The position numbers and the translations under genes were made by a program. Below are positions 1 through 64,000 of a DNA stretch of 64,000 nucleotides, piece after piece. Origin of the DNA: Collibacillus ludicampi (GTDB taxonomy: Bacteria > Bacillota > Bacilli > Tumebacillales > BOQE01); assembly GCF_023705585.1 (NCBI RefSeq), contig NZ_BOQE01000001.1, forward strand, positions 1,564,501 to 1,628,500, given 5' to 3'. Numbering within the stretch: position 1 is the stretch's first letter; every line of letters begins with the position of its first letter. The notes beneath the pieces were generated by a model that saw only the letters and a list, made by a program, of their open reading frames with translations, did not search any database and was not told where the DNA came from.

Positions 1-168
1 TACTAGGAAACGATGTTCTTCGTACAGCTTGCAACTGATGTTTTGAAGTTTCGACAGGAAGGAGAGTTGTTCAAAACGTTTATTGAAAGCGTTGGATGCT
101 CATCTTGCAGTATGCTGGGTATATTTTTTGTATCAGGGCGATAGAATCAAAAGAGGGAGGAGGTAACA

Positions 169-834
169 TTGAGTAACTTTAACGATTATATTGGGAAACA
201 AGTGGACATTGAGGTTTCGGGAAAAAACCCTTTTACGGGAATTCTTATCAATTGCGGATTGGATATTGTCGTTATCTATTATGAACAACGGTTTTTATAT
301 ATCCCGCTTGTTCATATACAACAGCTTAAATTGAGTACATTGCTTCAAGATGAGGTTGTAGATATTCCGGAAGAACCCGTGGACTATCAAGCGGAAACGG
401 TCTCTTATCGAAAAGGGTTAAATCATGTACGGGGGCGTTTCATCGAGATCTATGTAACAGGCAACCGATCGATTCATGGGTATCTTACAAGTATTATGAA
501 TGATTATTTTGTCTTTTATTCCCCGGTTTACAAAACGATGTTTGTTTCTCTGAATCATTTAAAATGGTTCATTCCATATCATCAGAATGTAACTCCTTAT
601 TCTCTGAGCGATCAATCTCTCCCGTTTCAACCGGCGCCTATCACTCTTTCTCGAACATTCAAGGAACAATGCAAAAAATTTGAAGGTAAGCTCGTCGTGT
701 TTGATCTTGGAGATCATCCCAATAAAATTGGCTTATTACAAAAAGTTGACGATAACATGATTGAATTGATCGTAGCTAATGGAGAAAAAGTTTATAGGAA
801 TTTACAACATTTGAAAACAGTTTGTGTCGTCTGA
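169..834 (+). CDS. Hypothetical protein with three Sm-like repeats
   Basis: 221-residue protein starting at TTG behind a strong ribosome site (GGGAGGAGG about 5 bases upstream). I see three similar modules at about residues 8-55, 87-135 and 168-216. Each has the pattern G-K/R-x-V/I, then G-x-L, a D followed by hydrophobic residues, and an ending H-I/L-x-x-L/F. This resembles the small beta-barrel (Sm-like, DUF2642-type) fold of some Bacillales spore-coat proteins, but I do not recognise the exact family. No signal peptide or membrane segment is visible. It lies just upstream of tadA with a separate promoter between them. Function unknown. Confidence 0.75.
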   Translation: MSNFNDYIGKQVDIEVSGKNPFTGILINCGLDIVVIYYEQRFLYIPLVHIQQLKLSTLLQDEVVDIPEEPVDYQAETVSYRKGLNHVRGRFIEIYVTGNRSIHGYLTSIMNDYFVFYSPVYKTMFVSLNHLKWFIPYHQNVTPYSLSDQSLPFQPAPITLSRTFKEQCKKFEGKLVVFDLGDHPNKIGLLQKVDDNMIELIVANGEKVYRNLQHLKTVCVV

Positions 835-866
835 TATCGGTGTTACCATCAAGATCGTTCCTTTCG

Positions 867-895
867 TGAACACCTTCATCCCCTTATGGTATACT
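867..895 (+). promoter_or_regulatory. Sigma-A promoter of tadA
   Basis: TGAACA (867-872) and TATACT (890-895) are separated by 17 bases, upstream of the tadA ribosome site. The -10 is close to consensus and the -35 is moderate. Confidence 0.5.
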
Positions 896-914
896 ACGTC
901 TGAGGTGGACGGAG

Positions 915-1373
915 ATGGATCACGAACGGTTTATGCGGGAAGCGATCGTTGAAGCGCGAAAAGCGATGGAGTGGGGCGAGGTACCCATCGGTGCCGTGAT
1001 TGTTCATGGTGAGGAAATCGTGGCACGAGGGCACAACATGCGCGAGACATGGAAGGATCCGACGGCGCATGCGGAAATGATCGCTTTAAGAGAGGCGTCC
1101 CGAGTATTGAAAGGATGGCGCTTGACAGGATGCAGGCTCTATGTTACACTAGAGCCCTGTCCGATGTGTGCAGGATCGTTGATCCTATCACGCGTGGATG
1201 AGGTGATCTTCGGCGCCTATGAGCCGAAATTTGGCGCTGCGGGTTCCATTGTGAATCTGTTCGCTGTTGATCGGTTTACCCATCAACCACAATATACCGG
1301 TGGAATTCTGGCGGACGAGTGTGCTATACTATTGAAGGATTTCTTCCGTAATCTTCGCAAAGCAAAAGGATGA
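915..1373 (+). CDS. tadA: tRNA-specific adenosine deaminase TadA
   Basis: 152 residues, the normal length for TadA, which deaminates A34 to inosine in tRNA-Arg(ACG). The zinc-dependent deaminase signature is complete: H52-A-E54 supplies one zinc ligand and the catalytic glutamate, and P-C82-P-M-C85 supplies the two cysteines. The ATG follows GAGGTGG. It is followed directly by tRNA-Ser, SRP RNA and dnaX, the same order as around B. subtilis yaaJ, so this is the housekeeping copy. Confidence 0.96.
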   Translation: MDHERFMREAIVEARKAMEWGEVPIGAVIVHGEEIVARGHNMRETWKDPTAHAEMIALREASRVLKGWRLTGCRLYVTLEPCPMCAGSLILSRVDEVIFGAYEPKFGAAGSIVNLFAVDRFTHQPQYTGGILADECAILLKDFFRNLRKAKG

Positions 1374-1377
1374 ACAC

Positions 1378-1467
1378 GGAGAGGTGTCCGAGTGGCCGAA
1401 GGAGCTCGACTCGAAATCGAGTAGGCGTGAAAGCGTCTCGTGGGTTCAAATCCCACCCTCTCCGCCA
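1378..1467 (+). tRNA. tRNA-Ser(CGA)
   Basis: Class II tRNA. Acceptor arms GGAGAGG and CCTCTCC pair, followed by G and an encoded CCA (1465-1467). The anticodon stem CTCGA/TCGAG encloses a loop with anticodon CGA, reading UCG. A long variable arm and a TTCAAAT T-loop are present. It begins five bases after the tadA stop. Confidence 0.95.
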
Positions 1468-1493
1468 TCTCATCATATATATCACGCATAAAC

Positions 1494-1584
1494 GGAGAGA
1501 TGTCCGAGTTGGTCGAAGGAGCACGATTGGAAATCGTGTAGGCGCGAAAGCGTCTCGAGGGTTCGAATCCCTCTCTCTCCGCCA
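1494..1584 (+). tRNA. tRNA-Ser(GGA)
   Basis: Class II serine tRNA with acceptor arms GGAGAGA/TCTCTCC, anticodon stem CACGA/TCGTG, anticodon GGA (reads UCC/UCU), a long variable arm, a TTCGAAT T-loop and encoded CCA. It lies 26 bases after the first tRNA-Ser, probably co-transcribed. Confidence 0.95.
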
Positions 1585-1599
1585 TGGATATAAAATTTT

Positions 1600-1867
1600 G
1601 CCGTGCTAGACGGGGAGGTAGCGGTGCCCTGTACCCGCAATCCGCTATAGCGGGGTCGAATGCCTGACTGAGGTGCGTGAGGTGGAAGGTCTGGCATATG
1701 CAAGTGGCGTAGAAGATTGGGTCCTGCGCAACGGGAACTCCTGAACCGTGTCAGGTCCTGGCGGAAGCAGCACTAAGGGAATCTTCCTGTGTGCCGCAGG
1801 GGCGCCTGATCCGAGTTAACTGCATATGTAACGCTTTCGTCTGCGCATCGAAGTTTGGATGCACGGC
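1600..1867 (+). ncRNA. ffs: Signal recognition particle RNA (large, Bacillus type)
   Basis: The conserved SRP domain IV is clear around 1757-1790: GTCAGGTCCTGGCGGAAG followed by CAGCACTAAGG, the Ffh-binding region. The outer ends GCCGTGC (1600-1606) and GCACGGC (1861-1867) are complementary and close a molecule of about 268 nt. This is the long Gram-positive form with an Alu domain, not the 4.5S form. The position between tRNA-Ser and dnaX matches B. subtilis scr. It should guide Ffh and FtsY in co-translational membrane targeting. Confidence 0.95.
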
Positions 1868-1878
1868 ATTCCATTTTG

Positions 1879-1908
1879 AAAGACCTAACGTTTCGTTGGG
1901 TCTTTTTT
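1879..1908 (+). terminator. Rho-independent terminator of SRP RNA
   Basis: AAGACCTAACG and CGTTGGGTCTT form an 11-bp stem with a TTT loop, followed by TTTTTT. It sits just after the 3' end of the SRP RNA. Confidence 0.9.
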
Positions 1909-2099
1909 AACATTTAGAGAAGCATATAATATGATGGAATTTTCAAATACATGTAATGTTTTACGGGAGCAAAGAATCTTCCGCTGATGATCGATTTTTC
2001 GATTGTTTGCCTGCCGCATCACAGTTTTTCAAAAGCAGAGGATGAAACCGGACAGTTGATATGATACATTAAAAAGAGCGAGGAAGGAGGAAAGGAAGC

Positions 2100-3899
2100 A
2101 TGGCGTATCGAGCATTGTATCGCGAATGGAGACCACAGTCGTTCGCGGATATGGTGGGGCAGGAACACGTGACGCGCACATTAAAGAACGCGCTCAGAAC
2201 CCATCGTTTCGCACATGCATACCTGTTCTCCGGACCCCGCGGCACAGGAAAAACGAGCACCGCGAAGATCATGGCGAAAGCGATTAACTGTGAACATGGA
2301 CCGGCTGAAGAACCTTGCAATCAATGTGCCGCTTGTCGCGGCATCACCGAAGGTTCGATCATGGATGTTGTAGAGATCGATGCGGCATCCAATCGCGGTG
2401 TCGATGAAATCCGTGATCTCAGGGAGCAAGTACGCTATGCCCCCACTGAGGTTCGTTTCAAAGTGTATATCATCGATGAAGTACATATGCTGACAACAGA
2501 GGCATTCAATGCATTATTGAAAACCCTCGAAGAACCTCCCGCTCACGTGATGTTCATACTCGCTACAACCGAACCGCATAAACTTCCCGCTACCATTCTC
2601 TCTCGCTGCCAGCGATTCGAATTTCGCCGGATTACAGGGGAACAGATCGTAGAGCGTTTGCGATTGATCGCTAAAGAGTTGGATGTAGACGTAGAAGAGG
2701 AAGCTTTATGGATGCTCGCAAGGGCCGCGGAAGGCGGAATGCGCGACGCGTTGTCCATATTTGATCAAGCGATCGCGTTTGGCGGCGGGCGTGTCACCAT
2801 TGAAGAAATGACGGTCTTGCTCGGCGGAGTTCCGTCGGAGGTGATCGGCAAGATTGCGGAAGCGATCGCCCGAAAAGACATGCAGGAAGGGCTCCGCATG
2901 ATCGGCCAAATGGTAGATGCGGGCAAGGATGTAACACAGATTCTGCATGAACTGCAACTGTATTATCGTGATTTGCTCATGTATAAAACGGTTCCTGATT
3001 TGCAGGAGATCAAGGAACGCGTTCATTATGATAAGCGATTCCCCAAGGTTGCCGAAATGTATGAGTCTTCGGTGTTGGTCGATCTGTTGGAAAAGATGAC
3101 GGAGACGCAAAATGAAATGAAGTGGCAGCCAAATGGCCGCTTATTGCTGGAGATGCTCGTTGTACGTTTGTGTAAAACAGAATCGGTCGATACCGAGACG
3201 TTGATGAAACGTATCAGTGAGCTGGAGAAGAAGATCGCGGAAGGAGCTTTGCGTGCTCCTGCCGCTCCATCTGTCAATCCCGTACAGGTGCGTGGAAATG
3301 AACGGCAGGATCTTTCGGGCCCTCAGGCGTATCGACCCTCAGGGATGACCGATATGGCAAGATCGGCATCAGGTGCAGAGGAGCAACTGCCTGTAAGACC
3401 TTCCCCATCCACAGGGACGCGCGGTGTTCCGCCGAATCCTGCCGACGGGAAGCCGGTGAAGATCTCGGCCCAACATCTGTTGAAATGGTTGCAAGAAGCG
3501 GATGAAGGAAAGCTGCAAACAGTGACTCAACAGTGGACTCATATCTTGAATCAGGTCAAAAAGGTGAAAATCACGACACAGGCGTGGCTGTCTGACGGTG
3601 AGCCTGTCGCTGTGGCGCGAGACCGGATCATTGTCGCGTTTCGCAACCAGATTCATCGCGAGACGGTGATGAAGCCTGTGAACAAAGAGATCGTTGACCA
3701 AGTGTTCACTCAGGTCATGGGTTCACATTATCAGTTAGTGGCGATTTTACAGTCTGAGTGGAAGCAATTACAGGAAATGAGGGTCGAGGGCACCGAAACC
3801 GCGAACGACACGCCACAGACACAACCTAATGGCCAGGAAGATTGGGTGGAGCAGATCGTCCGTATATTTGGAAAAGATATTGTAGAAATCAAAGATTAG
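2100..3899 (+). CDS. dnaX: DNA polymerase III subunits gamma/tau (DnaX)
   Basis: 599-residue clamp-loader ATPase. Walker A is at residues 45-52 (GPRGTGKT). A four-cysteine zinc module follows (C64, C73, C76, C79). The DEVH Walker B box lies near residue 125 and the sensor motif ATTEPHKLP near 157. The C-terminal part, after about residue 380, is low-conservation linker plus the tau-specific domain that contacts the polymerase. The ATG follows AAGGAGG. It leads the dnaX-yaaK-recR operon, with yaaK starting 12 bases downstream. A full-length tau-like product is predicted. Confidence 0.97.
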   Translation: MAYRALYREWRPQSFADMVGQEHVTRTLKNALRTHRFAHAYLFSGPRGTGKTSTAKIMAKAINCEHGPAEEPCNQCAACRGITEGSIMDVVEIDAASNRGVDEIRDLREQVRYAPTEVRFKVYIIDEVHMLTTEAFNALLKTLEEPPAHVMFILATTEPHKLPATILSRCQRFEFRRITGEQIVERLRLIAKELDVDVEEEALWMLARAAEGGMRDALSIFDQAIAFGGGRVTIEEMTVLLGGVPSEVIGKIAEAIARKDMQEGLRMIGQMVDAGKDVTQILHELQLYYRDLLMYKTVPDLQEIKERVHYDKRFPKVAEMYESSVLVDLLEKMTETQNEMKWQPNGRLLLEMLVVRLCKTESVDTETLMKRISELEKKIAEGALRAPAAPSVNPVQVRGNERQDLSGPQAYRPSGMTDMARSASGAEEQLPVRPSPSTGTRGVPPNPADGKPVKISAQHLLKWLQEADEGKLQTVTQQWTHILNQVKKVKITTQAWLSDGEPVAVARDRIIVAFRNQIHRETVMKPVNKEIVDQVFTQVMGSHYQLVAILQSEWKQLQEMRVEGTETANDTPQTQPNGQEDWVEQIVRIFGKDIVEIKD

Positions 3900-3911
3900 G
3901 GGGACGTTGTG

Positions 3912-4223
3912 ATGAAAAACATGAATCAATTGATGAAGCAAGCGAAGAAGATGCAGGAGGAGATGTTGAAAGCGCAAGAAGCGTTGGGCGAGAAAACGGT
4001 GGAAGGAACCGCCGGAGGTGGCGTCGTGACGGTCGTGGTGACAGGACATAAGCTCGTTCAATCGGTGACGATCAAACCGGAGGCGGTCGATCCGGACGAT
4101 GTGGAAATGCTTCAGGATCTCGTCTTGACGGCTATCAATGATGCCATGAAAAAAGCGGATGAATTGGTCGCGAATGAAATGTCGAAATATACCCGCGGGC
4201 TCAATTTGCCGGGCTTGTTTTAA
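3912..4223 (+). CDS. yaaK: YbaB/EbfC family nucleoid-associated protein
   Basis: 103 residues, starting at the ATG eight bases after AGGGGG; an overlapping GTG three bases upstream is less well spaced. N-terminal helix rich in M, K and Q ([15 protein letters not shown]), then the G-rich beta strand and the conserved segment P[14 protein letters not shown] typical of YbaB. The family forms small dimers that bind DNA. It lies between dnaX and recR as in most bacteria. Confidence 0.95.
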
Positions 4224-4263
4224 ACATTGAGCGGGCGACTATTCGTTTGAAAGAGGAGAGGCC

Positions 4264-4872
4264 ATGCTGTATTATCCTCAACCGATTTCCGACCTGATTG
4301 ACGGTTTCATGCGGTTGCCGGGGATCGGGCCAAAAACGGCGCAACGTTTGGCTTTTCATGTGTTATCGATGAATGAAGACGATGTCATCGGCATTGCCAA
4401 GGCGTTGGTCAATGCGAAAAGACATCTGCATTATTGTTCGCAATGCTGCAACATTACGGACGTGGATCCATGCCGTATCTGTAGAGACCCATCACGCAAC
4501 CGCCAGCTCCTATGCGTGGTGCAGGACGCGAAAGATGTGGTGGCGATGGAGAAAACGCGCGAATATACAGGTCTCTATCATGTTCTGCAAGGAGCGATAT
4601 CTCCGATCGAAGGAATCGGTCCTGACAAAATTCGCATCACAGAATTGCTACGCAGATTGCAGACGCCTGAAGCGCAAGAGATCAAAGAGATCATTTTGGC
4701 GACGAACCCCAACATTGAAGGGGAAGCCACCGCCATGTATATTTCGCGGCTGCTCAAGCCTACGGGAATCAAGATCACACGGATCGCACACGGATTGCCT
4801 GTTGGCGGCGATCTGGAATATGCGGATGAGGTGACCCTTTCAAAAGCGCTGGAAGGCAGGCGCGAATTATAG
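4264..4872 (+). CDS. recR: Recombination mediator RecR
   Basis: 202 residues, the usual RecR length. Near the N-terminus is the helix-hairpin-helix [10 protein letters not shown] CxxC...CxxC zinc finger follows (C-S-Q-C and C-R-I-C, residues about 58-75), then a Toprim domain (V-V-Q-D-A-K-D) and a Walker-B-like tail. Works with RecO/RecF to load RecA on single-stranded gaps. ATG behind GAGGAGAGG. Last gene of the dnaX operon before a probable terminator. Confidence 0.97.
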
Positions 4873-4896
4873 ATATGGATCCCGGATGGGAAGACC

Positions 4897-4930
4897 AAGC
4901 TCCAAAGGTATGATCCTGAGGGGCTTTTTT
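4897..4930 (+). terminator. Probable terminator after recR
   Basis: AAGCTCC (4897-4903) pairs with GGGGCTT (4920-4926, one G-T pair), followed by a run of T. The loop is long (16 bases), so this is moderately certain. Confidence 0.55.
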
Positions 4931-5009
4931 GTTGCGATTTTTCAGAATATCTTTCCTCTTCACCGACTATACTCTAGTAACACGCAAAACTAGATGAGAG
5001 GTGAAAGCG

Positions 5010-5291
5010 GTGAAGTGGAAGGATTGGTGGGAACGTTTCCGGAAAACGGAGAAAGAAAGACAGGAAGAACAGGAAAGGAATGAAGAGAGGCTATTGATTG
5101 AGGAGATCGAGAAAGCGAAGGAGGAATGGTTGCAGGCCCAGTCCCGCCTTGATTGTGTAACTGATCCCGAGTTAATTGATCATGCCATTTTTTTGATCGA
5201 AGCCGCTGAGAAGAAATATATGTATCTGCTGCGCAAAGCGCGCAAGCAAGGGATCGTTAAGGAAATCCCTATGGTGAACGCCATTTCATAG
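5010..5291 (+). CDS. yaaL: YaaL (DUF2508) family protein
   Basis: 93 residues from the GTG at 5010, which is well spaced from AGAGGTGA; a GTG at 5001 would overlap that ribosome site. The protein is strongly charged: a basic/acidic helical N-terminal half and the conserved C-terminal stretch L-I-D-H-A-I-x-L-I-E-A-A-E-x-K-Y-x-Y-L-L-R-x-A-R. Function unknown in the family. In B. subtilis it sits between recR and bofA; here bofA is about 9.6 kb away beyond a catabolic island. Confidence 0.9.
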   Translation: MKWKDWWERFRKTEKERQEEQERNEERLLIEEIEKAKEEWLQAQSRLDCVTDPELIDHAIFLIEAAEKKYMYLLRKARKQGIVKEIPMVNAIS

Positions 5292-5292
5292 G

Positions 5293-5333
5293 AAAAAACG
5301 AGGTGCCTCTCTTATGAGGGAACCTCGTTTTTT
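5293..5333. terminator. Bidirectional terminator between yaaL and MFS gene
   Basis: AAAAAACGAGGT and ACCTCGTTTTTT form a 12-bp stem with an inner CCTC/GAGG stem. A-run on one side and T-run on the other let it serve both convergent genes. Confidence 0.9.
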
Positions 5334-5348
5334 CATCGTTTAGATCGA

Positions 5349-6611
5349 TTAATATCCTCGTTTTGCAAGAATCAACCCGCTTAAACCGCCGATCAGAGCA
5401 AAGATGATCAGATACGTAAAACCGACGGAAAAAGAGATGCCAAGAATATAGGTACCGATCGCGGCGATGATGTTCTCCAGCCCGTTCAACAGTCCTGCAC
5501 CGGTTCCTACATTATGGCTGGGGAACATACGTTGCAGAGAACTCCAAATCGTTGGTAAGACCACTCCGTTCATAGCGGAAGAAATGGAGATCAGAATCAT
5601 GGCGAGTGCAAGATTATCCGCGTGTGTTCCCAGAAAGAGCCCTACACCGGCAATAATGGTTCCGATTCCGGCGAAGATCGAGCGTTTCATTAGGCGGTCG
5701 CTGGCAAATGCGGTCAAGATAATACATACGGTCATCAATATATAAGGGAGCATATACCAGAAACCGGTCATATGCAGAGAAAGATGACGTACCTTGATGA
5801 GATAGGAAGGAAGCCAGAACAAAATCCCGTAGAAGACGGTAGCCATACCCGACCAGTTGATCAGCAGGAGCCAAAAATCCGTTTTGCTTAATACTTCACC
5901 TACGCTCACCTGTGTGGATGCGCTTTCATCCTTGCGCCCTGCCTGAATGTAAGCCAGCTCTTGGGAGGATACAAATCGGCTTTCTTCCGGGCGGTCTTTC
6001 GCTACGATCCATATGATCGGTGCCATAGCAAGGATACCGACTAATGCCATCACGATGAAAGGCGATTTCCATGTGCCCGTTGAAAGAATGAGCCATGTGA
6101 CGAAAGGACCTGTAATGATCGGCCCCATGGTCAGCCCGAATTCCCAGAACATATTGGCGCGCGCTCGTTCGTGTGATGGGAACCACTCTTTCACCCATTT
6201 GGAGTTGAGCGGCCAATGCATACCTTCACCAAGACCCAAGAGAATACGAGAGAAAATGAGGGCCAATGAACTCCAGACAAAGCCGGTGAACAAAGTCATC
6301 AATGACCACCAGATGAGTGCGAACAGGGCGATTTTACGGGGACCGAAGCGATCGCTGAGATAGCCGCCAAATATATTGGACAAACCGTACGTAAAGAGAA
6401 AGAGGCTGTTGGCGAGAGCGAGCGCATGCGTAGTCACCACGCCGTCTTTGACCATCTCTGGACCTGCGATCGAAATGTTGGTACGGTCGATATACGAGAT
6501 CAGCAATAATACCCACAAAGCAACGGCAAACCACCAACGGAAATTGGTTTGTTGATGACTGTTTGAACGATCATTCCATTGAGATGATACTGGATTCCGT
6601 AATGTTGACAC
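5349..6611 (-). CDS. MFS transporter, anion:cation symporter (ACS) type
   Basis: 420 residues with about 12 hydrophobic segments. The loop after segment 2 reads G-G-Y-L-S-D-R-F-G-P-R-K, the major facilitator signature, and the segment-4/5 region (G-L-G-E-G-M-H-W-P) matches the ACS family of organic-anion symporters (hexuronate, glucarate, phthalate). ATG with GGAGGC upstream. It is the last gene of the catabolic island, but a 165-base gap with two palindromes precedes it, so it may have its own promoter. The substrate is probably a carboxylate or hydroxyacid, inferred from context. Confidence 0.88.
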   Translation of the reverse strand: MSTLRNPVSSQWNDRSNSHQQTNFRWWFAVALWVLLLISYIDRTNISIAGPEMVKDGVVTTHALALANSLFLFTYGLSNIFGGYLSDRFGPRKIALFALIWWSLMTLFTGFVWSSLALIFSRILLGLGEGMHWPLNSKWVKEWFPSHERARANMFWEFGLTMGPIITGPFVTWLILSTGTWKSPFIVMALVGILAMAPIIWIVAKDRPEESRFVSSQELAYIQAGRKDESASTQVSVGEVLSKTDFWLLLINWSGMATVFYGILFWLPSYLIKVRHLSLHMTGFWYMLPYILMTVCIILTAFASDRLMKRSIFAGIGTIIAGVGLFLGTHADNLALAMILISISSAMNGVVLPTIWSSLQRMFPSHNVGTGAGLLNGLENIIAAIGTYILGISFSVGFTYLIIFALIGGLSGLILAKRGY

Positions 6612-6679
6612 AGGTATGCCTCCTTTACATTGAGATGTGATTGAAAGAAGATTGGGGATTTGGATTAAAATATATTTTT

Positions 6680-6713
6680 AATTTAATAATTAAATTGCAT
6701 ATAAGAATATGCA
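6680..6713. promoter_or_regulatory. Two adjacent palindromes upstream of MFS gene (candidate operators)
   Basis: 6680-6696 is the perfect palindrome AATTTAATAATTAAATT. 6696-6713 is TGCATAT-AAGA-ATATGCA. They abut in the AT-rich gap between the two MFS genes and could be regulator sites or part of a promoter for the ACS transporter. Function inferred. Confidence 0.45.
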
Positions 6714-6776
6714 TGATTATAAAAATTTAGGACAAATGTGTCTGTCGTTTATTCATATGAGAAATTTCAAGTATCC

Positions 6777-8042
6777 TTATGTGAGTTCACGTCCTTTTGT
6801 CTCTGGAAGGAACAAAATCACCAGTATTGCAGCGATGCCAAAGGAAATTGCCGTGATACTGAAAGCTGCTCCGAGCCCCATCGATTTGGCGAGAGTGCCT
6901 ACGATAAAAGGAGCGGTTGCTGCCAAGGCTCTTCCAAAGTTGTAACAGAATCCTTGCCCAGTTGCACGAATTGATGTTGGAAACAATTCCGCCAAAACAG
7001 CACCAAAACCGCTAAAATACCCGGATCCAAAGAAAGCAACCAGCGGTCCGAGAAGTAGTAAACGAGTGGCATCATGCGTGAAGCCATAAAACGGTACCAG
7101 AATAGCCGCTAATCCAAAGAAGAGAATAAACGTAGCTTTACGTCCAATTTTATCTGCCAATAAGCCGAACGCAACGTACCCGAGCCATGCTCCCACTTGC
7201 ATAATAACGATCCAACCAGTTTGTTTGACAATACTGAGCCCTGCACCTCCTTGTGAAACAGATGTGGCTAGATAGGAGGGAATCCAGGTAAATAATCCCC
7301 AATATCCAAATTGTGCACAAATACTCAAAGCAGAACCTAAAATCGTCCAGCGAACCACTTTTCGATCGAATATTTTAATGACAGAGCCTTCTTTTTCAGT
7401 ATCTGACCTTGTATTTTTGCGAGCTTCCCAGATCTCCGGTTCTTTGGTGCCTTTTCGGATCAAAAAAGTAACCAAAGCAGGAACGATACCGAAGAAAAAC
7501 ACGCCCCTCCAGCCGAAAAGCGGAATGAGGAGACCGCTTACGACTGCTGCCAATGCATATCCGATCGCCCAGGAACCTTGCACAATTCCCATGGCTTTAC
7601 CGCGATGTTCAGCGGGCCATGATTCAGTGATCAGCGCTGCACCCGCAACCCATTCTCCCCCCATGCCGAGACCCAGGAAAGTGCGTAAAATGGCTAATTG
7701 AGTAACGGTTTGTGAAAACCCGCATAATGCGGTAAAAACTGAATAAACGATGATACTGATCATTAATGAACGGGTTCGCCCGAATTTATCGGCAAGAATT
7801 CCAAATATTAAACCACCCAAAGCGGAACTTAAAAGTGTGAGAGTCGCCAAAAATCCCCCCATGGATTTGTCCATATGTAAATCGGACATTAAGTAAACCA
7901 ATACCATCGAATATAACATGACATCCATGGCATCCAACATCCATCCCAAACTTGATGCCAATAACGCTTGCCACTGAGCTGGAGTGATTTGCCTAAACCA
8001 AGGACGAGTTTGTACAGAACGGTTCATTTCCACTTGCGCCAT
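6777..8042 (-). CDS. MFS transporter (aromatic acid/sugar acid symporter type)
   Basis: 421 residues starting at the ATG with GGAGGAT upstream; an upstream extension of 19 codons overlaps the preceding gene and lacks a better ribosome site. About 12 membrane segments, with the signature G-x-L-A-D-K-F-G-R-T-R in the first half and G-L-L-A-D-K-I-G-R-K in the second. D-A-M-D in segment 1 recalls the AAHS (aromatic acid:H+ symporter) and SV2/sialate-type groups. The upstream gene ends 17 bases before, so the two are co-transcribed. Likely imports the compound degraded by the island. Confidence 0.88.
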   Translation of the reverse strand: MAQVEMNRSVQTRPWFRQITPAQWQALLASSLGWMLDAMDVMLYSMVLVYLMSDLHMDKSMGGFLATLTLLSSALGGLIFGILADKFGRTRSLMISIIVYSVFTALCGFSQTVTQLAILRTFLGLGMGGEWVAGAALITESWPAEHRGKAMGIVQGSWAIGYALAAVVSGLLIPLFGWRGVFFFGIVPALVTFLIRKGTKEPEIWEARKNTRSDTEKEGSVIKIFDRKVVRWTILGSALSICAQFGYWGLFTWIPSYLATSVSQGGAGLSIVKQTGWIVIMQVGAWLGYVAFGLLADKIGRKATFILFFGLAAILVPFYGFTHDATRLLLLGPLVAFFGSGYFSGFGAVLAELFPTSIRATGQGFCYNFGRALAATAPFIVGTLAKSMGLGAAFSITAISFGIAAILVILFLPETKGRELT

Positions 8043-8059
8043 ACGTGATCCTCCTTTTG

Positions 8060-8932
8060 TTATGTCGAAAGTCCTAGCAAAATAGCCGGATTCTGGCATG
8101 CCATTCTGTGTATTTCTTTTTCTTCCAATCCGTATTCCAACAATAGTTCAATAAATTTCTGATAACCTACCGTCGGTGTGGGATGGTTTGCTTGTCCGAA
8201 GTCTGTTTGCAGTATGCATCGCTCTACACCCAATTGACGAATTCCTTGTACCAATTCTTCAGGTTCAATTGACTTCCATTTAGGCATTAATGTAAGCATT
8301 GATTTTTCTACATAGGCCCCCAGTGCTACGAGTTCACATTGCAGTGAAAGTTCCATTTTGTTAATTTTTAGGTCAGGATGAGCGACTAAAATTTTCCCCA
8401 ATCCCCGCTCCGCTGCCGTCTGCACCAAGACTTTCGTCTCTCGAGGCGATAGATGTCCGGTAGCCAGACAAACATCACTTTCTTTGATCAAATCGATGAT
8501 GTCATACACAACGGGTAATAGTTTTCCATTTTCATCGAAAATTGTGATTCCTTTTTGGGGTAATAGACGAACGGTCGATCTTTGTTCTTTATAGTCACTT
8601 TGTCCTTGATAATATTCAATGTGATTTCGTGCGGATCCGGTAGGCATCCAAATCAACTTGGCTCCTTGCTGAATCGCCAGATCCACCGCATAAGGGTTAA
8701 GACCGCCTACATATTCGTTCAAAACAAGGGAACCGTACACTTCGATTCCTTGTACGATTTTACTGACTAATTTCGCTCTTGAAACCGTTGATTCTTCATG
8801 CGCCTTCAAAACGATTGCCCGCATGCCTGCCGCTTTCGCCTGTTCCGCTAATTGAAAATCATCGACCGAGCGGGGAAAAATACTTGGACTGGAGTGAACA
8901 TGGATATCGATAGCTCCTTCTAAAAGATTCAT
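8060..8932 (-). CDS. DUF6282-like metal-dependent hydrolase
   Basis: 290 residues. The N-terminus has D-I-H-V-H-S-S-P, a metal-binding HxH motif of the amidohydrolase/PHP superfamily. Further conserved features are V-L-K-A-H-E near residue 44, A-T-G-H-L near 162, V-A-H-P-D near 182 and Q-T-D-F-G-Q near 244, all plausible metal or catalytic residues. The second of two consecutive ATGs is best spaced from GGAGG. I assign it to the DUF6282 group by these motifs. The reaction is unknown; context suggests hydrolysis of a lactone, amide or similar precursor. Confidence 0.7.
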   Translation of the reverse strand: MNLLEGAIDIHVHSSPSIFPRSVDDFQLAEQAKAAGMRAIVLKAHEESTVSRAKLVSKIVQGIEVYGSLVLNEYVGGLNPYAVDLAIQQGAKLIWMPTGSARNHIEYYQGQSDYKEQRSTVRLLPQKGITIFDENGKLLPVVYDIIDLIKESDVCLATGHLSPRETKVLVQTAAERGLGKILVAHPDLKINKMELSLQCELVALGAYVEKSMLTLMPKWKSIEPEELVQGIRQLGVERCILQTDFGQANHPTPTVGYQKFIELLLEYGLEEKEIHRMACQNPAILLGLST

Positions 8933-8995
8933 CATAACACCTCCGTTCCTTGTATGATCCGTTTTAAAGAAAGATCATCTTCTTGGTATTACGTT

Positions 8996-9730
8996 TTATA
9001 CTTCAAGAAGAAATGTTTGGCCAGCGGAAGGTGATGGATCAGGAACGAACACTTGTACGCTGCTTTTGCTGAATGGTTTTACTTTTACATCTCCATCATT
9101 TCGGATAATCTGTAACAAGCGGTCATGACCGGGCACTATAAGATCTGCCCATTCGCGTATCACTTGTATACTCGATTGGCTTCGCTTTGCATCCCATGCC
9201 ATGTCAACATGTCCCGTCAGCAACTCTTTCATGTTCTTGATCGTATCAGATACCAACGCCCAACGACTCCCCTCATATTCAAGAAGCAAGGAATAGAGCC
9301 CGGGTGTATGACCGGGAGTGTGTAACCAATGGATCCCTTCTGCTCTTCCCGACGTACCTGATAAAATGCTCAATCTTCCGCAATCTCGCAATGCTGGAAA
9401 CATTTCGAGCGGAACAGCCAAGTCCCGTGCCCCGTTCTTTTCGATGTGCCAGATTTCCTCCTCATGTAAATAGAACGAGGCGTTCGGGAAAAGACCAAAA
9501 TTGACAGCATGATCGAAGTGAAAATGGCTTATGAATACAGCGCCGATATCGGAAGGCTGAACTCCAAACGATTGTAATCTGGAAATCAATGTATAACGCT
9601 CATTAAAGCCAAGCGTATCAAACAAAATCGGTTTTCTGCCCTCCATCCGGATCAACACACAACTGCTCCAACCAAGAAAACCGCGGTCAGATCTTCCGGG
9701 AAATCCTTGAAACAGTACATCAATCTGCAT
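8996..9730 (-). CDS. MBL-fold metallohydrolase
   Basis: 244 residues. The zinc motif H69-x-H71-x-D73-H74 (S-H-F-H-F-D-H-A) is intact. A later histidine (H-T-P-G-H-T-P-G, near residue 138), a D in V-S-D-T and a final H in V-P-G-H-D complete the metallo-beta-lactamase site. The arrangement resembles lactonases and other small-ester hydrolases. It follows glcF by 12 bases in the island operon. A lactonase role is possible but not proven. Confidence 0.82.
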   Translation of the reverse strand: MQIDVLFQGFPGRSDRGFLGWSSCVLIRMEGRKPILFDTLGFNERYTLISRLQSFGVQPSDIGAVFISHFHFDHAVNFGLFPNASFYLHEEEIWHIEKNGARDLAVPLEMFPALRDCGRLSILSGTSGRAEGIHWLHTPGHTPGLYSLLLEYEGSRWALVSDTIKNMKELLTGHVDMAWDAKRSQSSIQVIREWADLIVPGHDRLLQIIRNDGDVKVKPFSKSSVQVFVPDPSPSAGQTFLLEV

Positions 9731-9742
9731 TCTTCTCCCCCC

Positions 9743-11086
9743 TTATATCTCAATCCCGCAAGCTTCCGCCAAGAGTTCAACGAGATGCACGGCTCGAACT
9801 TTGTCTTGCAACCCTTCTCGGATAATGCCCATCTTCATTTGCAATAAGCATCCAGGGTTCGTTGTGATGATGGTCGTAGCACCCGTATTTTTTACTGTCG
9901 ACATCTTGTCATCCAAAATGTCCATGGATTCATTGTAATTTACAATATTGTAAATTCCCGCTGATCCGCAGCACTTATCCGGATTCTCCATCTCGCGAAG
10001 CTCGATACCAGGGATGGATCGAATCAGCTGAAGGGGTTCTTTTGTAACCTTTTGTACGTTGGTCATATGACAAGATCGTTGGTAGGTCACTACTTCCTTC
10101 TTTTGATTGGTTTGCTTTACAATTGGAAGCGGACCGGTCATCGTGAGTACTTGGCTGATATCTCTGGTTTTCTCCACGAACGTACGGGCACGAGGCTCCC
10201 ATTCCGGATCACCGCGAAAGAGATGATCATATTCGATCAACATGGCGCCGCAACCGCCAGCATTGTTTACGATAAAATCGAGAGGCTCGCGGTTTGCTGC
10301 TTGTTCAAACGCCGTAATATTCTGCTTCGCTAACTGTTTCGCCGTTTCGAGATCTCCGGTATGTGCATGCAAAGCGCCGCAACATGTTTCCCCTTCGATC
10401 ATCACAACTTCACAACCTGCTTTTTGCAAGAGTTGCATACTCAAGCGATTGATTTTCTCAAAAATGGCGTCCATGACACAACCGGTGAAAAAAGCGACCC
10501 GATATTTAGGTTTTCCTTGAGCCGGAAAGCGGACAGGGCGTTTCGCCCGTTCAACCGGGCTAGGTAAGGTCGGGAGCAAAGCTTCAAATTCCCCAAGGTG
10601 ATTCGGGAGGAGGCGAAGAAATCCACTGTGTCTGGCAATTTTTTGTAAACCACTTTTCTGATAGAACCATACGAAATTGGCAAGCCGGTTCAGCCGTTTC
10701 TTATTTGGAATCACTGAGTGTAAGAGGATGTTCTTCCATCCCTTCGAGGGAGATGATTCCTCTTCTCTCAGGTGTAAAAGTGATTTTGCAGATTCATAGA
10801 TTTTTCCATATCTCACTCCGGTGGGACAAGCCGTCTCACAGGCACGACAGCCCAGACATTTATCGATCGAATCGGCCAACAAATTGAGATTGGTGAGTTT
10901 CCCTTCTGCTGTCATCTTGACCAGATTGATTCTTCCACGGGGTGAATGGGTCTCCTTCCCCATCGTTTGATAGGTCGGGCAAGCCGGCAGGCAATATCCG
11001 CATTGGACGCAACTGAAAGTTTCATAATAGGCTAAAGTTTTTTTCAAGTCAGTCAATTTGTTCTCTACCGTTTCTGTTTTATTCAT
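9743..11086 (-). CDS. glcF: GlcF-type iron-sulfur subunit of 2-hydroxyacid oxidase
   Basis: 447 residues. Two ferredoxin 4Fe-4S motifs: C26-x2-C29-x2-C32-x3-C36-P and C77-x2-C80-x2-C83-x3-C87-P. Two CCG-type domains follow (G-E-T-C-C-G near 236 and N-P-D-K-C-C-G-S-A-G near 376). This is the electron-transfer partner of GlcD, passing electrons from 2-hydroxyacid oxidation to the quinone pool. The start overlaps the end of the upstream GlcD gene by 8 bases, indicating translational coupling. Confidence 0.92.
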   Translation of the reverse strand: MNKTETVENKLTDLKKTLAYYETFSCVQCGYCLPACPTYQTMGKETHSPRGRINLVKMTAEGKLTNLNLLADSIDKCLGCRACETACPTGVRYGKIYESAKSLLHLREEESSPSKGWKNILLHSVIPNKKRLNRLANFVWFYQKSGLQKIARHSGFLRLLPNHLGEFEALLPTLPSPVERAKRPVRFPAQGKPKYRVAFFTGCVMDAIFEKINRLSMQLLQKAGCEVVMIEGETCCGALHAHTGDLETAKQLAKQNITAFEQAANREPLDFIVNNAGGCGAMLIEYDHLFRGDPEWEPRARTFVEKTRDISQVLTMTGPLPIVKQTNQKKEVVTYQRSCHMTNVQKVTKEPLQLIRSIPGIELREMENPDKCCGSAGIYNIVNYNESMDILDDKMSTVKNTGATTIITTNPGCLLQMKMGIIREGLQDKVRAVHLVELLAEACGIEI

Positions 11087-12497
11087 CAGTCAACACCAAC
11101 TTTTGTCCCGGTTCCGGAAAGATTTTTCCGGGGTTCATAATGTTATTGGGATCCCATGCTTTCTTGATACGTCTCATCATCTCGAGTCCGACTGTACCCA
11201 ATTCCATTTCCATAAACGGTGCTTTCATCGTGCCAATCCCGTGCTCACCGGACAGAGTTCCACCCAATTCAATCGCGGCGGCGAAAATTTCGGAGACAGC
11301 CTGTTCCACCCGCCGCATTTCTTCTTTGTCTCGTTTATCGGCAATAATATTGGGATGGAGGTTGCCGTCACCAGCATGTCCGAAGACCACAAGATCGATG
11401 TTGTACTTTGCACGGATCTCTTTCAGCCTTTTAAACATATCAGGGATTTTGCTGCGCGGGACCGTCGCGTCTTCGGAAATTTTGGTGGGTTTGATCTTGG
11501 CAATCGCGGGAGACACGAGTTTGCGCGCTTTCCACAACTCCTGTCGTTCCTTATCATTTTTTGCCATTCGGATTTCCCTTGCTCCCACCTGTTTGCAGAT
11601 CTCGCGAACAGAAGCGATTTCATCCGCTACGGCATGGGGATGCCCATCCACTTCGATTAACAGTATCGCTTCCGCATCGGTAGGCAGACCGCAAGGTTCA
11701 TAATTTTCCACAGCAGCGATCGAGGCCTGGTCCATCAATTCCAATTTTGACGGCAGAATACCCGAAGACAACACTTTAGAAATCGCCCGTCCGGAATCAA
11801 CCAGATCGTCAAAAATCGCCATGAGTGTTTCAGAGGCCGGTGGTTTCGGAATTAAACGCAGAATCGCCTCGGTGATGATTCCCAAAGTTCCTTCTGAACC
11901 GACAATCAATTTGGTCAGATCATAACCTGTTACATTTTTGACGGTTCTTCCGCCTGTACGAATCACCTCTCCCTCGGGGGTGACCACTTCCAAGCCGATC
12001 ACGTAATCTTTCGTAACCCCATATTTTAATCCGCGAGGTCCTCCCGAATTTTCCGCCAGATTGCCTCCGATGGTGGATACACCGGAGCTGCTGGGATCAG
12101 GGGGATACATCAATCCCTTCTCTTCAGCCGCCTTGTGGATTTGGGATGTAAGGACACCCGGTGAGACGATTGCAACCAAATCTTCCTCATCGATCAGTAG
12201 TTTTTGGTTCATTTTCGACATGTCACACACGATCCCGCCTTGTACGGGAAGCGGACCTCCACTTAAACAGGTGGAATGCCCGCGCGGGGTGATGGGAATC
12301 TTATATTGATTAGCAAACTTAACCAGTTTAACCACTTCATCCGTGGTGACCGGTTGTACGACAACATCAGGCAAATACGTGCCAAACGAAGCATCGAACG
12401 AATAGCTGTAAAGATCGTGTTCTTCCCACAATACCCTTCTTTGGTCGCTGATGATTCTTTTGATTTCGTCCAAGAGTTTCGATTGGAATTGTGTCAT
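11079..12497 (-). CDS. glcD: GlcD-type FAD-linked 2-hydroxyacid oxidase subunit
   Basis: 472 residues. N-terminal FAD-binding PCMH domain with P-R-G-H-S-T-C-L-S-G-G and N-L-A-E-N-S-G-G-P-R-G-L-K-Y-G. C-terminal FAD-oxidase domain with F-G-H-A-G-D-G-N-L-H-P and the catalytic-region G-E-H-G-I-G. This family oxidises glycolate, D-lactate and other D-2-hydroxyacids to 2-oxoacids. ATG with AAGGGG upstream; the LarA-like gene lies 45 bases before. The exact substrate cannot be read from the sequence. Confidence 0.93.
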   Translation of the reverse strand: MTQFQSKLLDEIKRIISDQRRVLWEEHDLYSYSFDASFGTYLPDVVVQPVTTDEVVKLVKFANQYKIPITPRGHSTCLSGGPLPVQGGIVCDMSKMNQKLLIDEEDLVAIVSPGVLTSQIHKAAEEKGLMYPPDPSSSGVSTIGGNLAENSGGPRGLKYGVTKDYVIGLEVVTPEGEVIRTGGRTVKNVTGYDLTKLIVGSEGTLGIITEAILRLIPKPPASETLMAIFDDLVDSGRAISKVLSSGILPSKLELMDQASIAAVENYEPCGLPTDAEAILLIEVDGHPHAVADEIASVREICKQVGAREIRMAKNDKERQELWKARKLVSPAIAKIKPTKISEDATVPRSKIPDMFKRLKEIRAKYNIDLVVFGHAGDGNLHPNIIADKRDKEEMRRVEQAVSEIFAAAIELGGTLSGEHGIGTMKAPFMEMELGTVGLEMMRRIKKAWDPNNIMNPGKIFPEPGQKLVLTDE

Positions 12498-12542
12498 GGA
12501 TATATACCCCTTTTTGAAAAACCATTTCGTTGAGGTTGAATT

Positions 12543-13838
12543 TTACCATTTTATCCTTCCTGTTTGATCGAATTGTAGCGGAAGCGGTCCCTCGATCCGT
12601 TCAATGTTTTCTTTATTTTTCAATTCCCGGTAAATAGGCTCCGATACCCACAATTCATCAAGATGCAATGTATTTTTTATGTAGACGAGTCGAATCGTTT
12701 CCGGATTTTTGAGTTTAAGAGCCTTAATAGCTCCCTCTAACAGTTTTTGTTCTGTCGGAAAGGTCATGGGTATAAACGCCCGGCAGACAAACCCGCTTGT
12801 CAAACAATTCAAGTACGTCGCTTTCTTGTCGATTTGGGCAACGACTGCTTCCGTTGTAAAATCGGCTAACCCGATCCCGGTGGCATTCCCGTGGGACTCT
12901 TTCGATAATCCGAGCACAGCCAGATATTTGATCAAAGGCTGTTTGGGTTCAGGCATCCCTTGAATCCGCAGACGCCCGATAATGTTGGTGTCCATGCCTG
13001 TACCGCTAAAATTCTTCCCCATTTCGCCGACCAGGCAGAGGTCAATCTGCTGCACGGGGAGAGAGGGCATCATCGCTTTGGCTTTTTTCAACAATCCCTT
13101 TTCTTCCTGAAAGATACGATTTGCGGGAATCCCTTGAATAATGGCTGTTTCTTCAAAAGCGTTTTCAACAATGGCGATTCCGCCAAGAATCGGGGCATGT
13201 TTCAAGATCACACCTGCGATCGTCGGGATGGCCTGTGCCAATAGTCCGGCGCCTAAACTGTGAACCATGTCCGCCCCTTTCGCCCTGCCTAAGCCAACAG
13301 CCATCATCTTGAGCAGACCGCTTTCATATTCTCCATGAAAAGAAGTATGTGGTTTCACACGATTGACAACAAGAATTCCGTCCGCTTCATAGGCTTCTTT
13401 CGCAATATAGACAGGCAGACCCGCCAAATCCTCACTGGCAGTCGTTATTTGCCCCTCTATATATGCTTCTTCTGTAGCACCGATTTGGATGACTTGATCG
13501 GAACAAGAAACGGTAGTTCCAATCGCTGTTTCCGTAATGCCCAAACTGTTTAAAACTTCTCGTTGGCCTGAGGCTTCCCCGCGTCCGTGACTCCCCATAG
13601 CCGCCACGAGAAAGGGCGAGTATCCCCGGTCTTTGAGATGCTTGACGATCGTCTGCAGGATTTGCACGATGTTTTTGATTCCTCTTGAACCAGCCGTGAT
13701 CGCAATTCGCGAACCGGGGGAGAGCCTCGTATTCTGCAGACATACATCGACCGCCTTGATGGTCTCGGATTGAATGTCAGATACGGATTGTCCTGAAAAA
13801 TGCTGTTTCAGCTTATAAAGAGATGGCCATTCAGTCAT
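12543..13838 (-). CDS. LarA-like (DUF2088) nickel-pincer-type racemase homologue
   Basis: 431 residues, close to lactate racemase length. Conserved features: A-M-G-S-H84-G, equivalent to the LarA catalytic-histidine region, and V-K-P-H164-T-S-F-H168-x8-K177, resembling the cofactor-binding H/K segment of LarA but with three extra residues between H and K. ATG behind AAGGAG. Just upstream of glcD, so it could interconvert the stereoisomers of the 2-hydroxyacid that GlcDF oxidises. No larB, larC or larE cofactor genes are in this window. Substrate and racemase activity are inferred. Confidence 0.75.
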   Translation of the reverse strand: MTEWPSLYKLKQHFSGQSVSDIQSETIKAVDVCLQNTRLSPGSRIAITAGSRGIKNIVQILQTIVKHLKDRGYSPFLVAAMGSHGRGEASGQREVLNSLGITETAIGTTVSCSDQVIQIGATEEAYIEGQITTASEDLAGLPVYIAKEAYEADGILVVNRVKPHTSFHGEYESGLLKMMAVGLGRAKGADMVHSLGAGLLAQAIPTIAGVILKHAPILGGIAIVENAFEETAIIQGIPANRIFQEEKGLLKKAKAMMPSLPVQQIDLCLVGEMGKNFSGTGMDTNIIGRLRIQGMPEPKQPLIKYLAVLGLSKESHGNATGIGLADFTTEAVVAQIDKKATYLNCLTSGFVCRAFIPMTFPTEQKLLEGAIKALKLKNPETIRLVYIKNTLHLDELWVSEPIYRELKNKENIERIEGPLPLQFDQTGRIKW

Positions 13839-13877
13839 ATATTCAACAACTCCTTGCGGGAGTTTTATCCTTTGAAC

Positions 13878-14576
13878 TTATTTTAAATATCTCAGCTTCA
13901 CATTTTGTAAATGTTGCCACATAGCCTGCTGCGCTTTTTCCGGATCTTGCTCTGCAATCGCATTCAAGATCTCTACATGCTCGGCCAAAACCATTTGGCT
14001 TTTACCCGGAATCTTTAAACTTTCACTTCTGCTTTGATGAACGCCTTGCAGAAATTTGTCAGATAGGAATTTTACCGCTTGTAATAACATGGAGTTTTGG
14101 CTCGCCTTTACGACTGAAATATGAAACGCATAATCCTCTTCTGCTGCCACCTGTTGAGCGGCAACTGCTTGTTCCAAATGATTGTAGGCGGTCTTTATCT
14201 TTTGCAAATCTGCTTCCGAACGCCTTATGGCAGCCAAATAAGCCGCTTGCCCTTCGATCCCCTGTCTTACTTCAAGCAGTTCGACAAGATTGACCCCATG
14301 AGGGTTAAGAATATCATTCATACGAGTGATCAGTTCTTCATTCTCGTCTTCCTTGAGAAAGACACCGATTCCTTGCATAATCCTGACCAACCCAGCGGAA
14401 TCCAATACACTGAATGCTTCTCTTACGGCACTTCGGGAAACAGACAATTTATCCGCTAACTCCCGTTCCGATGGCAATTTGTCGCCGGGTAGCAACTCCC
14501 CGTTCTCAATGGATGCCTTAATCTGTTCGATGATGTATTGATATATGCGTTTCTTTTGAATGGGTGCTAGTTTCAA
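13878..14576 (-). CDS. FadR/LldR-type GntR transcriptional regulator
   Basis: 232 residues starting at TTG behind AAGGATG. N-terminal winged helix with the GntR signature L-P-S-E-R-E-L-A-D-K-L-S-V-S-R-S-A-V-R-E (residues about 34-53). C-terminal all-helical FCD domain (V-R-Q-G-I-E-x2-A-A, metal-ligand histidines in Y-A-F-H and A-E-H). FCD regulators usually sense carboxylates such as lactate or glycolate. First gene of the eight-gene minus-strand island, so it probably autoregulates and controls the whole unit. Confidence 0.92.
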   Translation of the reverse strand: MKLAPIQKKRIYQYIIEQIKASIENGELLPGDKLPSERELADKLSVSRSAVREAFSVLDSAGLVRIMQGIGVFLKEDENEELITRMNDILNPHGVNLVELLEVRQGIEGQAAYLAAIRRSEADLQKIKTAYNHLEQAVAAQQVAAEEDYAFHISVVKASQNSMLLQAVKFLSDKFLQGVHQSRSESLKIPGKSQMVLAEHVEILNAIAEQDPEKAQQAMWQHLQNVKLRYLK

Positions 14577-14741
14577 AATGTATCATCCTTTTAAGAGGTT
14601 ATAAAATTCGGTTTCAGTTGAAGCGCATCCAACGAAGCAAAGAGCGGGTCATATGGAAGACAACCAATGCTCTTGGTACCAGACTATTGCTTCTCGAACT
14701 GCTCGGCTCTCTTTGGCTCCTTATGAACATACTCTTTAAAA

Positions 14742-14801
14742 GGTCTGGTGGCTGGGTGGTCTGGACAGTAACATGTTACAATAAACTTTATCAACAGTCA
14801 A
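14742..14801 (-). promoter_or_regulatory. Promoter and candidate operators of the catabolic island
   Basis: Read on the minus strand: -35 TTGACT (14796-14801), a 17-base spacer, -10 TAACAT (14773-14778). Just downstream, GGTCTGG occurs twice on the plus strand (14742-14748 and 14758-14764, 16 bases apart). A complementary CCAGAC lies near 14677 beside a TTGGTACCAG palindrome. Position and repetition suggest binding sites for the FadR-type regulator. The rest of this 347-base gap holds only the bofA control region. Confidence 0.55.
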
Positions 14802-14868
14802 TATAAACTTTTTAGAATATTTGCCCCCTGTTTATAGTTATGTCGTTTGCAGTAGAAGTTCGAGGAAT

Positions 14869-14897
14869 GGAACATATGGACTTTTCATACATACATA
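14869..14897 (+). promoter_or_regulatory. Possible sigma-E promoter of bofA
   Basis: CATACATA (14890-14897) matches the sigma-E -10 consensus CATACANT well. The upstream GGAACAT/ACATATG is a weak -35 at 12-14 bases. Known sigma-E control of bofA supports it, but the -35 is poor. Confidence 0.4.
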
Positions 14898-14923
14898 ATA
14901 GGACAAGGAGGGGAGTCGGGGAG

Positions 14924-15193
14924 ATGACTGCGTGGCAAGTTGTCAGTTTGATGGTTGGCCTGGTCGTTGTCTTATTGATTATTGCAAAGATTTTACGCGA
15001 TCCGGCGTACGCGATTATGCGCATGATCAAAGGTTTTATCGTCGGTGTGATCGCACTCTTGGCGATCAATTGGATAGGTACGGCGATCCATCTGCATATC
15101 CCGTTAAATCCTGTTACTGCTTTAATTGCAGGGCTGCTGGGCATTCCGGGGATCGCCGCGTTGCTTGTGATTCAGATATGGATTCTCCCATGA
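14924..15193 (+). CDS. bofA: BofA, inhibitor of pro-sigma-K processing
   Basis: 89 residues starting at ATG 14924, with AAGGAGG 12 bases upstream; an ATG 84 bases earlier would add a tail absent from the family. Two or three hydrophobic segments and the family hallmark H-I-P-L-N-P-V-T-A-L-I-A-G-L-L-G-I-P-G-I near the C-terminus. BofA holds SpoIVFB inactive in the outer forespore membrane until the sigma-K checkpoint. It should follow yaaL directly; here the catabolic island separates them. Confidence 0.93.
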   Translation: MTAWQVVSLMVGLVVVLLIIAKILRDPAYAIMRMIKGFIVGVIALLAINWIGTAIHLHIPLNPVTALIAGLLGIPGIAALLVIQIWILP

Positions 15194-15198
15194 TCATG

Positions 15199-15238
15199 AA
15201 AAAACACCAATCCCTTGGGGACGGTGTTTTTCTTTTTT
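15199..15238 (+). terminator. Terminator of bofA
   Basis: AAAACACC (15201-15208) pairs with GGTGTTTT (15223-15230), with an inner TCCC/GGGG stem, then TTCTTTTTT. Confidence 0.85.
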
Positions 15239-15309
15239 GCCGTTTAGTGAGTTTTCGCAGGATCTATGAGGAAACCGTCTTTTGGATAAGCAAAAGGTTA
15301 TGTTACATT

Positions 15310-15348
15310 AAAAGCCGCTCTCTCTGTTCAGGGGGAATCGGCTTTTTC
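15310..15348 (+). terminator. Second terminator-like hairpin before csfB
   Basis: AAAAGCCG (15310-15317) and CGGCTTTT (15339-15346) form an 8-bp stem ending in a T-run. No gene is visible between it and the bofA terminator, so it may end readthrough or a short untranslated transcript. Confidence 0.55.
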
Positions 15349-15377
15349 ACTTCTTTCAGACTTTTTCCATAGTATAC

Positions 15378-15409
15378 GGTATAAAATCTTGCAGATTTGT
15401 CCCATACTG
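15378..15409 (+). promoter_or_regulatory. Possible sigma-F/sigma-G promoter of csfB
   Basis: GGTATA (15378-15383) and CATACTG (15403-15409, consensus CATACTA) are 19 bases apart, slightly long. B. subtilis csfB is forespore-expressed, which fits. Confidence 0.4.
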
Positions 15410-15444
15410 GTTGCTAGAGAGTAGCAAGGAAGGCGGTGGTACTA

Positions 15445-15624
15445 ATGGAAGAGGCGCATACGTGTATAGTATGCAATGAGAGAAAGCAAGAGGGGATCCG
15501 GATCTGGAACCAGTTTATCTGTTTGTCTTGTGAACGTGAGATCGTGCAAACGGACGTCGATGACGATCGATATGCTTATTATATTGAGCGAATGAAAAGG
15601 ATTTGGTTGGAAGCGATCTCATAA
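15445..15624 (+). CDS. csfB: Gin/CsfB anti-sigma factor
   Basis: 59 residues. Start chosen at ATG 15445, which is well spaced from AAGGAAGG; a GTG nine bases earlier sits too close to it. Zinc-binding pairs C-I-V-C and C-L-S-C, about 20 residues apart, and the tail Y-I-E-R-M-K-x-I-W match the Gin family, which inhibits sigma-G (and sigma-E) until forespore engulfment. Located after bofA and before tmk as in B. subtilis. Confidence 0.9.
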   Translation: MEEAHTCIVCNERKQEGIRIWNQFICLSCEREIVQTDVDDDRYAYYIERMKRIWLEAIS

Positions 15625-15667
15625 GAGGGTTCTATCGATGCTTGTTGCAAGATAAAAAAGGTATGAG

Positions 15668-15692
15668 GAGTGTTACGAAACACTCCCCATAT
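15668..15692 (-). terminator. Possible terminator of the malic enzyme gene
   Basis: GGAGTGTT/AACACTCC hairpin just downstream of the malic enzyme stop. On the minus strand a TTTTTT run lies seven bases after the stem, so termination is plausible but not canonical. Confidence 0.5.
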
Positions 15693-15718
15693 ACTTTAAA
15701 GCATGAAAGCCCATACTC

Positions 15719-17167
15719 TTAAAAGTTATTCTTTTCTGCGCTCGAGTCGCCTTTTTTATGCAGTCCGCGGCGAGCAACCCCTGTTTCATAAGCGGCTTGT
15801 TTGACTGCTTTGGCAACGGATTCGGCCACTTTTTTATTGAAAACGGAAGGAATAATGTATGATTCATGCAGTTCATCATCGCTGACGACAGAAGCGATCG
15901 CTTTTGCGGCCGCCAGTTTCATTTCTTCATTGATCGTACGCGCGCGGCATTCGAGAGCACCTTTGAAGACCCCCGGGAATACGAGGACATTGTTGATCTG
16001 GTTCGGATAATCGGAACGACCGGTTGCCATCACCCGTACATACGGTTCTGCCACTTCCGGAGCGATTTCGGGTACAGGGTTTGCCATGGCGAAAACGATC
16101 GGGTCTTTCGCCATCTTTTTCAAATGATCGACGGTAAGAACACCCGGGCCGGACACGCCGATAAATACATCGGCACCCTTGATCGCATCATCGAGAGTAC
16201 CCTGGATGTTCTCGGGATTCGTATTCTCTGCATACCATTGCCAAATCGGGCGCTCATAGGTTTTGGTGCGTGTCAGAATGCCGTCGCGGTCGACACCGAT
16301 GACGTTCTTGCAACCGGCAAGCATAATCATTTTCGTGCATGCCACACCTGCTGCACCGATTCCCACGACGACGACTTTAAGATCTTCGAGACGCTTTCCG
16401 ACCAGTTTGGCCGCATTCATCAGACTCGCTAACAGAACGACGGCGGTGCCGTGTTGGTCATCGTGGAAGACTGGGATATCGAGTTCTTCTTTCAAGCGCT
16501 CTTCGATTTCAAAGCAACGGGGGGAAGAGATGTCTTCCAGATTGATGCCGCCGAATGCGGGGGCAATCGCTTTGACGATGCGTACGATTTCGTCCGGATC
16601 TTTTGTATCTAAACAGATCGGGAATGCATCCACACCGCCGAATTGTTTAAATAACATGGCTTTCCCTTCCATGACAGGCATGGCCGCATGGGGACCGATA
16701 TCCCCGAGGCCGAGCACGGCTGTACCGTCTGAAACTACCGCTACCGTATTGCGTTTGATGGTCAGTTTAAACGCTTTGTACGGGTCTTCATGAATGGCTT
16801 CGCAGACGCGGGCCACGTGGGGAGTATATACGCGGGAGAGCTCGTCCCGGTTTTTGATACGGATCTTGGGAGTGACTTCGATCTTACCCCCGAGATGCAT
16901 GAGGAAAGTACGGTCCGAGACGTTGATGACGCGGATGCCAGGCGTACTGTCGAGTGCTTTCGAGAGGTTACGCCCATGCTCCCGGTCGAGAACCGTCACC
17001 GTGATATCCCTGATTACCGTATCTTTTGCCACGGAAATCACGTCCACGGCGATGATATCTCCTCCAGCTTCACCGATGATGGAAGCAAGTTTTCCGAATG
17101 TTGTGTTTGAATTCTCCAGCTCGAGCCGGAAAATGAGGCTAAGCCCCGAAGAATGTTGAATTGCCAT
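15719..17167 (-). CDS. NAD-dependent malic enzyme with N-terminal ACT domain
   Basis: 482 residues. Residues about 8-82 look like an ACT regulatory domain (L-I-F-R-L-E-L, G-D-I-I-A-V-D-V-I). Then the malic N-domain with V-Y-T-P-H-V-A-R-V and V-A-V-V-S-D-G-T-A-V-L-G-L-G-D-I-G-P, the metal site F-H-D-D-Q-H-G-T-A, and a Rossmann NAD domain (V-G-I-G-A-A-G-V-A). Oxidatively decarboxylates malate to pyruvate. ATG with GGAGGT upstream. Not part of this locus in B. subtilis. The ACT domain suggests small-ligand regulation (inference). Confidence 0.93.
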   Translation of the reverse strand: MAIQHSSGLSLIFRLELENSNTTFGKLASIIGEAGGDIIAVDVISVAKDTVIRDITVTVLDREHGRNLSKALDSTPGIRVINVSDRTFLMHLGGKIEVTPKIRIKNRDELSRVYTPHVARVCEAIHEDPYKAFKLTIKRNTVAVVSDGTAVLGLGDIGPHAAMPVMEGKAMLFKQFGGVDAFPICLDTKDPDEIVRIVKAIAPAFGGINLEDISSPRCFEIEERLKEELDIPVFHDDQHGTAVVLLASLMNAAKLVGKRLEDLKVVVVGIGAAGVACTKMIMLAGCKNVIGVDRDGILTRTKTYERPIWQWYAENTNPENIQGTLDDAIKGADVFIGVSGPGVLTVDHLKKMAKDPIVFAMANPVPEIAPEVAEPYVRVMATGRSDYPNQINNVLVFPGVFKGALECRARTINEEMKLAAAKAIASVVSDDELHESYIIPSVFNKKVAESVAKAVKQAAYETGVARRGLHKKGDSSAEKNNF

Positions 17168-17261
17168 AGTAACCTCCTTAGCTGTATCCCATCAGGTGGG
17201 AACATTTTCTCGTTAGTTCTCATTGTAATACATATTGAATACCGATTCCCATAAAAAAGTT

Positions 17262-17291
17262 TTGAAACTGTCTACAGGGCATGACTATACT
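17262..17291 (+). promoter_or_regulatory. Sigma-A promoter upstream of yaaO
   Basis: TTGAAA (17262-17267) and TATACT (17286-17291), 18 bases apart. The transcript would start near 17298 and run through repeat copy A before reaching yaaO. Confidence 0.6.
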
Positions 17292-17328
17292 TTAGACAAA
17301 GGATTATTTCAATAGGTAGTCACTTATC

Positions 17329-17612
17329 CGCATGGGCGGTATCGTCAGAAGATGAAAAGTGTCTTTGGGTGGGCGTAATGCTTTGCGTGAGACAGCGACT
17401 TTGGAGGTCGTCTCGCTTCCTTTCGGATGTAAAAGGGTATATGCATTGCGCGTAATAGCGACTTTGAAGGTCGTCTCGCAACATATGATTATGATTCCAT
17501 GCGAGACGACCTTCACGGAGCATAAGCGCAATGCATATACCCGCTGAAACGATCTCCACGGAGCACGAACGCAAAGCATACGCCCGCCAAAATACACATT
17601 TTACAAGATAGC
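17329..17612 (+). repeat. Dispersed palindromic repeat, copy A
   Basis: Nested inverted repeats. Inner arms are GGGTATATGCATTGCGC with GAAGGTCGTCTCGC on the left and their complements ending near 17542. Outer arms are GGGCGTAATGCTTTGCG on the left and CGCAAAGCATACGCCC on the right. The left flank (GATGAAAAGTGTCTT) is shared with copy C and, inverted, with copy D. The right flank (complement GCTATCTTG) is shared with copy B. It fills most of the gap between the malic enzyme gene and yaaO and lies in the predicted 5' untranslated region of yaaO. Confidence 0.9.
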
Positions 17613-17639
17613 GAAGAAAAAACGGGGAGGCGTACACGT

Positions 17640-19082
17640 TTGAATACGCGACTGCCGCTTTTCGAAGCGATCCGGGCGCATCTCAAGAAAAATCCCTTGC
17701 CGCTTCATGTTCCAGGGCATAAGATGGGACGAGGTTTTTCGCGCTCGTTGGCGCCATGGTTTGCACAAGCGCTCACATTGGATCTTACGGAATTGTCGGG
17801 GCTGGACGATTTGCATCAGCCGGAAGGGGCGATTCGGGAAGCGGAGGCACTTGCAGCTGAGGCGTTTGGCGCGAAGGAAACCTATTTTCTCGTGAATGGG
17901 TCGACAGCGGGCAATTATGCCATGTTGATGACCGCCTGCCGTCCCGGGGACAAGGTCATTGTGCCACGGAATGCACATAAATCGGTATGGCAAGGGATGA
18001 TTCTCGCGGGTGCACATCCGGTCTACATAACGCCTGAGGTGGATAGCCGTTTTGCGCTCGCGACGGTTATTCTTCCACAGACGGTGGAGGAAGCGTTGAA
18101 GCAGCATCCGGATGTGAAAGCGGTACTGATTACAAATCCCACGTATCACGGGATTTGTTCCTACCTAAAACAGATTGCTGAAATATGTCATCGATATAAC
18201 GTTCTCTTGCTTGTTGATGAAGCGCATGGCGCCCATTTTGCTTTCCATGAGAAGTTACCGATGACAGCGATGGAAGCGGGGGCGGATCTCGCAGTCCAGA
18301 GCACACACAAGATGCTCGGATCTCTGACACAAACTGCAATGTTGCACGCCCAACATGATCGGTATGATCGAGCTCGTTTACAGACTATGCTAAGGATGGT
18401 ACAGTCGACAAGCCCTTCTTACCTGCTTATGCTGTCGCTTGACGCAGCGAGGCATTATATGGTGACTGAGGGGAGAAAAGATTTGGATGAGGCGTTAACA
18501 GCACTCGATCAGGCCTGGGAGCAAGCCCGCTCGTTAGGGGTGTCGCTCTATCAGGGCGGGGCTCATGTACATGAACGGGATCCTTTCAAATGGTGGATCC
18601 GTACAATCGATCACGGGAGAACAGGCTTTGAAACAGCACGAGCCCTCGAAGAGCAAGGGGTTTTTTGCGAAATGGCCGATTCGACGGGGATTCTTGCTGT
18701 CTTTTCCTATGCGGATCGCATGAAACAGATGGATCGTTTTTTGCAAGCGATCTCACGCGTGTTGACAATTCCCTTGAGCGAGAATCCCTCTACTTTTTCC
18801 GGAGAGGGTGCTTTTATCTCTGATATGTTCTTACAAATCCCGGAGATGGAGCTTTTGCCGGGGGAAGCGATTCATAAACCATATACGGTAGTTCCTTTGC
18901 GGGAAGCTGCGGGGCGTATTGCGGCGGAACCGGTAATACCCTATCCGCCGGGAATTCCATGGATTGTTCCGGGCGAGCGTTTTTCGCAGGAGTTGGTTGA
19001 ACGGATGCGTGCGTACGTACAAGCGGGAGGACGCTTGCAAGGTGTGGCAGACCCAAGTCTGAAGACCGTACGGGTGTTTTGA
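17640..19082 (+). CDS. yaaO: Orn/Lys/Arg decarboxylase family PLP enzyme YaaO
   Basis: 480 residues, TTG start with GGGGAGG eight bases upstream. Fold-type I PLP enzyme: P-G-H-K-M-G-R-G near residue 25, F-L-V-N-G-S-T-A-G-N for phosphate binding, V-D-E-A-H-G-A-H for cofactor ring contact, and the Schiff-base lysine in Q-S-T-H-K-M-L-G-S near residue 225. Followed by the group-III C-terminal domain, without the N-terminal wing domain of E. coli-type enzymes. Predicted lysine or arginine decarboxylase; the exact substrate is open. It precedes tmk as in B. subtilis. Confidence 0.9.
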   Translation: MNTRLPLFEAIRAHLKKNPLPLHVPGHKMGRGFSRSLAPWFAQALTLDLTELSGLDDLHQPEGAIREAEALAAEAFGAKETYFLVNGSTAGNYAMLMTACRPGDKVIVPRNAHKSVWQGMILAGAHPVYITPEVDSRFALATVILPQTVEEALKQHPDVKAVLITNPTYHGICSYLKQIAEICHRYNVLLLVDEAHGAHFAFHEKLPMTAMEAGADLAVQSTHKMLGSLTQTAMLHAQHDRYDRARLQTMLRMVQSTSPSYLLMLSLDAARHYMVTEGRKDLDEALTALDQAWEQARSLGVSLYQGGAHVHERDPFKWWIRTIDHGRTGFETARALEEQGVFCEMADSTGILAVFSYADRMKQMDRFLQAISRVLTIPLSENPSTFSGEGAFISDMFLQIPEMELLPGEAIHKPYTVVPLREAAGRIAAEPVIPYPPGIPWIVPGERFSQELVERMRAYVQAGGRLQGVADPSLKTVRVF

Positions 19083-19088
19083 AATGAG

Positions 19089-19338
19089 GCGACCGCTATC
19101 TTGAGAAAAGTGTTGTTTGGTGGGCGTATGCTTTGCGCTCATGCTCCGTGGAGGTCGTCTCAATGGGTATATGCTTTGCGCTCATGCTCCGTGAAGGTCG
19201 TCTCGCATGGAATTATAATTAAATGTTGCGAGACGACCTTCAAAGTCGCTATTACGCGCAAAGCATAGACCCCATGCCAGAAAGGAAACGAGACGACCTC
19301 CAAATTCGCTGTTTCACGCAAAGCATTAAGCCTACCCC
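19089..19338 (-). repeat. Dispersed palindromic repeat, copy B (inverted relative to A)
   Basis: Same element as copy A in the opposite orientation, between yaaO and tmk. It has four core sites: AGGTCGTCTC near 19152 and 19194, and GAGACGACCT near 19230 and 19289. The inner stem is GGGTATATGCTTTGCG...CGCAAAGCATAGACCC around an AT-rich loop. The left end (GCTATCTTGAGAAAAGTGT) matches the inverted right end of copy A. The right end stops near the tmk ribosome site. Confidence 0.9.
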
Positions 19339-19367
19339 GTGATTGAAGAAAGAGGAGGTGAAGGGGA

Positions 19368-19997
19368 GTGAAAGGCATATTCCTGACTTTCGAAGGACCA
19401 GACGGTGCTGGAAAATCGACACAGGTACGGTTACTTGCGAACCAATTGGAACGGTTGGGAATACCGTATATCACAACACGGGAACCTGGGGGAACGCCCA
19501 TAGCGGATAAGATCCGGGCCGTGCTCCTCGATCCGGTGCATACGGAGATGGCTCCCATGACAGAAGTGTTACTGTATGCCGCTTCCCGTGCACAACATGT
19601 AGAGGAAGTGATCCGTCCTGCGCTTGCGCAAGGGCGTGTGGTCATCTGTGACCGATATATTGATGCAAGTATCGCTTATCAGGCGACAGGGTTAGGATTG
19701 AAGAGAGAACTCATACAAAGAATCAGCGAAGAAGCGACAGGCTTTCTCTGGCCTGATCGCACGTATCTCATCGATGTGCCTGCGGAAATCGGGCTTGCTC
19801 GCGTGGCGGGGTCGCGTCAGGGGGGATTGGACCGGATTGAATCAAGAGGGATCGATTATCATTCGCGGGTGAGGCAGACGTTTCTATCGCTTGCCAATGA
19901 AGATTCCCAACGCTTTCTCTTGATCGACGGCACTCAATCCGTTGAGGAAATTCATGCCGAGATATGGGAGGATGTACAGACCTTACTAAAGCGTTAA
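19368..19997 (+). CDS. tmk: Thymidylate kinase
   Basis: 209 residues, GTG start behind GAGGAGGTGAAGGGGA. P-loop G-P-D-G-A-G-K-S-T at residues 9-17, the DR(Y) motif in I-C-D-R-Y-I-D-A-S, and the T-T-R-E-P-G-G-T-P substrate loop. Phosphorylates dTMP to dTDP. Starts a tight run with darA, yaaR, holB and ricT. Confidence 0.96.
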   Translation: MKGIFLTFEGPDGAGKSTQVRLLANQLERLGIPYITTREPGGTPIADKIRAVLLDPVHTEMAPMTEVLLYAASRAQHVEEVIRPALAQGRVVICDRYIDASIAYQATGLGLKRELIQRISEEATGFLWPDRTYLIDVPAEIGLARVAGSRQGGLDRIESRGIDYHSRVRQTFLSLANEDSQRFLLIDGTQSVEEIHAEIWEDVQTLLKR

Positions 19998-20010
19998 GGA
20001 GGTTTTCCTT

Positions 20011-20340
20011 ATGCGGTTAATCATTGCGGTCGTACAGGACAAGGATAGCGTAAAATTGATAGACCGGTTGGTGGAGGCGGGCATTTCTGCGACCAAATTG
20101 GCGAGTACGGGTGGTTTTCTGAAATCCGGTAATACGACTTTCCTCATCGGCGTGGAAACGGAACGAGTTCAAGAAGTGTTGGATATCATCCAGAAAAGCT
20201 GCAAAGCGCGGGAACAATTGATGAATCCTGTCTCCCCCGTGAGTGCACAGATGGACACATATGTTCCTTACCCCGTGTCTGTTCAAGTAGGGGGCGCAAC
20301 CGTGTTTGTGCTTGATGTTGAGCAATTTGTCCAATTTTGA
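20011..20340 (+). CDS. darA: Cyclic-di-AMP receptor DarA (PII-like, DUF970)
   Basis: 109 residues, PII-like trimer protein. N-terminus M-R-L-I-I-A-V-V-Q-D-K-D, then T-K-L-A-S-T-G-G-F-L-K-S-G-N-T-T at residues about 27-42, the c-di-AMP-binding loop of the PstA/DarA family. The C-terminal strand V-G-G-A-T-V-F-V-L-D-V is conserved. ATG after AAGGAGG. It lies directly after tmk as B. subtilis yaaQ does. Confidence 0.94.
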   Translation: MRLIIAVVQDKDSVKLIDRLVEAGISATKLASTGGFLKSGNTTFLIGVETERVQEVLDIIQKSCKAREQLMNPVSPVSAQMDTYVPYPVSVQVGGATVFVLDVEQFVQF

Positions 20341-20393
20341 TAGGAGCCGTTCTCGGATTTTCAATTTAGAAAATGATTGGTGGTGAACATGGG

Positions 20394-20840
20394 ATGAAAA
20401 TTGGTGATATGACCCAGCCGTTTGTCGAACAAACGGGATGGCGTGAAGAGAAACCATCGATTGGAGCGGATCGTCCCCATTTTCAGGACATGTTGCTGCG
20501 CCAAGCGAATCGGTTACACAAAGAGGAATTGGATGGCCTGATGAGACAGATCGACGAAATCGGCAGAGAACTCGCGAAACGTTGCAATTGGCGTCTTCTC
20601 ATGAATTACAAAGAACGCATTCGCAAATTTCTCGAGATCGTCGTGAAAAATAGTTACCAGACGAAAGAACGTCAAGGATTTGATCAACGCGGACGAGTGA
20701 AAATCTACAAGCTGATTTCGCAAATCGAGCGGAGACTTACCGAATTGGCGGAAGAAGTGATGCAGCAGGAGGCAGACCATCTGAAAATCTTAGAAAAGAT
20801 TGGCGACATACGTGGACTCCTACTGAATCTCTATTTTTAA
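20394..20840 (+). CDS. yaaR: YaaR (DUF327) family protein
   Basis: 148 residues from ATG 20394, behind GGTGGTG; an ATG 21 bases upstream lacks a ribosome site. Mostly helical and charged, with F-x2-M-L, the D-E-I-G-x-E-L segment, the C-N-W-R-L-L-M-N-Y-K-E-R-I-R-K-F-L segment and I-G-D-I-R-G-L-L at the end, all typical of YaaR. Function not established. Between darA and holB, as in B. subtilis. Confidence 0.9.
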   Translation: MKIGDMTQPFVEQTGWREEKPSIGADRPHFQDMLLRQANRLHKEELDGLMRQIDEIGRELAKRCNWRLLMNYKERIRKFLEIVVKNSYQTKERQGFDQRGRVKIYKLISQIERRLTELAEEVMQQEADHLKILEKIGDIRGLLLNLYF

Positions 20841-20902
20841 GAACGAAAACGGGGGAGGCCTAGAAAGCGCCTGTCAAATACGGAGAAGGAAGCGGTGATT
20901 CT

Positions 20903-21880
20903 ATGGGAGATTGGCCTGTGGAAGGTACGGCTGCTCACCTACTTGAGCGTAGTTGGCGAAACGGTTACCTCATGCATGCATATCTGTTCCTTGGACCGGA
21001 GGGTTCAGGTCAGGAAGAGACAGCTGATCATTTCGCCAAAATGATCCTGTGTACAAACCGTGATTCGGCCCCTTGCGGACATTGTGTCCATTGTCGGCGT
21101 ATCGCTTCTGGAAACCATCCGGATCTTATCCATATCGAACCGGATGGACAAGCGATCAAGATCGGACAGATACGCGAATTGCAGCGGGCATTTTCACTCA
21201 AGTCAATCGAGTCTCTGTATAAAGTGTACATCGTTCATCAAGCGGATCAAATGACGGCAGAAGCAGCTAATGCTTTGTTGAAGTTTTTGGAGGAACCGGC
21301 AACACCTGTGATCGCCATTTTGCTAGCCACGAACCGCGCACGCATCCTTCCGACCATCCTTTCCCGTTGTCAAATCGTTTCGTTTGATCGTATGCCCATC
21401 GAAGGCATCGAACGACAGTTAATGAGAACTGGTGTGTCGCAGGAAGTAGCGCGTATGTTGGCAAAGATCACGGGGAGTGTTGGCACATCTGCGGAATGGG
21501 CAGGTTCCGAACGGTTTGCAGAAGTGCTCTCTCTAGTGATACAATTAAGCGAAGAACTAGCTTTTCAACAAGGGAACCCGTTACTAACCATCCAGGAGAA
21601 GATTGTGAAACCGGGATGGACGCAGCAAGAGATCGATGTATTTCTTACGTGTCTAGCTTGGTGGTTCCGTGACGTCATGTTTGTAAAGCTAGGACTTTCA
21701 GATGTACTCGCTTTTGCGACTCAGCTTGAACGTCTACAGTCCCAGGCAGCGCATTTTCAATCTGAAGCGATCATTCATCTGATCGATACAGTTTTAATGA
21801 CCAAAAAACGATTGCAGGGCCACGTAAATCAGCAGTTGGCGCTGGAAAACATGGTCTTGCGGCTGCAGGGGGTACGATAA
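20903..21880 (+). CDS. holB: DNA polymerase III subunit delta' (HolB)
   Basis: 325 residues. AAA+ clamp-loader fold with a degenerate P-loop (G-P-E-G-S-G-Q, no lysine), a zinc module with C-G-H-C-V-H-C, the A-N-A-L-L-K-F-L-E-E-P box and the S-R-C arginine-finger motif (L-S-R-C-Q). The degenerate P-loop is normal for delta', which senses but does not hydrolyse ATP. Followed one base later by ricT. Confidence 0.94.
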   Translation: MGDWPVEGTAAHLLERSWRNGYLMHAYLFLGPEGSGQEETADHFAKMILCTNRDSAPCGHCVHCRRIASGNHPDLIHIEPDGQAIKIGQIRELQRAFSLKSIESLYKVYIVHQADQMTAEAANALLKFLEEPATPVIAILLATNRARILPTILSRCQIVSFDRMPIEGIERQLMRTGVSQEVARMLAKITGSVGTSAEWAGSERFAEVLSLVIQLSEELAFQQGNPLLTIQEKIVKPGWTQQEIDVFLTCLAWWFRDVMFVKLGLSDVLAFATQLERLQSQAAHFQSEAIIHLIDTVLMTKKRLQGHVNQQLALENMVLRLQGVR

Positions 21881-21881
21881 T

Positions 21882-22544
21882 GTGTATGTCGTGGTAGGGA
21901 TCCGCTTTAAAAAAGCGGGTAAGATATATTATTTTGATCCGGGAGATCTCCCGATTGAGAAGGGTGATTTTGCGATTGTCGAAACGGCCAGAGGTATCGA
22001 GTACGGACAGGTCGTTGTCGGGAAAAAAGAAGTGACGGAGAATGATGTCGTCCTTCCACTGAAGAAGGTGATCCGTATCGCAGACGAGAATGATAAACTT
22101 CAGGTGGAAGCGAACAAAGATGCAGCTAAACAGGCTTTTGGCATTTGTCAAGAGAAGATTGCAAACCATGGACTTGAAATGAAACTTGTAGATGTGGAGT
22201 ATACGTTTGACCGGAACAAGGTCATCTTTTATTTTACGGCAGATGGCAGGGTTGATTTTCGCGAATTGGTGAAAGATCTCGCCTCTGTTTTCCGCACCCG
22301 CATCGAATTGCGTCAGATCGGCGTGCGCGATGAAGCGAAGTTGCTCGGCGGCATTGGTCCATGTGGAAGGATTCTCTGTTGTTCATCTTGGTTAGGTGAC
22401 TTCGACCCTGTTTCGATTCGCATGGCGAAAGATCAACATCTCTCGTTAAATCCAGCCAAAATCTCTGGTCTGTGTGGCCGTTTGATGTGTTGTCTCAAGT
22501 TTGAATCCGATGTATATGAAGAGAAGGCGGATCAAGTGGTTTAA
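21882..22544 (+). CDS. ricT: RicT (YaaT, PSP1 domain), C-terminally short
   Basis: 220 residues, GTG start behind AGGGGGT. Core PSP1 features: V-V-G-I-R-F-K-K-A-G-K-I-Y-Y-F, R-G-I-E-Y-G, and the cysteine-rich G-G-I-G-P-C-G-R-I-L-C-C and G-L-C-G-R-L-M-C-C-L-K. RicT forms the RicAFT complex that binds Fe-S clusters and directs RNase Y maturation of mRNAs, and it aids sporulation. B. subtilis RicT is about 275 residues. Here the protein stops about 17 residues after the last cysteines, without the usual extension, and I find no continuation in other frames. Confidence 0.92.
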   Translation: MYVVVGIRFKKAGKIYYFDPGDLPIEKGDFAIVETARGIEYGQVVVGKKEVTENDVVLPLKKVIRIADENDKLQVEANKDAAKQAFGICQEKIANHGLEMKLVDVEYTFDRNKVIFYFTADGRVDFRELVKDLASVFRTRIELRQIGVRDEAKLLGGIGPCGRILCCSSWLGDFDPVSIRMAKDQHLSLNPAKISGLCGRLMCCLKFESDVYEEKADQVV

Positions 22545-22613
22545 CCATTTCATTTTGAACCACCTCTTGTTAAGACAGCTTTCCGTGCGGAAAGGCCGTA
22601 AAGGGGGGCAGCC

Positions 22614-22934
22614 ATGGACAAACAGGCCGTATTCGCCCAAGTCGCCAACCTGGAAGAGCGGATTGGCGAATTATATCAGGAATTAGGCAGTCTCAAGCGA
22701 AAAATCGTAGAGCTGTTGGAAGAGAATCAGAAGTTATCGATGGAAAATGAATATTTGCGTAAGCGTTTGGAAGAGAAGACAGGCAAGCAAGAAGAAACGA
22801 ATGTAGTGGTCGGAGAAGGATATGACAACCTCGCCCGCTTATATCAGGAAGGGTTTCACATCTGTAACGTGGGATATGGATCCTTGCGGACAGAGGGCGA
22901 TTGTCTGATTTGTCTTTCGTTTCTTCATAAATAG
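22614..22934 (+). CDS. yabA: Replication initiation control protein YabA
   Basis: 106 residues. N-terminal leucine-rich coiled coil (about residues 1-62), which tetramerises and contacts DnaA/DnaN, then a linker and the C-terminal zinc domain [17 protein letters not shown] with C-L-I-C. Negative regulator of DnaA. ATG after AAGGGGGGC. Confidence 0.95.
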
Positions 22935-22941
22935 AAAATTC

Positions 22942-22977
22942 GGGCATACTGGCGTGAACGCGGTGTGCCTTTTTTAA
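22942..22977 (+). terminator. Terminator after yabA
   Basis: GGCATAC and GTGTGCC pair (one G-T) around a loop containing GCGT/ACGC, followed by TTTTTT. Confidence 0.85.
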
Positions 22978-23031
22978 CGTCTGGGGCAACTTAAAGAATG
23001 ACTGATCTTGAAGAATGTGGAGGATTTTTGC

Positions 23032-23796
23032 ATGATGGAGGATTTTGAATTAAAACCCGGCGAACGTTTGGATGATTTACAGGCCGGGAATCTTCGCATC
23101 ATTCAAAGTGATGATATGTTCTCCTTCTCTCTCGATGCGGTATTGCTCGCACATTTCGCACATGTCCGGTCGCGCGATCGAGTGATCGATCTCGGGACTG
23201 GAAGCGGTGTGATCCCGTTGTTGTTAACGGCTATTTGTAAAAAAGGGCCGCGGGAGATCGTAGCTTTGGAGATTCAAGAACATATCGCGGAGCGTGCGGG
23301 CCGTTCGGTCGCGGGGAACGGACTTTCCGACACGATACGTGTGGTTCACGGAGATCTGCGGCAAGCCGCCCGCATGTTTGGCACCGGAACATTCGATGTC
23401 GTGACCTGCAACCCTCCTTATCGGCCGGCGGGCATTGGAGACGCGAGCGTAATGGAATCGATTCGGATCGCCAAGCATGAGATCACATGCACGTTGCAGG
23501 ATGTGGTCGAACAGAGCGCCAAGCTGGTCAAGTCGGGCGGCAAGGTGGCACTCGTGCATCGTCCGGATCGTTTGGTGGATATTTTTTATGAAATGCGCCG
23601 CAATAAGCTTGAGCCCAAGCGCATGCGTCTAATCCATCCGCGGGAACATACGAACCCGCATATCGTCCTGATCGAAGCGATCAAAGATGGGGGAAAAGAG
23701 TTGCGGATCGAACCTCCTTTGTTCGTTCACGAAGCGGATGGATCGTACACGGAAGAAATCCGGAAAATGTATGGCGGCGAAATTCTGAGACTTTAA
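23032..23796 (+). CDS. yabB: tRNA1(Val) A37 N6-methyltransferase-like YabB
   Basis: 254 residues from ATG 23032, nine bases after GGAGG; a TTG 24 bases upstream is unsupported. SAM-binding motif I V-I-D-L-G-T-G-S-G-V-I-P and the N6-adenine catalytic motif C-N-P-P-Y-R near residue 128. TrmN6/YabB family, predicted to methylate A37 of tRNA-Val. The GIY-YIG gene yazA found next to it in B. subtilis is absent. Confidence 0.9.
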   Translation: MMEDFELKPGERLDDLQAGNLRIIQSDDMFSFSLDAVLLAHFAHVRSRDRVIDLGTGSGVIPLLLTAICKKGPREIVALEIQEHIAERAGRSVAGNGLSDTIRVVHGDLRQAARMFGTGTFDVVTCNPPYRPAGIGDASVMESIRIAKHEITCTLQDVVEQSAKLVKSGGKVALVHRPDRLVDIFYEMRRNKLEPKRMRLIHPREHTNPHIVLIEAIKDGGKELRIEPPLFVHEADGSYTEEIRKMYGGEILRL

Positions 23797-23824
23797 TCAT
23801 TGGCGACAGGTGAGGTGGATACAC

Positions 23825-24718
23825 GTGCAACGACAATACAGTTTTCGCGACACGTCAGGGAGGGGGACTCTTTACCTCGTTTCGACCCCGATCGGGAATC
23901 TGGGAGATCTATCACCGCGAGCCGTCGAGACGCTCAAGCATGTCCAGGTGATCGCCGCCGAAGACACAAGGCAAACTCGCAAACTGTTAACCCATTTTTC
24001 CATCGAAGGACCGCGGCTGATTTCGTATCATGAACATAATAAACACCGGATGGAATCTGAAATCCTGGAGATGCTCAAACAGGGTGATGATGTGGCGATT
24101 GTAACGGATGCGGGGACGCCCGGGATATCCGATCCGGGGGAAGACCTCGTACGTGTGGCCAGGAAAAACGGTTATCCCGTCACCTCGATCCCCGGGCCTT
24201 GCGCAGCCATTTCCGCACTTGTGATCTCCGGGTTACCGACAGGACGCTTCACCTTTATCGGCTTCCTCCCGCGCGAGAAGAAAGCGCGCAGAGAAGAATT
24301 GAACGCGCTTCGCAAACGGCCGGAAACGCTCATTTTTTATGAAGCCCCGCATCGATTGAAGGAAACCGCCAAGGATTTGTCCGAGATTCTAGGCGGGCGA
24401 AAAGTGTCGGTCACCAGGGAATTGACGAAACGGTTTGAAGAGGTGGCGTTTGGTGATCTGAACGCCTTGGTGGATTGGTTAGAAGAGGAAACCCCTCGCG
24501 GTGAGTATGTATTAGTTGTCGAAGGTTTCCAGGGGGAACTGGAAACGGATGAGCAAGAATCATCCTGGTGGGAATGTCTCACATTGTCGGAGCATGTCGA
24601 AAAGCTTGTTGAAAAAGGGATCGACAAAAAGGATGCGATCAAACAAGTCGCAAAACTAAGGGGATTGCCAAAACGAGAGGTTTATCAAGCGACCCTTTCG
24701 GGAAGAATGGACAAATAA
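23825..24718 (+). CDS. rsmI: 16S rRNA 2'-O-ribose methyltransferase RsmI
   Basis: 297 residues from GTG 23825 behind AGGTGAGGTGG; a GTG 15 bases earlier lacks a site. Tetrapyrrole-methylase fold: L-Y-L-V-S-T-P-I-G-N-L-G-D-L-S, A-E-D-T-R-Q-T-R-K-L-L, V-T-D-A-G-T-P-G-I-S-D-P-G and V-T-S-I-P-G-P-C-A. Methylates C1402 of 16S rRNA. Ends at the abrB terminator. Confidence 0.95.
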   Translation: MQRQYSFRDTSGRGTLYLVSTPIGNLGDLSPRAVETLKHVQVIAAEDTRQTRKLLTHFSIEGPRLISYHEHNKHRMESEILEMLKQGDDVAIVTDAGTPGISDPGEDLVRVARKNGYPVTSIPGPCAAISALVISGLPTGRFTFIGFLPREKKARREELNALRKRPETLIFYEAPHRLKETAKDLSEILGGRKVSVTRELTKRFEEVAFGDLNALVDWLEEETPRGEYVLVVEGFQGELETDEQESSWWECLTLSEHVEKLVEKGIDKKDAIKQVAKLRGLPKREVYQATLSGRMDK

Positions 24719-24752
24719 AAAACCCCCCGTTATGTACCGTGACGGGGGTGTG
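24716..24752 (-). terminator. Terminator of abrB
   Basis: CCCCCGT...ACGGGGG stem. On the minus strand it ends GGGGGGTTTTTT, so it serves abrB, with possible use by the convergent rsmI. Confidence 0.85.
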
Positions 24753-24762
24753 CGCATGTGGT

Positions 24763-25002
24763 TTATCGGCTCATCTCGGAAATGCAGCTTGGGCAAATGT
24801 TTTTCCCTTTGAAATGAATGATTTCATCTGCTTGTCCGCAGAAGATGCATGCAGGCTCGTACTTTTTGAGAACGATGCGATCCCCGTCAACGTAAATTTC
24901 AAGAGCATCTTTCTCGCCAATTCCAAGCGTGCGGCGCAATTCGATCGGAATCACAACGCGTCCCAACTCATCGACCTTACGTACAATACCGGTAGATTTC
25001 AT
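24763..25002 (-). CDS. abrB: AbrB-family transition-state regulator with CxxC/CxxC tail
   Basis: 79 residues. The N-terminal 48 residues are nearly canonical AbrB swapped-hairpin DNA-binding domain (V-R-K-V-D-E-L-G-R-V-V-I-P-I-E-L-R-R-T-L). The C-terminus is not the usual AbrB multimerisation domain but a short C52-x2-C55-x14-C70-x2-C73 segment that could bind zinc. Represses stationary-phase and sporulation genes in relatives. Position between rsmI and metG is as in B. subtilis. Confidence 0.9.
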   Translation of the reverse strand: MKSTGIVRKVDELGRVVIPIELRRTLGIGEKDALEIYVDGDRIVLKKYEPACIFCGQADEIIHFKGKNICPSCISEMSR

Positions 25003-25185
25003 TGTTATCCTCTCCCTGTTGTGTTCATTTACTTTTCTATTCTACATGAATCGACAAAACTTTCGACAACCCTACTATACCAATGATTACCATAATAGTC
25101 AATAGGGTTAGTTCATATCCTATCGATCCTATATAAAAAAATTTTAATATAAATTCAGCTAAAATGGAACTTTTTTTGGCGGTCG

Positions 25186-25214
25186 TTGTCTTTTTTGTAA
25201 GAGTTGGGTACAAT
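25186..25214 (+). promoter_or_regulatory. Promoter of the metG T-box transcript
   Basis: TTGTCT (25186-25191), a 17-base spacer, and TACAAT (25209-25214). The RNA would start near 25221, at the beginning of the T-box leader. Confidence 0.7.
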
Positions 25215-25220
25215 TAAATG

Positions 25221-25576
25221 AGAAATTACAATGTCAGAAAAGGCGATGAAAGGAAGAGTACCTGTTCTGCGTTGCCATTTCAGCGAGCCGGGTCTGGTGC
25301 AAGCCGGCATGGGCGTGACAGGGAAAATGGTCCTGAAGCTGCTCGACTGAGCGTACTTTCTCTTGTTCCATGGAATGTTCCGTGATTCACAGAGAAGGGA
25401 ATCGTTCGCATGCGAACAAGAGGGATACGTTAAGCGATGCCGGGTGCTCCCGTTATTGAGTAAGGTCGATGTCGACCTATCGAGGTCGATAGCCGCAAGG
25501 TTATCGATGAAGCTGGGTGGTACCGCGTGAGCATAGCCTCTCGTCCCATGCATATGGGATGGGAGGCTTTTTTCGT
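25221..25576 (+). promoter_or_regulatory. T-box leader of metG
   Basis: Contains the T-box core AAGCTGGGTGGTACCGCG near 25511-25528, which pairs with the tRNA acceptor end. The terminator that follows is GCCTCTCGTCCCAT...ATGGGATGGGAGGC with TTTTTT (about 25537-25574). Stem I spans roughly 25240-25350, and ATG at 25327-25329 is a candidate methionine specifier codon, although its exact loop placement needs folding. Uncharged tRNA-Met should promote antitermination and metG expression. Confidence 0.88.
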
Positions 25577-25578
25577 AG

Positions 25579-28370
<2,792 letters not shown>

Positions 28371-28373
28371 TTG

Positions 28374-28925
28374 ATGAGAATCAAAGAAGTGATTGTTGTA
28401 GAAGGTTATCATGACAAACAGGCGATCGATCGGGCAGTGACCGCCGATTGTTTGATTTCTGGCGGCTCTGCCGTCTCGGAATCATTTTTGCTGCAAGTGG
28501 AGAGAGCGATGAAGGAACGGGGCGTGATTATTTTCACCGATCCCGATTATGCCGGCGAGCGGATCCGCAAGATTGTCGCTCGACGAGTCCCGGGTTGTAA
28601 GCACGCCTTTCTGCCGCGTGAAGAGGCACGTGCCGATGATGGAGACATCGGTATCGAAAATGCAAGTCCGGAGAGCATCCGCATGGCGCTCTCCGCCGTT
28701 CGTACCGAGTGGACGGGCAATCATCATGAGATTTCCTGGGACGATATGATCCAACTCGGTTTAACGGGGGGGCCGGATTCCGCCAGCAAGCGAGATCTCT
28801 TGGGAAGGAAGCTCCAGATCGGCTATGGCAATGCAAAAACGTTCTGGAAACGCCTCAATATGCTCGGTGTCACGCGCAGGGAACTGATCGCTGCGTACGA
28901 GGACCTGGAACAGGGGAGTTCTTGA
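28374..28925 (+). CDS. rnmV: Ribonuclease M5
   Basis: 183 residues from ATG 28374, three bases after the tatD stop; a TTG immediately upstream is possible. Toprim domain: I-V-V-E-G-Y-H-D at residues 7-14 and I-I-F-T-D-P-D-Y-A-G-E near 51. RNase M5 matures the 5S rRNA precursor. The G5-domain gene yabE that separates tatD and rnmV in B. subtilis is missing. Confidence 0.94.
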   Translation: MRIKEVIVVEGYHDKQAIDRAVTADCLISGGSAVSESFLLQVERAMKERGVIIFTDPDYAGERIRKIVARRVPGCKHAFLPREEARADDGDIGIENASPESIRMALSAVRTEWTGNHHEISWDDMIQLGLTGGPDSASKRDLLGRKLQIGYGNAKTFWKRLNMLGVTRRELIAAYEDLEQGSS

Positions 28926-28927
28926 AG

Positions 28928-29202
28928 GCAGCCATGCCACAAGCGGCGCCATCAGAGGATGAAAAGTGTCTTCGAGTGGGCGTAATGCTTTGCGTGAGAC
29001 AGCGACTTTGGAGGTCGTTCGTTTCTTTTTGTCCCTCAAAGGGGTATATGCTTTGCGCGTAATAGCGACTTTGAAGGTCGTCTCGCAACATTTGATGATT
29101 ATTTCATGCGAGACGACCTTCACGGAGCATGAGCGCAAAGCATATGCCCGATAATCGAACCCAAGCGCAAAGCGATACATCCACCCAAGCACTCGTTTTC
29201 AA
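28928..29202 (+). repeat. Dispersed palindromic repeat, copy C
   Basis: Same orientation as copy A, between rnmV and rsmA. The left end (GCCATGCCACAAGCGGCGCC, ATCAGAGGATGAAAAGTGTC) matches the inverted right end of copy D. The inner stem GGGTATATGCTTTGCGCG...GAAGGTCGTCTCGC faces GCGAGACGACCTTC...GCGCAAAGCATATGCCC. The right end from GAACCCAAGCGC to AAGCACT is, inverted, identical over about 37 bases to the left end of copy D. It ends about 40 bases before the rsmA start. Confidence 0.9.
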
Positions 29203-29242
29203 TATAGCTGTTCATTCACCAATATTATCTGGAGGTTTCTGG

Positions 29243-30106
29243 ATGAAGCGCTTAGTCCATCCGTCTGTGACGCGCGAAATCGTTGCGCGATACGGATTTC
29301 ATTTTAAAAAAAGCCTCGGCCAAAACTTTCTTATCGATTGGAATATCCTTCATCAGATTGTCGAAGCGGCCGACTTGACCCAAGAGGATGGGGTTCTTGA
29401 GATCGGTCCGGGCATCGGAACACTTACACAAGCGCTCGCCGAGTCAGCGGGCAAAGTCGTTGCGATTGAAAAAGACGACCGCCTGCTCCCGATTTTGCGT
29501 GAGACATTGGCCGAGTATCCAAATGTCAAAATTTATCATGCCGATGTTTTGGAAACGAATCTACACGAACTGTTTCAACAACACTTCGACGGTAAAAAAA
29601 CGAGCGTCGTTGCGAATCTCCCCTATTATGTGACCACGCCCATCATTATGAAACTTTTGGAAAATCACCTTCCCCTCCATCATATCGTGGTAATGGTTCA
29701 GAAAGAGGTAGCGGAGCGAATGACAGCGGAACCTGGGGGAAAAGAGTACGGGGCGTTATCGGTTGCCGTGCAATATTATACGGATCCAGAAGTGGTCTGC
29801 CGTGTTCCTAAGACCGTCTTCATTCCGCAGCCGCAAGTCGATTCCATTGTGATACGCTTGCGCGTCCGCAGTAAACCCAGAGTTGAAGTAACGGATCCTG
29901 ATTATTTTTTCCGCGTCGTCAAAGCGTCTTTTGCGCAACGCAGGAAAACTCTCCTGAACAATTTGCAGCATAACCTGCCGAACCGTCCAGCCAAGGAGAA
30001 TCTCGTAGATACGCTCATGAGCATCGGAATCGACCCCGGACGGCGAGGAGAAACGCTTTCGATTCAAGAATTCGCCAATATGGCAGAACATTTACGAACT
30101 CTTTAG
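29243..30106 (+). CDS. rsmA: 16S rRNA dimethyladenosine transferase RsmA (KsgA)
   Basis: 287 residues from ATG 29243, seven bases after GGAGG; the longer upstream frame runs into repeat copy C. SAM domain: K-K-S-L-G-Q-N-F-L-I-D, V-L-E-I-G-P-G-I-G-T-L-T and the catalytic V-V-A-N-L-P-Y-Y-V-T-T-P. Dimethylates A1518 and A1519 of 16S rRNA. Follows rnmV as in relatives. Confidence 0.96.
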   Translation: MKRLVHPSVTREIVARYGFHFKKSLGQNFLIDWNILHQIVEAADLTQEDGVLEIGPGIGTLTQALAESAGKVVAIEKDDRLLPILRETLAEYPNVKIYHADVLETNLHELFQQHFDGKKTSVVANLPYYVTTPIIMKLLENHLPLHHIVVMVQKEVAERMTAEPGGKEYGALSVAVQYYTDPEVVCRVPKTVFIPQPQVDSIVIRLRVRSKPRVEVTDPDYFFRVVKASFAQRRKTLLNNLQHNLPNRPAKENLVDTLMSIGIDPGRRGETLSIQEFANMAEHLRTL

Positions 30107-30174
30107 GTTTTTGACCACATCTCACTCGCTTTTTTTGAATAAAATAGTAGCAACAGAAAGCGGGTGAGTTTGTG

Positions 30175-30660
30175 GTGAAGTTCATGAATCCAACCAAAGG
30201 CACATTGACGCTGGATCAAGTCGTGGATGATATGATCCAATATGTGGAGACCGCACCGAACGACAAATACCGCGTGATCATCGGCTCCGACTCCCATACA
30301 AATCCCGGAAAGGGAACAACGACATTCGTGACGGCGATCATTATTCACCGTGTAGGCAAAGGAGCGCGGTATTACTTCTACCGTCTGCCGCAACATGTGG
30401 TTCGTTCATTACGTCAACGTATTTATACAGAAGCATCGTTGTCATTGAATACTTGCGGTGAACTCACGAAACTTTTGCAGGAACGCCAGCAGGAGTGGAA
30501 TCTTGAGGTTCATGTGGATGTGGGGGAGAAAGGGGCAACGAAATCATTGATCAAGGAAGTGGTGGGCTGGATCACTCAGTCGGGTTATCGTGCGACGATC
30601 AAACCCGATTCGTTCGGCGCTTCCAAAGTGGCGGATCGGTATACCCGTTGCTCCTCCTGA
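30175..30660 (+). CDS. YkuK-like RNase H-fold protein (DUF458)
   Basis: 161 residues. Start at GTG 30175 behind GGGTGAG; an adjacent GTG at 30172 is also possible. RNase H-like core: V-I-I-G-S-D-S-H-T-N at residues about 34-43 carries acidic residues, followed by F-V-T-A-I-I-I-H-R and a late V-D-V-G-E-K-G. The C-terminus V-A-D-R-Y-T is typical of YkuK. Biochemical role unknown. It replaces yabG as the gene after rsmA. Confidence 0.82.
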   Translation: MKFMNPTKGTLTLDQVVDDMIQYVETAPNDKYRVIIGSDSHTNPGKGTTTFVTAIIIHRVGKGARYYFYRLPQHVVRSLRQRIYTEASLSLNTCGELTKLLQERQQEWNLEVHVDVGEKGATKSLIKEVVGWITQSGYRATIKPDSFGASKVADRYTRCSS

Positions 30661-30710
30661 TGGATCACGAGGTTGTTTATAAACCACGTCTTAAACGGTT
30701 GAACATCCGG

Positions 30711-30758
30711 AAAAGTATAAATGGCGGAACGTAATTTTCTCTGTCATTTATACTTTTC
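30711..30758. terminator. Bidirectional terminator between ykuK-like gene and psd
   Basis: AAAAGTATAAATG pairs with CATTTATACTTTT, 13 bp, in a convergent intergenic region. Confidence 0.85.
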
Positions 30759-30763
30759 CGATT

Positions 30764-31663
30764 TCAAGTTATGCTGTTTCTCTGATTCGCTTCTTCTTCC
30801 GTTCCATCCGCTTCGCCTGAAGCCTTTTTAACGACTCCGATCGCTTCCCCGAAATGCAAAAATTCCCCTGTTTTGATTCGAGGATTGAGTTCGATTGCGT
30901 CCGGTTCGAAGAGAAGGATCACAGTCGAACCGAATTGAAACAGACCGAGTTCGTCCCCTTTGGCGAGAAAAGGACCTTTTTCGACGGTACCTTTCACAGT
31001 CATGCCCTGTTTAACGTTCGTGGTGAGTGTTTCATCATAGACCACACGCACAGATCCGACAATGGTCGCCCCCACTTTGACGACAGCGATTTCGCCTGCT
31101 TGTGTATCGATGTATGTGATCAGTCGTTCATTCTTCGCAAAAAGTCCAGCTACGCAACGCACTCCTAACGGATTCACAGGAAATAGGGTTCCTGGTACAT
31201 AGGTGTAATGAGTGACGGTACCTGCCAAAGGCATGTGTATGCGATGGTAATCTTTCGGGCTCAAGTAGATGGTGAGAAAAACTCCGCCATCGTATCGTCG
31301 GGCTCTTTCCTCATCTCCTCCGAGCAGTTCAAGTAAGCTGTAAGAAACGCCTTTCGCTTGCAGAAGAGTTTTGTTCGTAATCGTGCCGAATTCCGATATG
31401 CGCCCGTCAACGGGAGAAATCAATACGCGTGAACCTTCAGCGACCGTTCTCGCCCCTTCTTTCAAACGGCGCGTAAAAAATTCGGACAAGCTCATGTATT
31501 GGTGAATCGGCTTTTCCGCCTGTGATACGTCGACTTTGAAAAATTTGGCGTACGGTCGAATGAGAGGACGCGAGGCCCGACTTTGAGCGAATCGGCCGAT
31601 GATCCGAGAGAATGTCTTCTTTGGGAGAATTTTGATCATGACTAACTTCAAACGGTCACTCAT
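30764..31663 (-). CDS. psd: Phosphatidylserine decarboxylase proenzyme
   Basis: 299 residues from the ATG at 31663; ATGs further up or a later M-I-K-I-L start are possible since no ribosome site is strong. Family features: L-S-E-F-F-T-R-R-L near residue 60, V-D-G-R-I-S-E-F-G (catalytic aspartate), Y-L-S-P-K-D-Y-H-R-I-H-M-P and the self-cleavage site F-G-S-T near residue 250, where serine becomes the pyruvoyl group. Makes phosphatidylethanolamine. Acidic tail after residue 280 is an extension. Confidence 0.9.
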   Translation of the reverse strand: MSDRLKLVMIKILPKKTFSRIIGRFAQSRASRPLIRPYAKFFKVDVSQAEKPIHQYMSLSEFFTRRLKEGARTVAEGSRVLISPVDGRISEFGTITNKTLLQAKGVSYSLLELLGGDEERARRYDGGVFLTIYLSPKDYHRIHMPLAGTVTHYTYVPGTLFPVNPLGVRCVAGLFAKNERLITYIDTQAGEIAVVKVGATIVGSVRVVYDETLTTNVKQGMTVKGTVEKGPFLAKGDELGLFQFGSTVILLFEPDAIELNPRIKTGEFLHFGEAIGVVKKASGEADGTEEEANQRNSIT

Positions 31664-31715
31664 CCTGGAACAACATTCCTTCCATTCACTCGTCATTCTC
31701 AAGTATCTAGTCTCC

Positions 31716-31744
31716 ACTATAACGTGCAAAAACTTTTGCCGCAA
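31716..31744 (-). promoter_or_regulatory. Promoter of psd
   Basis: On the minus strand: -35 TTGCGG (31739-31744), 17-base spacer, -10 TATAGT (31716-31721). Confidence 0.55.
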
Positions 31745-32018
31745 GAGCAGGGGAAAAGGGTGTCATCCATTGAGGAAGCTTTCACCACTGAACGAAAACT
31801 GGTATCCCCAATCAGCCGCAAGTGATTCGAATGGACAAGAAGCAAGTTTCTCGGAGCGAGTGGGTACCCTAAGACGGAACTGAACGCGGGCTGATTGAAC
31901 CCTTTATCATTTTCGTGCATATTCTACTAGAAAAATGTAGAATCTTGTCGAACAACAATGATACAATCACAATACCCGACAACGTTTTGAGCTGAGACCG
32001 AATGGTCGAATCTACAGG
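31745..32018. other. Intergenic region between divergent psd and DHH gene
   Basis: No gene is visible. It contains an 8-bp inverted repeat, AATCAGCC (about 31812) and GGCTGATT (about 31889), enclosing 70-odd bases that include GGGTACCC. ACTGAACG occurs twice. I recognise no known riboswitch or promoter in it. Confidence 0.4.
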
Positions 32019-32981
32019 ATGGTGGCTAGTACGATGGAGGTTTTTCTGCAAGCGCTCGAAAAGATGAGGGGAAAGAAGAATTTGATTCTTTGTCATGATC
32101 AAGCGGACAGCGATGCGATTGGTGCCGCTTATGCTTTGTTCCGATATATCGGTGGAGATGTGGGCGTTCCCGTTTCTGTTGCCGCCCACGCAAAAGGTCT
32201 AGTTCATGAATTGGGCATAACGATGATCGAACAACCGCCTGTACATCAGTACGAACATGTTATCATTGTCGATGCGGCACATAGGGCTCAATTGGTGGAT
32301 TGCATACCAACAAAATATTGGGTGATCGACCACCATCCGGCGAACTGTCTCATCGACAAGGCAGAGGGAGGGTATTACGAACTCGTTTCATCGACTTGCC
32401 AATTGGTCTATCGCATTTTGCGGGCGGCGGGAGTCACGATCGATCGCAACATAGCCCTTGCGCTCGCTGCGGGGATCATGACAGATACGATCCATTTTCA
32501 TAAAGGCGATGCGGAGTCATTTCGTATATTCGGTGAGCTGCTCGCTTGTGGAAATTTGACATATGAAGATATTCAAAGATTATACCATGTGGATAACCGG
32601 CGCGACCGCGGGGCAATCATTGACACGGCTCTCCATGCGAAGAAAATCACGTTCGCTGACTACCATATCCTCATCTCCGAGGTCGCTTTAAATATTCCCA
32701 CGTTTGCTGCGCGCGCCTTATTTGACCTAGGGGCCGATATAAGTGTCGTCGGATACCAACAGGAAGATGAAGTCGATATACGTATGTATATCCGGAATGA
32801 GTTGGCTCTTACTCTTGGAATACAAGCGATCGATATCTTGCGGCGGATCTCGGGCGCCGACGATCGGAAAGTCTGGGGATATCAACATTTTGCCGGGTAC
32901 AGAAGCAAGGGAGACTGGAAGCGACTCTTACAAGAGATCGTCAATGAGTTGGAGCACGATTTGACGGTTACCAAGAGTTGA
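32019..32981 (+). CDS. DHH-family phosphoesterase
   Basis: 320 residues; ATG 32034 is an alternative start, better spaced from GGTGG. DHH signature: L-C-H-D-Q-A-D-S-D-A-I-G-A-A-Y near residue 24, I-I-V-D-A-A near 83, V-I-D-H-H-P-A-N near 103, and A-L-A-A-G-I-M-T-D-T near 147, then a DHHA1-like C-terminal part ending in G-Y-R-S-K-G-D-W. Likely hydrolyses a phosphodiester such as nano-RNA or a cyclic dinucleotide product. The divergence from NrnA and GdpP leaves the substrate open. Confidence 0.82.
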   Translation: MVASTMEVFLQALEKMRGKKNLILCHDQADSDAIGAAYALFRYIGGDVGVPVSVAAHAKGLVHELGITMIEQPPVHQYEHVIIVDAAHRAQLVDCIPTKYWVIDHHPANCLIDKAEGGYYELVSSTCQLVYRILRAAGVTIDRNIALALAAGIMTDTIHFHKGDAESFRIFGELLACGNLTYEDIQRLYHVDNRRDRGAIIDTALHAKKITFADYHILISEVALNIPTFAARALFDLGADISVVGYQQEDEVDIRMYIRNELALTLGIQAIDILRRISGADDRKVWGYQHFAGYRSKGDWKRLLQEIVNELEHDLTVTKS

Positions 32982-33010
32982 TTCTCTTGGTTATCACCGT
33001 CATTTTTTGA

Positions 33011-33663
33011 TTACGATTCACGCAAACGTTTCAAGAAAGTGTTTCGCCAGCTTTCGGAGAGTTCTTTGACCGCGAGAATTTGTTCAATCCCTTTCAGATT
33101 CTTTTTATCATGGTGCATGATCTGATTGGCGAAGGCGACCGTGATCCCGAGGGGGTGTCTATGCAGAAGACGCAAGCCACGATCCTGCGCTACCCAGCCT
33201 TCTCGCAACACACGGAAGTAGAAACCGGTGAATCCCGTCTTTTGTACCAATAAGGGGAGATCTTTCATGTTATGCTTCTTCGCCAGTTTATGACAGGGTT
33301 GCCGTGGTTGGCTGACTTGTACGATCGCTTCACCGAATTGGAAAATATCCCCTATGCATATTTCCTCTTCTTTGATTCCCTTGACCGTCAGATTTTCCCC
33401 GAAGGCAGCGTAAGCAAGCTTGCGTTTCAGCACGCGCTCCCAGTAGGGATAATGATCGTAGGAATAGACACAAACGGCTTTATCTTTTCCCCCGTGATAA
33501 ACCAGATCCGCTTGGCCATCTCCGTCCAAGTTCAAGACGATAAGAAGAGAGATTCTTTTGTGGGAGACTTTTGAATCCCCGTAACGATTTCTTGCCCCTC
33601 ATGAAGCAGTAGACCAGGTTTTCCCACATTAACGGAGACAATTTCGTACATGGTGGCAGGCAT
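33011..33663 (-). pseudogene. MOSC-domain protein (YiiM-like), frameshifted
   Basis: Two frames together make one MOSC protein. The first, from ATG 33663 behind GAGGG, begins MPATMYEIVSVNVGKPG and stops at TGA (33534-33532) just after F-L-S-S. The second, directly overlapping, continues N-L-D-G-D-G-Q-A-D-L-V-Y-H-G-G-K-D-K-A-V and carries the rest of the domain (F-G-E-N-L-T-V, Q-P-R-Q-P-C-H-K-L). Adding one T near 33536 would join them as S-S-L-N-L-D-G-D-G. So the gene carries a one-base deletion, or the sequence has an error there. MOSC proteins handle molybdenum cofactor sulfur or detoxify N-hydroxylated bases. Confidence 0.85.
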
Positions 33664-33766
33664 CTCGATTCCCTCGCAGTCTTCATGAATTTCTCCTTGT
33701 CATCCCTTGATACTTTCACTCATAATGATAGTAAAGTTTTACAGGCTTGAGAAGGGATGTGAAAGG

Positions 33767-34390
33767 ATGGACGTTTCCCACGTGCTTTCTTTTCTGGTCG
33801 TATCCATGTTGCTCACGATCGCTCCGGGACCGGATATCCTGTTTGTCATCATGCAAAGCATCTCGCACGGGAAAAAATCGGGTATTGCAACAGCATTCGG
33901 TTTATGTACGGGAGTGACCGTGCATACGCTCGCTGCCGCTTTCGGAATTTCCGCCATTCTCCACGAATCTGTGTTTGCTTTTCAGATCTTGAAATACGCA
34001 GGGGCTCTTTACCTTTTATACTTGGCTTGGCAGGCGTTCAAAGAAGGAAAGCAGGCTTTTTCGACAGAAACAGTCCCCAAACAGAGCCTGTCTTCACTGT
34101 ACAAACGCGGGATTTTCATGAATGTTTTGAATCCCAAAGTCTCTCTTTTCTTTCTTGCGTTTCTCCCTCAGTTCGTGTCACCCGAAAGCGGTCACATGTC
34201 GTTGCAAATGATTTTCTTAGGTGTCCTGTTCATGATTCAAGCGATTGTGATCTTCACAATCGTGGCGGTATGTGCGGAAACTTTCGGCAGAAAAATCATC
34301 GGAAGCACGAGGGCTATGAAATATGTGAATGTGCTCAAAGCCGGTGTGTTCGCACTCATTGGTATTCGTTTGGCTCTCTCCGAAAAATAG
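33767..34390 (+). CDS. LysE/RhtB-family amino acid exporter
   Basis: 207 residues from ATG 33767, nine bases after GAAGGGA. About six membrane segments; the family signature A-P-G-P-D-I-L-F-V at residues 20-28, G-L-C-T-G-V-T-V-H in segment 2 and N-V-L-N-P-K-V-S-L-F-F near the middle. Exports amino acids or homoserine lactones. Substrate unknown. Not part of the B. subtilis locus. Confidence 0.9.
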   Translation: MDVSHVLSFLVVSMLLTIAPGPDILFVIMQSISHGKKSGIATAFGLCTGVTVHTLAAAFGISAILHESVFAFQILKYAGALYLLYLAWQAFKEGKQAFSTETVPKQSLSSLYKRGIFMNVLNPKVSLFFLAFLPQFVSPESGHMSLQMIFLGVLFMIQAIVIFTIVAVCAETFGRKIIGSTRAMKYVNVLKAGVFALIGIRLALSEK

Positions 34391-34513
34391 ATTCACGTGG
34401 TCAAAACCGTGATGTGAAATCAATCCGAATCGTCCTATTTTCAGGGTGACTTATAGGATTGAATGGAAAACGATCGGTTACAATTTCCAGGTTTCCTCCC
34501 TCACGCATGTGTG

Positions 34514-34541
34514 ACCAATTTGGGCCGATGCACATACATTA
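34514..34541 (+). promoter_or_regulatory. Sigma-K-type promoter of yabG
   Basis: CATACATTA (34533-34541) fits the sigma-K -10 CATANNNTA exactly, with AC (34514-34515) 17 bases upstream as -35. Transcription would begin near 34548, just before the yabG ribosome site, consistent with late mother-cell expression. Confidence 0.6.
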
Positions 34542-34573
34542 CTACCAAATCGTGTGAAGGAGATGGCTGCATA

Positions 34574-35434
34574 TTGTGGAAAGTGGGCGATCGTGTGGCT
34601 CGCCGCTCCTACGCGAAAGATATATGTTTCTGCATCGTTGAAGTCGATGAGGTGAGGCGTCAGGCAATTTTGAAAGGAATGGAAGTCCGCCTTCTTGCAG
34701 ACGCGCCTTTTGAAGATCTCGTTGCAGTCAGCGATGAGGAGTGGCAGGAGTACCAAAAATTTTATCGACGTGAAGAGAAAGAAACGCTTCAGTTAATTCG
34801 TGAACGTCGTTTAATCGAGCAAGAAAAACACATGTTGCGTGCCGGGGTGAAAGCGAGACAGGAGAAAGATTTTTTTGAACGTCCGGGAAGGGTTCTTCAT
34901 TTGGATGGAGACGGTAAGTACCTGGAGAAATGCTTGCTTTTTTACGAAGAACTCGGAATCCCGGCGATCGGACATCATGTGAGCGAAGAGAGAATGCCGG
35001 ATATTCTGCCTCATTTTTTGGAGATGTATCATCCGGATATCCTGATCTTGACGGGCCATGACGGTCTGATCCGTAAAGGCCATGACATCGGCAATGTTTT
35101 TAATTATCGCAACTCCGAACATTTCATCCGTGCGGCAAGGGTCGCAAGAAAGTATGAGCGGAGTCTGGATGATCTGATTATTTTTGCAGGGGCTTGTCAA
35201 TCCCATTATGAGGCGTTGCTTGATGCCGGTGCCAATTTTGCTTCTTCCCCTCAACGCATCTTGATCCATGCGCTGGATCCGGTATTCATCGCGGAGAAAA
35301 TCGCGTATACGCCGATCAATCAAACGGTAAATATTTTCGATGTTGTCAAATCAACCATCACGGGTACTGAAGGCCTCGGGGGGATCGAATCGCGGGGAAA
35401 ATTTCGCATTGGGCTTCCACGGTCTTCATTCTAG
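34574..35434 (+). CDS. yabG: YabG sporulation-specific cysteine protease
   Basis: 286 residues from TTG 34574, nine bases after AAGGAGAT; the frame is open 37 codons further up but that part overlaps the sigma-K promoter and exceeds the family length (about 290). N-terminal K-V-G-D-R-V-A-R-R-S-Y, then I-L-T-G-H-D-G and I-I-F-A-G-A-C-Q-S-H-Y, with the His and Cys expected for catalysis. YabG trims coat proteins such as SpoIVA and SafA. Precedes veg as in B. subtilis. Confidence 0.92.
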   Translation: MWKVGDRVARRSYAKDICFCIVEVDEVRRQAILKGMEVRLLADAPFEDLVAVSDEEWQEYQKFYRREEKETLQLIRERRLIEQEKHMLRAGVKARQEKDFFERPGRVLHLDGDGKYLEKCLLFYEELGIPAIGHHVSEERMPDILPHFLEMYHPDILILTGHDGLIRKGHDIGNVFNYRNSEHFIRAARVARKYERSLDDLIIFAGACQSHYEALLDAGANFASSPQRILIHALDPVFIAEKIAYTPINQTVNIFDVVKSTITGTEGLGGIESRGKFRIGLPRSSF

Positions 35435-35453
35435 GAGAAGAAGAAAGATACTG

Positions 35454-35483
35454 TTGACAGAAAAAACGACTCGTTGATATAAT
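35454..35483 (+). promoter_or_regulatory. veg promoter P1
   Basis: TTGACA (35454-35459), 18-base spacer, TATAAT (35478-35483): full consensus at both elements. Confidence 0.85.
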
Positions 35484-35495
35484 AATCGACTAAAT

Positions 35496-35524
35496 TTGAC
35501 ATGCTGGTCAATACATGCTATACT
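35496..35524 (+). promoter_or_regulatory. veg promoter P2
   Basis: TTGACA (35496-35501), 17-base spacer, TATACT (35519-35524). In tandem with P1, 41 bases downstream; veg is known for very strong transcription. Confidence 0.85.
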
Positions 35525-35548
35525 CTTGGATGGAAAGAGGTGGTGTGT

Positions 35549-35830
35549 ATGTCAGCGAAAAATGCACTCAATGAGATCAAACGCAGCTTGGATGGTCTCA
35601 TCGGAGAGAAGATTGTTCTGCGTGCGAACGGTGGTCGCCGTAAGACAATCGAACGCACAGGAATTCTCGAAGAAACATACCCTTCTGTATTCGTTGTTAA
35701 GCTTGACAACCAAGGAAACTCTTTTAAACGGGTATCGTACAGCTATGCCGATATTCTTACAGAAACGGTAGAGCTGATGGTTTGCAAGGATGATGGTAAT
35801 AATATTCGTATCACATATGTAGAGGAATAA
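35549..35830 (+). CDS. veg: Veg protein
   Basis: 93 residues from ATG 35549 behind AAAGAGGTGG; the frame is open upstream but that segment lies over the P2 promoter. Conserved [21 protein letters not shown], then [16 protein letters not shown]. Veg promotes biofilm gene expression and germination-related processes in B. subtilis; its mechanism is unclear. Confidence 0.94.
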
Positions 35831-35853
35831 GACGCCGTTTCAGGCGTTTTTCC
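35831..35853 (+). terminator. Short terminator after veg
   Basis: ACGCC/GGCGT stem with a T-run, immediately after the veg stop. A short stem; the next hairpin backs it up. Confidence 0.6.
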
Positions 35854-35901
35854 TTTCTATATATCTATAGATCTATAAATACAATATGCAGGCTTGGAGA
35901 G

Positions 35902-35930
35902 TCCGCGACGATTCGTCGCGGATTTTTTTG
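35902..35930 (+). terminator. Strong terminator between veg and sspF
   Basis: TCCGCGACG and CGTCGCGGA form a 9-bp GC-rich stem with loop ATT, followed by seven T. Confidence 0.92.
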
Positions 35931-35982
35931 TTTGGAATCGGAAACACTAGCGTTACGCCTTACCTAAAGGGAGGATTCACCC

Positions 35983-36165
35983 ATGGCACGTCGTCGCGGA
36001 GTGATGTCGGATGAGTTCAAGTATGAACTTGCAAAAGATCTTGGCTTCTACGACACCGTTCAGCGTGAGGGATGGGGAGGAATCCGCACGAAAGATGCAG
36101 GAAACATGGTGAAACGGGCGATCGAGATTGCCGAGCAGGCGATGCTTGAGGAGAAGCCTAGATAG
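35983..36165 (+). CDS. sspF: Small acid-soluble spore protein, alpha/beta type (SspF)
   Basis: 60 residues: [20 protein letters not shown] at the N-terminus and [14 protein letters not shown] near the C-terminus, the two DNA-contacting segments of alpha/beta SASPs. Coats forespore DNA and protects it. ATG behind AAGGGAGG. A sigma-G promoter is expected upstream but I cannot define one convincingly. Confidence 0.96.
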
Positions 36166-36196
36166 CCATGTAGCGGCTTTCCTCAGTGAGGCGTTT

Positions 36197-36232
36197 AAGG
36201 AATCTGGACTTCTGTCCAGGTTCCTTTTTTTG
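36197..36232 (+). terminator. Terminator of sspF
   Basis: AAGGAATCTGGAC and GTCCAGGTTCCTT pair over 13 bp with loop TTCT, then TTTTT. Confidence 0.92.
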
Positions 36233-36316
36233 AATATGGATCCCGTGAATGGGTCATCATAGGTTCTAGAACTCACCATTTTTCAACCATTTTTTCTCAA
36301 CAAGGAGGCTTGACGG

Positions 36317-37159
36317 TTGAGCAAGGAACCGGGGAGATTGGTCATCATCGGTGGGGCGGAAGATAAGGAAGACAGATGTGAAATTTTGCAAGAGGTTGTA
36401 CGGATGGCTGGCGGATCGCATGCCCGCGTTGTCGTGATGACGGTGGCGACCGAAGTCCCTCTCGAAGTGGGAGCCAAGTATTTGGAGGTCTTTCATAGGC
36501 TTGGGGTTGCTGATGTCCGTACGTTTGATGTGTCGTCTCGCGAAAATGCGAATGCACGATCTGCCGTGAAAGCGATTGAAGAAGCGACATGCGTTTTCTT
36601 CACTGGTGGCGATCAAATCAGGATTACCGAGCTTCTCGGGGGCACGGAGGTCGATGCTCTGCTGCATAAACGGTTTGAAGAAGGCATGCTTCTCGCCGGT
36701 ACGAGCGCGGGTGCATCGATGATGTCCAGCACAATGATCGTCGAGGGGGAACCTGAGACCAATCCACGTATCGGTATTGTGGAGATGGCACCGGGAATGG
36801 AATTTATTCATGGGGTTGTCATCGATCAACATTTTGCACAACGCGGACGTTTGGGGCGTCTCCTGTCAGCCGTGGCGCAATACCCGCATCATTTGGGACT
36901 TGGCATTGATGAAAATACTGCCGTTGTTGTGGAAAATCAAACGTTTCGTGTCATCGGCAGCGGTGCGGTTACGGTCGTGGATGCCGGGGCTCTTACCTAT
37001 TCCAATGTGCGGGGATTGAGGGAGAACGATGATTTAGCGTTGTGTGGAGTCACGTTACATATCCTGCCGAATGGATACAAGTTTCACTTGCGAGACCGTG
37101 TACCCATCATAGAAAAAGCAGAAAGGAATTCCTCGAAATCTGAGGGAACGAGGAGTTGA
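36317..37159 (+). CDS. cphB: Cyanophycinase
   Basis: 280 residues, TTG start behind AAGGAGG. S51-family serine peptidase: I-I-G-G-A-E-D-K-E at the N-terminus, F-F-T-G-G-D-Q near residue 97 and the nucleophile site A-G-T-S-A-G-A-S near 125. Later H-F-A-Q-R-G-R-L is also conserved. Cleaves cyanophycin (Asp-Arg polymer) to beta-Asp-Arg dipeptides. Four bases from cphA, so co-expressed. Not present at this locus in B. subtilis. Confidence 0.93.
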   Translation: MSKEPGRLVIIGGAEDKEDRCEILQEVVRMAGGSHARVVVMTVATEVPLEVGAKYLEVFHRLGVADVRTFDVSSRENANARSAVKAIEEATCVFFTGGDQIRITELLGGTEVDALLHKRFEEGMLLAGTSAGASMMSSTMIVEGEPETNPRIGIVEMAPGMEFIHGVVIDQHFAQRGRLGRLLSAVAQYPHHLGLGIDENTAVVVENQTFRVIGSGAVTVVDAGALTYSNVRGLRENDDLALCGVTLHILPNGYKFHLRDRVPIIEKAERNSSKSEGTRS

Positions 37160-37163
37160 AGGC

Positions 37164-39824
37164 ATGAGAATTCATGAAATTCGGACCCTGCCCGGACCGA
37201 ATATTTATAACTATAAACCTGTTGTGTTGATGAAATTGCATCTGGAAGATCTCACAGAGAAAGAAAGTTATGAGATTCCCGGCTTTATCGACCGATTGCT
37301 CAAATTGTTGCCCGGTTTGCACGATCATCATTGCGCTGCAGGGAGACCGTACGGATTTATCGAACGATTATACGAAGGAACTTATTTTGGACATATTGTG
37401 GAACATGTAGCGATTGAACTCACGGTTCTGGCAGGAGTGCCTGTTTGCTTCGGGAAGACGCTCTATGCGGGAGAACCGGGATATTATGATGTGGTCGTGG
37501 AGTACAAAGCGGAGAAGGGTACTCTCTTTCTGTTACGTACTGCTGTCGAACTGGTGGAAGCGCTTGTCAAAAATGATTCGTTTCCGTTGGAGGAAAAGAT
37601 CCGGCAGGCCAAACAAATCATTACCAAAACGGAGCTGGGTCCGTCCACGCGTGCAATTGTGGAAGCGGCGAAAGAGAGAGGTATCCCTTACATGCGCCTC
37701 AATGAGGGAAGTCTTGTGCAACTCGGTTATGGCAAGTATTTGCGGCGTATACAAGCGACCATCGCCGACAGTACGAAAGCGATCGGGGTGGATATTGCCG
37801 GCGATAAAGAGCTAACCAAACGATTGCTCGATGTCGCGGCCATCCCCGTACCGCGCGGGGGTGTGGTCACCGACGAGCAGGAGGCGCTGGATCTGCTGAA
37901 GGAGATTGGTAAACCCGTCGTCATTAAACCGTACGACGGAAATCAAGGGCGTGGGGTCAGCCTTTGCCTGAACACTCCCGCCGAAGTCAGGCGTGCTTTT
38001 CAACTGGCGAAACAAGAAGCGGAGCGGGTGATTGTTGAGGAATATATCGAAGGGCGCCATTATCGCATCATGGTCGTCGGCGGTCAGGTGGTCGCAGCGG
38101 CGGAACGCTTGCCTGCTCATGTCATCGGTGACGGAAAGCACACGATCGAGCAACTGATCACACGGGAAAATAACAATCCATTGCGAGGCGAGGGACATGA
38201 GAAGCCATTGACGAAAATCAAAGTGGATGAGCTCGTTCTCAGCTATCTGGCACGCATGGGACGCCGATTGAGCGATATTCCTGCGCCTGACGAACTTGTT
38301 TACCTGAGGGACAATGCCAACTTGTCTACTGGAGGTATCGCCATCGATGTGACGAGTAGCATTCACCCAGAAAACGTGCGTCTATGTGAGCGCATCGCCA
38401 CAGTTATCGGTCTCGATGTCTGCGGGATCGATCTCGTCTTAAAAGACATTTCACAGCCGATGGGGGAAGGAGGAGCGGTGATTGAGGTCAACGCGGCGCC
38501 GGGAATAAGGATGCACCATTTCCCTTCTGTCGGACAACCGCGCAATGTCGGAGACGCGATCGTAGAGATGCTGTTCCCGAAAGGTTCTCCTTCAAGGATC
38601 CCGATCGTGGCGATCACGGGAACCAACGGGAAGACGACAACAACAAGGATGATCGGGCATGTGATGATGGCCACCGGGCGTACGGTGGGTATGACCACGA
38701 CAGACGGAATCTATATCGGTGGTACATGTATCAAGAAAGGGGATACCACTGGGCCGCGTTCCGCCCATACGATCTTATGCGATCCGAGCGTAGAGATCGC
38801 CGTACTCGAAACGGCGAGAGGTGGGATCGTGCGATCGGGTCTCGGTTACGATTGGGCGGATGTGGCTGTGATCACCAACATTCAACCGGATCATATCGGA
38901 CAAGACGGGATCGAAGAGATCGAGGATCTCATCTTTATCAAATCACTTGTCGCGGAACGCGTTCGTGACGGCGGGACGGTCGTCTTGAATGCGGATGATC
39001 CGAATGTCGTAGAAATTCCGAGTCATCCACGCATGAAAAAAACGAAAAAACAGATCGTGTATTTCTCTTTAAAAGCGGATCATCCTGTCATCATGCGTCA
39101 CCTGGCGGAAGGGGGAACGGCTTATTTTCTGAAGAATGACTGGATTATTGAAGCCTGTGGCGATACGGAAAGGGCTGTCATGCCTGTAGAAGATATTCCC
39201 GTCACCATGTATGGGGTCGCCCAGTTTCATGTAGCCAATGCTATGGCATCCATCGCCGCATGCCGGGCTTACGGGATGAGCCACGAACGGATCGCACGGG
39301 CTCTGACAGGGTTCCGTAGCGATGTACATAATCCGGGAAGGGCAAACTTGTATCAGGTGGGCCAAGGGTATGTCATGGTCGATTATGGTCACAACCCGGA
39401 CTCCTTCGCCGCGATCTGCAAGATGGCACAACATTTGCCGGCTCACCGGGTCACAGGTATTATCGGCGTACCGGGAGACCGAAACAACGTAATCGTGGAA
39501 ACGGCGGCGCGTGTGGCTGCACACGGTTTTCACCGTTTGATCATCAAAGAAGACAAGGATACGCGCGGTCGCGCACGGGGGGAAATCGCCGAGATCATGC
39601 GAAAAGCGGTAGAAGCCGAAGTACCCGAGCGCGAGTATCGCATCATTTATGATGAGTGTGAAGCGCTGGAAACCGCCTTGAAGGAACTGGAGCCCGGTGA
39701 AATCGTGATTGTTTTCTACGAAAAGATCGAACCTATTCTGCAAGTCCTCCAACGTTGGAACGCTATGTCTGTCTCGACAGTCGGCGGAGCGTTGGTAAAG
39801 ATGAAGAGTATTGCCAAAGTGTAG
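37164..39824 (+). CDS. cphA: Cyanophycin synthetase
   Basis: 886 residues, the usual CphA1 length. N-terminal domain (about 1-160), then ATP-grasp domain (about 205-470, with V-V-I-K-P-Y-D-G-N-Q-G-R-G-V-S and E-V-N-A-A-P-G-I-R-M-H), then a Mur-ligase-like domain with P-loop G-T-N-G-K-T-T-T-T near residue 487, N-I-Q-P-D-H-I-G near 575 and V-D-Y-G-H-N-P near 735. Polymerises Asp and Arg into cyanophycin without ribosomes. ATG behind GAGGAG. Operon with cphB. Confidence 0.95.
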   Translation: MRIHEIRTLPGPNIYNYKPVVLMKLHLEDLTEKESYEIPGFIDRLLKLLPGLHDHHCAAGRPYGFIERLYEGTYFGHIVEHVAIELTVLAGVPVCFGKTLYAGEPGYYDVVVEYKAEKGTLFLLRTAVELVEALVKNDSFPLEEKIRQAKQIITKTELGPSTRAIVEAAKERGIPYMRLNEGSLVQLGYGKYLRRIQATIADSTKAIGVDIAGDKELTKRLLDVAAIPVPRGGVVTDEQEALDLLKEIGKPVVIKPYDGNQGRGVSLCLNTPAEVRRAFQLAKQEAERVIVEEYIEGRHYRIMVVGGQVVAAAERLPAHVIGDGKHTIEQLITRENNNPLRGEGHEKPLTKIKVDELVLSYLARMGRRLSDIPAPDELVYLRDNANLSTGGIAIDVTSSIHPENVRLCERIATVIGLDVCGIDLVLKDISQPMGEGGAVIEVNAAPGIRMHHFPSVGQPRNVGDAIVEMLFPKGSPSRIPIVAITGTNGKTTTTRMIGHVMMATGRTVGMTTTDGIYIGGTCIKKGDTTGPRSAHTILCDPSVEIAVLETARGGIVRSGLGYDWADVAVITNIQPDHIGQDGIEEIEDLIFIKSLVAERVRDGGTVVLNADDPNVVEIPSHPRMKKTKKQIVYFSLKADHPVIMRHLAEGGTAYFLKNDWIIEACGDTERAVMPVEDIPVTMYGVAQFHVANAMASIAACRAYGMSHERIARALTGFRSDVHNPGRANLYQVGQGYVMVDYGHNPDSFAAICKMAQHLPAHRVTGIIGVPGDRNNVIVETAARVAAHGFHRLIIKEDKDTRGRARGEIAEIMRKAVEAEVPEREYRIIYDECEALETALKELEPGEIVIVFYEKIEPILQVLQRWNAMSVSTVGGALVKMKSIAKV

Positions 39825-39840
39825 TCGCGGTATAAAAGAA

Positions 39841-39880
39841 GAGCCCCTTCGTGTCTGATCATGGAACGAGGGGGCTTTAT
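39841..39880 (+). terminator. Terminator of cphBA
   Basis: AGCCCCTTCGT and ACGAGGGGGCT form an 11-bp stem (one G-T), followed by TTATACTTTT. Confidence 0.75.
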
Positions 39881-39897
39881 ACTTTTCCGAAGAAACT

Positions 39898-40272
39898 CTA
39901 CTTCGCTCGTTGAACGGTAGTGATTGTCCAGATTTCGAATGGAGTCCAGGGAAGGGGATCCGTAAAACACTCAACCCCTATTTCATATTTTTTACCATTC
40001 ATTTCAACTACCTCAAGATAAGCGGGATGCTGCGGTTTTGTATTTATAGAACGATTTAGTATTTTTATAGAAAGGGGCCGAGGCATAGAAATGATTTCTT
40101 TTGCGGCCTCAAGATCCGAATCATATCCAATATCATCCACTGACTTTAATTGTTCGAGTCCTCTTTTGAATTGGTATTCCCGATTCCAATCACTATGTCC
40201 TACGAGAATAATGCCGACAATGAAACCAATCAAAATCAACAGTATGACCCATTTTATTTTAAATCGTCTCAT
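39898..40272 (-). CDS. Hypothetical membrane-anchored protein
   Basis: 124 residues from ATG 40272; a TTG at 40332 overlapping the previous gene's stop would add 20 basic residues. One N-terminal membrane segment (about residues 8-26) preceded by K/R residues, so an extracytoplasmic domain is expected. The rest has no motif I recognise. More AT-rich than the neighbouring housekeeping genes, and paired with the broken papain-like gene just upstream. Confidence 0.6.
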   Translation of the reverse strand: MRRFKIKWVILLILIGFIVGIILVGHSDWNREYQFKRGLEQLKSVDDIGYDSDLEAAKEIISMPRPLSIKILNRSINTKPQHPAYLEVVEMNGKKYEIGVECFTDPLPWTPFEIWTITTVQRAK

Positions 40273-40325
40273 CCGTAATGATCGGCCCTCTTTTCTACTG
40301 AATGAATATTTCGACAAAGGATTCT

Positions 40326-40910
40326 TTACCAATTTCCTTTTGTATAAACGGTAGTAACATTTGTGGCACGTAATAAATCATATGGAGAACACATCGGCAT
40401 ATAATATCCGGGATTTGATGAAGTTGGAAGAGTTACTCCTGCACCGTAATAAAAGGCTTGCCAAACTATTTTAGAACAATATGTCATATTATAATCACCA
40501 TAGAGGGAACCCAGTCCATATGAAGCATTCTAATAATTGGTTTTGTAGTTCAAGGCCCATTGGCCCGCTTTTGCCGCTTTCGTAGCATCATTAAAACGAA
40601 TTACTTTTAGTGTTCTTGGATAGTTTAACTTCCACCAATTATAGGTAACTATTTCAGGATGATAACCCGGGCCCTTAATATGCACAATACTCCCAGGGCT
40701 GACTACAATAGCAGCATGTCCTGTTATTCCTGAAGAAGATGTATCTTGTGTGACCAAAATATCCCCTGCTAGCATACTTACACCATTTTCATAGCTGGTG
40801 CTACTTCCACCTCCACCAATACTTTTTGGGGTTGCAGCAAAGATCGTTCCTACTGAAACAGATAAAACCATAGCCAAGACAATTAAAAAGCGGCATGGAA
40901 GAAAAATTTT
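40326..40910 (-). pseudogene. Permuted papain-like (YiiX/NlpC-type) secreted hydrolase, broken
   Basis: A signal-peptide-like stretch (F-L-I-V-L-A-M-V-L-S-V) is followed by a hydrolase N-half with A-G-D-I-L-V-T-Q and I-T-G-H-A-A-I-V-V (the histidine block). The frame meets TAG at 40530-40532. The same frame then continues 67 codons with C-S-K-I-V-W-Q-A-F-Y, the expected cysteine block, to TAA at 40326. So one in-frame stop splits a protein of about 183 residues. The start is also unclear: GGGAGG lies near 40930 but no start codon follows in frame. AT-rich, possibly acquired. Confidence 0.7.
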
Positions 40911-41110
40911 TTAATTTTAAAATGTACCTCCCTTTATATATGGTTAAAATCACCTAAAATACTAGATTCGACAGAATATATACAAATCCTTCTATAATTA
41001 AAAAAATTGCCCCTATTTTCCTGTTAATAGGTCTCTTTTTCTTGAGAGTTGTCCCTTTCTTCCTTCTTCGGGTAAGATGTAGGAAAAGAACGAATCAGGT
41101 AGGTGTACAC

Positions 41111-41968
41111 ATGCACGTGATCGAAAAAGCCCGGGCGAAGATCAACCTAACGCTTGATGTTTTGTACAAACGGCCGGACGGTTATCATGAAGTGGAAATG
41201 GTCATGCAGACGATCGATCTCTCCGATCATCTTACGTTACAGCATCTTGAGGAAGATCGTATCGAAATCTCCTGCTCGGTACCCTATATTCCCACCGATG
41301 AACGGAATCTGGCATATAAGGCAGCGGCTCTCATCAAACGGACCTTTCAAATCAAACATGGGGTACATATTCATCTGGATAAAAAAATACCCGTCGCGGC
41401 TGGGCTGGCCGGCGGATCGAGCGATGCGGCGGCCGTTTTGCGGGGGTTAAACCGTCTATGGAAGTTACATCTTTCCCTCGACGATTTGGCGCATCTGGCC
41501 GCTTCCATCGGTTCTGATGTACCTTTCTGCGTCTATGGGGGTACGGCTATCGCGAGGGGGAGAGGCGAGCAGATCGAGCGGATTCATCACACGCCTCCTC
41601 ACGTGTGGGTCGTTCTCGTCAAACCTCCGATCGCCGTTTCTACCGCTGATGTTTATGGCGCTTTGGATGTGAATGCGATTACCGACCATCCCAATACAAT
41701 GGCTATGCTCGAATCCCTTCAGGCAAACAATCCTGTTGCCAAGATTTCCGAACATCTTGGAAATGTACTGGAGCGCGTCACATTTCGCATGCATCCGGAA
41801 GTCGAACGCATCAAAAAGAAGATGTATGAGTTCGGTGCACAAGGAGCCCTCATGTCTGGCTCCGGTCCTACCGTGTTTGGCATCGTCGACCGCGAGTCGC
41901 GCGCGTTTCGCATCTACAACGCATTTCGCGGATTTTCACGGGAAGTGTATCTGAGCCGGTTTTTGTAG
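41111..41968 (+). CDS. ispE: 4-diphosphocytidyl-2-C-methyl-D-erythritol kinase
   Basis: 285 residues from ATG 41111, behind AGGTAGGTG. GHMP kinase: A-K-I-N-L-T-L-D-V at the N-terminus, the ATP loop [15 protein letters not shown] near residue 98 and M-S-G-S-G-P-T-V-F near 248. Fourth step of the MEP isoprenoid pathway. Precedes purR as in B. subtilis, with one extra gene between. Confidence 0.95.
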
Positions 41969-42044
41969 TGTCACGGCTAAAAAAAGGATCCTCTGTTCAT
42001 ACTAACCATAGAGAAGAAACGAACGAACAGAGCAGGTGACTTCC

Positions 42045-42833
42045 ATGCGTGCGGTGATTTTGGCTGGTGGGCTTATCACAGGATTGGAAGAACAGGAAAA
42101 AGCGTTCCTTACGATCGAAAACAGGCCTATGATCGATTATGTTTTACAAGCATTGGCAGGTGTACAGGCGATCGACGAACAGATCATTGTAGGTCCGAGG
42201 AACATTGAATCTTGGGTGAAGCAGCAGGGAAACATGCGCCTTCGTGTCATTCAAGCGCGTGAACGTCTCATGGAGAACGTGCTTCTTGGCGTAGAACAGG
42301 CGGAACATGAGGATGAACTGATCTTGCTTACCACTTGTGACATTCCCTTTTTAACTACGGAAGCGGTGAACGATTTCCTTGAGCGCTGTGGGATGGATGC
42401 AAGCGTTGATTTTTATTACCCGATTATCAGAAAGGAAGATACGGAACGCGAGTTTCCGAGGATGAAACGCACGTATGTCAAATTACGCGAGGGCGTGTTT
42501 ACGGGCGGAAATCTCTTCCTCGTACGGCCGGCCGTGATCAAGCGTGTGGCGAATCGGGTGGAAGAGATTCTGCGAAACCGCAAAAGCCCCTTGAAAATTT
42601 CTGCAGAATTGGGATGGTCCTTCACGTGCCGTCTTCTCCTCTCCCAGGTATACGGGTTTTTACGCTTGGCTCAGTTGGAACAACGTTTCAGTGAATTGTT
42701 TGATATTCGTGCGAAAGCGATCATCAGTCCTTATCCGCAAATCGGTACGGATGTGGACAAGCATAGTGATTTATTATTGGCTCGTAAAATGATGAGTCAA
42801 TCCCTTGCATCAAACACGAAAGAAATGGTATGA
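42045..42833 (+). CDS. MobA-like NTP transferase domain protein
   Basis: 262 residues from ATG 42045, behind AGGTGA. N-terminal nucleotidyltransferase fold: M-R-A-V-I-L-A-G-G-L, E-K-A-F-L-T-I-E-N-R-P-M-I-D-Y, and L-T-T-C-D-I-P-F-L-T near residue 98 with a metal-binding aspartate. Resembles MobA/IspD-type NTP transferases but the substrate is not evident. Lies between ispE and purR. Confidence 0.82.
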   Translation: MRAVILAGGLITGLEEQEKAFLTIENRPMIDYVLQALAGVQAIDEQIIVGPRNIESWVKQQGNMRLRVIQARERLMENVLLGVEQAEHEDELILLTTCDIPFLTTEAVNDFLERCGMDASVDFYYPIIRKEDTEREFPRMKRTYVKLREGVFTGGNLFLVRPAVIKRVANRVEEILRNRKSPLKISAELGWSFTCRLLLSQVYGFLRLAQLEQRFSELFDIRAKAIISPYPQIGTDVDKHSDLLLARKMMSQSLASNTKEMV

Positions 42834-42881
42834 TTCCTTAATAATGTTCGTGTTTGACGAGAGGATCGGGAGGTGGCGCAT

Positions 42882-43694
42882 ATGCGTCGCAGTGAACGCA
42901 TCGTACGAATCACGCAGACGCTCCTGGAACATCCCAATCGCGTCTTATCCTTAACGGATATGGCGGATCGATTATCGTCGGCCAAGTCGTCTCTGTCTGA
43001 AGATTTGGCGATCATCCGTGAAGTATTTGAGCAAGAAGGTTGGGGCCAACTTGAGACACAGGCGGGGGCTGCGGGTGGGGTCCGTTACATCCCCGACTGT
43101 TCACGTGTGCAAGCAGAACAATTTGTAAAGGAAATGGCTACCGTGTTGGCAGACCCAGAACGGATATTACCCGGCGGCTATCTTTATATGTCGGACATTC
43201 TGGGAAAACCGGAAGTTCTCGACATGGCAGGGCGGATGTTCGCTTCCGCCTTCCGCAAAACGGGAGCGGAGTATGTGTTGACGGTCGAAACCAAAGGAAT
43301 TCCATTGGCCGTATCCACATCGCGTTATTTGCAAATCCCTGCTATCGTCGTACGACGCGACCATCGCGTAACAGAAGGATCCGCTGTATCGATTAATTAT
43401 GTATCCGGCTCGAGGCGTATCCAAACGATGTCATTGTCCAGGCGTTCTTTACCCGAGAGGAAAAAAGTCTTGTTGATCGATGACTTTATGAAAGCAGGAG
43501 GAACGCTGAAAGCGATGACTGACCTGATGCGCGAATTTCACGCGGAGGTCGTTGGGGTAGGGGTCTTTATGTCGACATCGGAGCCAACAGACAAGCTGGT
43601 AGGAAACGACTATATTTCTTTGACCACCTTGGATTCTGTGAATGAAACCGAGAGAGAGGTCAAAGTGATTCCCGGAACGTATTTTGAATCGTAG
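42882..43694 (+). CDS. purR: Purine operon repressor PurR
   Basis: 270 residues from ATG 42882, eight bases after GGGAGG; a GTG nine bases upstream overlaps the ribosome site. Winged-helix N-terminus (S-S-A-K-S-S-L-S-E-D-L), then a type I PRTase-like domain with L-L-I-D-D-F-M-K-A-G-G-T near residue 198, the PRPP-binding loop. PRPP relieves repression in B. subtilis. Also T-E-G-S-A-V-S-I-N-Y-V-S-G-S. The ridA gene yabJ, normally next, is absent. Confidence 0.95.
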   Translation: MRRSERIVRITQTLLEHPNRVLSLTDMADRLSSAKSSLSEDLAIIREVFEQEGWGQLETQAGAAGGVRYIPDCSRVQAEQFVKEMATVLADPERILPGGYLYMSDILGKPEVLDMAGRMFASAFRKTGAEYVLTVETKGIPLAVSTSRYLQIPAIVVRRDHRVTEGSAVSINYVSGSRRIQTMSLSRRSLPERKKVLLIDDFMKAGGTLKAMTDLMREFHAEVVGVGVFMSTSEPTDKLVGNDYISLTTLDSVNETEREVKVIPGTYFES

Positions 43695-43725
43695 ATCTTT
43701 TAACCGTTTGGTGTCGCGACTCTCA

Positions 43726-43757
43726 GTGGGAGCGTATCGTTACGCTTCCCGCTTTCT
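43726..43757 (+). terminator. Probable terminator of purR
   Basis: GTGGGAGCGTA...TACGCTTCCCGC hairpin followed by TTTCTCC, a broken T-run. Confidence 0.6.
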
Positions 43758-43985
43758 CCACAAGTCAACAGGTATCTGTCCCCGTGTCTGTTCGAAAAAC
43801 ATTCCATTCCCTTTCCATATCATCCAAAAGCGGCATTTCTGTCCTCTTTAAGGAATCTTTATATTCCCCACGAAACATGTGACCAACGGATCGCTAAGGA
43901 AAGTGTTTTAAAAAAAGTCTCGTGATCATACACGGATCAAAATATGAGAATCATGTGAATTTTTCATATTGGAGCTCTTTCGGGG

Positions 43986-44011
43986 AAGGAGTTTCGAAAA
44001 AAATGTGGAAT
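43986..44011 (+). promoter_or_regulatory. Sigma-H-type promoter of spoVG
   Basis: AAGGAGTTT (43986-43994) and GGAAT (44007-44011), with an A-rich spacer. The layout closely resembles the B. subtilis spoVG promoter as I recall it (AGGATTT, A-rich spacer, GGAATT). The rest of the 368-base gap after purR shows only the purR terminator. Confidence 0.65.
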
Positions 44012-44030
44012 ATGATGGATGGAGGAAATT

Positions 44031-44114
44031 ATGACCACGTACCTAAGGATGGTGAATTTGGGGTGCAAATCACAGATGTGCGTCTACGCAGGGTTAACAC
44101 GGATGGGCGGATGA
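44031..44114 (+). CDS. Upstream ORF overlapping the spoVG start (out of frame)
   Basis: 27 codons from ATG 44031, six bases after the best ribosome site in the spoVG leader (GGAGG at 44021-44025). It ends at TGA 44112-44114, 50 bases into spoVG, in a different frame. It might be a leader peptide that limits or couples spoVG translation, or the mark of a sequence error. No homology recognised. Confidence 0.35.
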
Positions 44115-44338
44115 AGGCGATTGCATCGATCACGATCGATCATGAATTCGTTGTTCACGATTTGCGACTCATCGAAGGAAACAATGGACTTTTTGTAGCG
44201 ATGCCAAGCAGACGTTCGCCTGACGGAGAGTTTCGCGATATCGCCCACCCGATCACGCCTAAAGCGCGCCAGATGATCGAGGATGCCGTGTTAGCCGCCT
44301 ACGAACAAGCGGAAAAAATGGCTGCTTCAGGTGCGTAG
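44063..44338 (+). CDS. spoVG: Septation/RNA-binding protein SpoVG
   Basis: 91 residues from GTG 44063: [20 protein letters not shown] then [14 protein letters not shown] and [10 protein letters not shown], near-canonical SpoVG. The frame is open 47 codons upstream but that part lies over the promoter. Ribosome site AAGGATGGTG is 8-13 bases away, weaker than that of the overlapping upstream ORF. SpoVG affects asymmetric septation and binds nucleic acids. Confidence 0.93.
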
Positions 44339-44401
44339 TTTCATGTGCAGTACCAGAAGCCGCGATTGATAGACAGCCGCAATTGTATACGAGACGTGTT
44401 C

Positions 44402-44452
44402 AACAAGCATACATGCGAGAGCCTTCTTTTGTATGTATGCTTGTTCTTTTTT
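44402..44452 (+). terminator. Terminator of spoVG
   Basis: AACAAGCATACAT and ATGTATGCTTGTT form a 13-bp stem, followed by a T-rich run. Confidence 0.9.
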
Positions 44453-44479
44453 TGTTCACGAACGGGTTTCTTTACCAAG

Positions 44480-44508
44480 TTGAAATAGGGGCTTTCTTAA
44501 GCTATAGT
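44480..44508 (+). promoter_or_regulatory. Sigma-A promoter of a candidate small RNA upstream of glmU
   Basis: TTGAAA (44480-44485), 17-base spacer, TATAGT (44503-44508). Transcription would begin near 44515 and meet two hairpins before glmU. Confidence 0.6.
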
Positions 44509-44514
44509 GTGTAA

Positions 44515-44660
44515 TGGACATCGTTCGATCATTTTTGCTTATCTTTGTGAAAGTATACATGGAGATATGCATGAACGCATCGTATACTTTCATGATGTCA
44601 AAAAGGCTTCGACGAGACACGGATGTACATCCGTGAAACGCTTCGCATAAAGCCTTTTTC
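44515..44660 (+). ncRNA. Candidate small RNA or glmU leader
   Basis: Downstream of a good promoter lie two structures and no ORF. A hairpin has 11-bp arms TGAAAGTATAC (44548-44558) and GTATACTTTCA (44582-44592). Then AAAAAGGCTT (44600-44609) pairs with AAGCCTTTTT (44650-44659), enclosing the perfect palindrome ACGGATGTACATCCGT. The last stem ends in a T-run and can act as a terminator. It could be a free RNA of about 145 nt or an attenuator for glmU. Confidence 0.4.
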
Positions 44661-44729
44661 GGTTCGACGTATGCTAAAAACATATGCATAGAATATACAT
44701 GCGGGAAACGAGGATCGGGAGGAAGAGAG

Positions 44730-46124
44730 ATGTCTGAAGCCTATGCCGTGGTTTTGGCGGCCGGTCAAGGTACGCGGATGAAATCAAAACGGCACAAAGT
44801 GTTGCATCCCGTTTGTGGCAAACCGATGGTCCGGCACGTGTTGGACAGTCTGCAGCAGGCGGGTATCCAAAGAACGCTTGTGGTGATTGGGAGTCTGGCC
44901 GAACAGGTGCGGGAAGAACTTGGCGAACAAGTGGAATTTGTTTACCAAAACGAGCAACTGGGAACCGGACATGCTGTCATGCAAGCGATCCCCCAGCTTT
45001 CAGGATTTGAAGGAACCACACTGGTGTGTTACGGAGATACCCCTTTGATTTCAGCAGAAACGATTCGAGCGATGCTTTCGACTCATCGGGAAAAAGGTGC
45101 CGCAGCGACCGTTTTGACTGCCATTGTTGATCAACCTTTCGGTTATGGACGAATTATACGTGATACGGACGGCAGTGTTTTGCGCATCGTTGAGGAAAAA
45201 GACGCAACGGCAGAAGAGAAAGCGGTTTCGGAAGTGAACTCAGGGACATATTGTTTTGATAATCGAGCGCTTCTGCAAGCATTGAGACAATTGGACAACA
45301 ACAATGCGCAAAAGGAATATTACCTGACCGATTGTTTAAGCATTATCCGAAGCCAGGGACTTCGCGTAGAAGCATACACCGTGCAGGATTCTGATGAGAT
45401 CTTGGGTGTAAACGATCGCGCCCAATTGGCCCATGTCGATGGGATTTTACGAAGACGCATCCGATTGCATCACATGAAGAATGGTGTTTCCATGGTCGAT
45501 CCGGACTCTATCTATATCGACGCGGATGTAGAGATCGGTGCGGATACGGTTCTTTATCCTGGCACCTATTTGCAAAGAGGAACGAGGATCGGCTCGGGGT
45601 GTGAAATTGGCCCGAATGTGCAGATTTCGCAAAGCACAGTGGGAGACTATACAGCAATCAAGCAGGCGGTTCTCGATAGCGCTACGATCGGCAACCATGT
45701 GACCATGGGCCCCTTCACCTATATCCGCCCGGGTACAAAGATTGAAGATGGCGTGAAAGTCGGGGATTTTGTCGAAATTAAGAATTCGGTCATCGGTAAA
45801 GGAAGTAAAGTTCCACATCTCGCATATGTAGGGGATGCGGATATTGGCTGCCATACGAATATCGGCTGTGGCGTGATCACCGTTAATTACGATGGCGTGA
45901 AGAAACATCGCACGGTTGTAGGCGATCACAGTTTCATCGGCAGCAATTCCAATCTCGTTGCGCCTGTAACCGTAGGTGACCACGCGTATGTGGCCGCAGG
46001 TTCGACGATTACCGATTCCGTTCCGGACGGTGCTTTGGCGATCGCCCGAGAGCGACAGGTGACTAAAGAAGGATATCAAGCGAAATTAGAGGCCCGTTTG
46101 AAAGAACGGAGCCTGAAAAAGTGA
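44730..46124 (+). CDS. glmU: Bifunctional UDP-N-acetylglucosamine pyrophosphorylase/GlcN-1-P acetyltransferase
   Basis: 464 residues. N-terminal uridylyltransferase: V-V-L-A-A-G-Q-G-T-R-M-K-S near residue 6, L-V-C-Y-G-D-T-P-L near 98, E-V-N-S-G-T-Y near 170. C-terminal left-handed beta-helix with hexapeptide repeats from about residue 255, ending with N-Y-D-G-V-K-K-H-R-T and S-N-S-N-L-V-A-P. Makes UDP-GlcNAc for peptidoglycan and teichoic acids. ATG behind GGGAGGAAGAG. Followed 12 bases later by prs. Confidence 0.97.
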   Translation: MSEAYAVVLAAGQGTRMKSKRHKVLHPVCGKPMVRHVLDSLQQAGIQRTLVVIGSLAEQVREELGEQVEFVYQNEQLGTGHAVMQAIPQLSGFEGTTLVCYGDTPLISAETIRAMLSTHREKGAAATVLTAIVDQPFGYGRIIRDTDGSVLRIVEEKDATAEEKAVSEVNSGTYCFDNRALLQALRQLDNNNAQKEYYLTDCLSIIRSQGLRVEAYTVQDSDEILGVNDRAQLAHVDGILRRRIRLHHMKNGVSMVDPDSIYIDADVEIGADTVLYPGTYLQRGTRIGSGCEIGPNVQISQSTVGDYTAIKQAVLDSATIGNHVTMGPFTYIRPGTKIEDGVKVGDFVEIKNSVIGKGSKVPHLAYVGDADIGCHTNIGCGVITVNYDGVKKHRTVVGDHSFIGSNSNLVAPVTVGDHAYVAAGSTITDSVPDGALAIARERQVTKEGYQAKLEARLKERSLKK

Positions 46125-46136
46125 GGAGTTCAGTAC

Positions 46137-47084
46137 ATGGGATATCGTGATAAGAAGCTGAAAGTTTTTACCTGTAACGCTAATCCGCAACTGGCTCAAG
46201 AAATTGCAAAAGCATTGGATATTGAATTGGGCATTTCCCACGTGACCCGCTTTTCCGATGGAGAGATACGCGTGAAACTTGAGGAAAGCGTACGTGGTTG
46301 CGATGTGTTTGTGATTCAGCCTACTTCTGCGCCTTGTAATGAACATTTGATGGAATTGTTGATCATGGTGGATGCGTTGAAGCGTGCGTCAGCCGGCACA
46401 ATCAATGTAGTTATCCCATATTATGGATATGCGCGCCAAGACCGAAAAGCTCGGGCGCGGGATCCGATTACGGCAAAGTTGGTGGCAAACTTAATTCAGA
46501 CAGCGGGCGCCCATCGTGTGATTACCATGGATCTCCACGCTGGACAAATCCAAGGCTTCTTCGATATCCCTGTGGATCATTTGATCGCAGAACCGATTCT
46601 CGCTTCTTATTTCGAGGAGAAGAATTTGGAAGATATCGTTGTCGTTTCTCCCGATATGGGTGGCGTGACGCGGGCAAGGGGAATGGCAGAGCGTTTAGGA
46701 GCGCCGATAGCCATTATTGATAAACGCCGTCCCGAACCGAACGTCGCGGAAGTCATGAACATTATCGGTTCGATTGAAGGCAAGACTGCCATCATGATTG
46801 ATGATATCATCGATACGGCGGGGACGATTACTCTAGGGGCCAAGGCACTGATCGAACGGGGAGCCAAAGCCGTCTATGCGTGTTGTACGCATCCCGTCTT
46901 TTCCGGCCCGGCCATCCAACGCTTGGAAGATTCGGTCATCCGCGAAGTGGTCGTGACGAATTCCATCTACCTTCCTGAAGAGAAAAGAAGTTCGAAGATC
47001 GTAGTACGTTCTGTTGCGAACCTGATCGCGCAGGCGATCGAACGCATTCATAATGAAGAATCCGTAAGCACATTGTTTGACTGA
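46137..47084 (+). CDS. prs: Ribose-phosphate pyrophosphokinase
   Basis: 315 residues. F-S-D-G-E-I near residue 38, [10 protein letters not shown] near 98, H-A-G-Q-I-Q-G-F-F near 132 and the PRPP-binding [12 protein letters not shown] near 221. Makes PRPP, the effector that PurR (same region) senses. ATG behind GAGGAG. Confidence 0.97.
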
Positions 47085-47092
47085 TCGAAACA

Positions 47093-47115
47093 AGCGGGGG
47101 ACGACCCCGCTTTTT
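47093..47115 (+). terminator. Terminator of prs
   Basis: AGCGGGG and CCCCGCT form a 7-bp GC-rich stem with TTTT after it. Confidence 0.85.
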
Positions 47116-47158
47116 CTACAAGAATCTACGATGTCGATTTTTGTATGGAGTGATTCCT

Positions 47159-48031
47159 GTGAAAGTAACGAAAGCGATTATTCCGGCGGCCGGTCTGGGA
47201 ACGCGCTTTCTCCCCGCCACCAAAGCGATGCCGAAAGAAATGCTTCCCCTGATCGATAAGCCTGTGATCCAATGGATTATCGAGGAAGCGGTGCATTCAG
47301 GCATCGAGGATATCCTGATCGTTACCGGGCGGCATAAACGGGCGATCGAAGATCATTTTGACAAATCGTTCGAATTGGAAGTGATATTGGAACGGGCAGG
47401 CCAACACGAGCTATTGCGTCAGGTGCGAGACATCTCTGACATGGTGAACGTTCACTACATCAGGCAGAAAGAGCCGCTCGGTTTAGGCCATGCGATCTCT
47501 TGTGCGCGCACATTTGTGGGGAACGAACCCTTTGCAGTGATGCTCGGGGATATTGTGGTCGATCATGAAGTCCCTTGTCTGCAACAATTGATCGACGTGT
47601 ATGAGCAAACGCAAAGCAACGTGTTGGCGGTGCTTCCCGTCGAATGGTCTGATGTGCACAAGTATGGAATCATCGATGGAGAAACGCTTGCCACCAACCG
47701 TTACCGCGTACGCGATTTGGTGGAAAAACCGAAGTCCAATCCCCCGTCCAATCTTGCGATCGCGGGCAGATATATACTCAATCCGGAGATTTTCTCCATT
47801 CTTCAGAATCTATCCCCAGGCATCGGAGGAGAGATCCAATTGACCGACGGTTTGCGTGAACTGAACCGCATGCAAGAGATTATCGCTTACATGTTCGAAG
47901 GCAAGTTGTATGATGTCGGAAGCAAAAGCGGTTATCTCGAAGCGACGGTCGATTTCGCATTAAAAAGGGAGGATTTGCGCGAGGGGTTCTTACGGCACTT
48001 GTGCAAAGCAGTAAAAGAACATTTGCTATGA
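47159..48031 (+). CDS. galU: UTP-glucose-1-phosphate uridylyltransferase
   Basis: 290 residues from GTG 47159, five bases after GGAGTGA; a TTG 18 bases upstream is unsupported. N-terminal A-I-I-P-A-A-G-L-G-T-R-F-L-P-A-T-K-A-M-P-K-E-M is diagnostic, with H-Y-I-R-Q-K-E-P-L-G-L-G-H-A and A-V-M-L-G-D-I-V-V-D. Makes UDP-glucose for glycolipids and teichoic acid. Inserted between prs and ctc relative to B. subtilis. Works with the phosphoglucomutase at 61966 in the same pathway. Confidence 0.94.
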   Translation: MKVTKAIIPAAGLGTRFLPATKAMPKEMLPLIDKPVIQWIIEEAVHSGIEDILIVTGRHKRAIEDHFDKSFELEVILERAGQHELLRQVRDISDMVNVHYIRQKEPLGLGHAISCARTFVGNEPFAVMLGDIVVDHEVPCLQQLIDVYEQTQSNVLAVLPVEWSDVHKYGIIDGETLATNRYRVRDLVEKPKSNPPSNLAIAGRYILNPEIFSILQNLSPGIGGEIQLTDGLRELNRMQEIIAYMFEGKLYDVGSKSGYLEATVDFALKREDLREGFLRHLCKAVKEHLL

Positions 48032-48047
48032 TAGTTTCCCGCCAAGT

Positions 48048-48089
48048 TGGATAACCTGATACTGTGATGGAAGAATAGGAGGTTATCCA
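48048..48089 (+). promoter_or_regulatory. Hairpin overlapping the ctc ribosome site
   Basis: TGGATAACC (48048-48056) and GGTTATCCA (48081-48089) are perfect 9-bp complements. The AGGAGG of ctc (48077-48082) overlaps the base of the right arm, so folding could hide it. Confidence 0.5.
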
Positions 48090-48092
48090 CGT

Positions 48093-48728
48093 ATGGAGCG
48101 AATCATTTTACAAGCGGGCTTGCGAACAGCACTCACAAAAGGGGAACGCAATCAGATTCGCCGTGAAGGGGGAGTACCTGCGATCCTGTACGGTAAGTCG
48201 GTCGAACCGACCCCCATCTATATCACTCCAGAAGCGTTTAAAAAGCTGGCTCATCACAACGGTTATGGACTTGTCGAGCTACAGGTCGACGGGAAAGGCA
48301 CCTATTCGGCGATGGTTCATAAGATTGAACGCGAGCCTGTCAGTAAGCGGGTTTTACATATCGATTTTCATGCGGTTCAAATGAATGAACCTGTGGACGT
48401 GGATGTGCCGATCATCCTCGTCGGTTTGGAGCAGGTGGAAAAGCGCGGAGGGATCGTGCAACAACAAGTGCGTGAAGTGATGGTGCGAGCCTTGCCCGCG
48501 GACGTACCCGAACATGTGTCAGCGGATATCAGTTCTCTGGAAATCGGCCAGGCATTGCTTGTCGGCCAATTGCCGATTCCCGAACGTTGTGAACTCAAAT
48601 CGGATCCGGATCAAGTGGTTCTTTCCGTAATCGAACCGAAGAACGCCCCCCCGGAACTGGAAATCGAACCGAAAGAACCTGAACTCGTGCATGATACGGA
48701 AGGAAAAGGCGAAGAAGCTTATGTATAA
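48093..48728 (+). CDS. ctc: 50S ribosomal protein L25 / general stress protein Ctc
   Basis: 211 residues. N-terminal L25 domain binding 5S rRNA (R-R-E-G-G-V-P-A-I-L-Y-G-K, then V-L-H-I-D-F-H-A-V), followed by the TL5-type C-terminal beta domain (G-G-I-V-Q-Q-Q-V-R-E-V-M-V, L-P-A-D-V-P-E-H) and an acidic tail. ATG behind AGGAGG. Stress-induced in B. subtilis by sigma-B, but I see no clear sigma-B promoter here. Confidence 0.95.
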   Translation: MERIILQAGLRTALTKGERNQIRREGGVPAILYGKSVEPTPIYITPEAFKKLAHHNGYGLVELQVDGKGTYSAMVHKIEREPVSKRVLHIDFHAVQMNEPVDVDVPIILVGLEQVEKRGGIVQQQVREVMVRALPADVPEHVSADISSLEIGQALLVGQLPIPERCELKSDPDQVVLSVIEPKNAPPELEIEPKEPELVHDTEGKGEEAYV

Positions 48729-48757
48729 TCATGTGCCCATTACATGAATAGCCATTT

Positions 48758-48826
48758 GAGGATGTAGGGGACGGGACAACTCTCGCTTAGGTAAGAGGGG
48801 ATCCTTGTGTACTCACATCCTTTTTT
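48758..48826 (+). terminator. Probable terminator of ctc
   Basis: AGGATGT (48758-48764) pairs with ACATCCT (48814-48820) around an inner CTCT/AGAG stem, followed by TTTTTT. Confidence 0.65.
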
Positions 48827-48942
48827 CTTGAAATGAGATGGAGACAGAAAGGGAAGTGTCATGACCCAGACGATTGGATCATTTCGATGGCATACGGATT
48901 GACGGAAGCCTTGAACAAAGTTATATTGAACGATGATTGTGA

Positions 48943-49278
48943 GGCTACCTTGAAAACTAGTGCTTGGGTGGATGTATCGCTTTGCGCTTGGGTTCTTTAG
49001 GCCATTTGCTTTGCGCTCATGCTCCGTGAAGGTCGTCTCGCGCATGGAATTATAATCAAATGTTGCGAGACGACCTTCAAGGTCGCTATTACGCGCAAAG
49101 CATATGGCCTCTTGAACGGTTTAAGGAAGCGGAACGACCTTCAACTCACCTCTGCGCTGCAAAGCGATACGATCCACCCAAAAGTCACTCTGTTGCTTAT
49201 GGCAGCTTCAAATCTCTCTTCCTGCACAAAAAACTTTTCATCCTCTGATGGCGCAGCTTGCGGCATGGAGGGCTACCT
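48943..49278 (-). repeat. Dispersed palindromic repeat, copy D, with flanking direct repeats
   Basis: Element at about 48951-49270 in the orientation of copy B. Its left end (AGTGCTTGGGTGGATGTATC) is, inverted, identical to the right end of copy C. The core has GAAGGTCGTCTCGC near 49026, its complement near 49065 and a degenerate ACGACCTTC near 49133. The right end (CTTTTCATCCTCTGATGGCG) matches the inverted left end of copy C. GGCTACCT occurs immediately outside both ends (48943-48950 and 49271-49278), a possible target duplication. Between ctc and pth. Confidence 0.88.
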
Positions 49279-49306
49279 GTAAATTTGAACGGGATGGGGA
49301 TGGATC

Positions 49307-49867
49307 ATGAAAATATTCGTTGGTTTAGGGAATCCGGGGAAGGAGTACGAGGGCACGCGCCACAACATCGGCTTCGATGTGATCGATCAAGCAGCGAAGA
49401 CTTTCGGGATCGATGTTACGAAAAATAAGTTTCAGGCACTCTATGGGGAAGGGATCGATCGCGGGGAGAAAATCGTGCTTGTGAGGCCGATGACTTACAT
49501 GAATTTGAGCGGGCAATCCGTGCGTGCCTTGGTGGATTGGTATAAGCCGTCTATTGAAGATCTCATCATCCTGTATGATGACATGGATTTTCCACCCGGT
49601 TCGCTGCGTCTGCGCGTGAAAGGAAGTGCGGGAGGACATAATGGCATCAAATCGATCATTTCTCATTTGGGAACCCAAGAATTTTATCGTATCCGCATCG
49701 GCATTGGCCGCCCGGCACCGGGGCGAGATGTAATCAATCATGTCCTGTCCCGTTTCACCAGTGAAGAACGTCCGTTGATGGAAGAAGCCGTGAAGCGGGC
49801 GGTTGAAGCGATGGCATGTATCTTGACAGACGGGTTTGAAAAGGCGATGAATCAGTTTAATAAATGA
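49307..49867 (+). CDS. pth: Peptidyl-tRNA hydrolase
   Basis: 186 residues. G-L-G-N-P-G-K-E-Y-E-G-T-R-H-N-I-G-F at the N-terminus with catalytic H20, P-M-T-Y-M-N-L-S-G near residue 65, D-D-M-D-F-P near 92 and G-S-A-G-G-H-N-G near 107. Releases peptides from peptidyl-tRNA. Same place as B. subtilis spoVC, upstream of fin and mfd. Confidence 0.96.
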   Translation: MKIFVGLGNPGKEYEGTRHNIGFDVIDQAAKTFGIDVTKNKFQALYGEGIDRGEKIVLVRPMTYMNLSGQSVRALVDWYKPSIEDLIILYDDMDFPPGSLRLRVKGSAGGHNGIKSIISHLGTQEFYRIRIGIGRPAPGRDVINHVLSRFTSEERPLMEEAVKRAVEAMACILTDGFEKAMNQFNK

Positions 49868-49955
49868 GCATGCGCCACATCCACCTAAGCACGAAATTTC
49901 AAGTTTTTAAAGAAATCCCTCTAACAAACTGCAAGTGGTTTCAAAGTGATTCAAG

Positions 49956-49985
49956 GTATGGTTTTCCTATTCCGCGGTCATACTA
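49956..49985 (+). promoter_or_regulatory. Sigma-F/sigma-G promoter of fin
   Basis: CATACTA (49979-49985) is an exact sigma-G -10, with GTATG (49956-49960) 18 bases upstream as -35. It fits the known forespore expression of fin. Confidence 0.6.
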
Positions 49986-50041
49986 CTCATGTAATTGTTG
50001 ACGCGCTTCCGATCGAGCATGTTCAAAAGAGGGGGATGACC

Positions 50042-50275
50042 TTGCAAATCATCTATTATTGCCGCCATTGTCATTCTTATATCGGCCAAGTGGACGGGAA
50101 CCGCGTGGATGACAGGAGACTGGGCTTTCATTCCTTGACGCCGGAAGAGCATGCCGATATAATTAGCTATAATAAAGTGGAGAATCGTGCCTATGTGAAG
50201 ACCGTCTGCGACTTTTGCCAACAGGCACTGGAGCAGCATCCCGAGTTAATGTTGCTTGAGAATCCACTGCAGTAA
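50042..50275 (+). CDS. fin: Anti-sigma-F factor Fin
   Basis: 77 residues from TTG 50042, six bases after AGAGGGGG; ATG 50036 directly abuts that site. Two zinc-type pairs: Y-Y-C-R-H-C near residue 8 and V-C-D-F-C near 59, plus L-G-F-H-S-L-T-P-E-E. Fin shuts off sigma-F to allow the sigma-G switch. Between pth and mfd as in B. subtilis (yabK). Confidence 0.9.
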   Translation: MQIIYYCRHCHSYIGQVDGNRVDDRRLGFHSLTPEEHADIISYNKVENRAYVKTVCDFCQQALEQHPELMLLENPLQ

Positions 50276-50345
50276 AGTCTACTCACGAATATATGCCTTG
50301 GTCGTTGTGGCTAAGGCTTTTTTGCTCTTGCGGAGGGGATGTTCA

Positions 50346-53300
50346 TTGTCATTGCAATCGTTATTACAGGTCATCGAGTCAGACCCTCATTTTCTTTCGC
50401 TGAAGAAAGGGTTTGAGCAAGGATTCCACGAACAAATGGTAACCGGTTTGACCGGGTCCGCGAAACACCTGTATATGGCGGGATTGCGGGCCTCTTTGGC
50501 ACGCCCTTTTTTGATCATCACATCCTCGATGCAACAGTCCCAGCAGGTATATGACGACCTCGTAGAACTGTTGCCGCGGGATTCCATATATCTATTTGGA
50601 GAACGGGAAACGGCTATCCTCGATGTGATGGCATATTCCCCCGAACAGGCTTCCGCTCGTCTCGGTGTTTTACAAGCGCTTATAGAGGGCAAAGCTGACG
50701 TGGTCATCGCGCCGCTCGCCGCATTGCACCAGCCGTTACTGCCGAGACAGGTGTTTGCCCAAGCGGCCTTGACGCTCGAAGTAGGTCAGGAAATCCAACT
50801 GGAATCGTTGATTTCCCATCTCGTCTATCTCGGGTATGAGAGAGTCGATATGGTCGAATCCAAAGGAGAATTTTCCGTTCGCGGGGGGATTATTGATTTA
50901 TTCCCTATCACGAAAGATGAAGCGGTGAGAATCGAACTTTTTGATGTTGAGATCGATTCCATACGCACGTTTGATCCTAACACCCAGCGTTCCAATGAAA
51001 AACTGCAAACGATTACCTTATGGCCGATCCGAGAAGTGATTGCTAGCCCGGAACGCATTGAAGCGTGTGGTGCCGCACTCGCTGCACGATTGAAAGATCA
51101 TCAAGCGAAAATCACAGACGAAACACTAAAAGAACGTCTCGATCAGTATGTCGGATCAGACGTGGAGAAAATGGGAGCGGGGGTCAATTTTCCCGGCTTG
51201 CTGCGTTACGTGCATCTCCTCTATCCTTCCAATCCTACCCTGATCGATTATCTTCCCGCCGATACGCTCTATGTATTTGACGAGCCCGGACGTCTGCGCG
51301 AAGAGGTAAAGCGTATCGAGAGAGAAGAGGCGGAAATGGAGACGGCCGCTTTGGAACATGGGGAAATCTTACCGGGTATCCTGCCTCGAGTGGATCGCAA
51401 TGCCCTCTTTGTCGACAAGACGAAAGACCGCTTATTCATGTCATTGTTTATGAGACAGATTCCTGGTATATCTACCCAGAATATTGTGAATGTTTCCTCC
51501 AAAGCGATGCAAAACTTTCATGGGCAAATGAATGTCCTCAAATCGGAGATTGAGCGGTGGGAGAAAACCGGATACCGGGTACTATTCCTCGCGGCTAACC
51601 GAGAGCGCGCGGATCGGTTGGAACGTGTGCTTAGCGACTATGAGATGCAGGTGGATATCATTGAAGATATCCGATCGCTCGGCATACGTCCGGCCATTTT
51701 TCTCGGGAATTTGACATCCGGCTTTGAATTGCCAGATCTGAAATTGGCGATCGTGACGGAAGCGGAAGTGTTTACGAACAAGCAGCGTAAAGCAAGGCGT
51801 ATCAAGACGATCTCTGACGCGCAGAAAATTAAAAGTTATCAAGATTTACGCGTAGGCGACTATGTGGTACACGTCAATCACGGAATCGGAAAATACATGG
51901 GCATCGAAACGCTCGTGATCGACGGGATTCACAAAGATTATCTCAACATCAAATATGCGGGCAACGACAAGCTGTATGTGCCGGTCGAACAGATCGACCA
52001 GGTGCAAAAATATATCGGCGGGGAAGAGAAGGAGCCAAAACTCTATTCGCTCGGGGGAAACGAGTGGGCGCGCGTCAAAAGCCGCGTGGCGAACTCCGTC
52101 AAAGATATCGCGGAAGAGTTGATCAAGCTGTATGCGAAGCGCCAAGCGGCACCCGGATATAGTTTTTCTCCCGATACGCAATGGCAGCGCGATTTTGAAG
52201 CGATGTTTCCCTATGAAGAGACGCCCGACCAACTTCGCGCCATTGCGGAAATCAAGAAGGATATGGAAATGGGCCGTCCGATGGATCGCCTTCTTTGTGG
52301 CGACGTGGGGTACGGAAAAACGGAAGTGGCCATACGCGCGGCTTTCAAAGCGGTGATGGACGGAAAGCAAGTGGCTGTACTCGTTCCCACGACGATTCTC
52401 GCCCAGCAACATTATGAGACGTTTAAAGAACGCTGCGCCGGTTTTCCTGTCAGAGTCGAGGTCGTGTCCCGTTTTCGCACGAAGGCCCAGGTGAAGGAAG
52501 TACTACAGGGATTAAAGGATGGCACTGTCGATATCGTGATTGGTACACATCGCCTGCTGCACAAAGGCGTACAGTTCAAAGACTTAGGGTTATTGATCGT
52601 CGATGAGGAGCAACGTTTCGGAGTTTCCCACAAAGAAAAAATCAAACAATTGAAAACGAACGTGGATTGCCTGACATTGACGGCGACGCCGATCCCCCGA
52701 ACCCTGCATATGTCGATGCTGGGAATCCGCGATCTGTCGGTGATCGAGACACCACCGGAAAATCGGTTTCCCGTGCAAACGTTCGTTGTCGAATACAGTC
52801 CGAGTCTCGTGCGCGAAGCGATCGAACGCGAACTGGGGCGTGGCGGACAAGTATATTTCCTGTTTAACAGGGTACGCGAGATCGATCAAATGGCAGAACG
52901 CATCCGCATGCTCGTACCTGAAGCGAGGGTTGTCGTCGGTCACGGCAAGATGAGCGAGGAAGAATTGGAACGGGTCATGCTGGAATTCCTCGAAGGAGAA
53001 GCGGACGTTTTGGTATCGACGACGATCATCGAGACGGGGATCGATATTCCGAATGTCAATACGCTCATTGTTTACGATGCCGACCGTCTGGGCTTGTCCC
53101 AATTGTATCAGTTGCGCGGTCGTGTCGGGCGCTCCAACCGCATCGCCTATGCATATTTCACGTATCAGAGGGACAAGGTGCTGACGGAGGTCGCGGAAAA
53201 ACGGCTTCAAGCCATCAAAGAATTCACGGAGCTTGGTAGCGGCTTTAAAATCGCTATGCGTGACCTGGCGATCCGCGGAGCCGGGAACCTGCTCGGCGCG

Positions 53301-53882
53301 GAACAGCACGGATTTATCGCATCGGTCGGGTTTGATCTATATTCCGATATGCTCGCCCAAGCGATCCGCGAGTTGAAAGGCGAAGTGGAAGAAGAAAAAG
53401 TCGATCCGACAGTGGAATTGTCTGTGGATGCCTATATTCCGAGCGATTTCATCACAGATTCCATGCAGAAGATCGAAATTTACAAGAAGTTTGTAGCTGC
53501 CAAGACGCTGCAAGATGTTACCGATCTGGAAGAGGAGATCGAAGACCGTTTCGGGGATCTGCCGCAGGAAGTGCGCAATCTGTTGGCGGTGACAAGAATC
53601 AAGGCGTACGCGATCCAATACGATTTCACTTCCATTACGCAGCAAGGCCATGATGTGATCCTTAAGTTGTCAGAGCGGCAAAACCAGCGTATCCACGGGG
53701 AGAAGTTGTTCTCTCTCAGTCAAAAATTTCCGAACCGCATGAATCTGATGGCAGGGCAACACATCACGATTACATTGCGTGTGAAAGGACTTAAAGGTAC
53801 AGAAATTCTCAGCCTCATTGAGAAATTCATGGAAGAATACAAGATCGTACCGAAGGGTGAGGAGGTCGTTTCTAATGTTTAA
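50346..53882 (+). CDS. mfd: Transcription-repair coupling factor Mfd
   Basis: 1178 residues from TTG 50346 behind GGAGGGG; the open frame upstream overlaps fin. UvrB-homology region at the N-terminus, RNA polymerase-interaction domain near residue 500 (Y-V-V-H-V-N-H-G-I-G-K-Y), then a RecG-like helicase: C-G-D-V-G-Y-G-K-T-E near 651, V-D-E-E-Q-R near 757, S-T-T-I-I-E-T-G-I-D-I-P near 895, Q-L-R-G-R-V-G-R near 923. Removes stalled RNA polymerase and recruits UvrA. Stop overlaps the start of the foldase gene. Confidence 0.97.
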   Translation: MSLQSLLQVIESDPHFLSLKKGFEQGFHEQMVTGLTGSAKHLYMAGLRASLARPFLIITSSMQQSQQVYDDLVELLPRDSIYLFGERETAILDVMAYSPEQASARLGVLQALIEGKADVVIAPLAALHQPLLPRQVFAQAALTLEVGQEIQLESLISHLVYLGYERVDMVESKGEFSVRGGIIDLFPITKDEAVRIELFDVEIDSIRTFDPNTQRSNEKLQTITLWPIREVIASPERIEACGAALAARLKDHQAKITDETLKERLDQYVGSDVEKMGAGVNFPGLLRYVHLLYPSNPTLIDYLPADTLYVFDEPGRLREEVKRIEREEAEMETAALEHGEILPGILPRVDRNALFVDKTKDRLFMSLFMRQIPGISTQNIVNVSSKAMQNFHGQMNVLKSEIERWEKTGYRVLFLAANRERADRLERVLSDYEMQVDIIEDIRSLGIRPAIFLGNLTSGFELPDLKLAIVTEAEVFTNKQRKARRIKTISDAQKIKSYQDLRVGDYVVHVNHGIGKYMGIETLVIDGIHKDYLNIKYAGNDKLYVPVEQIDQVQKYIGGEEKEPKLYSLGGNEWARVKSRVANSVKDIAEELIKLYAKRQAAPGYSFSPDTQWQRDFEAMFPYEETPDQLRAIAEIKKDMEMGRPMDRLLCGDVGYGKTEVAIRAAFKAVMDGKQVAVLVPTTILAQQHYETFKERCAGFPVRVEVVSRFRTKAQVKEVLQGLKDGTVDIVIGTHRLLHKGVQFKDLGLLIVDEEQRFGVSHKEKIKQLKTNVDCLTLTATPIPRTLHMSMLGIRDLSVIETPPENRFPVQTFVVEYSPSLVREAIERELGRGGQVYFLFNRVREIDQMAERIRMLVPEARVVVGHGKMSEEELERVMLEFLEGEADVLVSTTIIETGIDIPNVNTLIVYDADRLGLSQLYQLRGRVGRSNRIAYAYFTYQRDKVLTEVAEKRLQAIKEFTELGSGFKIAMRDLAIRGAGNLLGAEQHGFIASVGFDLYSDMLAQAIRELKGEVEEEKVDPTVELSVDAYIPSDFITDSMQKIEIYKKFVAAKTLQDVTDLEEEIEDRFGDLPQEVRNLLAVTRIKAYAIQYDFTSITQQGHDVILKLSERQNQRIHGEKLFSLSQKFPNRMNLMAGQHITITLRVKGLKGTEILSLIEKFMEEYKIVPKGEEVVSNV

Positions 53883-54810
53883 GAAACGAAAAATGATCCC
53901 TCTGGCCTCCTTGTTTCTCGCTTTGATACTCGTACTCAGCCTCTTTGTTTGGATGGGGAGATCAGGAACGAGCCAGTCGGTTGTAGCGACCTACAAAGGC
54001 GGAGAAATCACGCGGGACGAGTTCGAGAAACAATTCAATTTTCAGCGGAAATTGCTCGTTCCGACGTACCCGGATACGGATGAGGCGAAGCGTGAATTTC
54101 TACAGGAATATATCTTGCTAAGAAAAATCATCCTGCCGCAAGCCAAAGCGGCAGGAGTCAAGATCGATACGAGCAAAATCAACGGCCTTGTGCAACAGTA
54201 TAAAGATCAGGTCACGCAACTGGTTTATCAAGGCGATAAAAACGCTTTTGAGGCGAAGCTGAAAGAATACCATATCACCGATAACGATATTCGAACATTG
54301 GCGGAAGACGACCTGTATCTGCAAGGCTACCAGGATCTCAAAGCCAATGAATTAAAGCCGACAGATGCTGATTTGAAAAAATTCTACGAGGATCATCCGG
54401 TGAATTTTTCGACCGCCGACGTTTACCATATCCTCGTTAAAAGTGAAGAAGAAGCGAAAAAGGTGAAAGCGAGGCTGCTTGCAGGCGAGGACTTTGCCAA
54501 AGTGGCGAAAGAAGTATCGATCGACCCGAGCGCCAAGGATAACGGCGGGCATCTGGGGAATGCTGCTCTATCGAACTACGTGCCCGAATTTGCCGATGCG
54601 GCCTTGAAACTCCCGATCGGTCAGCTCTCCGATCCGGTAAAAACGCAATACGGATACCATATCATCAAGGTAATGAAAAGGGATATACAGCCCTTCGAGA
54701 AGATGAAACAACAGGTGCGCATTTTATATATCGACAACCAGAAGAAAGCGGTTTGGGACAAGATCATGGCACAAGCCAAGGAACAAGCGAATATCAAGAT
54801 TCAATTATAA
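53875..54810 (+). CDS. prsA: PrsA-type parvulin peptidyl-prolyl isomerase, membrane anchored
   Basis: 311 residues from ATG 53875 behind GAGGAGG, overlapping mfd by 8 bases. One N-terminal membrane segment (about 7-25) without a lipobox cysteine, unlike B. subtilis PrsA lipoprotein, so it is probably a signal anchor. SurA-like N-domain, then parvulin domain about residues 180-270 (V-Y-H-I-L-V-K-S-E-E, G-G-H-L-G, Y-G-Y-H-I-I-K-V). Folds secreted proteins. Takes a place unlike B. subtilis, where spoVT follows mfd. Confidence 0.9.
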   Translation: MFKKRKMIPLASLFLALILVLSLFVWMGRSGTSQSVVATYKGGEITRDEFEKQFNFQRKLLVPTYPDTDEAKREFLQEYILLRKIILPQAKAAGVKIDTSKINGLVQQYKDQVTQLVYQGDKNAFEAKLKEYHITDNDIRTLAEDDLYLQGYQDLKANELKPTDADLKKFYEDHPVNFSTADVYHILVKSEEEAKKVKARLLAGEDFAKVAKEVSIDPSAKDNGGHLGNAALSNYVPEFADAALKLPIGQLSDPVKTQYGYHIIKVMKRDIQPFEKMKQQVRILYIDNQKKAVWDKIMAQAKEQANIKIQL

Positions 54811-54816
54811 GCGCAG

Positions 54817-54842
54817 GTCGCCAGATATGGCGGCTTTTTCTT
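54817..54842 (+). terminator. Terminator after the mfd-prsA unit
   Basis: GTCGCCA and TGGCGGC pair (one G-T) with a T-run following. Confidence 0.75.
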
Positions 54843-54847
54843 TGCAA

Positions 54848-54877
54848 TGAATAATTACTCTTTGTGGGCACACACTA
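54848..54877 (+). promoter_or_regulatory. Sigma-G promoter of spoVT
   Basis: TGAATA (54848-54853), 17-base spacer, CACACTA (54871-54877; consensus CATACTA). Good match to forespore sigma-G, as expected for spoVT. Confidence 0.7.
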
Positions 54878-55050
54878 CTAACACTCTTCGAGGAGCTTCC
54901 AAATGTGTAACACACAGGAATGGCGCCAATAACTACCATTGTTAAAAAAGACGCAAATGGACAAGATAATGGCAACCAAAGAAGAGATGTCTCCCCTCCT
55001 TAGCCCATGGAAATTCATTACACCAAAGAAAGAGAGGTCGAAGTCTCTAC

Positions 55051-55593
55051 ATGAAAGCTACAGGTATCGTACGAAGAATTGATGATCTTGGCCGTGTCGT
55101 GATTCCGAAAGAGATTCGTCGCACGCTTCGAATTCGTGAAGGAGACCCGTTGGAGATTTTCGTCGACCGTGATGGGGAAGTCATTCTCAAGAAATATTCC
55201 CCCATTGGTGAACTCGGTGATTTTGCAAAAGAGTATGCGGATTCATTGGCGGAAAGTTTAGGGCATATTGCGATCATCACAGATCGCGACGTCGTGATCG
55301 CCGTATCGGGCGCATCCAAAAAGGAATTCTTGGACAAGCCGATCGGTGCCGATGTCGAAAAATCGATGGAAGAACGTAAGACGATCGTGAATACGACACC
55401 TGGAGATTATCAAATAATACGTGATCGTACAGAGCGTTTCACCTCTCGAGTGATTGCACCGATTATTGCTGCGGGTGACCCGATTGGCGCCGTTCTTCTA
55501 CTTTCTCGCGAAGATCAAGTGAAAATGGGCGATCTGGAAACCAAGGTGGCCGAAACAGCGGCTGGATTCCTCGCGAAACAGATGGAACAGTAG
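55051..55593 (+). CDS. spoVT: Stage V sporulation regulator SpoVT
   Basis: 180 residues. N-terminal AbrB-like DNA-binding domain (M-K-A-T-G-I-V-R-R-I-D-D-L-G-R-V-V-I-P-K), C-terminal GAF-like domain (A-V-S-G-A-S-K-K-E, V-I-A-P-I-I-A-A-G-D-P-I-G). Tunes sigma-G genes and spore germination. GAGAGGT lies inside a small inverted repeat (AGAGA...TCTCT, 55030-55047) just before the start. Confidence 0.95.
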   Translation: MKATGIVRRIDDLGRVVIPKEIRRTLRIREGDPLEIFVDRDGEVILKKYSPIGELGDFAKEYADSLAESLGHIAIITDRDVVIAVSGASKKEFLDKPIGADVEKSMEERKTIVNTTPGDYQIIRDRTERFTSRVIAPIIAAGDPIGAVLLLSREDQVKMGDLETKVAETAAGFLAKQMEQ

Positions 55594-55644
55594 TCGGTTT
55601 TCAAAAAAAGGAATTATTGATCTAGTTTTATATACGGGTACATA

Positions 55645-55676
55645 GAGGCAGGCGATGAGCTTGCCTCTTTTTTGGG
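55645..55676 (+). terminator. Terminator of spoVT
   Basis: GAGGCAGGC and GCTTGCCTC pair with one mismatch-type pair, then TTTTTT. Confidence 0.8.
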
Positions 55677-55767
55677 CTTTTTTCATGGACATGCGCATAC
55701 CATAAGTGTGAATATAAAGGCCAAGACCTATGGTATAATGTGGACACCGAAGAGGAGGGGCGGGGGG

Positions 55768-57381
55768 ATGAGCGAACGGAACCTGTTCATACGTGGAGCC
55801 TTTATACTCGCTTTGGCAGGAATGATTTCCAAAGTGCTGGGATCGGTGTACACGATCTTTTTACAGAATATTATAGGCGATCACGGTCTAGGACTCTATC
55901 AAATGGCTTATCCGATCTATTCGACACTCTTACTCCTATCCACAGCCGGTTTTCCAATAGCGGTTTCGAAATTTGTTGCGGAACATATCGCCATTGGGGA
56001 TTACCGAGGGGCGAAAAATGTATTTCGCGTATCTGCAATTTTACTGATGGTAACCGGGATCGTGTTTTTTGTCTTACTGTTTTTCGGTGCGCCATTGTTC
56101 GCCTCTTTTTTTGGCGATGAAGCATCTGCCTATGCAATCCGAGCCATTGCGCCAGCGCTCCTTGTCGTTCCTGTCATGAGCGCGATTCGAGGATATTTTC
56201 AAGGTTGGCAGGAGATGAATCCCACCGCGGTATCGCAGGTAGTGGAACAGATCGTGCGTGTAGCCACGATTCTTGTTGCTGCCACTCTGCTGCTGCCGTA
56301 CGGGTCGGAATATGCTGCGGCAGGGGCGGCTTTTGGCGCGGTGACCGGAGCCATCGCTTCGTTTCTCGTCTTGTTATGGTTTATTTGGAAACGGAGAGAG
56401 TTTTTCCGCCATGATGCGAGAATGCAAAACCGCGTGAAACCGAAATCGACTTGGGAGATCGTCAAACAATTGTGCTGGTACGCGCTGCCCGTCTCTCTCG
56501 GTGCGATGGTCGTTCCTTTAATGAATAATGTGGATGTGCTCACCGTAGTAAACTTGTTGAAAGACAACGGATATACACAAAATGAGGCAACGGAGATGTT
56601 CGGCCTGTTATCGGGGCGCGCGTTCAAGCTGATGATGCTTCCCTCGACGTTTGCCACAGCGATCGGCGCAGCGGTTATGCCCGCGATCTCTGCGGGCCTC
56701 GCGCTCGGGAACAAACGGATCGTCTACAACCGTATCGAGTTGGCCATGCGGATGACGATGTTGATCGCTCTTCCCGCGTCGGTGGGATTGGCTTTACTGG
56801 CCAAGCCGATCGATATCATGCTGTTCAAAGATGCGGAAGGTGCGCGTGCGATCACTGTCATTTCGGTTGCGACGCTTGTGTCATCACTGCAGGTGACCAC
56901 GTCGGCGATCCTTCAGGGAATGGGAATCGTTTATCTGCCTGTGCGAAATCTGTTGATCGGCGGATCTTTCAAATTGTTTCTCAACTTGGCGCTTGTACCG
57001 CTTTGGGGAATTGAAGGCGCGGCCATGTCTACAGTCATTTCATACTTTGTTGCCACCTTGCTCAACTTGTGGGAAGTATATCGCAGAACCGGGGTTGTTC
57101 TCGATATGAAGCTGCTCTTATGGCGCCCGATGCTGTCAACATTCTTTATGGCTGTAGCCGCTTTTTCCGTAGTGCGTCAATGTCTCCCTTATTTCATGAA
57201 CGTGATGCCTGTGGAGCGGATGGCGTATGTTGGGACTGTCCTTCTGGCGATCACTGCGGCTGGGGTCGTTTATGGATTCTCGTTGCTTGTGACGGGCAGT
57301 TTAACAAAAGAGGATATCCGCTCCATTCCGAGGATCGGGCCTACCATCGTGCGTGTGTTTCAATGGTTGAAGTTAATTTGA
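55768..57381 (+). CDS. yabM: MOP-superfamily polysaccharide/lipid flippase (YabM/SpoVB family)
   Basis: 537 residues from ATG 55768 behind AGAGGAGGGG. About 14 hydrophobic segments. N-terminal F-I-R-G-A-F-I-L-A-L-A-G-M-I-S-K-V-L-G-S-V-Y is typical of the MurJ/SpoVB group, with Q-G-W-Q-E-M-N-P-T near residue 150 and Q-G-M-G near 395. Predicted to flip lipid-linked precursors across the membrane. Which polymer (cortex, wall) is unknown. TATAAT at 55734-55739, inside an ACCATA...TATGGT inverted repeat, may be its -10. Confidence 0.9.
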   Translation: MSERNLFIRGAFILALAGMISKVLGSVYTIFLQNIIGDHGLGLYQMAYPIYSTLLLLSTAGFPIAVSKFVAEHIAIGDYRGAKNVFRVSAILLMVTGIVFFVLLFFGAPLFASFFGDEASAYAIRAIAPALLVVPVMSAIRGYFQGWQEMNPTAVSQVVEQIVRVATILVAATLLLPYGSEYAAAGAAFGAVTGAIASFLVLLWFIWKRREFFRHDARMQNRVKPKSTWEIVKQLCWYALPVSLGAMVVPLMNNVDVLTVVNLLKDNGYTQNEATEMFGLLSGRAFKLMMLPSTFATAIGAAVMPAISAGLALGNKRIVYNRIELAMRMTMLIALPASVGLALLAKPIDIMLFKDAEGARAITVISVATLVSSLQVTTSAILQGMGIVYLPVRNLLIGGSFKLFLNLALVPLWGIEGAAMSTVISYFVATLLNLWEVYRRTGVVLDMKLLLWRPMLSTFFMAVAAFSVVRQCLPYFMNVMPVERMAYVGTVLLAITAAGVVYGFSLLVTGSLTKEDIRSIPRIGPTIVRVFQWLKLI

Positions 57382-57551
57382 TGGTTACATCCAAGTTCTT
57401 CGGAATTCGGTGCCTATGCGAGACGGCATTCCGGTCGCTTCCGAGAGGCCAAGGGGTAAGTCCGCACTCGGAGCGGCCGTTCATCTTTTGATTCAGGGGA
57501 AAATGTGTAGGGACACAATCTGAGACAAATGGACAAGGGAGGGATCTTTGA

Positions 57552-59027
57552 ATGACTTTGAACCATCGACCAATCATCCACGTGGTAGGTCTTGGCTCCG
57601 GATCGTGGTCGGACTTGCCGATCGGTACCTATGAGGTGCTCAAGCGGGTCCAGGATATTTTTTTGCGAACCACTTGGTACCCTTTAGCAAAAGATTTAGC
57701 TGAAAAAGGTATAAGTTTCCTATCATTTGATGATATTTATGAACAAGGGGAAGACTTTGCAACTGTCTATGAAACGATTGTGGACAAGCTGTTCCAGGAG
57801 GCAAAGGATAAAAGAGAGATCGTCTACGCGGTTCCCGGTCATCCGGGGGTGGCCGAAGAAACTGTGAGATTACTCTTGCAAAAGAGCTCAGAACACCAGG
57901 TCGATGTGAAAGTGGGTCCGGGACACTCTTTCCTGGATGAACTCTTTCTTCGTTTAGAGGTCGACCCTACAGAAGGGGTTTCGATTCTCAACGGGACTAC
58001 GCTCTTAAGCAAACATTTGAATCCGTCCTTGCATACGTTCGTCGTGGAAGTATACTCTCGTGACCTCGCCAGTGATGTCAAATTGACATTGATGGTACAC
58101 TATCCGGATGATTATCCGGTTACATTGACGCGCGCGATCGGTATCCAAGGGGAAGAAAGAGTAGAGACCATACCCTTGTACGAGATTGACCGGGTGGAGT
58201 GGATCGATCATCTGACAACGCTGTATATCCCTCCTGCAACGAACGACGCGGTGATCAACAGACAATTTTGGCGGCTGGTCGAGATCACGGAGCTTTTGCG
58301 CGGCCCGGGAGGATGTCCATGGGATCGCGAGCAGACGCATCAGTCGATTCGCAAATATGTGCTGGAAGAAGCGTATGAAGTGGCTGATGCGATTGATCGG
58401 GACGATCCGGATGATCTGTGTGAAGAACTGGGAGATCTTCTTTTGCAAGTGGCATTGCATGCACAGATAGCTGCCGAAGAGGGAATGTTTGATGCGTACG
58501 ATGTCGTCAAGGGAATTAACGACAAACTCATTCGGCGACATCCGCATGTGTTTGCCAGGTCCGATGCTAAGAATGCTAAGGATGTGGAAGCGAAATGGGA
58601 GGAAATCAAGAAAAAGGAGAAACGTGAGAAACACCTGGAACAGGAGCAATCCCTTCTCGATTCGGTTCCAAGGAGCTTTCCGGCTCTGATGTCTGCTGTG
58701 AAACTGCAGAAAAAGGCTGCTTCCGTCGGTTTCGACTGGCCGGATATCAAACCCGTATACGCAAAGGTTGAAGAAGAGTGGAAGGAGCTTCGTGAGGCGC
58801 AAGATCAGGAAAACATCAAAGAGGAATTTGGCGATTTGCTGTTCGCAATCGTAAATCTTGCCCGCTTTCTCAAGATTGACCCGGAAGAGGCCCTGGCCAA
58901 AACCAATGAGAAATTCCGCAAACGGTTCGCCTTCATTGAACAGAGGGTTAGGGAACAAGGGCGCTCTTTGGAAGATGCCGATCTGGAAGAGATGGACCGG
59001 TACTGGACGGAGGCGAAACAGATCTAG
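57552..59027 (+). CDS. mazG: MazG-family nucleotide pyrophosphohydrolase with methylase-like domain (YabN)
   Basis: 491 residues. N-terminal tetrapyrrole-methylase-like domain (I-I-H-V-V-G-L-G-S-G, residues about 8-225), then MazG domain (L-R-G-P-G-G-C-P-W-D-R-E-Q-T-H near 256, E-E-A-Y-E-V near 277, E-E-L-G-D-L-L-L-Q near 293) and a second MazG-like copy (K-A-A-S-V-G-F-D-W). Cleaves non-canonical NTPs. ATG behind GGGAGGG. Same order as B. subtilis yabN. Confidence 0.95.
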   Translation: MTLNHRPIIHVVGLGSGSWSDLPIGTYEVLKRVQDIFLRTTWYPLAKDLAEKGISFLSFDDIYEQGEDFATVYETIVDKLFQEAKDKREIVYAVPGHPGVAEETVRLLLQKSSEHQVDVKVGPGHSFLDELFLRLEVDPTEGVSILNGTTLLSKHLNPSLHTFVVEVYSRDLASDVKLTLMVHYPDDYPVTLTRAIGIQGEERVETIPLYEIDRVEWIDHLTTLYIPPATNDAVINRQFWRLVEITELLRGPGGCPWDREQTHQSIRKYVLEEAYEVADAIDRDDPDDLCEELGDLLLQVALHAQIAAEEGMFDAYDVVKGINDKLIRRHPHVFARSDAKNAKDVEAKWEEIKKKEKREKHLEQEQSLLDSVPRSFPALMSAVKLQKKAASVGFDWPDIKPVYAKVEEEWKELREAQDQENIKEEFGDLLFAIVNLARFLKIDPEEALAKTNEKFRKRFAFIEQRVREQGRSLEDADLEEMDRYWTEAKQI

Positions 59028-59122
59028 TGCCGGGAACCAAAATTTATTGCGAATTTCTAAAGAAAATCGTGAGACAAGCAGGATTTCAAGGATAGTAGAA
59101 CGAATAACCAACAAGGCTACAT

Positions 59123-59137
59123 ATTGACAGTGTCAAT
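59123..59137. promoter_or_regulatory. Palindrome upstream of hup
   Basis: ATTGACA-G-TGTCAAT is a perfect 15-base palindrome, 21 bases before the hup start. It could be an operator or include a -35 TTGACA, though no good -10 follows at 17 bases. Confidence 0.45.
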
Positions 59138-59158
59138 GAAAGGGGTACATTGTTTCTT

Positions 59159-59437
59159 ATGAACAAGATGGATTTAATCAATAAGGTTGCTGAAAAAAGC
59201 GGTTTGACCAAGAAGGATGCAGAAGCAGCGATCAACTCTTTTCTTGAGTCTATCGGGGAAGCATTGGCAGAAGGGGAAAAAGTACAGTTGATTGGCTTTG
59301 GCACGTTTGAAACGCGCAAACGTTCCGCGCGCAGCGGCCGTAACCCGCAGACGGGTGAAACGATCGAAATTCCCGAATCGATTGTGCCTGCATTTAAGCC
59401 TGGAAACAAATTGAAAGAAGCTATCGCATCGAAATAA
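59159..59437 (+). CDS. hup: DNA-binding protein HU
   Basis: 92 residues from ATG 59159; a TTG nine bases upstream is possible because the AAAGGGG site is 13 bases from the ATG. Near-canonical [30 protein letters not shown] and P-A-F-K-P-G. Inserted between mazG and rqcP, as in some other Bacillales. The rqcP ATG directly follows its stop. Confidence 0.95.
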
Positions 59438-59731
59438 ATGCGTCTTGACAAGTTTCTTAAGGTTTCCCGTCTGATCAAGAGACGGACGCTTGCGAAGGAA
59501 ATTTGTGATCAAGGGCGCATCCAGATCAATGGCCGCCCAGCCAAGGCCAGCACAGAAGTGCGTGTTGATGATGTACTCACCATTACTTTCGGAACGAAAA
59601 TAGTCGAAGTGAAAGTTCATGCGATCGCCGAGCATGTAAAAAAGGAACAGGCGGCAGAGATGTATACGGTTCTTTCCGAAACGAGAAAGAGCGGGAATCC
59701 CGAATGGGATGACAGCGAGGATGACGAATGA
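59438..59731 (+). CDS. rqcP: RqcP (YabO), S4-domain ribosome quality-control factor
   Basis: 97 residues. S4 RNA-binding domain: M-R-L-D-K-F-L-K-V-S-R-L-I-K-R-R-T, then A-K-E-I-C-D-Q-G-R-I-Q-I-N-G. RqcP aids RqcH in alanine tailing of stalled chains on 50S subunits. Starts right at the hup stop, so translationally coupled. Acidic tail (D-S-E-D-D-E). Confidence 0.93.
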   Translation: MRLDKFLKVSRLIKRRTLAKEICDQGRIQINGRPAKASTEVRVDDVLTITFGTKIVEVKVHAIAEHVKKEQAAEMYTVLSETRKSGNPEWDDSEDDE

Positions 59732-59828
59732 GGTCATCCTCTTTTTGTTTTCCACACAGTATGCAACTTTTTTTCTCCTTGACGCATAAATTGCAAAGAG
59801 GAACAAGTACTATCTTGTCCCTCGATCA

Positions 59829-59836
59829 CATAAATT
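59829..59836 (+). promoter_or_regulatory. Possible sigma-E -10 element of yabP
   Basis: CATAAATT resembles the sigma-E -10 CATACAAT, 42 bases before yabP. The upstream -35 (GTACTAT) is weak. yabP and yabQ are sigma-E genes in B. subtilis. Confidence 0.3.
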
Positions 59837-59877
59837 GTAGTGTACCTTGTACACTATGGATGCGTGGAGGAATGAAA

Positions 59878-60186
59878 ATGGCAGAGGAACGTCAACGTGT
59901 GCCTCATAAACAGCAATATGAGCGCCATGAAGTCATGATGTTAAACCGCCAAAGCCTGCAAGTCACCGGTGTGATGAACGTGGAAAGTTTCGACTCACAT
60001 GAATTTATCTTGCAAACAGCTTACGGACTACTGGCCATACGCGGAGAAAATTTGCATATCAAGACATTAAGTTTGGAAAACGGGGTCGTCGCAATCGAGG
60101 GGATGATTTACGACATGGGGTATTTTGACGAAGGGCTGTCGCCGGCAGAAAAAGCAAAGGGGTTTTTCGGAAAGCTTTTCCGCTGA
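59878..60186 (+). CDS. yabP: Sporulation protein YabP
   Basis: 102 residues from ATG 59878, seven bases after GGAGG; ATG 59872 is too close to it. H-E-V-M-M-L-N-R-Q-S-L-Q-V-T-G-V, then F-D-S-H-E-F-I-L-Q-T-A-Y-G-L-L-A-I-R-G-E, and I-Y-D-M-G-Y at the C-terminus, matching the YabP/YqfC family. Mother-cell sporulation protein with an unclear role. Confidence 0.9.
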   Translation: MAEERQRVPHKQQYERHEVMMLNRQSLQVTGVMNVESFDSHEFILQTAYGLLAIRGENLHIKTLSLENGVVAIEGMIYDMGYFDEGLSPAEKAKGFFGKLFR

Positions 60187-60221
60187 TCCCCCGCATTCAC
60201 ATGTAGAGAGGGGGGCATGCG

Positions 60222-60845
60222 GTGAGTTTGATGACACAATACCTCACCCTGATTGCGATGAGCATTTCGGGCGCCATTCTCGGTGCCGTTTATGATGTCT
60301 ATCGAGTCGTTTTGAAACAATGGCGTTTTCTTCGTTTCCTTAACCCGGTTTTCGATCTCATGTTCTGGATATTTGCGCTTGTTCTCGTCTTCTGGGCGTT
60401 GATGTGGGCGAATAACGGGGATGTTCGTCTGTACGTATTCGTGATTCTCCTGCTGGGCCTTTTGGTGTATCGCTTGTTATTCCGTAAAATCGTCGTGAGT
60501 GGAACGGTCGGTGTGATTCTCGGAATGAAAGCACTTGGTCTTTTGATCTACCGTATGTTTCTCTTGCTTGTCGTTCAGCCGCTTCTTTTGCTCGGGCGAT
60601 TGCTGCTGGCTCTCCTTCGGGCATTGGATCGTGTGGCACAAGTGATTGAAACGGTCATCTTATGGCCTTTCAGACCTATTCTTCGACTCCTGCATAAGGG
60701 TTTAAAGAGGGTATTTGTACCTATAGAAGAGCCTTTGGTACGATATTGGAAACACATGAAAAAGGTAAAAGGATTTCTTGTCTCCTTGTCGAATTGGTTC
60801 TTTAATCGCAAAGACGATGAGGAACCAAAAGATCCAAAAGGATAG
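60222..60845 (+). CDS. yabQ: Spore cortex protein YabQ
   Basis: 207 residues, GTG start behind GAGGGGGG. Four or five hydrophobic segments, with G-A-V-Y-D-V-Y-R at residues about 21-28 and a long basic C-terminus. Required for spore cortex in B. subtilis. Directly after yabP (35 bases). Confidence 0.88.
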   Translation: MSLMTQYLTLIAMSISGAILGAVYDVYRVVLKQWRFLRFLNPVFDLMFWIFALVLVFWALMWANNGDVRLYVFVILLLGLLVYRLLFRKIVVSGTVGVILGMKALGLLIYRMFLLLVVQPLLLLGRLLLALLRALDRVAQVIETVILWPFRPILRLLHKGLKRVFVPIEEPLVRYWKHMKKVKGFLVSLSNWFFNRKDDEEPKDPKG

Positions 60846-60859
60846 GAGCGGGTGTTTCC

Positions 60860-61216
60860 ATGCTCTCTACAGCGAAGAAACGGCGATCGAAGATCGTTCC
60901 AATCGATAGAAACAATACGTTTCCCATCCATGTTCCGCAGGCGGGTAGAAAACGGAAGCTGAAATTGAGATCTTGTTTCCTCTTTGTCTTCATGCTTTGG
61001 GCGGTCTACACCTATTTTTTTGACCAAGCTCCAAAGTTCAGGCAACTGGAACAAGAGAGAGCACAACTCAATCAACAACTGGTAGAGCAGGAACAAAAAT
61101 TGCAAGAACTCAATGCAGAAGTCAAAAATCTAAACAACGATGATTACATTGCATTACTTGCAAGAAAATATAATATGGTAAAAAAAGGGGAAATAATTTA
61201 CCAACCGGGACAGTAG
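60860..61216 (+). CDS. divIC: Cell division protein DivIC (FtsB-like)
   Basis: 118 residues. Basic cytoplasmic N-terminus, one membrane segment (about 38-54), then a coiled coil (Q-L-E-Q-E-R-A-Q-L-N-Q-Q-L) and the conserved end Y-I-A-L-L-A-R-K-Y-x2-V-K-K-G-E-I-I-Y. Works with FtsL and DivIB in the divisome. Last gene of the yabP-yabQ-divIC group. Confidence 0.93.
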   Translation: MLSTAKKRRSKIVPIDRNNTFPIHVPQAGRKRKLKLRSCFLFVFMLWAVYTYFFDQAPKFRQLEQERAQLNQQLVEQEQKLQELNAEVKNLNNDDYIALLARKYNMVKKGEIIYQPGQ

Positions 61217-61221
61217 CTTTC

Positions 61222-61250
61222 TTGACATAGTTTCGTTTATTTATTAAAAT
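61222..61250 (+). promoter_or_regulatory. Sigma-A promoter of the S1-domain gene
   Basis: TTGACA (61222-61227), 17-base spacer, TAAAAT (61245-61250). Confidence 0.75.
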
Positions 61251-61300
61251 ATGAACTGTTATATTCCTTTTTTTCTATTCGAGGAGGAGCGTTTCTTTTC

Positions 61301-61738
61301 ATGTCTATTGAAGTAGGCAGCAAACTAGAAGGGAAAGTTACAGGTATTACTCATTTTGGGGCATTTGTGCTGCTACCGGGTGGTTCAACGGGTCTCGTTC
61401 ATATATCAGAGATCGCTGATACCTATGTAAAGGATATTAACGATCACCTGAAGGTTAACGACATGGTAACGGTCAAAGTTCTTTCTGTCGACAAGGATGG
61501 CAAGATTGGTCTTTCCATACGTCAAGCGAAAGAACAACCGGAAGCTCCTCAGGGAGGATCCCCCAATCGCGGAGGGGATCGTGAACGTCGTTCGCCACGT
61601 AGTGCACGTAATGAACGAGGGCCTCGCCTGTCGTTTGAAGATAAGATGAACCGTTTTCTGAAAGACAGTGAAGAACGTTTGGCTGCTTTGAAACGAAGCG
61701 AATCAAAACGCGGTGGGCGTGGAGGCCGTCGTGGCTAA
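61301..61738 (+). CDS. yabR: S1-domain RNA-binding protein (YabR/GSP13 family)
   Basis: 145 residues. One S1 domain (residues about 4-75): V-G-S-K-L-E-G-K-V-T-G-I-T-H-F-G-A-F-V and G-L-V-H-I-S-E-I, then a basic, G/R-rich tail ending R-G-G-R-G-G-R-R-G. The family binds 30S ribosomes and mRNA under stress. ATG behind GAGGAGG. Confidence 0.92.
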   Translation: MSIEVGSKLEGKVTGITHFGAFVLLPGGSTGLVHISEIADTYVKDINDHLKVNDMVTVKVLSVDKDGKIGLSIRQAKEQPEAPQGGSPNRGGDRERRSPRSARNERGPRLSFEDKMNRFLKDSEERLAALKRSESKRGGRGGRRG

Positions 61739-61752
61739 ATGGTAATGATTTT

Positions 61753-61783
61753 AAAGGCATCTCAGTGATGGGGTGCTTTATTT
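61753..61783 (+). terminator. Possible terminator after yabR
   Basis: AAAGGCATC...GATGGGGTGCTTT hairpin with TTATTT after it; imperfect stem. Confidence 0.5.
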
Positions 61784-61846
61784 ATTATCTCTGAAAATAG
61801 CACGATATCAGATTTGTGAAATGACGAATTAGGGAATTCAAGGAAG

Positions 61847-61898
61847 AGCCGTTTAAGGAATCGATGTCATGAGCGGATTTGGTAAACGGCACTTTTTG
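61847..61898 (+). terminator. Terminator-like hairpin upstream of phosphoglucomutase
   Basis: GCCGTTTA and TAAACGGC are perfect 8-bp arms around about 32 bases, with TTTTT two bases after the stem. It could terminate readthrough or act in the leader of pgcA. Confidence 0.5.
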
Positions 61899-61965
61899 GT
61901 GCATTGATTCATAGATACAAATACATGTCAGATGGATTCAGCACAAGGAAGAGGAGGGTCTACAT

Positions 61966-63702
61966 ATGGAACAAAGAATTCAGAATTGGTTATCATATGA
62001 GAAACTCGATGAAGAACTGGCTGCAGAATTGAGGAAAATCAAAGACGATGATCGTGAGTTGAAAGAGAGGTTTCATCAGCACCTGGCGTTCGGTACGGGA
62101 GGCTTGCGCGGGGTACGCGGAGCGGGAACGAACCGGATGAACATTTATACGGTTCGGCGTGCCGCGGAAGGTGTGGCCAGGTTTCTGGAGTCAGAGGGAG
62201 CGATTGCCAAGGAGAAAGGTGTGGCGATCGCTTATGATTCGCGCCATCATTCCCGCCTGTATGCCGAAAATGCGGCATTGACATTGGCGGCACACGGAAT
62301 TCGTACATATTTGTTTGACGAGTTGCGTCCCACACCCGAATTATCTTTTGCCGTCAGGAATCTGGGGGCGGCTGCCGGCATCGTGATCACAGCGAGTCAC
62401 AATCCGCCTGAGTATAACGGGTTTAAAGTATACGCAGCGGATGGAGGTCAGATCACACCCGCGACGGCCGAGGCCATTCAAGCCCACATGGAGGACATCG
62501 AGAATGAACTGTTGATTCCTGTGATGGAGTGGGAGGAAGCGAAAGCGAAAGGACTTCTGCAAGAATTGGGCGAGGATATGGATGAAAAGTACCTGTCATA
62601 TTTGTCAGGATTGACATTGTTCCCTTCCGATTTCGAGGAAGCAAAACGCCAACTGCGAATCGTTTACACTCCGTTACATGGAACGGGTCTGAAACCGGTG
62701 ACCGCTATTTTGAATAAAATGGGGTTTGAAAACGTAACGGTGGTTCCCGAGCAAGCCGAACCGGATCCTCAATTTTCTACCGTCCAATCTCCCAATCCCG
62801 AAGAGAAAAAGGCGTTTACGCATGCACTTCGTCTCGCGGAGAAGATCAACGCAGACATGGTGATGGGAACGGATCCGGATGCTGACCGTGTGGGTGTTGT
62901 CGTTCGCGATCAAACTGGGGAATTTCAGGTGCTAACGGGTAATCAGTTGGGGGCGCTTCTGTTATATTACATTTTGCAAAGACGGCAAGAAATGGGGAAA
63001 TTGCCGGCCAACGGGGCGATGGTCAAGACCATCGTCACTTCGGAGTTGGGGAGGGCAATCGCTGATTCGTTCGGTGTGAAAACGTTCGATACGTTGACGG
63101 GCTTTAAGTTCATCGGAGAGAAAATCACTGAGTTTGAACAAACCGGATCCCACACATTCCTGTTTGGATATGAAGAAAGCTACGGTTATTTAATCGGCGG
63201 TGAGGTTCGTGACAAAGACGCCGTGCAAGCGTGTATGATGGCTGCCGAGATGACGGCTTATTATAAGACGCAAAATAAAACGCTTTATGACCAACTTGTC
63301 ACATTGTGGGAACGATACGGTTATTTCATGGAAGATCTCCTGTCATTGACCATGAAGGGAATCGAAGGAATGGAAAAGATTCGTGCAATGATGAAACAGG
63401 TGCGCGAGAACCTGCCTAAACAATTGGGCGGTCGTATGGTGACGAGTGTTGAGGATTATTTAAGCAGCCGTAAAACCTTGTGGGTTAACGATGGGAACCA
63501 TGTTCGTGAGGATGTGTTGACCCTCCCGCGGGCGGATGTGGTTCGAGTGCACCTGGAAGGGGGATCCTGGTTTGCCGTACGTCCTTCAGGCACCGAGCCG
63601 AAGATCAAGTTTTATTTTGGCGTACGGGAAGGTTCTTTGGAAGAGGCGAAGAATCGTCTCGATTCGTTAAAACAAGCTGTCACCGAATGGATGGGAATAT
63701 AA
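61966..63702 (+). CDS. pgcA: Phosphoglucomutase/phosphomannomutase (alpha-D-phosphohexomutase)
   Basis: 578 residues. F-G-T-G-G-L-R-G near residue 45, the phosphoserine loop I-T-A-S-H-N-P-P-E-Y-N-G-F-K near 143, metal-binding D-P-D-A-D-R near 305, G-Y-E-E-S-Y-G near 400 and the phosphate-binding R-P-S-G-T-E-P-K near 540. Interconverts glucose-6-P and glucose-1-P, feeding the GalU step encoded at 47159. ATG behind GAGGAGGG. In B. subtilis tRNAs and spoIIE follow yabR instead. Confidence 0.95.
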   Translation: MEQRIQNWLSYEKLDEELAAELRKIKDDDRELKERFHQHLAFGTGGLRGVRGAGTNRMNIYTVRRAAEGVARFLESEGAIAKEKGVAIAYDSRHHSRLYAENAALTLAAHGIRTYLFDELRPTPELSFAVRNLGAAAGIVITASHNPPEYNGFKVYAADGGQITPATAEAIQAHMEDIENELLIPVMEWEEAKAKGLLQELGEDMDEKYLSYLSGLTLFPSDFEEAKRQLRIVYTPLHGTGLKPVTAILNKMGFENVTVVPEQAEPDPQFSTVQSPNPEEKKAFTHALRLAEKINADMVMGTDPDADRVGVVVRDQTGEFQVLTGNQLGALLLYYILQRRQEMGKLPANGAMVKTIVTSELGRAIADSFGVKTFDTLTGFKFIGEKITEFEQTGSHTFLFGYEESYGYLIGGEVRDKDAVQACMMAAEMTAYYKTQNKTLYDQLVTLWERYGYFMEDLLSLTMKGIEGMEKIRAMMKQVRENLPKQLGGRMVTSVEDYLSSRKTLWVNDGNHVREDVLTLPRADVVRVHLEGGSWFAVRPSGTEPKIKFYFGVREGSLEEAKNRLDSLKQAVTEWMGI

Positions 63703-63709
63703 AAGAGCT

Positions 63710-63740
63710 GAGACCTCTCGGGCGAGAGGTCTCTTTTTAT
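63710..63740 (+). terminator. Terminator of pgcA
   Basis: GAGACCTCTC and GAGAGGTCTC form a 10-bp perfect stem with loop GGGC, then TTTTT. Confidence 0.92.
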
Positions 63741-63767
63741 ATATTGACAAGAGTGCACGGCCAACCG

Positions 63768-64000
63768 TTACGTCCATCCTAGTAACCCGTACCTTAACCA
63801 ATAGTAAGGGATACCGATCAGGTTCGTTAAAACTTTTTTTGTACCCAGGTGGGATTGCCACCAGGTATCGGGAGGAAACCTGGATTCACTGAGCAGGGGA
63901 GCGGAGATGACACGGATTCCGGCTTTGCGGTACAAGTGTGAAAAAATCCATTGGGCCCTCCGCGAATGGTCCCAGTCGGTCACAATTATGCAAGAGTTCC
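63768..64000 (-). CDS. YdcF-like (DUF218) protein, C-terminal part
   Basis: Partial: the frame stays open to the window edge, so the N-terminus lies beyond 64000. Visible residues include I-I-V-T-D-W-D-H-S-R-R-A-Q-W-I-F, matching the C-terminal part of YdcF/ElyC/SanA-type envelope proteins (usual form V-T-S-x-x-H-x-x-R-A). The end K-K-V-L-T-N-L-I-G-I-P-Y-Y-W is also family-like. Function of the family unclear (envelope biogenesis). Confidence 0.65.
   Translation of the reverse strand, partial: NSCIIVTDWDHSRRAQWIFSHLYRKAGIRVISAPLLSESRFPPDTWWQSHLGTKKVLTNLIGIPYYWLRYGLLGWT

Follow-up and report, generated by a model that had tools for sequence, protein, structure and literature searches.

An eight-gene island between yaaL and bofA of Collibacillus ludicampi, possibly a catabolic operon for both enantiomers of a lactonising 2-hydroxyacid

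Locus and gene layout

The window analysed here, a 64,000-nucleotide stretch of Collibacillus ludicampi DNA, carries an island of eight open reading frames (5349-14576), all on the minus strand, in the interval between yaaL and bofA, flanked by recR-yaaL at one end and by bofA/csfB at the opposite end. All eight are present where the original prediction had placed them. The same prediction held that the recR-yaaL-bofA order is interrupted here, and this is borne out by relatives: recR and bofA are 9,968 bp apart in the window, whereas bofA lies within about 1.3 kb after recR or yaaL in 22 of 24 scorable relatives. In the other two (G002 and G010), unrelated genes fill the yaaL-bofA gap. The span first drawn for the island, 5349-14801, is right at its start; its upper limit reaches somewhat past the last gene, which ends at 14576.

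The genes from the GntR regulator through the second MFS carrier (MFS2) are separated by gaps of at most 60 bp or overlap, which makes a single operon plausible. MFS1 is set apart from MFS2 by 165 bp containing a promoter-like site of its own, and its membership in the unit is doubtful. Between yaaL on the plus strand and the island on the minus strand lies a putative convergent terminator (5292-5334), a 16-nt inverted repeat with A/T flanks that matches a terminator-like scan. The intergenic region at the other end (14577-14839) holds a candidate operon promoter on the minus strand (14768-14801), TTGACT-17-TAACAT by consensus match only, with an overlapping perfect palindrome, GTAACATGTTAC (14768-14779). 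This palindrome is a possible operator and occurs once within the window; it was not seen upstream of GntR in other clusters, and a common GntR operator across clusters was sought and not found.

The family labels originally assigned to these genes agree with the domain models that they match, as given below. The regulator (13878-14576, minus strand, TTG start) is a GntR/FCD protein of the LldR/GlcC/PdhR-like type (PF00392 and PF07729), with LldR as its best NCBIfam match at 141 bits, under the cut-off. Both carriers match PF07690. MFS2 (6777-8042, minus strand, ATG preceded by AGGAGG) is of the aromatic-acid/sialate type and probably serves uptake; its best NCBIfam match is TIGR00895 (252 bits, under cut-off), and a 66-77% identical gene adjoins DUF6282 in most clusters. 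MFS1 (5349-6611, minus strand) resembles anion:cation symporters of the ACS/D-galactonate type, with TIGR00893 as its best NCBIfam match (198 bits, under cut-off), and was not found in other clusters.

A LarA homologue and its cofactor genes

The gene at 12543-13838 (minus strand) encodes a LarA homologue of nickel-pincer-nucleotide isomerase group 22, a candidate 2-hydroxyacid racemase or epimerase. It scores 498.6 bits against NF052515, the NCBIfam model 'NPN isomerase group 22' (cut-off 400), and has no Pfam match. Single-sequence and profile searches against solved structures returned only chance matches to TAL repeats; fold comparison alone ties this protein to LarA. In that comparison, it aligns with twelve LarA-family structures at Z 18.2-20.3 over 307-326 residues, with the next unrelated fold at 6.2, and Foldseek matches it to the LarA fold with E 1e-7. 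Residues R52, H84, H164, K177, H193 and K275 are invariant in 31 relatives, and the first five match R75, H108, H174, K184 and H200 of LarA in order and in similar spacing, as compared without superposition. The protein matches the curated model of its group and has the LarA fold, and its His/Lys/Arg set, conserved among relatives, may correspond to that of LarA; it differs from the LarA superfamily in that the equivalent of D72 is not Asp. The genome also encodes LarB (284 bits), two copies of LarC (228 and 129 bits) and LarE (354 bits), all above their cut-offs, and the nickel-pincer cofactor can therefore be made.

No enzymatic activity for group 22 is reported in the literature consulted on the LarA superfamily. 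That GlcD/GlcF COGs associate with a number of LarA-homologue groups has already been reported (PMC7583248). Genes of the wider group 22 adjoin D-threonate-kinase and sulfopyruvate-decarboxylase-like genes, and such mixed neighbours indicate that the group is not uniform. These neighbours suggest two other substrates. In a sugar-acid pathway for C4-C6 aldonates and aldonolactones, the MBL or DUF6282 hydrolase would open an aldonolactone, the LarA homologue would epimerise C2 in the manner of gluconate 2-epimerases, and oxidation at C2 by GlcDF would give a 2-keto-aldonate. Group 22 relatives of 45-48% identity do adjoin a DUF1537 D-threonate kinase, a PdxA-type dehydrogenase and TRAP carriers, the loop after H164 consists of the small, polar residues T165-S166, MFS1 resembles the D-galactonate carrier family, and LarA homologues active on gluconate and 2,3-dihydroxybutyrates are known. 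We nevertheless consider this pathway unlikely: kinase, dehydratase and aldolase are all absent from the island and its sister clusters, which carry an L-2-hydroxyglutarate oxidase (LhgO) in the racemase's place.

The second substrate is sulfolactate, or another acid whose side chain is strongly charged, for which the racemase would feed a sulfolactate oxidase. One group 22 gene (L156) has sulfopyruvate decarboxylase-like alpha/beta genes nearby, and the LarA homologue-GlcDF genes of the genome G142 (L153) lie close to those for a UxaA-type protein and an Ldh2-type dehydrogenase. These neighbour matches fall under curated cut-offs, none of the genes is in the window cluster and lactone hydrolases would serve no purpose, all of which makes this reading very unlikely.

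Two candidate lactone hydrolases

DUF6282 (8060-8935, minus strand; PF19799, E 8e-76) is predicted to be a metal-dependent TIM barrel. Its model (pLDDT 95) matches dihydroorotase at Z 21 and PTE-like lactonases at Z 19-20, and H12, H14, H161 and D245 are invariant in 38 sequences; they correspond to the metal ligands of such barrels, namely the HxH pair, a His further on and the Asp at the end. The modelled barrel and its ligands place the protein in the amidohydrolase superfamily, as a candidate lactonase or ester or amide hydrolase. A sequence search against solved structures gave chance matches only, and no paper on DUF6282 was found in the literature searched.

The second hydrolase (8996-9730, minus strand; PF00753, Lactamase_B, E 1e-17) has the metallo-beta-lactamase (MBL) fold and is also a candidate lactonase. 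Its closest solved relatives are the AHL lactonase AiiA and 4-pyridoxolactonase, and the ligand motifs are present (HFHFDH at 69, TPGHT at 138, SDT at 161 and PGHD at 200). Against the AiiA-type AHL lactonase model, it scores 54.5 bits, below the cut-off of 375. The two hydrolases thus share fold and metal-ligand motifs with AiiA/4-pyridoxolactonase-type MBL proteins and with PTE-like/amidohydrolase lactonases, but fall far under the cut-offs of every named lactonase family.

The GlcD and GlcF subunits

GlcD (11079-12497, minus strand; PF01565 and PF02913, FAD_binding_4 with FAD-oxidase_C) is a GlcD-like FAD D-2-hydroxyacid dehydrogenase subunit, and GlcF (9743-11086, minus strand; PF02754 CCG and Fer4) is its GlcF-like electron-transfer partner of the two-[4Fe-4S]/CCG type. 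They share both subunits and the catalytic His/Glu/Arg set with GlcDEF glycolate oxidase and GlcDF D-2-hydroxyacid dehydrogenases. We reject glycolate oxidase as their identity, because GlcD scores 524 bits against TIGR00387 (cut-off 567.9), GlcF scores 250 bits against NF008434 (cut-off 333) and 5349-14576 contains no third ORF of the GlcE kind; the side-chain pocket also differs.

This pocket comprises R325, S329, K339, S341, F372, H374, H381, N383, E418 and H419. The residues Thr390, Lys401, Tyr432 and Asn443, which form the C5-carboxylate pocket of D-2-hydroxyglutarate dehydrogenase, correspond to Ser329, Ser341, Phe372 and Asn383. The replacement of the diagnostic Lys401 leads us to reject the label D-2-hydroxyglutarate dehydrogenase for GlcD. 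An invariant lysine, Lys339, lies two residues from Ser341. In a wider survey, nearly all GlcD orthologues had the same pocket whatever their neighbours, which weakens the conserved pocket as proof of a common substrate; orthologues without LarA homologue or LhgO partners have it too, and it therefore does not single out 2-hydroxyglutarate.

The polar, near-invariant character of this pocket (S329, K339, S341, N383), in contrast to the hydrophobic pocket of LDHD, also bears on an operon for lactate or another simple 2-hydroxyacid, in which the racemase would turn the L- into the D-acid for GlcDF and the hydrolases would act on oligomers or esters. The regulator is nearest the LldR/GlcC/PdhR types and the closest solved relatives of GlcD are a glycolate oxidase and the lactate dehydrogenase LctD, as such an operon would have it. 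The LarA homologue, however, belongs to group 22, outside the lactate racemase groups, one genome (G008) has a true LarA as a separate gene, and sister clusters carry LhgO. Taken with the polar pocket, these observations make a lactate operon decidedly unlikely.

Conservation as two modules

Repeated co-occurrence across genomes had been set as a test of a single pathway. Seven of the eight genes do recur together, as two modules; MFS1 does not. The first module, DUF6282-MFS2 with GntR-GlcD-GlcF, recurs in 13 further genomes, among them Aneurinibacillus terranovensis, Brevibacillus panacihumi and B. centrosporus, and MBL accompanies it in 12 of these 13. The second, LarA homologue-GlcD-GlcF, is found in eight other genomes, one with a broken LarA homologue. 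Apart from the window, just one genome, G052, joins the two modules; its MBL gene is truncated, and larC adjoins the cluster. Because 12 of 14 DUF6282-orthologue clusters lack the LarA homologue, we no longer count it as an obligatory part of the unit. In the genome G217, the MFS2-DUF6282-MBL module comes after pxp 5-oxoprolinase genes. The substrate of 5-oxoprolinase is the nitrogen analogue of 2-hydroxyglutarate gamma-lactone.

The separate occurrence of the modules, the other cargo between yaaL and bofA in two relatives and the lack of conservation of MFS1 could suggest that the site is prone to insertions and that independently useful genes gathered there by chance, without serving a shared pathway. 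The tight operon spacing and the repeated co-clustering in many genomes of several families make this highly improbable. The original prediction named no pathway with the full set, and no characterised operon with these genes was found in the literature searched.

LhgO in place of the LarA homologue

An LhgO gene adjoins 10 of the 14 DUF6282-orthologue clusters, and none of these ten has an adjacent LarA homologue. These assignments are by HMM only (586-606 bits against NF008726, cut-off 299, for the proteins of L055, L056, L058 and L207), and the cluster proteins are 57-100% identical to B. panacihumi LhgO. The window genome and G052, which have the LarA homologue, contain no LhgO above cut-off genome-wide. 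Among 64 GlcD-orthologue loci, the LarA homologue is adjacent in nine, LhgO in 18, both in none and neither in 37; the exclusivity is modest (P ~0.04, uncorrected for kinship). The presence of LhgO where the LarA homologue is absent points to the likely substrate. Sister clusters pair LhgO with GntR, GlcDF, MBL, DUF6282 and MFS2, as for L-2-hydroxyglutarate catabolism with or without CsiD, which was not noticed in the clusters; the window differs in having the candidate racemase in the LhgO slot.

A proposed pathway

Our preferred, tentative reading, to which we give somewhat less than even weight, is that the island forms an operon, induced by its substrate, for the breakdown of a polar 2-hydroxyacid encountered as both enantiomers and as a lactone or similar cyclic ester. 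The most likely candidate is 2-hydroxyglutarate with its gamma-lactone. We infer each reaction, its direction, the induction and the identity of the substrate as follows. MFS2 would import the acid or lactone, and MBL and/or DUF6282 would hydrolyse the lactone ring. The nickel-pincer LarA homologue would interconvert the L- and D-acids and so supply the D-acid to GlcDF, where relatives with LhgO would oxidise the L-acid directly. GlcD, through its FAD, would oxidise the D-acid to the corresponding 2-oxoacid, which for the candidate substrate would be 2-oxoglutarate, and GlcF would relay the electrons, with the quinone pool as their presumed acceptor. GntR would repress the operon until an inducer is bound. 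The 2-oxoacid would join central metabolism, which would explain an island without further catabolic genes. The chemistry first proposed for the locus (uptake, possible lactone or ester opening, isomerisation and flavin/Fe-S oxidation) is consistent with the evidence from folds, active sites and neighbours, its steps and substrate being conditional in the same way.

In favour of this substrate, 2-hydroxyglutarate forms its lactone spontaneously, and the literature cites a bacterial lactonase for it. Two sequence features argue against this substrate, namely Ser341 in GlcD at the position of Lys401 and, in the LarA homologue, T-S in the loop where known 2-hydroxyglutarate racemases have Y-F. 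The narrower proposal of a 2-hydroxyglutarate/gamma-lactone pathway with a nickel-pincer racemase replacing L-2-hydroxyglutarate oxidase is possible, if doubtful. If true, it would give first functions to group 22 LarA homologues and DUF6282, and racemase and stereospecific oxidase would be interchangeable solutions within one pathway; if 2-hydroxyglutarate lactone is the substrate, stereospecific enzymes would be at hand for a medically interesting metabolite. Two families, DUF6282 and, in the vicinity of this clade, LarA group 22, become testable enzymes with few candidate substrates.

Candidate racemase and L-acid oxidase form a natural swap next to one and the same D-acid oxidase, and this swap may reveal the substrate. 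The exchange of LarA homologue and LhgO is also found beside TAXI-TRAP carriers (L044/L045 versus L264/L270/L275), and in two genomes of the same genus, G006 with LhgO and G008 with the LarA homologue, the GlcD proteins are sisters.

An eight-gene island between yaaL and bofA

All eight open reading frames of the minus-strand unit described in the original prediction are present between yaaL (5001-5291) and bofA (14840-15193), and the gene labels are upheld by Pfam and NCBIfam, with 'LarA-like' now made more precise. Read from the promoter side, the order is GntR (13878-14576), the LarA homologue (12543-13838), GlcD (11079-12497), GlcF (9743-11086), MBL (8996-9730), DUF6282 (8060-8935) and two MFS carriers, MFS2 (6777-8042) and MFS1 (5349-6611). 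Successive gaps from GntR to MFS2 measure 39, 45, -8, 12, 60 and 17 bp; MFS2 starts at 8042 with AGGAGG ahead of it, and 165 bp separate it from MFS1. A convergent terminator (5292-5334) lies between yaaL and the island, and a promoter-like pair matching the consensus (14801-14773) overlaps the 12-bp palindrome GTAACATGTTAC; both the pair and the palindrome are candidate signals at the consensus level and offer hints only. Island GC content is ~41-50% per kb, slightly below that of the flanks.

Counting the genome of the window itself, BofA could be placed in 33 of 41. In 22 of the relatives with readable flanks, bofA comes no more than ~1.3 kb after recR or yaaL, and other genes part yaaL from bofA in G002 and G010 (loci L296 and L295), two genomes of the window's order. 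Judged by eye, this cargo is apparently a 2-oxoacid:ferredoxin oxidoreductase pair, with an additional Nramp-like carrier in G010. The island is thus real and lineage-specific at this site, and these observations suggest that the site takes varied cargo and is insertion-prone.

Two modules recur across genomes

Across 398 genomes of the class, the LarA homologue has a match in 55 (threshold E 1e-80), with a small near clade at ~52-62% identity, and DUF6282 has a match in 49, with 14 places at an identity of at least 59%, not counting the window. A third survey gave GlcD orthologues in 86 genomes. Neighbourhoods for these surveys were examined in stretches no longer than 20 kb. A DUF6282 orthologue is present at 14 of 64 GlcD loci (window counted), accompanied by MFS2 in all 14 and by a detectable MBL gene in 13, and a weaker DUF6282 group (41-47%) adjoins GlcD at ten loci. 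Besides the window, eight genomes carry the LarA homologue-GlcD-GlcF set. The proposed co-occurrence of LarA-like, DUF6282, MBL and GlcDF genes therefore stands as repeated clustering of two modules; the modules are joined only in the window and in G052 (L046), where larC comes next. MFS1 drops out of the conserved set, recurring in other clusters no more than the usual MFS background.

The cluster is decaying in two related genomes: the LarA homologue is fragmented in G033 (L047), one of the eight, and in G052 the MBL region retains only a 112-residue reading frame similar to the MBL C-terminus.

The LarA homologue alternates with LhgO

DUF6282 was first matched in three named species groups, Aneurinibacillus terranovensis, Brevibacillus panacihumi and B. 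centrosporus, whose genomes lack any group 22 LarA homologue; each has LhgO (L-2-hydroxyglutarate oxidase) beside or inside the cluster (586-606 bits, cut-off 299). LhgO is present in ten of the 14 DUF6282-orthologue clusters, and the window and G052 carry the LarA homologue in its stead. Of the other two, G024 encodes LhgO outside the cluster and G018, whose cluster begins at a contig end, has neither gene. No gene in the genome of the window scores above the LhgO cut-off.

The 64 GlcD loci include nine with an adjacent LarA homologue, 18 with an adjacent LhgO and none with both (hypergeometric probability of zero overlap 0.04, kinship ignored). In a FastTree phylogeny of GlcD, loci with the LarA homologue fall in four separate parts, and G006 (LhgO, MBL, DUF6282) lies beside G008 (LarA homologue), a different species of the same genus. 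The alternation extends to loci where TAXI-TRAP carriers replace MFS (L044 and L045 versus L264, L270 and L275), TAXI and TRAP identity being HMM-confirmed for L044 and L264 only. This pattern is expected if the LarA homologue and LhgO solve one problem, that of the L-enantiomer of the GlcDF substrate.

Features of the LarA homologue

At 498.6 bits (cut-off 400), the LarA homologue is assigned by NCBIfam to nickel-pincer-cofactor isomerase group 22 (NF052515). Compared by fold, its model (pLDDT 92) gives Z 18-20 with twelve LarA-family entries and at most 6.2 with any other. R52, H84, H164, K177, H193 and K275, invariant in 31 relatives, run in the same order as R75, H108, H174, K184, H200 and K298 of LarA, whereas the counterpart of LarA D72 is not Asp. 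Outside the island the genome also encodes LarB, LarE and two LarC proteins, so the host is predicted to be able to make the cofactor. A 12-residue insertion (~residues 126-137) is shared by none of 30 aligned relatives.

In the same genome (L089:6028-15177; 946-955 kb, with larB at 942 kb), larE and larC flank a further block of genes. Judged by eye, its products resemble a 2-oxopentenoate hydratase, a 4-hydroxy-2-oxovalerate aldolase and an acylating acetaldehyde dehydrogenase, together with NadC-like, MoaB-like and ferredoxin genes and a 489-aa protein without an NCBIfam match. A fumarylacetoacetate-hydrolase-family (FAH) gene adjoins larC in the window's genome (L090:8915-11206), and such genes also lie near group 22 homologues at L043, L154 and L157. 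The G008 cluster (L040:9405-19255) combines the group 22 homologue, GlcD and GlcF with a true LarA (NF033504, 563 bits, cut-off 460), a 2-hydroxyacid dehydrogenase and a FAH-like protein.

The candidate substrate

GlcD retains its catalytic set (R325, H374, H381, E418, H419). Its polar side-chain pocket (S329, S341, F372, N383) is closer to that of D-2-hydroxyglutarate dehydrogenase (T390, K401, Y432, N443) than to that of lactate dehydrogenase D (W351, S365, I407), although the critical Lys401 is missing and an invariant Lys339 lies two residues off. Since nearly all orthologues have this motif regardless of neighbours, it marks a subfamily, not the island's pathway. MBL has complete metal-ligand motifs, with AiiA and 4-pyridoxolactonase as nearest solved proteins. 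DUF6282 is modelled (pLDDT 95) as an amidohydrolase-type barrel with invariant HxH, H161 and D245 (Z ~20 to dihydroorotase, PTE-like lactonases and isoaspartyl dipeptidase), a fold from which alone its reaction cannot be named.

Three points make 2-hydroxyglutarate (2-HG) the leading substrate candidate: the sister clusters carry LhgO, the pocket of GlcD is polar, and the island has two candidate ring-opening hydrolases, which suits an acid that lactonises spontaneously and for which a bacterial lactonase is cited (PMC8067704). The island holds no further catabolic genes, which fits a product such as 2-oxoglutarate. In G217 (L214:5604-11367), at a locus without GlcDF, MFS2-, DUF6282- and MBL-type genes lie directly downstream of pxpA, pxpB and pxpC-type 5-oxoprolinase genes and in the same orientation. 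The pxp neighbours fit 2-HG lactone, as 5-oxoproline is its nitrogen analogue. Counted against 2-HG are the missing Lys401, loop residues of the LarA homologue unlike those of known 2-hydroxyglutarate racemases, and the varied contexts of the wider group 22. We place the full reading, a racemase-oxidase pathway most likely for 2-HG and its gamma-lactone, somewhat short of an even chance; in our own judgement the narrower claim, of a racemase working in sequence with GlcDF on a single 2-hydroxyacid, is quite likely.

A 2020 paper (PMC7583248) already tied GlcD/GlcF COGs to several LarA groups through gene context. The literature searched reports no activity for group 22, and the search returned no publication on DUF6282; the island is thus a set of known enzyme families in a combination undescribed in that literature, with an informative swap.

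Other group 22 loci (L158, L160, L161, L156) carry D-threonate-kinase (DUF1537), PdxA-type and TRAP genes, or sulfopyruvate-decarboxylase-like and UxaA-type genes. These contexts suggest that other group 22 members include C2-epimerases acting on tetronates and, more tentatively, a racemase of the sulfolactate type.
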